The position numbers and the translations under genes were made by a program. Below are positions 1 to 14,727 of a stretch of DNA of 14,727 nucleotides, in pieces. The notes under the pieces are model-generated. The model saw nothing but the letters and a program-made list of their open reading frames with translations, was not told where the DNA came from and made no database searches. The stretch comes from Desulfobacterales bacterium (GTDB lineage Bacteria; Desulfobacterota; Desulfobacteria; Desulfobacterales; JAUCGF01): the NCBI GenBank assembly GCA_029940345.1, contig JAOZRC010000054.1, forward strand, positions 1-14,727. The letters are read 5' to 3'. Every line of letters starts with the position of its first letter. Positions within the stretch are counted from its first letter, which is position 1.

Positions 1-49
1 GCTCTCACACTTTTTCGCTTCGATCACGACTTTCCAAACAGGCTCTAAG
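1..49 (+). repeat. 49-bp repeat, left copy, inverted match to 14674-14722
   Basis: The first 49 bases are the exact reverse complement of positions 14674-14722. The match stops at base 50, where the left side continues with an A and the right side differs. The repeat begins exactly at the window edge, so its true outer boundary cannot be seen here. The right copy runs five bases further outward before the window ends. The simplest reading is a dispersed intergenic repeat at which a contig assembly stopped. A transposon end is less likely because the interior is housekeeping DNA. Confidence 0.9.
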
Positions 50-70
50 ACTTTTCAAACAGGCTTTTAG
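29..70 (+). repeat. tandem pair of 21-bp units
   Basis: Positions 29-49 and 50-70 are adjacent 21-base units agreeing at 18 of 21 positions, with shared core CAAACAGGCT. Only the first unit lies inside the 49-bp terminal repeat. The right-hand copy of that repeat carries a single unit. The second unit is therefore either a local duplication or part of a longer repeat truncated at the other locus. Confidence 0.7.
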
Positions 71-136
71 TTTTACGAACCTATCTGTTATTGAGACAAT
101 ATAATAATCATTGCTAAAATTTAAACGCTTATTTTC

Positions 137-165
137 TTGACATAGCATTTTCAAAAGATTATTTT
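137..165 (+). promoter_or_regulatory. sigma70-type promoter of ffh
   Basis: A perfect -35 hexamer TTGACA (137-142) is followed after 17 bases by TATTTT (160-165, four of six consensus positions). This gives a predicted start near 172 and a leader of about 70 nt before ffh. The surroundings are strongly AT-rich. It is the only well-matched promoter seen upstream of the cluster and probably drives ffh-rpsP and perhaps the genes beyond. No intrinsic terminator is seen before ffh. Confidence 0.55.
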
Positions 166-240
166 CAATAATTTCATGTTGATTGGAAGCATACTGCTTA
201 AATTTTGTTGAAAAGTACCTAACGACTTAAAGATAAGACT

Positions 241-1572
241 ATGTTTGACGCATTGAGCGATAAACTGAATTTGGCTTTTAAAAAGCTCAAAGGTCGTGGC
301 AAATTATCGGAAAAGAACATTGCCGACGGTCTTCGAGAGGTTCGGATGGCCCTTTTAGAGGCCGACGTCCACTATCGGGTGGTCAAAAAACTGGTTGCTG
401 ATATCAAAGAAAGGGCGCTCGGACAGGAAGTCATGGCCAGTTTGACGCCCGGGCAGCAAGTCGTCAAAATTGTTAATGAAGAATTAACGTCCCTGATGGG
501 TTCAAAAGGCCAGGAACTTAATTTGTCAGGAACATCGCCGGCAACTGTCATGTTGGTCGGACTTCAAGGCTCGGGTAAAACGACAACGGCCTCCAAACTC
601 GCTCTTTTTTTACGCAAAAAGGGACACAGACCTTTTCTGGCGCCTGCTGACGTATCTCGCCCGGCCGCTATTACGCAACTTAAAAAATTGGGTGCCCAAC
701 TTTCCGTGCCTGTATTTGATTCGCTGCCGGATGCGGATGCGGTTTCAATCTGTCAGCAAGCGCAAACCGTTGCACAGCAGGAAGGGTATGACACGCTTAT
801 AATAGACACTGCCGGTCGTCAGCATGTCGATGAAGCGCTTATGGCGGAATTAGTGCGCATTAAGCAAGCGGTGCGTCCCTCTGATATAATACTGGTTGCC
901 GATGCCATGACAGGTCAGGATGCCGTCAATATCGCTGACGCTTTTGATAAAACGCTTGATATCGGGGGGGTCATTCTTTCCAAAATAGATGGCGATGCGC
1001 GAGGCGGCGCGGCGCTTTCAATTAAGGCGATAACAGGCAAACCAATCAAATTTGTAGGGATCGGCGAAAAAGCTGGTGACCTTGAACCGTTTTATCCTGA
1101 CCGAATTGCTTCCAAGATACTGGGAATGGGTGATATCCTAACCTTTATTGAAAAAGCCCAGTCAATGGTTGATGAAGATAAAGCGGCTGATTTGGAAAAA
1201 AAATTACGGAAAAATCAGTTCACACTGGAAGATTTTCGGGATCAGATGGTTCAAATCCGTAAAATGGGTTCAATAAACGATTTGATCCGGATGATTCCCG
1301 GCTTAGGCGGTGGCAAGCAGTTAAAAAATCTGAATGTGGATGATAATGAACTTGTAAAAATCGAAGCGATTATTAACTCCATGACTATCAAGGAGCGACG
1401 CAAGCACACTATTATCAACGGAAGTCGTCGTAAACGCATCGCTAATGGTAGCGGGACACGGGTTCAAGATGTGAACAAATTGCTGAAAAATTACACCCAG
1501 GTGATGAAAATGATGAAAAAATTGAACAAAGGCGGTATGCGCGCCCTGGGACGCGGTATGCTGCCTTTTTAA
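241..1572 (+). CDS. ffh: signal recognition particle GTPase Ffh (SRP54)
   Basis: Ffh binds 4.5S RNA and signal sequences of nascent membrane proteins and delivers ribosomes to FtsY at the membrane. The 443 residues match the usual bacterial length. An N-terminal four-helix domain starts MFDALSDKL. The GTPase G domain has the P-loop GLQGSGKT (107-114), DTAGR (189-193) and the [10 protein letters not shown] guanine-specificity region (247-256). The methionine-rich M domain (about 325-440) has [12 protein letters not shown] and the RNA-binding [11 protein letters not shown] segment. The start is fixed by the canonical N-terminus, although the ribosome-binding site is weak. The stop codon overlaps the Shine-Dalgarno of rpsP, so the two genes are translationally close. 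Nothing is missing or truncated. Confidence 0.98.
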
Positions 1573-1582
1573 GGAGAAGACT

Positions 1583-1840
1583 ATGTCAGTGAAAATCAGA
1601 TTGGCTCGGCACGGAGCTAAAAAGAGGCCATTTTATCGGATCGTTGTCGCCGATATTGAAAGCCCGCGGGATGGAAAATTTTTGGAAACCGTAGGCACAT
1701 ATAATCCATTACGAGATCCCGCGGAAGTCACTTATAAAGAGGCACGCGTTAAATATTGGATGGAGCAGGGCGCAATTCCCACTGATACGGTGAAAAATAT
1801 TTTAAAAAAAGAGGGGGTTTTTACAAACGGCGCAACATAA
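1583..1840 (+). CDS. rpsP: 30S ribosomal protein bS16
   Basis: A structural protein of the 30S subunit. The 85 residues are the normal length, and the sequence has the family start [23 protein letters not shown] followed by [10 protein letters not shown] and the region around [23 protein letters not shown] strong AAGGAGA precedes the ATG by about six bases and overlaps the ffh stop codon. In related genomes the KH-domain gene follows after a few bases; here about 500 non-coding bases intervene. Confidence 0.97.
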
Positions 1841-1899
1841 AACTGGTCAGTCGTAATTTCTCGTAAGTTACTGAGATAAATAGCACTGGAAATATAGCA

Positions 1900-1928
1900 T
1901 TGACTTTGTCAATTTCAATGGTTTAAAT
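1900..1928 (+). promoter_or_regulatory. candidate promoter for khpA-rimM-trmD
   Basis: TTGACT (1900-1905) is separated by 17 bases from TTAAAT (1923-1928), each a partial match to the sigma70 hexamers. The -35 box lies in a small hairpin. If active it would restore transcription of the downstream genes after the insert. This is a weak call based only on hexamers and spacing. Confidence 0.25.
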
Positions 1929-2035
1929 CTGTTATCAAGTAACTATACACTTCAAGTATTGCACAGTCGAGGTAAAAGATAATCAGGGCATGGTGACGAA
2001 TTAGGGTCAGCGATTTAATATCTTGTTAAAATAGA

Positions 2036-2099
2036 GGCTACCCACATAAGGCAACCCAACCTACGACTACATTTAGTGTCCCAGCTTATGTTGGTAGCC
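2036..2099. repeat. 15-bp inverted repeat
   Basis: Arms 2036-2050 (GGCTACCCACATAAG) and 2085-2099 (CTTATGTTGGTAGCC) are complementary at 14 of 15 positions with a 34-base loop. No T-run follows the right arm, so it is not a typical intrinsic terminator. It lies just upstream of the larger palindrome at 2121-2294 and may be part of the same inserted material. Confidence 0.6.
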
Positions 2100-2120
2100 A
2101 AAATAGATAACACTGAAATC

Positions 2121-2294
2121 GTATCCTGTTCACAAATTATGGCCAAGTGCAGTTCCAGAGTGCGAAAATTATGTTTTTCGCATGGGGCTGAATCCGTGGA
2201 ACAGCATGTTATATTTGCGAAAGACCGTTCCGCTCCGCTCCACTTAACTTTCGCACTCCTTATTGGCCATTACCATCTAATTTGAATAGGATAC
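2121..2294. repeat. 174-bp four-armed palindromic element (MITE/REP-pair-like)
   Basis: The ends are imperfect inverted repeats: 2121-2136 starts GTATCCTGTTCA and the right end reads GTATCCTATTCA on the other strand. Both arms continue with ATGGCCAA and GAGTGCGAAA. Inside are four related arms, with TGCGAAAA at 2161-2168, TTTTCGCA at 2175-2182, TGCGAAAG at 2216-2223 and CTTTCGCA at 2248-2255. They can fold as two separate hairpins or as one cruciform. No clear target-site duplication is visible and there is no transposase. Confidence 0.65.
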
Positions 2295-2340
2295 CTGGAA
2301 TCCCTTTAATTCTCAACAGCCGACAAAGGAGATACGAGCT

Positions 2341-2571
2341 ATGAAAGAGCTGATTAAATATATTGCCCAAGCGTTAGTTGATAACCCTGAACAAGTTGAG
2401 GTTTTGGAAGTGGAAGGCAACCAGACATCGGTATTGGAACTTAAAGTGGCTCAAGAGGATTTGGGCAAGGTAATCGGAAGGCAAGGACGCACAGCGCGAG
2501 CAATGCGAACCATTTTGAGCGCATCTTCCGGCAAGTTAAAAAAACGAACAGTTCTGGAAATTATTGAATAA
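2341..2571 (+). CDS. khpA: KH-domain RNA-binding protein KhpA
   Basis: A small single-KH RNA-binding protein of the KhpA (YlqC-type, UPF0109) family, which in other bacteria works with KhpB on small RNAs and cell-envelope genes. The 76 residues are full length. The KH GXXG loop is GRQG inside [18 protein letters not shown] (about 43-59), followed by the conserved [10 protein letters not shown] end. The Shine-Dalgarno AAAGGAGA is strong. The stop overlaps the proposed start of rimM, so the two are probably translationally coupled. Its usual neighbour rpsP is upstream but displaced by the 500-bp insert. Confidence 0.93.
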
Positions 2572-3097
2572 GCTTGTGGCGTGTAACGATCTTGTCGCTA
2601 TTGGAAAAATTGTCGGCGTCCATGGGCTTAAAGGTTATCTTAAAGTATTTTCTTGGGCCGAATCAGTTGAGACATACCGTGCCGCAACCAAACTGATTAT
2701 CAAAGATGCGAACGGCAATGACACTTGCTATCGTATTTTCGAAATCAAACCGCATAAAAACCAATTACTTTTATCTATAAAAGGGATAAACACATGTGAA
2801 CAGGCTCGGGCGTTGACGGGCTGTAAACTTTTTATCGAACGGGCGAATCTTCCGGAGCTGGAACCGGGGGTTTACTATTGGTCAGATATTATCGGACTTT
2901 CAGTTTTTACGATCACAGATAAATATCTGGGACGAATTAAATTTGTCTTCCAAACGGGTGCCAATGATGTTTATGTTGTCAGGAGTGACACCGATGATCC
3001 GATCAAAGAAACATTAATCCCGGCGCTCGAATCCGTAGTGCAATCGGTTGATTTGAGACGACAAACCATGATAGTGGACCTGCCTGAAGGATTGTAA
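2564..3097 (+). CDS. rimM: ribosome maturation factor RimM
   Basis: RimM assists 30S head assembly around uS19 and 16S rRNA. The protein has the N-terminal RimM domain with [19 protein letters not shown] and a C-terminal PRC-barrel domain starting near [11 protein letters not shown], with GANDVYVV and LIPAL. At 177 residues the length is normal. The proposed start is a TTG overlapping the khpA end by eight bases. An in-frame GTG at 2576 is an equally plausible start and would shorten the protein by four residues; neither has a convincing Shine-Dalgarno. The position before trmD is classical. Confidence 0.94.
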
Positions 3098-3149
3098 AGG
3101 CGGAAACTATCGAAAGAACGTATTTCGGGGCTTTTATCTTCTAATTCTG

Positions 3150-3899
3150 ATGAACTTTACTGTTTTGACTATTTTCCCCGAGATGTTTGACCTGTTTTGG
3201 AAACATGGAATCGTACGCCGGGCAATTGAACGAGATATGATTAAGGTCTCGGCAGCCAATATCAGGGATCATGCCCGCGGACGGCATAGTATGACGGATG
3301 ATCGACCTTACGGCGGGGGCAGCGGTATGATAATGAAACCCGAACCCCTGGCGGAAGCCATTCGCGCCGCTCGTTTGGAAATGGGAGACGCTCTGACGAT
3401 TTTGTTATCCCCCCAGGGAGGATGTTTCAATCAACATAAAGCGCGCGCTTTAGCTGAATCAAAAGGGCTTATTTTTATCTGCGGCCGATATGAAGGCGTA
3501 GATGAGCGCATTTTTTGTGATTACGTTGATGAAGAAATTTCGATTGGCGATTTTATCCTAACCGGTGGTGAATTGGCCGCGATGGTGATTATCGACGCGG
3601 TCGTGCGTTTGCTTCCCGGTGTCCTTGGCAGCCCGGATTCAGCGGTAAATGAATCCTTCAACGACCATCTTCTAGAACACGCGCATTATACCAGGCCGCG
3701 CACTTTTGAGGGTATTGATGTTCCCCCAGTGCTTATTTCCGGCAATCATGGGGAAATTGAAAAATGGCGGTCAGAAACAACGTTGATTCGTACATTTTTA
3801 AAAAGGCCGGATATGTTGATAGACCGGCCCCTTTCAGACACTGAACGGGAAATTTTAAAAAATTGGCGTCAGGAGCTTGATGACCTCATTCAGGGCTAA
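3150..3899 (+). CDS. trmD: tRNA (guanine37-N1)-methyltransferase TrmD
   Basis: A SPOUT-family dimeric enzyme that methylates G37 next to the anticodon and prevents +1 frameshifting. The SAM-binding trefoil knot is intact: SPQGG (87-91), CGRYEGVDER (111-120) and SIGDFILTGGELAA (131-144). The tRNA-binding part has HYTRP (179-183) and ISGNHGEIEKWR. At 249 residues it is the usual size. R153 aligns with the conserved catalytic-site Arg. Residue 168, which by my hand alignment corresponds to the general-base Asp169 of Haemophilus TrmD, is Glu. No clear Shine-Dalgarno precedes the ATG, 52 bases after rimM. Confidence 0.97.
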   Translation: MNFTVLTIFPEMFDLFWKHGIVRRAIERDMIKVSAANIRDHARGRHSMTDDRPYGGGSGMIMKPEPLAEAIRAARLEMGDALTILLSPQGGCFNQHKARALAESKGLIFICGRYEGVDERIFCDYVDEEISIGDFILTGGELAAMVIIDAVVRLLPGVLGSPDSAVNESFNDHLLEHAHYTRPRTFEGIDVPPVLISGNHGEIEKWRSETTLIRTFLKRPDMLIDRPLSDTEREILKNWRQELDDLIQG

Positions 3900-4473
3900 A
3901 CTATATGTCGCATTGGTTCATTACCCAGTGGTGAACAAAAATAATGAGGTGATTTCATCAGCGGTGACAAATCTGGATTTGCATGATATAGCCAGGGCCT
4001 GTCGTACTTATGGTGTAGACCGATTTTATGTGGCTACACCGTTAGCCGATCAACAAAAATTGATTACACGGCTTGTTTCTCATTGGATTAGCGGGGTCGG
4101 AGCTGTGAATAATCCTTTAAGGCGGGAAGCGCTTAAAGTCGTTCGGGTAAAAGATTCCCTTGATCAGGTTTGCCAGGCTATTTATCAACGTGATGCGAAA
4201 CTGCCCAAAACCGTTGTAACCAGTGCGGCGTCACATCCGAATAACATAAGTTTTTGCCAATTGGGCAAAATGCTTTCCGGTGCAGCACCATTAGTTCTGG
4301 TTTTTGGTACTGCCTGGGGGCTTGCCGAGCCATGTTTTGAGCAGGCCGATTACATCCTCGAACCCATCCAGGGAGACACATGTGAGGGAGAGACAGGCTA
4401 TAATCACTTGGCCGTGCGATCCGCAGCATCTATTATTCTAGATCGAGTGCAAACTTTACACAGTCATCTATGA
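3880..4473 (+). CDS. SPOUT-type RNA methyltransferase, trmD-linked
   Basis: I recognise this as the SAM-dependent RNA methyltransferase family found between trmD and rplS in Desulfobacterota and some other lineages (the Pfam family usually described as SAM-dependent RNA methyltransferase). It resembles the TrmD knot: VALVHYPVVNKN at the N-terminus, TNLDLHDIARACRTYGVDRFYV, then LVLVFGTAWGLAEP and a C-terminal GYNHLAVRSAASIILDR segment typical of SPOUT cofactor loops. The substrate RNA is not established by the sequence. The start is taken at ATG 3880, preceded by AGGAG, rather than the TTG one codon earlier. It overlaps the trmD end by 20 bases, indicating coupled translation. Confidence 0.85.
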   Translation: MTSFRAKLYVALVHYPVVNKNNEVISSAVTNLDLHDIARACRTYGVDRFYVATPLADQQKLITRLVSHWISGVGAVNNPLRREALKVVRVKDSLDQVCQAIYQRDAKLPKTVVTSAASHPNNISFCQLGKMLSGAAPLVLVFGTAWGLAEPCFEQADYILEPIQGDTCEGETGYNHLAVRSAASIILDRVQTLHSHL

Positions 4474-4527
4474 GCGTGCAGCGTATAAAATCAAAAAACG
4501 ATTTATAACAATATATTAGGAGAAAAA

Positions 4528-4875
4528 ATGGAAGCAATCAAACAGTTGGAAAGAGAAATGATGCGGTCGGACCACCCGCGTTTTAACGCAGGAGACACGA
4601 TTAAGGTTCATGTAAAAATCAAGGAGGGCGAAAAAGAACGTATACAGGTTTTTCAGGGCGTTGTGATTAGCAAACACAACGGCACGACCAATGCGACATT
4701 TACAGTCAGAAAAGTTTCTTATGGGGTCGGGGTTGAACGCATATTCCCGCTGCATTCTCCGATTATTGATAAAATCGAGGTCGTAACGCATGGTAAGGTG
4801 CGCCGGGCCAAGATTTATTACTTGCGCAATCTAAGGGGAAAAGCGGCACGTCTTAAAGAGCGGCGTCTAAACTGA
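4528..4875 (+). CDS. rplS: 50S ribosomal protein bL19
   Basis: A structural protein at the 30S-50S interface. The 115 residues are full length, with the family signatures [51 protein letters not shown] and the basic end [25 protein letters not shown] strong TTAGGAGA Shine-Dalgarno lies six bases before the ATG. The 54-base gap upstream is very AT-rich and has only a weak imperfect hairpin, so no leader regulation is claimed. Confidence 0.98.
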
Positions 4876-4906
4876 TTATTGGTCTGGCCATAGCAGGTTT
4901 TTGATA

Positions 4907-5539
4907 ATGAAACCAAACCGGTGGAAATTTGAAAAAACTGCCGCAAAAAATGGTTACATATTTATTGCGGGTGTTGACGAGGCTGGACGCGGCCCCTTGG
5001 CAGGTCCTGTTGTTGCTGCGTCTGTCATCCTGCCTTCCACTTTTTCAATTAACCGATTAGATGATTCTAAAAAGCTAACGCCCTTTCAAAGAGAAAACTT
5101 ATATTCTCAAATATATACTTATGCTGTTTCGGTTGGTATTGGTGTGATCGGACCGAATGTGATTGATCGCATCAATATCCTCCAGGCATCTCTCCAGGCG
5201 ATGGCTCTTGCTGTAAATAGCCTTCACCCGCGTCCCGATTACCTCCTCATAGATGGTAATTTTAGCATTCCATCAGTGTTTCCCCAGCAACCGATCATTA
5301 AGGGTGATTCACTGAGTGTTTCGATTGCGGCGGCTTCCGTTGTCGCTAAAGTCACACGAGACAGACTGATGCAAAGACACCATCAGGATTATCCCCAATA
5401 TGAATTTGCCAGGCACAAAGGCTATCCCACCAAAGCGCATAAAAAGGCGATCCGAACGTCCGGAATCAGCCTTATTCATCGCCGCAGCTTTAAAGGGGTT
5501 AAGGAACACTGCGATGCCATACGGAAGCCCGAGGAATAG
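4907..5539 (+). CDS. rnhB: ribonuclease HII
   Basis: RNase HII cleaves the RNA strand of RNA-DNA hybrids and starts ribonucleotide excision repair. From ATG 4907 the protein has 210 residues. Catalytic acids are in GVDEAGRGPLAGPV (D24, E25), LLIDGN (D116) and ASVVAKVTRDRLM (D152). The GRG motif for ribonucleotide recognition and the C-terminal HKGYPTKAH and HRRSF elements are also present. The TTG at 4901 is a possible earlier start adding two residues. ATG 4907 is preferred because an AGG lies nine bases upstream. The gene ends three bases before the kinase gene. Confidence 0.96.
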   Translation: MKPNRWKFEKTAAKNGYIFIAGVDEAGRGPLAGPVVAASVILPSTFSINRLDDSKKLTPFQRENLYSQIYTYAVSVGIGVIGPNVIDRINILQASLQAMALAVNSLHPRPDYLLIDGNFSIPSVFPQQPIIKGDSLSVSIAAASVVAKVTRDRLMQRHHQDYPQYEFARHKGYPTKAHKKAIRTSGISLIHRRSFKGVKEHCDAIRKPEE

Positions 5540-5542
5540 AAA

Positions 5543-7918
5543 ATGGTAAAACTTCTTGCAATTGACGATGAACCGGACAACTTGATCACTTTATCGGCGC
5601 TATTAAAAAAAGAGATACCTGATTGCTCTTTTATGACTGCCCGATCAGGCCGTGAGGGTCTTGATAAAGCTCGTGCGGAATTGCCCGATACCATTCTTCT
5701 TGACATCAAAATGCCCGAAATGGATGGTTTTGAAGTCTGTCAAAAACTCAAAACGGATAAATTCACCAAACATATCCCTGTGATTATGCTCACCGCTATC
5801 CGCGCGAAAGTTCAGCATCGCATAAAAGGGTTTGAATTGGGTGCCGATGCATTTTTTACCAAACCAATCAATACGAATGAATTGGTTGCGCAAATTAATG
5901 TTATGTTGCGTATAAAAAAAGCGGAAAGCATATTGCGCAAAGAGAGAGACCTACTGGAAATATTAATCCAGGAAAGAACCAAGGCGTTGCGTAAAAGCGA
6001 ACAGAAATTCCGCTTGCTTTATGAAAAAGCGCCTTTGGGTTATCAGGCTTTGGATATTAATGACCATTTTATTGATGTCAATCAGGCGTGGCTTGACACG
6101 ATGGGATATTCCCGGGAAGAAGTTATCGGCCGCTGGTTCGGTGATTTTATAGCACCCAATTGCATTGAACATTACTGGCAAGCTTTTTCATATTTCAGCA
6201 CCGATGGTGAAATTCATAGCGAAGAGTTTGAACTTCTTAAAAAAGACGGGAGTTCACTGATTGTTTTGTTTGAAGGAAACGTCAGCTATGATGAAATGGG
6301 ACGGTTTTTGCAAAGCCACTGTATGTTTATTGACATTACTAAGCAAAAGCAGGCCGAAAAAGCCCTGAAAGAGAGTGAGGCTAAATTCAGAACAATTACC
6401 GCTTCGGCGATTAACCCGATCGTTATGATGGATGATTTAGGGCATATTTCCTATATGAATGCGTCCGCCGAAAGGGCTTTCAACTACACTGGCGAAGAAA
6501 TACAAGGGCAGGAGTTTCAGTCCCTCCTGGTATCTGATGATTATCATAATATCTTTCGCAAGGGATTTGAAATCTTTAAAAATGGCAATACCGATAGCGC
6601 GAACGGAAGGCATATTGAATTAAATGTGCTGAAAAAAGACGGAACCGAATTTCCGGTGGAACTCTCTCTTTCGGCCGTAAAATTCAAAGGGCGTCAGAAT
6701 GCGGTTGGCATTATCAGAGATTTGAGTGAACGCAAAGCCGCCGAAAGAGAAAAGGCGCGGCTGCAGCGCCAACTCCGCCAAGCTCATAAACTGGAATCCA
6801 TCGGCACCTTAGCTGGCGGTATTGCGCATGATTTTAATAATATCCTTGGTGCCGTCTATGGCTACGCCCAGTTAGCTCAGTTTGAAATTCCGAGTGAAAA
6901 CAAGGCGTTGAATCATGTAAGCCAGATCATCCGGGCTTGTGACCGTGCCAAAGACCTGGTGCGGCAAATATTGACTTTCAGCCGCCATAATGATCAAGAG
7001 ATCAATCTTATTCAGATCGGCCCTATCATCAAAGAAGTGTTAAAACTTTTACGTGCATCATTACCTTCAACCATTGATATCGTTCAACAGATTCAGTCCC
7101 ACGGTATGGTGATTATGGGTAATCCGACCAAAATTCATCAAGTGATGATGAATCTTTGCACAAATGCATCACAGGCCATGGAAAAAGACCCTACGGGAAC
7201 TTTGGAAGTCTGCCTGACGCCTGTCGAACTTGATGAACAACAAGCGGCGGCCCTTCCTGATATTGAACAGGGCCCTTATCTCCGGCTTACTGTGAATGAT
7301 ACGGGTCATGGTATTAAACCGGATATGATGGAACGTATCTTTGACCCCTACTTTACAACCAAAGACAAGGGAGTCGGCACCGGTCTGGGATTGGCTGTGG
7401 TCCAGGGTATTGTTAAAAAGCACGGCGGTGCGATCAGTGTTGTTAGCGAACCCGAAATCGGAACTTCCTTTAATATTTATTTTCCCCGCCTCGAAACGGA
7501 TGTGGTGGAAGAACCGATATCCGACGATCTTCTTCCTGGCGGTACCGAAAAAATTCTTTTCATTGATGATGAACCGATGCTGGCGGATATGGGTAAGCAA
7601 TTGCTTGAAAGATTGGGGTATGATGTTGTCAGTAAAACCGAATCAATTGACGCGCTGGCGCTTTTTCGATCTCAACCTGATAATTTTGATATTGTTATCA
7701 CTGATATGACAATGCCCAAAATGACAGGTGAGCAACTGGCGAAAGAAATCATGCAAATTCGATCGGATATGCCAATCATTATATGCACGGGCTTCAACAA
7801 ACTGATTACATGCGAAAAAGCACATGAACTAGGGATACGCGGATTCCTGATGAAGCCATTAAGTATTGGCGATTTGGCTGTCTCAATCCAGGATGCTTTA
7901 GGCAAATCTGTTAATTAA
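5543..7918 (+). CDS. hybrid sensor histidine kinase (REC-PAS-PAS-HisKA-HATPase-REC)
   Basis: A soluble two-component kinase of 791 residues with no membrane segment, so it senses a cytoplasmic signal or a partner receiver input. Domains: N-terminal receiver (1-122; acid pocket D8/D9, phosphoacceptor D54, T84, K107); coiled coil (about 125-155); PAS (about 153-270); PAS (about 278-397); dimerisation and phosphotransfer domain with H429 in GGIAHDFNN; ATPase with N-box N537/N541, DTGHGI (586-591), FDPYFTTK and GTGLGL (612-617); C-terminal receiver (670-787; D675/D676, D721, T749, K771). All phosphorelay residues are present. GAGGAA lies seven bases before the ATG, within the rnhB end, so it is co-transcribed with RNA-metabolism genes. 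The output partner is not in the window. Confidence 0.93.
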   Translation: MVKLLAIDDEPDNLITLSALLKKEIPDCSFMTARSGREGLDKARAELPDTILLDIKMPEMDGFEVCQKLKTDKFTKHIPVIMLTAIRAKVQHRIKGFELGADAFFTKPINTNELVAQINVMLRIKKAESILRKERDLLEILIQERTKALRKSEQKFRLLYEKAPLGYQALDINDHFIDVNQAWLDTMGYSREEVIGRWFGDFIAPNCIEHYWQAFSYFSTDGEIHSEEFELLKKDGSSLIVLFEGNVSYDEMGRFLQSHCMFIDITKQKQAEKALKESEAKFRTITASAINPIVMMDDLGHISYMNASAERAFNYTGEEIQGQEFQSLLVSDDYHNIFRKGFEIFKNGNTDSANGRHIELNVLKKDGTEFPVELSLSAVKFKGRQNAVGIIRDLSERKAAEREKARLQRQLRQAHKLESIGTLAGGIAHDFNNILGAVYGYAQLAQFEIPSENKALNHVSQIIRACDRAKDLVRQILTFSRHNDQEINLIQIGPIIKEVLKLLRASLPSTIDIVQQIQSHGMVIMGNPTKIHQVMMNLCTNASQAMEKDPTGTLEVCLTPVELDEQQAAALPDIEQGPYLRLTVNDTGHGIKPDMMERIFDPYFTTKDKGVGTGLGLAVVQGIVKKHGGAISVVSEPEIGTSFNIYFPRLETDVVEEPISDDLLPGGTEKILFIDDEPMLADMGKQLLERLGYDVVSKTESIDALALFRSQPDNFDIVITDMTMPKMTGEQLAKEIMQIRSDMPIIICTGFNKLITCEKAHELGIRGFLMKPLSIGDLAVSIQDALGKSVN

Positions 7919-7936
7919 GCGTAATGGATTATTCTT

Positions 7937-8323
7937 ATGTCTGGCACCCAACAACAATTTGGTCAGCAAAGTGAGTTATTGGCCGCGAAGTTTTTAGTCA
8001 AACAGGGATATAAAATTTTAGCATCTAATTATTGTACACCGGCAGGTGAAATTGATATCATCGCCAGGGATAAAGATGTGATTGTATTCGCAGAGGTTAA
8101 AGCCCGTCGATCTGACCGTTATGGCTCCCCTGAAAAAGCGATTACCAAAACCAAACAAAGAAAAATTTCCATGGCGGCGCTTCACTATCTGAAAGATCAG
8201 CGTTTGGTCAATGTCAAGGCGCGTTTTGATGTTATCGCTATACGCATGTACAAAGCGAATAATGGAAAACGCAAGCCGGAAATAACGATTCTTAAAAATG
8301 CATTTGAACTCGCCTATTATTAG
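7937..8323 (+). CDS. yraN: YraN family (UPF0102) nuclease-fold protein
   Basis: A small conserved protein with a predicted PD-(D/E)XK nuclease fold whose cellular role is not firmly known. The 128 residues show the N-terminal FGQQSELLAAKFLVKQGYKIL helix, GEIDIIARD (E38, D40) and VFAEVKARR (E53, K55), which form the predicted active site. Family neighbours rnhB and rsmI are both present, although the kinase gene separates it from rnhB. The Shine-Dalgarno is weak. The last 26 bases overlap the start of rsmI in another frame. Confidence 0.92.
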   Translation: MSGTQQQFGQQSELLAAKFLVKQGYKILASNYCTPAGEIDIIARDKDVIVFAEVKARRSDRYGSPEKAITKTKQRKISMAALHYLKDQRLVNVKARFDVIAIRMYKANNGKRKPEITILKNAFELAYY

Positions 8324-9191
8324 TACACCTCCCCCAAAAAATAACCAGGATGCTTGCCTTTACGTTGTCGCAACGCCTATCGGCAACCTGGAGGACATCA
8401 CATTTCGAGCAATCAAAATATTAAAACAGGCAGACCTGATTGCAGCCGAAGACACCCGGCATACGGGAAAACTGCTTCGTTCTTATAATATTAAAACCCC
8501 GCTGATTTCTTACCACGAATACAATGAGGAGCGTCGCACGCCGGAGTTGATTGAAAAATTAAAAACCGGCGTGGCAATCGCTTTGGTTTCAGATGCCGGA
8601 ACGCCCACAGTGGCGGATCCAGGTTTTCGATTGATTAAGGCAGCAATCGCCAATACTGTCAAAGTTGTTCCGATACCGGGCGTATCGGCACCCATTACAG
8701 CGATTAGCGCCGCGGGTATGCCCACGGATATTTTTATTTTCATTGGTTTTCCTTCCCCTAAAAAAACAAAACGGCGTCTGCAATTGCACAACTTGGCTAC
8801 AGAAACAGCGACGATTGTATTTTATATATCGCCAAAGCGTCTTTTAACTTTTTTACAGGAATTGATTGATGTTTGGGGGGATCGATATGCCGTTTTAGGT
8901 CGAGAGATGACCAAGATTTATGAAGAGTTTCTTCGGGGACGTTTATCGGAAATAATGACGATTTTGCAACAACGTCCCGCCATTAAGGGAGAATGCACCC
9001 TTCTTGTTTCCGGGTTTAAACAAGACAAAGCCGCAATGTCTAAAATAGTCCAGGCTGAGATTCAAAAAGAACTGACGTGTTCGGGTGCTAAAATTTCTGT
9101 AGTAACCAAAATGATTTCCAAAAAATATAGTGTCCCTCGTAATGAAGTCTATGCAGCGGCATTGAATTGGAAACGGAAAAAAGAAAAATAG
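8298..9191 (+). CDS. rsmI: 16S rRNA (cytidine1402-2'-O)-methyltransferase RsmI
   Basis: RsmI adds the 2'-O-methyl group at C1402 in the decoding centre. The 297-residue protein has the tetrapyrrole-methylase fold: YVVATPIGNLEDIT (22-35), EDTRHTGKLL (51-60), SDAGTP (98-103) and PIPGVSAPITA. A short C-terminal helical domain ends ISKKYSVPRNEVYAAAL. The ATG lies inside the yraN coding region (26-base overlap), so the pair is probably translationally coupled. About 20 N-terminal residues before YVVATP are longer than in many homologs, but no better internal start is seen. It is the last gene of the + strand cluster and converges on the next gene. Confidence 0.95.
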   Translation: MHLNSPIISTPPPKNNQDACLYVVATPIGNLEDITFRAIKILKQADLIAAEDTRHTGKLLRSYNIKTPLISYHEYNEERRTPELIEKLKTGVAIALVSDAGTPTVADPGFRLIKAAIANTVKVVPIPGVSAPITAISAAGMPTDIFIFIGFPSPKKTKRRLQLHNLATETATIVFYISPKRLLTFLQELIDVWGDRYAVLGREMTKIYEEFLRGRLSEIMTILQQRPAIKGECTLLVSGFKQDKAAMSKIVQAEIQKELTCSGAKISVVTKMISKKYSVPRNEVYAAALNWKRKKEK

Positions 9192-9203
9192 GTTGAAAAC
9201 GTC

Positions 9204-9343
9204 AGCATCCTTCATTCGTCGGTTTACACTTTGTCCCGTTAGGGACATCATATCTATAGAAAAAAGGCTTAACAGCACAACAAGTCCCGTAGGGACGAAA
9301 TAGAAACGGTGTAAACTACTTTCAAGCTATTTTGAAGGATGCC
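9204..9343. mobile_element. MITE-like shell element, copy 1, GTCCC hairpin core, 8-bp TSD
   Basis: Outer inverted repeats are GCATCCTTCA (9205-9214) and TGAAGGATGC (9333-9342). Inner ones are GTTTACAC (9222-9229) and GTGTAAAC (9309-9316). Between them lie two small inverted hairpins, GTCCCGTTAGGGAC (9233-9246) and GTCCCGTAGGGAC (9284-9296). The element is flanked by the direct repeat AAAACGTC (9196-9203 and 9344-9351), as expected for a target-site duplication. It encodes no protein and fills the convergent gap between rsmI and the minus-strand gene. It could also stop transcription from either side, but no T-run supports a classical terminator. Confidence 0.75.
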
Positions 9344-9366
9344 AAAACGTCCTTACGATCTTCGAT

Positions 9367-10221
9367 TTACAGTTCTAAACATTCAATCGTATAATCCGTC
9401 AGATCGACCAACATTAGTTTATTTCTTAAAAGGGAACCTGTTTGTAAAATTATTTTCATGACTTCGGTGCATTCCAAAGATGCAATCACCATCACCGCAT
9501 GGGCCAGACATCCTAAGATAGTTTCCGCGCCTTTGGGACGGATATTTTCCGAATTGCCGTAAATCTGTTTTAAACCGTCGTCTTGAGGGAAGATAGTTGT
9601 CACATGGCCGGTAATGCCTGCCACGGCCGCCGCAACAAGCGGAATATTCAATTGTTTAGCAGCCTTTTCAAGAATAAAGCGGGCGGGGATATTATCCAGA
9701 CAGTCTACAGCTACATCGCATGCTTTCATCAGCGCGTCGGCATTCGAATTGTCCAGATATTGATCATGGCAGTGAACAGTGACAGATGAATTAATGGCGT
9801 TTACTCTTAAACAGGCAATTTCGGCTTTTGAGACGCCAAGGGTTTCTTCTGTCGCAAGCAATTGGCGATTGAGATTATGGTCTTCAAATGTATCGCCGTC
9901 GATCAGTGTGAGCGTCCCAACACCCATGCGGGCTAATACTTCTACAACCGTTCCGCCCAGTCCGCCTAATCCGATAATACAGACATGGGCTTTCAGAAGC
10001 ATTTGTTGGTCAGTGGTTGATAACATTCGCATGTTGCGAACATAACGTTCCGGGATAATATTTTCAGCCAGTGCCGTAATTTCCAAATCGCGGATGCTGA
10101 CTTTCAAAGATAACGCTATCTGTTTGATCAATGGGGTGGACAAACAGGTGTAAACAACGCCATCAGGAAATTTTGCAGGGGTCGCCTTTTTTTTTAAAAT
10201 ATTTATAGTTTCAGTGTTCAT
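9367..10221 (-). CDS. HesA/MoeB/ThiF-family E1-like adenylyltransferase
   Basis: Enzymes of this family adenylate the C-terminal glycine of a ubiquitin-like sulfur carrier, a step in molybdopterin/tungstopterin, thiamine or similar sulfur-transfer pathways. The 284 residues have an N-terminal extension of about 65 residues ending IIPERYVRNMRML, a nucleotide-binding GLGGLGG (84-90), DGDTFEDHNLNRQ (108-120, Arg119), Lys132 and VDCLDN (172-177). The paired CxxC zinc motifs of classical MoeB are absent, so it is closer to the HesA-type branch. The adjacent MoaD-like gene is its obvious substrate. A pterin-cofactor role is inference because no other cofactor gene or target enzyme is in the window. 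A strong Shine-Dalgarno is formed by the end of the upstream gene. Confidence 0.88.
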   Translation of the reverse strand: MNTETINILKKKATPAKFPDGVVYTCLSTPLIKQIALSLKVSIRDLEITALAENIIPERYVRNMRMLSTTDQQMLLKAHVCIIGLGGLGGTVVEVLARMGVGTLTLIDGDTFEDHNLNRQLLATEETLGVSKAEIACLRVNAINSSVTVHCHDQYLDNSNADALMKACDVAVDCLDNIPARFILEKAAKQLNIPLVAAAVAGITGHVTTIFPQDDGLKQIYGNSENIRPKGAETILGCLAHAVMVIASLECTEVMKIILQTGSLLRNKLMLVDLTDYTIECLEL

Positions 10222-10225
10222 TTGA

Positions 10226-10459
10226 TCATCCTCCCCCTACCGGTGGAAAAATACCAACCCTATCTCCGCCGTTAAGCACCGAGGTCGAATCGCCTTTTTT
10301 ACCGTTAATAAAGATAAGTTTGGTCAGAGAGGCCGGAATTTGCAGTTCATTAAGTAGTTCGCCAACGGTTACGCCGGACTTAATGGGGTGATGTTCAGCC
10401 GATGCGGGTAAATATTTTTTCAGTGTTGCAAACAGTTTAATGGTAATGTATGTTTTCAT
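10226..10459 (-). CDS. MoaD/ThiS-family sulfur-carrier protein
   Basis: A 77-residue ubiquitin-like beta-grasp protein. It ends FPPVGGG, and the C-terminal glycine is the residue that is adenylated and converted to a thiocarboxylate in this family. The start MKTYITIKLFATLKKYLP and the middle VGELLNELQIP and LIFINGK are typical of MoaD. Its stop is four bases before the E1-like gene, forming a two-gene operon. The ribosome-binding site of this gene itself is weak. Whether it serves molybdopterin synthesis (MoaD proper), tungsten enzymes or another sulfur transfer cannot be decided without the missing pathway genes. Confidence 0.9.
   Translation of the reverse strand: MKTYITIKLFATLKKYLPASAEHHPIKSGVTVGELLNELQIPASLTKLIFINGKKGDSTSVLNGGDRVGIFPPVGGG
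10229..10237 (-). promoter_or_regulatory. ribosome-binding site made of the sulfur-carrier Gly-Gly-Gly codons
   Basis: On the minus strand the last three sense codons of the MoaD-like gene are GGG GGA GGA. These nine purines are also the Shine-Dalgarno of the E1-like gene, with the stop codon and seven bases of spacing before its ATG. This arrangement implies coupled translation of carrier and activating enzyme. Confidence 0.8.
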
Positions 10460-10502
10460 TTTTACTTGTTGGTGCCCTTCATTTATTTTTCAGTTAAATG
10501 TT

Positions 10503-10611
10503 GATGGTTTCGTAAAAAGTCAAAATTCTAAAAATCAGACTTGTAACCTATTGAAATCATTAGGTGCGAAATTAAGAAAATGACGAATTCCTGACTTTTT
10601 ACGAGACCATC
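10503..10611. mobile_element. 109-bp MITE-like element with 6-bp TSD
   Basis: Terminal inverted repeats of about 20 bases are GATGGTTTCGTAAAAAGTCA at the left (10503-10522) and the same on the other strand at the right (10592-10611) with one C/T difference. The direct repeat AATGTT flanks it (10497-10502 and 10612-10617), consistent with a target-site duplication. The interior is AT-rich and non-coding with a weak central palindrome. It lies about 40 bases upstream of the MoaD-like start codon, so it displaced or now supplies the promoter of that operon. No transposase is in the window. Confidence 0.75.
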
Positions 10612-10614
10612 AAT

Positions 10615-10774
10615 GTTGGGCATCTTCATTCGTCAGTTTACACTTTCTTGCGGAGTGCCAAACTTACAGTTTGGCGGTTGATACGGTTGATAAACGGCTG
10701 TACTTGAAACTGCCAAACTGTAAGTTTGGCACTCCATCTTAAAAGTGTAAACAGCTCAATGAAGGATGCTCAAC
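10615..10774. mobile_element. MITE-like shell element, copy 2, with GCCAAAC hairpin core
   Basis: The left arm GCATCTTCATTCGTC then AGTTTACACTTT (10620-10646) matches the left arm of the element at 9204 except for one missing base and one substitution. The right end has GTGTAAAC (10745-10752) and TGAAGGATGC (10760-10769). The inverted repeat extends outward to GTTGGGCATC (10615-10624) against GATGCTCAAC (10765-10774). The core differs completely from copy 1: a perfect 24-bp inverted pair at 10652-10675 and 10712-10735, each itself a hairpin with arms GCCAAAC and GTTTGGC. No target-site duplication is clear; the left edge overlaps the duplication of the preceding MITE. Confidence 0.75.
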
Positions 10775-10860
10775 TTTAATGCTATTTATAGTATCAATTT
10801 AACGTTATTCATTTTAAAAGTCAATATTGCCTTTTAGCCTGGTATGAAGAGTGCCAGCTT

Positions 10861-11042
10861 AGGAACGGGGACAAAATAATTTCCCCAATTATGCATCACA
10901 GCTTCGGGCCACCTTTACCCGATCTCTGATCACAAAAGTATCAAAATAGCCTGCTATTCCTTCAACTTTTGTGATCAGAGATCGGGCAAATCTGACCCAA
11001 ATCTGCGCGCCTACTTGAGGAAATTATTTCGTCCCCATTCCT
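10861..11042. mobile_element. nested palindromic element, 24-bp outer and 22-bp inner inverted repeats
   Basis: The outer arms (10861-10884 and 11019-11042) begin AGGAACGGGGAC and AGGAATGGGGAC when each is read inward and match at 22 of 24 positions. A perfect 22-bp inner inverted repeat (10918-10939 and 10965-10986) starts CCCGATCTCTGATCAC. Its centre is another hairpin, AATAGC-CT-GCTATT (10945-10958). The whole can form a very long stem. It ends just before the ribosome-binding site of the epimerase gene, so if transcribed it would fold in the leader. The ends resemble palindromes mobilised by REP-associated transposases, which is inference. Confidence 0.72.
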
Positions 11043-11065
11043 TATTTTAGGAAGGATCCGGCAGT

Positions 11066-12019
11066 ATGAAGTTAAACTTTAAAAGTGCGCTTGTCACCGG
11101 CGGCGCGGGCTTTATCGGCTCCCATATTGTCGATGAATTATTAGCCCAGGGAGTTAAAGTCGCCGTTATTGATAACCTGTCAACGGGCAACCGGAAAAAT
11201 TTAGCGCATGTTTGGGAGCGAATCTCTTTTTTCCAAGGCGATATACGTGATCAGAATATCTTAAACAAGGCCGTTCAAGGTATTGAGGTGATATTTCATC
11301 TGGCTGCGGTTGTCTCTGTCACCCAAACAGTGGAGCAACCCATTGATTCAGCGATGGTTAATGATTTTGGGACGCTTTCAATTCTTGAGGTTGCGCGCCA
11401 GTTCGATGTAAAAAAAGTGGTAATCTCCAGCTCTTGCGCAGTTTACGGAGATTCCCCCCAATTGCCCAAAGTTGAAACAATGATGCCGTTGCCATTAAGC
11501 CCTTATGCGGTGCAAAAATTGACCGGAGAGTTAAATGCGAAAGTTTACAATGATTTATATGGGGTGAAAACGGCGTGCTTACGGTATTTTAACGTTTACG
11601 GTCCGCGTCAGGACCCATCATCTCCATATTCCGGTGTAATATCGATTTTTATGTCCAAAGCGGCATCACAGGCTAAACCGTTAATATACGGTGATGGAAA
11701 TCAATACCGCGATTTTATTTTTGTCAAAGACGTTGTTCGTGTGAACTTATTAGCAGCCTACGATGACGATGCTTGCGGAAAAGTGTTTAACATTGGGTCT
11801 GCGAAACAAACGACAATTAACCAACTCTGGGAAATGATATGCGCGATGACGGCATTGAAAATCAAACCGGAATATCAGCCGGCCCGATCCGGAGATATTC
11901 GCGAATCACTTGCTGACATTGAGTGCGTCAGATCAACATTGGGCTTTTCGCCTGAATATTCGTTTGAACAGGGGCTTGAAATCACTTTACAGGCTACCAA
12001 CCATAAGCCGGGACACTAA
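11066..12019 (+). CDS. NAD-dependent sugar-nucleotide 4-epimerase (UDP-GlcNAc/UDP-Glc type)
   Basis: An extended short-chain dehydrogenase/reductase of 317 residues. The NAD site is VTGGAGFIGSH (10-20) with D36 in IDNLSTG. The catalytic set is SSS at 121-123 and Tyr147/Lys151 in YAVQK. RYFNVYGPRQDP, followed by SGVISIF, resembles UDP-N-acetylglucosamine 4-epimerases of the WbpP/Gne type more than dehydratases, but substrate cannot be fixed from motifs. Such enzymes act in the cytoplasm and supply galactose- or GalNAc-type residues for surface polysaccharide. AGGAAGGA precedes the ATG by nine bases. The second epimerase follows after 162 bases. No glycosyltransferase is in the window. Confidence 0.9.
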   Translation: MKLNFKSALVTGGAGFIGSHIVDELLAQGVKVAVIDNLSTGNRKNLAHVWERISFFQGDIRDQNILNKAVQGIEVIFHLAAVVSVTQTVEQPIDSAMVNDFGTLSILEVARQFDVKKVVISSSCAVYGDSPQLPKVETMMPLPLSPYAVQKLTGELNAKVYNDLYGVKTACLRYFNVYGPRQDPSSPYSGVISIFMSKAASQAKPLIYGDGNQYRDFIFVKDVVRVNLLAAYDDDACGKVFNIGSAKQTTINQLWEMICAMTALKIKPEYQPARSGDIRESLADIECVRSTLGFSPEYSFEQGLEITLQATNHKPGH

Positions 12020-12025
12020 TGTAAC

Positions 12026-12092
12026 GCGGAAAGCTGTTCCGCGTCGTTCATAGCCGCATCAAGGTCGAAGAAGCGGAACGGCTTTCCGCTTC
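12026..12092. repeat. REP-like inverted hairpin pair, possible terminator
   Basis: GCGGAAAGCTGTTCCGC (12026-12042) and GCGGAACGGCTTTCCGC (12073-12089) are inverted copies matching at 16 of 17 positions. Each is itself a six-base-stem hairpin. The right one can extend to a nine-base stem (12070-12078 with 12084-12092) followed by ATTTTATC, so it may also act as a weak terminator of the upstream epimerase. It lies in the gap between the two epimerase genes. Confidence 0.7.
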
Positions 12093-12181
12093 ATTTTATC
12101 CCGCCTTGTGCTGGTAGCCACTTTACAATATGCTACTGTTAAATCCTGTAAAAATAGTTAAAAAAGGAGACTTGGGGGAAA

Positions 12182-13201
12182 ATGAATTCTCAATTTAAAC
12201 GCATTTTAGTCACCGGTGCAGCCGGTTTTATCGGCTTCCATCTTTCCAAGAGGCTGCTGGCTGACGGATGCCAGGTTTGCGGGCTGGATATTTTAAACGA
12301 CTATTATGATGTCAGATTAAAAAAAGCGCGTTTGGATCAATTGATCAGACACAAGGAGTTTCGTTTTGTTAAACTGGATCTGGCCGATTTGCCCGGTATG
12401 CAGATTCTTTTCAAGGAGAATACTTTTGATGCCGTGGTCAATTTGGCAGCTCAAGCAGGTGTGCGTTACTCCTTAGAAAATCCGCATGCGTATATCAATG
12501 CCAATGTTGTGGGATTTGTCAACCTGCTCGAATGCTGTCGATTTAGCGACGTCAAGCATCTTGTATTCGCATCTTCAAGTTCTGTTTATGGCGCCAATAC
12601 CAAAATGCCATTTTCGGTGCATCATAATGTTGACCACCCGGTATCGCTTTACGCCGCAACCAAGAAAGCTGATGAACTTATGGCGCATACATATAGTCAT
12701 CTGTTTCAAATGAAATGTACAGGGCTGCGCTTTTTTACCGTTTATGGCCCTTGGGGGCGCCCTGACATGGCGCTGTTCCTTTTTACCCGCGCTATTTTGC
12801 AAGGCAAGCCCATAAAAGTGTTCAACCACGGTAAGATGCAGAGGGATTTTACTTATATTGATGACATTATTGAAGGCGTCGTCCGGATAATAGCCACCCT
12901 GCCAAAGCCTGACCCGACTTGGAACGGAGATTCTCCCGATCCCGGAACATCTTATGCACCCTATAAAATTTATAATATTGGCAATAATAACCCGGTTGAA
13001 TTAATGAAATTTATTGAAATTATAGAAGACGCTTTGGGGCAAAAAGCGAAAAAAGAATTCTTTGATTTACAATTGGGAGATGTACCGGCAACTTATGCGG
13101 ATGTAGATGATCTGATGTGTGATGCGGGATTTAAACCGCAAACTTCTCTTGAAACCGGCATAGCACGATTTATTGATTGGTATAAAGCGTATTACGGCTA
13201 G
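12182..13201 (+). CDS. UDP-glucuronate 4-epimerase-like SDR protein
   Basis: Interconverts UDP-glucuronate and UDP-galacturonate for capsule, O-antigen or exopolysaccharide in characterised relatives. The 339 residues carry [11 protein letters not shown] (10-20), the [16 protein letters not shown] segment that is typical of this subfamily, SSSSVYG (131-137) and Tyr157/Lys161 in YAATKK. The substrate-binding run [14 protein letters not shown], then [22 protein letters not shown], is characteristic. The length is normal. AAGGAGA and a G-rich run precede the ATG. Together with the preceding epimerase it suggests a cell-surface polysaccharide precursor module, although no polymer-assembly genes are visible. 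Confidence 0.92.
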
Positions 13202-13253
13202 TACACAAAGGTGAATATTGACTTAACCTTCTATATTATGGTCAAATTAGTTC

Positions 13254-13283
13254 TTGCAAATTCAATGTTGCATGTTGTATATT
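13254..13283 (+). promoter_or_regulatory. candidate promoter of the TPR-like gene
   Basis: TTGCAA (13254-13259) and TATATT (13278-13283) are separated by 18 bases in an AT-rich 164-base gap between the epimerase and the TPR-like gene. The match to consensus is partial and the call rests only on this pattern. Confidence 0.25.
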
Positions 13284-13365
13284 TACAAAAAATATTATGT
13301 ATTCATCTAACTTTGAAACCTTGTGATTAAACGTAAATATCCAAGCAAAATAAGCGAGCGTAAAT

Positions 13366-14640
13366 ATGGCTGATAACATCTCCGTTGTTGTAAATTCAAT
13401 GTTAAACAATGCCGAAGTCTACCAATCCATGGGATTACATCTGGAGGCCCTGGATGCGTATGAACAAATTCTAACCCAACATCCCACACTGGATCCCCAC
13501 ACTAAAAAAACGGTTGAAGAAAATATTGCCCTGGTAAAAGAAAGCATTCACCAACAGGGAGATGAGAAAGACCCCCGTGCGACCGCAGAAGATGAAGTCG
13601 AAATAGAGCCGTTGCCTGAAGATGTTTCCAGTATCAAAGAATCGTTGTTCAGAAATGATACTGAGTTTGATGACGCCGATCTTGCGCCCATTCTAGATGA
13701 CGCCTCCGAATTGGTTGCCACCCGAGCGGAGGTTAAAAAATATATCAAAGAAGCCAAACTGTATCAGACTCAGGACCTGTTAAACGAGTCGTATGATAAA
13801 TATTCTGCTGCATTAAAATTGCTGGAAAGTAACGATGCTATAAAGGGGAAAAAAAATTTAATTGCGATAATCAAATCGAAATTAAATGCCCTGGATATTG
13901 ATGATGAAGATGAAGCGGGGATCAATGATGAATTGGCTGAGGCCGAGAAGCTTTTATCTGGGTTGAATGAAGGTGCCGAGGAACTGGTTCTGGGCGCGCA
14001 GTTGGAAAATCAAGCGAAGGATAGTACGGGGAAAGCCAACCCCCTTGAAACCGCTGTCGCGCTGATGAATGACAGCCAATTTGAAGATGCGTTGATGCAA
14101 TTAAGCGCGTTGATGGAGGATGAGGCGTATCGCGTCGAAGCCGCAGGAAAGTTGCTTGAATGTCAGACGGCTGCAGGTTCTGCCGGAAAAGCGGTGGATC
14201 AATTAGAGGAGTGGCTGGCGAAAGACCTGTTTAAACCGGAACAGTTGGGTGTTATACAGGATGTTCTTGGCAAGATTCTGGAAAGTAAAGGAATTATTAA
14301 AATTGCCACTCGGGTTGTCGTTGCGCAACCGACTGGCCCGCAACCTCCGGAACCGAACAATTTGGCCGCCTATGGTATTCCGGCGCTAAATGATTCAGAT
14401 GAAGCTATGCTGGATGATAAGCAATTTGAATTTACAGATGATGAATATTCCGATATTATTGATACGATAGAAATTAAAGCGCCATCTGGGACCGACTTGG
14501 AAGACCCCCCTGATGGTGAATATGTTGAGTTCGATTTTATTGACGATATCAGTAAAGCAAACGAACCGTTACCCTCTTATATAAATGGCAATGAAAAAGA
14601 AAATTATGAAGAATTTGATGCTGTTGACTCTGTGAAATAA
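13366..14640 (+). CDS. acidic TPR-like cytoplasmic protein of unknown function
   Basis: I do not recognise a named family. The 424 residues have no signal peptide or membrane segment and a single Cys. An N-terminal helical repeat resembling TPR (AEVYQSMGLHLEALDAYEQILTQHP, 16-40) is followed by an acidic linker (65-115), a second TPR-like helical block (120-178: YIKEAKLYQTQDLLNESYDKYSAALKLL), another acidic linker (178-205) and a third helical block (225-315). From about 322 to the end the chain is Pro-, Asp- and Glu-rich and probably disordered. This suggests a scaffold or adaptor whose helical blocks bind partners. The start has only a weak ribosome-binding site. It follows the epimerase by 164 bases and may be a separate unit. 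Its downstream neighbours lie outside the window. Confidence 0.8.
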   Translation: MADNISVVVNSMLNNAEVYQSMGLHLEALDAYEQILTQHPTLDPHTKKTVEENIALVKESIHQQGDEKDPRATAEDEVEIEPLPEDVSSIKESLFRNDTEFDDADLAPILDDASELVATRAEVKKYIKEAKLYQTQDLLNESYDKYSAALKLLESNDAIKGKKNLIAIIKSKLNALDIDDEDEAGINDELAEAEKLLSGLNEGAEELVLGAQLENQAKDSTGKANPLETAVALMNDSQFEDALMQLSALMEDEAYRVEAAGKLLECQTAAGSAGKAVDQLEEWLAKDLFKPEQLGVIQDVLGKILESKGIIKIATRVVVAQPTGPQPPEPNNLAAYGIPALNDSDEAMLDDKQFEFTDDEYSDIIDTIEIKAPSGTDLEDPPDGEYVEFDFIDDISKANEPLPSYINGNEKENYEEFDAVDSVK

Positions 14641-14673
14641 CACCGCACCAGTTTCACTTGAAGAGTGGTTTCC

Positions 14674-14722
14674 CTTAGAGCCTGTTTGGAAAGTCGTGAT
14701 CGAAGCGAAAAAGTGTGAGAGC
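14674..14722 (-). repeat. 49-bp repeat, right copy, inverted match to 1-49
   Basis: An exact reverse complement of the first 49 bases of the window, located 33 bases after the stop codon of the TPR-like gene. The arm has inner hairpin potential only of a few bases, so it is not a typical terminator. Five further bases follow to the window end. Confidence 0.9.
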
Positions 14723-14727
14723 GAGGG

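Follow-up and report, generated by a model that had tools for sequence, protein, structure and literature searches.

The window analysed here, a stretch of 14,727 nucleotides of a Desulfobacterales genome, contains two short elements with the same outer module around unrelated interiors, and raises the question of how one pair of ends has come to enclose different DNA. The first-pass annotation had suggested either a non-autonomous element with an exchangeable core or a platform into which REP-like pairs insert at one fixed place. We consider, with a probability of roughly 0.8, that the shell formed by the common ends is a type II MITE moved in trans, that its free middle has been refilled by independent palindromes, and that loaded shells have been amplified.

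Two shell elements in the window

The features of the window that bear on this question are listed below.

9196..9203, no strand: left copy of the 8-bp target duplication AAAACGTC of element 1, exactly repeating 9344-9351
9204..9343, plus strand: element 1, a shell MITE with core type A (140 bp)
9204..9232, plus strand: left arm of element 1, TIR plus inner GTTTACACTTT, conserved up to here across the representatives of 33 core clusters
9233..9302, plus strand: core A, a REP pair with hairpins at 9233-9246 and 9284-9296, with matches in its own genome and in the unit 5' of a Y1 gene at L121
9309..9343, plus strand: right arm of element 1, GTGTAAACTACTTT...GAAGGATGCC (35 nt)
9344..9351, no strand: right copy of the target duplication AAAACGTC, exactly repeating 9196-9203
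10619..about 10769, plus strand: element 2, a shell copy with core type C, atypical in having left-type ends on both sides (flanks compared by eye)
10619..10646, plus strand: left arm of element 2, TIR minus one C, 96% identical to element 1 over 23 nt
10652..10735, plus strand: core C, a REP pair GGAGTGCCAAAC...GTTTGGCACTCC with inverted arms at 10652-10679 and 10708-10735
10745..10769, plus strand: right end of element 2, a reversed left-type arm (GTGTAAACAGCTCAATGAAGGATGC) by sequence comparison; similar arms follow core C elsewhere
10862..11041, no strand: 180-bp palindrome standing on its own, related to the insert in the shell core of L211 (84% identity over 180/180 nt)

The common outer module of the two elements is borne out, since, with up to 3 mismatches allowed, the 20-base arm CTTCATTCGTCRGTTTACAC was found twice in the window, compared with no match in 200 shuffles. 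Element 1 has the standard asymmetry of the family, with a short left arm, where nt 26 is the last of GTTTACAC, and a right arm of 35 nt that is present in 29 of the 33 cluster representatives and resembles the arm terminating an insertion sequence of Desulfonema magnum. The right arm of element 2 reads inward as AGCATCCTTCATTGAGCTGTTTACACTTTT and is therefore of the left type, and arms like it (C..CAATG.AGGATGCC) come after core C in L360, L362, L363 and L364. The mirroring described by the first-pass annotation is thus limited to the 12-bp tip and the inner GTTTACAC and does not extend to the whole module, because element 2 has two left-type arms. No target duplication was seen when the flanks of element 2 were compared by eye. 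The cores are unrelated, as had been proposed, with a GTCCCGTTAGGGAC / GTCCCGTAGGGAC hairpin pair in element 1 versus a GCCAAAC...GTTTGGC pair in element 2; the inverted arms of the latter, originally given as 24 bp, measure 28 nt at 96%.

Element 1 occupies the whole space between convergent tetrapyrrole methylase and ThiF family genes, from one stop codon to the other (window 9191-9367), where its hairpins could act as a terminator between the two genes. Several other repeats were found in the window. An inverted repeat TTGATGGTTTCGTAAAAAGTCA/TGACTTTTTACGAGACCATCAA at 10501-10613, near the left end of element 2, is a further repeat unit, and two adjacent hairpin-like inverted repeats (GGAAAGC...GCTTTCC) are located at 12017-12098, downstream of an epimerase gene. 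Positions 1-49 and 14674-14722 are perfectly complementary 49-base copies of one sequence at the contig ends, which suggests an assembly break at another multicopy repeat. A search of the window against Rfam gave no matches.

A mobile family with 8-bp target duplications

The arm is not restricted to these two elements. We found it at 167 places in the genome from which the window comes (84 on the forward and 83 on the reverse strand; 6.05 Mb in 1,024 contigs), where the reversed control gave no matches. A 25-base version of the arm was found at 194 places in this genome and, across the order, in 16 of 96 genomes including this one. Among the matches listed, the named genomes with the arm are Desulfobacter latus, Desulfamplus magnetovallimortis and Desulfonema magnum, and the others include several uncultured Desulfobacterales and Deltaproteobacteria, Methylococcales MAGs and one Nitrosomonas MAG. 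The Methylococcales and Nitrosomonas copies that were inspected show the left end alone. No match to the 140-bp element was found in plasmid or phage records at the sensitivity used.

From loci L001-L339 we compiled a catalogue of 179 non-redundant elements of up to 450 bp, comprising 172 with a left and a right end (hereafter standard), five left-left and two right-right. These elements are 72-390 bp long (median 139 bp), have the TIR GGCATCCTTCAT and, judged by their size and repeat content, are without coding capacity. The shortest, L080 (72 bp), is almost without a core. The pattern used to recognise tips in the catalogue allowed substitutions only, and element 2, whose left tip is one base short, is for this reason missing from the listed core-C cluster. 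The lengths of the 172 standard elements hint at a period near 10.75 bp (null fractions 0.0225 and 0.0105); this period was picked after the lengths had been viewed and the clusters are non-independent, so helical phasing between the ends is not claimed.

An exact 8-bp target duplication was observed directly around 118 of the 178 elements with both flanks, and around 142 of the 178 when one mismatch was allowed. Exact duplications of other lengths were found in 2/178 (7 bp) and 0/178 (9 bp), and random flank pairings gave an exact 8-bp duplication in 0.09% of cases. The exact duplications are 78% AT. Since 24 of the 33 core clusters include at least one element with an exact duplication, loaded shells move as units, after loading. 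The mobility seen here is therefore that of the whole shell.

The parent insertion sequence and its transposase

The first-pass annotation had suggested looking for a transposase whose flanks carry the same arms, and such a transposase exists. Arm copies in Methylococcales run into an open reading frame at contig ends, and 46 residues of this frame gave matches in eight of 311 genomes of that order. At one of these, L305, a 535-residue frame has the shell left end upstream, with the right end lying off the contig. The L305 protein matched 15 of 25 genomes at E <= 1e-3, the weakest at 27-28% identity. The window's own genome, which was among the 25, has two decayed transposase places. The complete insertion sequence identified is the following.

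L297 944-2866, minus strand: complete insertion sequence of Desulfonema magnum NZ_CP061800, 1,923 bp (local tblastn)

It has GCTCGGAG on both sides, a left end GGCATCCTTCATTTATCAGTTTACACTTT and a right end AAAAAGTGTCAACTACTTTTATATTAATATGAAGGATGCC, and these ends are directly observed to be the shell arms. Over 510 residues, its transposase and that of L305 are 49.6% identical. A second complete but divergent copy, L334, has TAAAAATA on both sides, the same left/right asymmetry and one stop in the frame, and L313 has both ends and lacks the duplication. The shell is a type II MITE with the ends of a full insertion sequence. The search with the L305 protein revealed no intact copy of the transposase in the own genome, which counts against this reading, and mobilisation in trans is an inference.

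The transposase is probably DDE-like, to judge from weak family matches and from conserved acidic residues identified by eye. It scored 19 bits against PF00872 (Transposase_mut; best 19.3, cut-off 21) and 16.6 against NCBIfam IS256 (cut-off 150; best member E = 1.3e-5), and assignment to the IS256/Mutator family was rejected because both scores are below the cut-offs. Against PF01610 (DDE_Tnp_ISL3), one of eight members (L326) was above the cut-off, at 27.5 vs 23 bits, and NCBIfam ISL3 gave E = 0.034, again in one of the eight. With Transposase_mut below its cut-off and ISL3 above in a single member, we call the protein DDE-like and file it under no family. The ISL3 family is characterised by an 8-bp AT-rich duplication and ends beginning GG; the shell has both traits, which are common to other families too.

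Candidate parents were also sought through their flanking ends. Sampled ISL3 copies did not have the shell ends as terminal pairs, and a weak ISL3 match in HSG8 (L160) turned out to be the shell-end transposase itself. DDE_Tnp_IS1595 was absent from the own genome (0/1) and present in one of 12 relatives, whose sampled copy had no terminal pair of shell ends; by eye, this IS1595 locus (L132) showed no shell end with a subterminal arm. IS1595 was not retained as the parent, and neither were the sampled ISL3 copies. Sequence and profile searches of solved structures gave no matches, an AlphaFold prediction made without an alignment (pLDDT 37.5) was set aside, and scans of viral contigs with the transposase found no relatives.

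One may ask whether the shell is itself a REP or BIME mobilised by a Y1 (RAYT) transposase. The own genome has 11 Y1_Tnp matches, and at one of these, L131, about 40 nt separate a Y1 fragment from a decayed right-type shell end that points away from the fragment. However, elements moved by RAYTs end in REP hairpins and are not known to make a duplication, whereas the shell has 8-bp target duplications and its ends belong to a different, DDE-like insertion sequence. In addition, a search for the 12-bp TIR (up to 2 mismatches) at the other 10 Y1 loci gave two hits, neither of which had a subterminal arm by eye. The duplications and the parent element effectively refute a Y1 origin of the shell. 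At L131 (1644-1829), the Y1 fragment is followed about 40 nt on by the decayed shell end and by another dispersed repeat that continues to the contig end.

Diversity and boundaries of the cores

Single-linkage clustering of the 172 standard elements by core gave 33 clusters, and the 53 standard elements of the own genome fall into nine. Many core families are thus observed directly, and the shell is not tied to a single core. Five clusters of about 106 bp (C4, C9, C19, C24 and C26) resemble one diverged family by eye, so the figure of 33 overstates the number of independent acquisitions.

We aligned one representative per cluster. On the left, the outer 12 bases have a high information content, as does a second stretch that runs to the third T after GTTTACAC; beyond this T, the content drops close to zero. 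On the right, the increase comes about 4 bases before GTGTAAAC. The cores lie between the inner repeats GTTTACACTTT/AAAAGTGTAAAC. The conservation drop at GTTTACACTTT / AAAAGTGTAAAC coincides with the extent of the arms that are also present in the full insertion sequence.

This boundary bears on the idea of a landing platform, according to which the hairpin tip formed by the inner repeat GTTTACACTTT/AAAAGTGTAAAC would be a preferred single-strand target for Y1/REP elements, all arriving at one place. The position of the cores fits such a platform, as does the match of core A to a Y1-associated REP pair. When the 33 core representatives were folded against shuffles, 19 had z below -2, which likewise speaks for a platform, and 14 did not. 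But the linkers between arm and hairpin were seen by eye to vary with core type, and constraint on the arms alone predicts the same boundary. Insertion of REP pairs at one fixed place, as first proposed, is therefore unsupported, and we regard the platform as unlikely.

The arms were found to co-vary with the cores. In the own genome, left arms scored 0.834 within core types vs 0.690 between them, and right arms 0.733 vs 0.587; in 1000 permutations of the labels, neither observed difference was reached. This co-variation indicates that cores are not freely shuffled and that refilling is rare relative to amplification. The exchangeable core of the first-pass annotation stands to the extent that the elements are non-autonomous and mobile with different cores per shell, but free exchange among shells does not.

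Relatives of the cores outside shells

Could the cores instead be fast-evolving descendants of one ancestral interior, unrelated in appearance only? Such divergence in place would suit the co-variation of arms and cores and, by eye, the five 106-bp clusters. Relatives outside shells speak against it. For 13 of the 33 clusters we observed a relative whose surroundings are free of arms and TIRs for 70 nt; the similarity extends over 50 nt or more in eight of these clusters and over 27-41 nt only in the other five. For the remaining 20 clusters, no clean free-standing relative was found in the 1.27 Mb of unmasked sequence searched. Divergence in place is contradicted for core A, core C and the L211 insert and is left for clusters without outside relatives; as a general account we find it very unlikely.

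The most informative relative is that of core A. In the own genome, a unit at L121 1408-1484, directly 5' of a Y1 gene, is 88% identical to core A over 77 nt, and has no TIR within 70 nt and arm-like strings at 3 mismatches only. It is the one place among the 11 Y1_Tnp matches at which core A adjoins the Y1 match, and this proximity also argues against divergence in place. The Y1 gene with its core-A REP pair spans L121 1408-1880, and the frame continues into what we take, by our own reading, to be a phage tape-measure-like protein, as if the unit were inserted therein.

Eighteen plasmid records contain proteins related to the core-A Y1 protein, and two were inspected. Upstream of a tnpA on a Bernardetia plasmid (49% identical), the layout hairpin-(A)AATATxTxTAGAA-spacer-hairpin is by eye that of core A; the stems differ from those of core A and the spacing motif is the same. 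The relative on a Persicobacter plasmid (L381; 37% identical) has other hairpins, and the core-A layout was not seen there. Scans of viral contigs with the Y1 protein found no relatives.

A query with core A gave at least 40 matches in the own genome (40 of 82 candidates scored). Arm-like sequence borders the match on either side in 37 of the 39 scored contexts examined; the remaining two are L121, without a TIR, and one at a contig edge without an adjacent arm. Core A is therefore almost confined to shells. The direction from REP gene to shell draws on few cases, given one of 11 Y1 loci, one of two plasmid relatives and a core A that is mostly in shells. The core-C query (40 of 80 candidates scored) gave at least 87 match rows in the own genome, many of which come from both strands of a single palindrome; at 20 of the 23 places inspected, a TIR lies within about 80 nt of the core on one side or both, and the other three (L370, L378 and L379) have none.

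Filled and unfilled copies

A filled and an unfilled version of one element were observed directly in one Desulfobacteraceae MAG. The unfilled version is represented by L236 and L282, both 214 bp long, and the filled one by L211, which is 390 bp long and whose extra DNA is a 180-bp palindrome lying between TAA repeats far inside the core. Around the whole of L211 there is an 8-bp repeat whose copies differ at one position. The palindrome is also free-standing elsewhere in the same MAG, and its relative in the window (10862-11041) has TTA on both sides where L211 has TAA. This one sharply defined insertion is a further argument against a landing platform, as it lies deep in the core, and insertion between TAA repeats is unlike Y1 transposition as it is known.

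A size series in HSG9 (L190, L168 and L174; 87, 112 and 164 bp) has common ends with none, part or all of a palindromic core, although size order gives no direction of change. In L064 (1970-2349) and L076 (164-540), core A itself contains another repeat, which has ends of its own (CATRCGCGTCAAGCTAAG), lies at the same hairpin in both and is bordered by CCGTAGGG-type repeats. Its two copies differ in interior, and refilled shells may thus extend beyond one family.

Refilling could also proceed by aborted gap repair or template switching, in which another locus is copied between the ends after excision, a route of capture that has been proposed for plant Pack-MULEs. The many unrelated cores, some of them non-palindromic, the irregular linkers and the nearly coreless 72-bp shell L080 would all be accommodated. 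Many cores are repeats, however, rather than single-copy genomic DNA, and L211 gained a whole palindrome that also exists free-standing in the same MAG. We see capture by gap repair as possible, if somewhat doubtful.

Proposed explanation

We therefore return to the type II MITE with a refilled middle. The shell would correspond to the two ends of an insertion sequence of about 1.7-1.9 kb minus the transposase gene, and would be mobilised in trans by the transposase of this parent, duplicating 8 bp of AT-rich target. If the transposase requires the arms alone (about 29 nt on the left and 40 nt on the right), the middle would be free to change. Independent palindromic repeats, including the REP pair of a resident IS200/RAYT-type element, may have entered it on separate occasions, probably by insertion of mobile palindromes as the usual route. 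Each loaded shell would then have been amplified as a unit, giving one lineage per cargo.

In a bolder version, which we consider quite unlikely, the inner palindrome of the shell is a docking site for single-strand HUH/Y1 insertion of REPs, so that Y1 enzymes load the hairpins and the DDE transposase copies the shells across phyla. If this were true, two unrelated transposition chemistries (Y1 and DDE) would work in relay across genomes and phyla.

The ends of one transposon carry the DNA of other elements around bacterial genomes. One explanation for the mosaic of palindromic repeats in sulfate reducers is thus that many REP-like sequences ride on the ends of a single transposon. The elements also form a natural series with near-identical ends and interchangeable middles, through which the end requirements of the transposase may be separated from effects of the interior, and the shell ends point to a poorly classified transposase family.

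Comparison with known systems

Plant Pack-MULEs are non-autonomous, keep constant ends around captured interiors that vary, and make duplications of 8-9 bp; BOX elements are modular (boxA/B/C) and vary in the number of one module. The shell resembles Pack-MULEs in its constant ends and varied interiors, and its transposase has a weak Mutator match, below the cut-off; a Mutator-like element is the subject of PMC5225508. Unlike Pack-MULEs, the shell is bacterial and its cargo consists of repeats rather than gene fragments, as far as seen. Pneumococcal BOX elements likewise have constant ends and a variable middle module, but the middles of the shell are unrelated to one another instead of varying in module number; BOX elements are the subject of PMC3049150. 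MITEAba12, a MITE of 113 bp, has conserved TIRs around a central region that varies, and for it the authors infer, in the section cited, a single event and near-constant length (PMC6382973); shells, in contrast, range from 72 to 390 bp and have unrelated cores. Among the matches listed from the openly licensed literature, the text available described neither these ends nor the refilling of a bacterial MITE with REP pairs.

Cores A and C are REP pairs, and core A adjoins a Y1 gene in one place, which relates the shell to the REP/BIME/REPIN systems with RAYTs as portrayed in the cited portions of PMC3116915, PMC2817692 and PMC3733652. The difference is that the REP pair is here the cargo of an element with other ends that duplicates 8 bp. 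The closest class is that of type II MITEs, which, according to the cited part of a review (PMC10969869), are alike only at their TIRs. Like these, shells are short, have TIRs and target duplications, and resemble their parent at the ends alone. The variation within MITE families set out in that part of the review consists of size and decay, and does not include refilling. What distinguishes the shell from type II MITEs is that one set of arms encloses many unrelated cores across genera, some of which are recognisable palindromic repeats.
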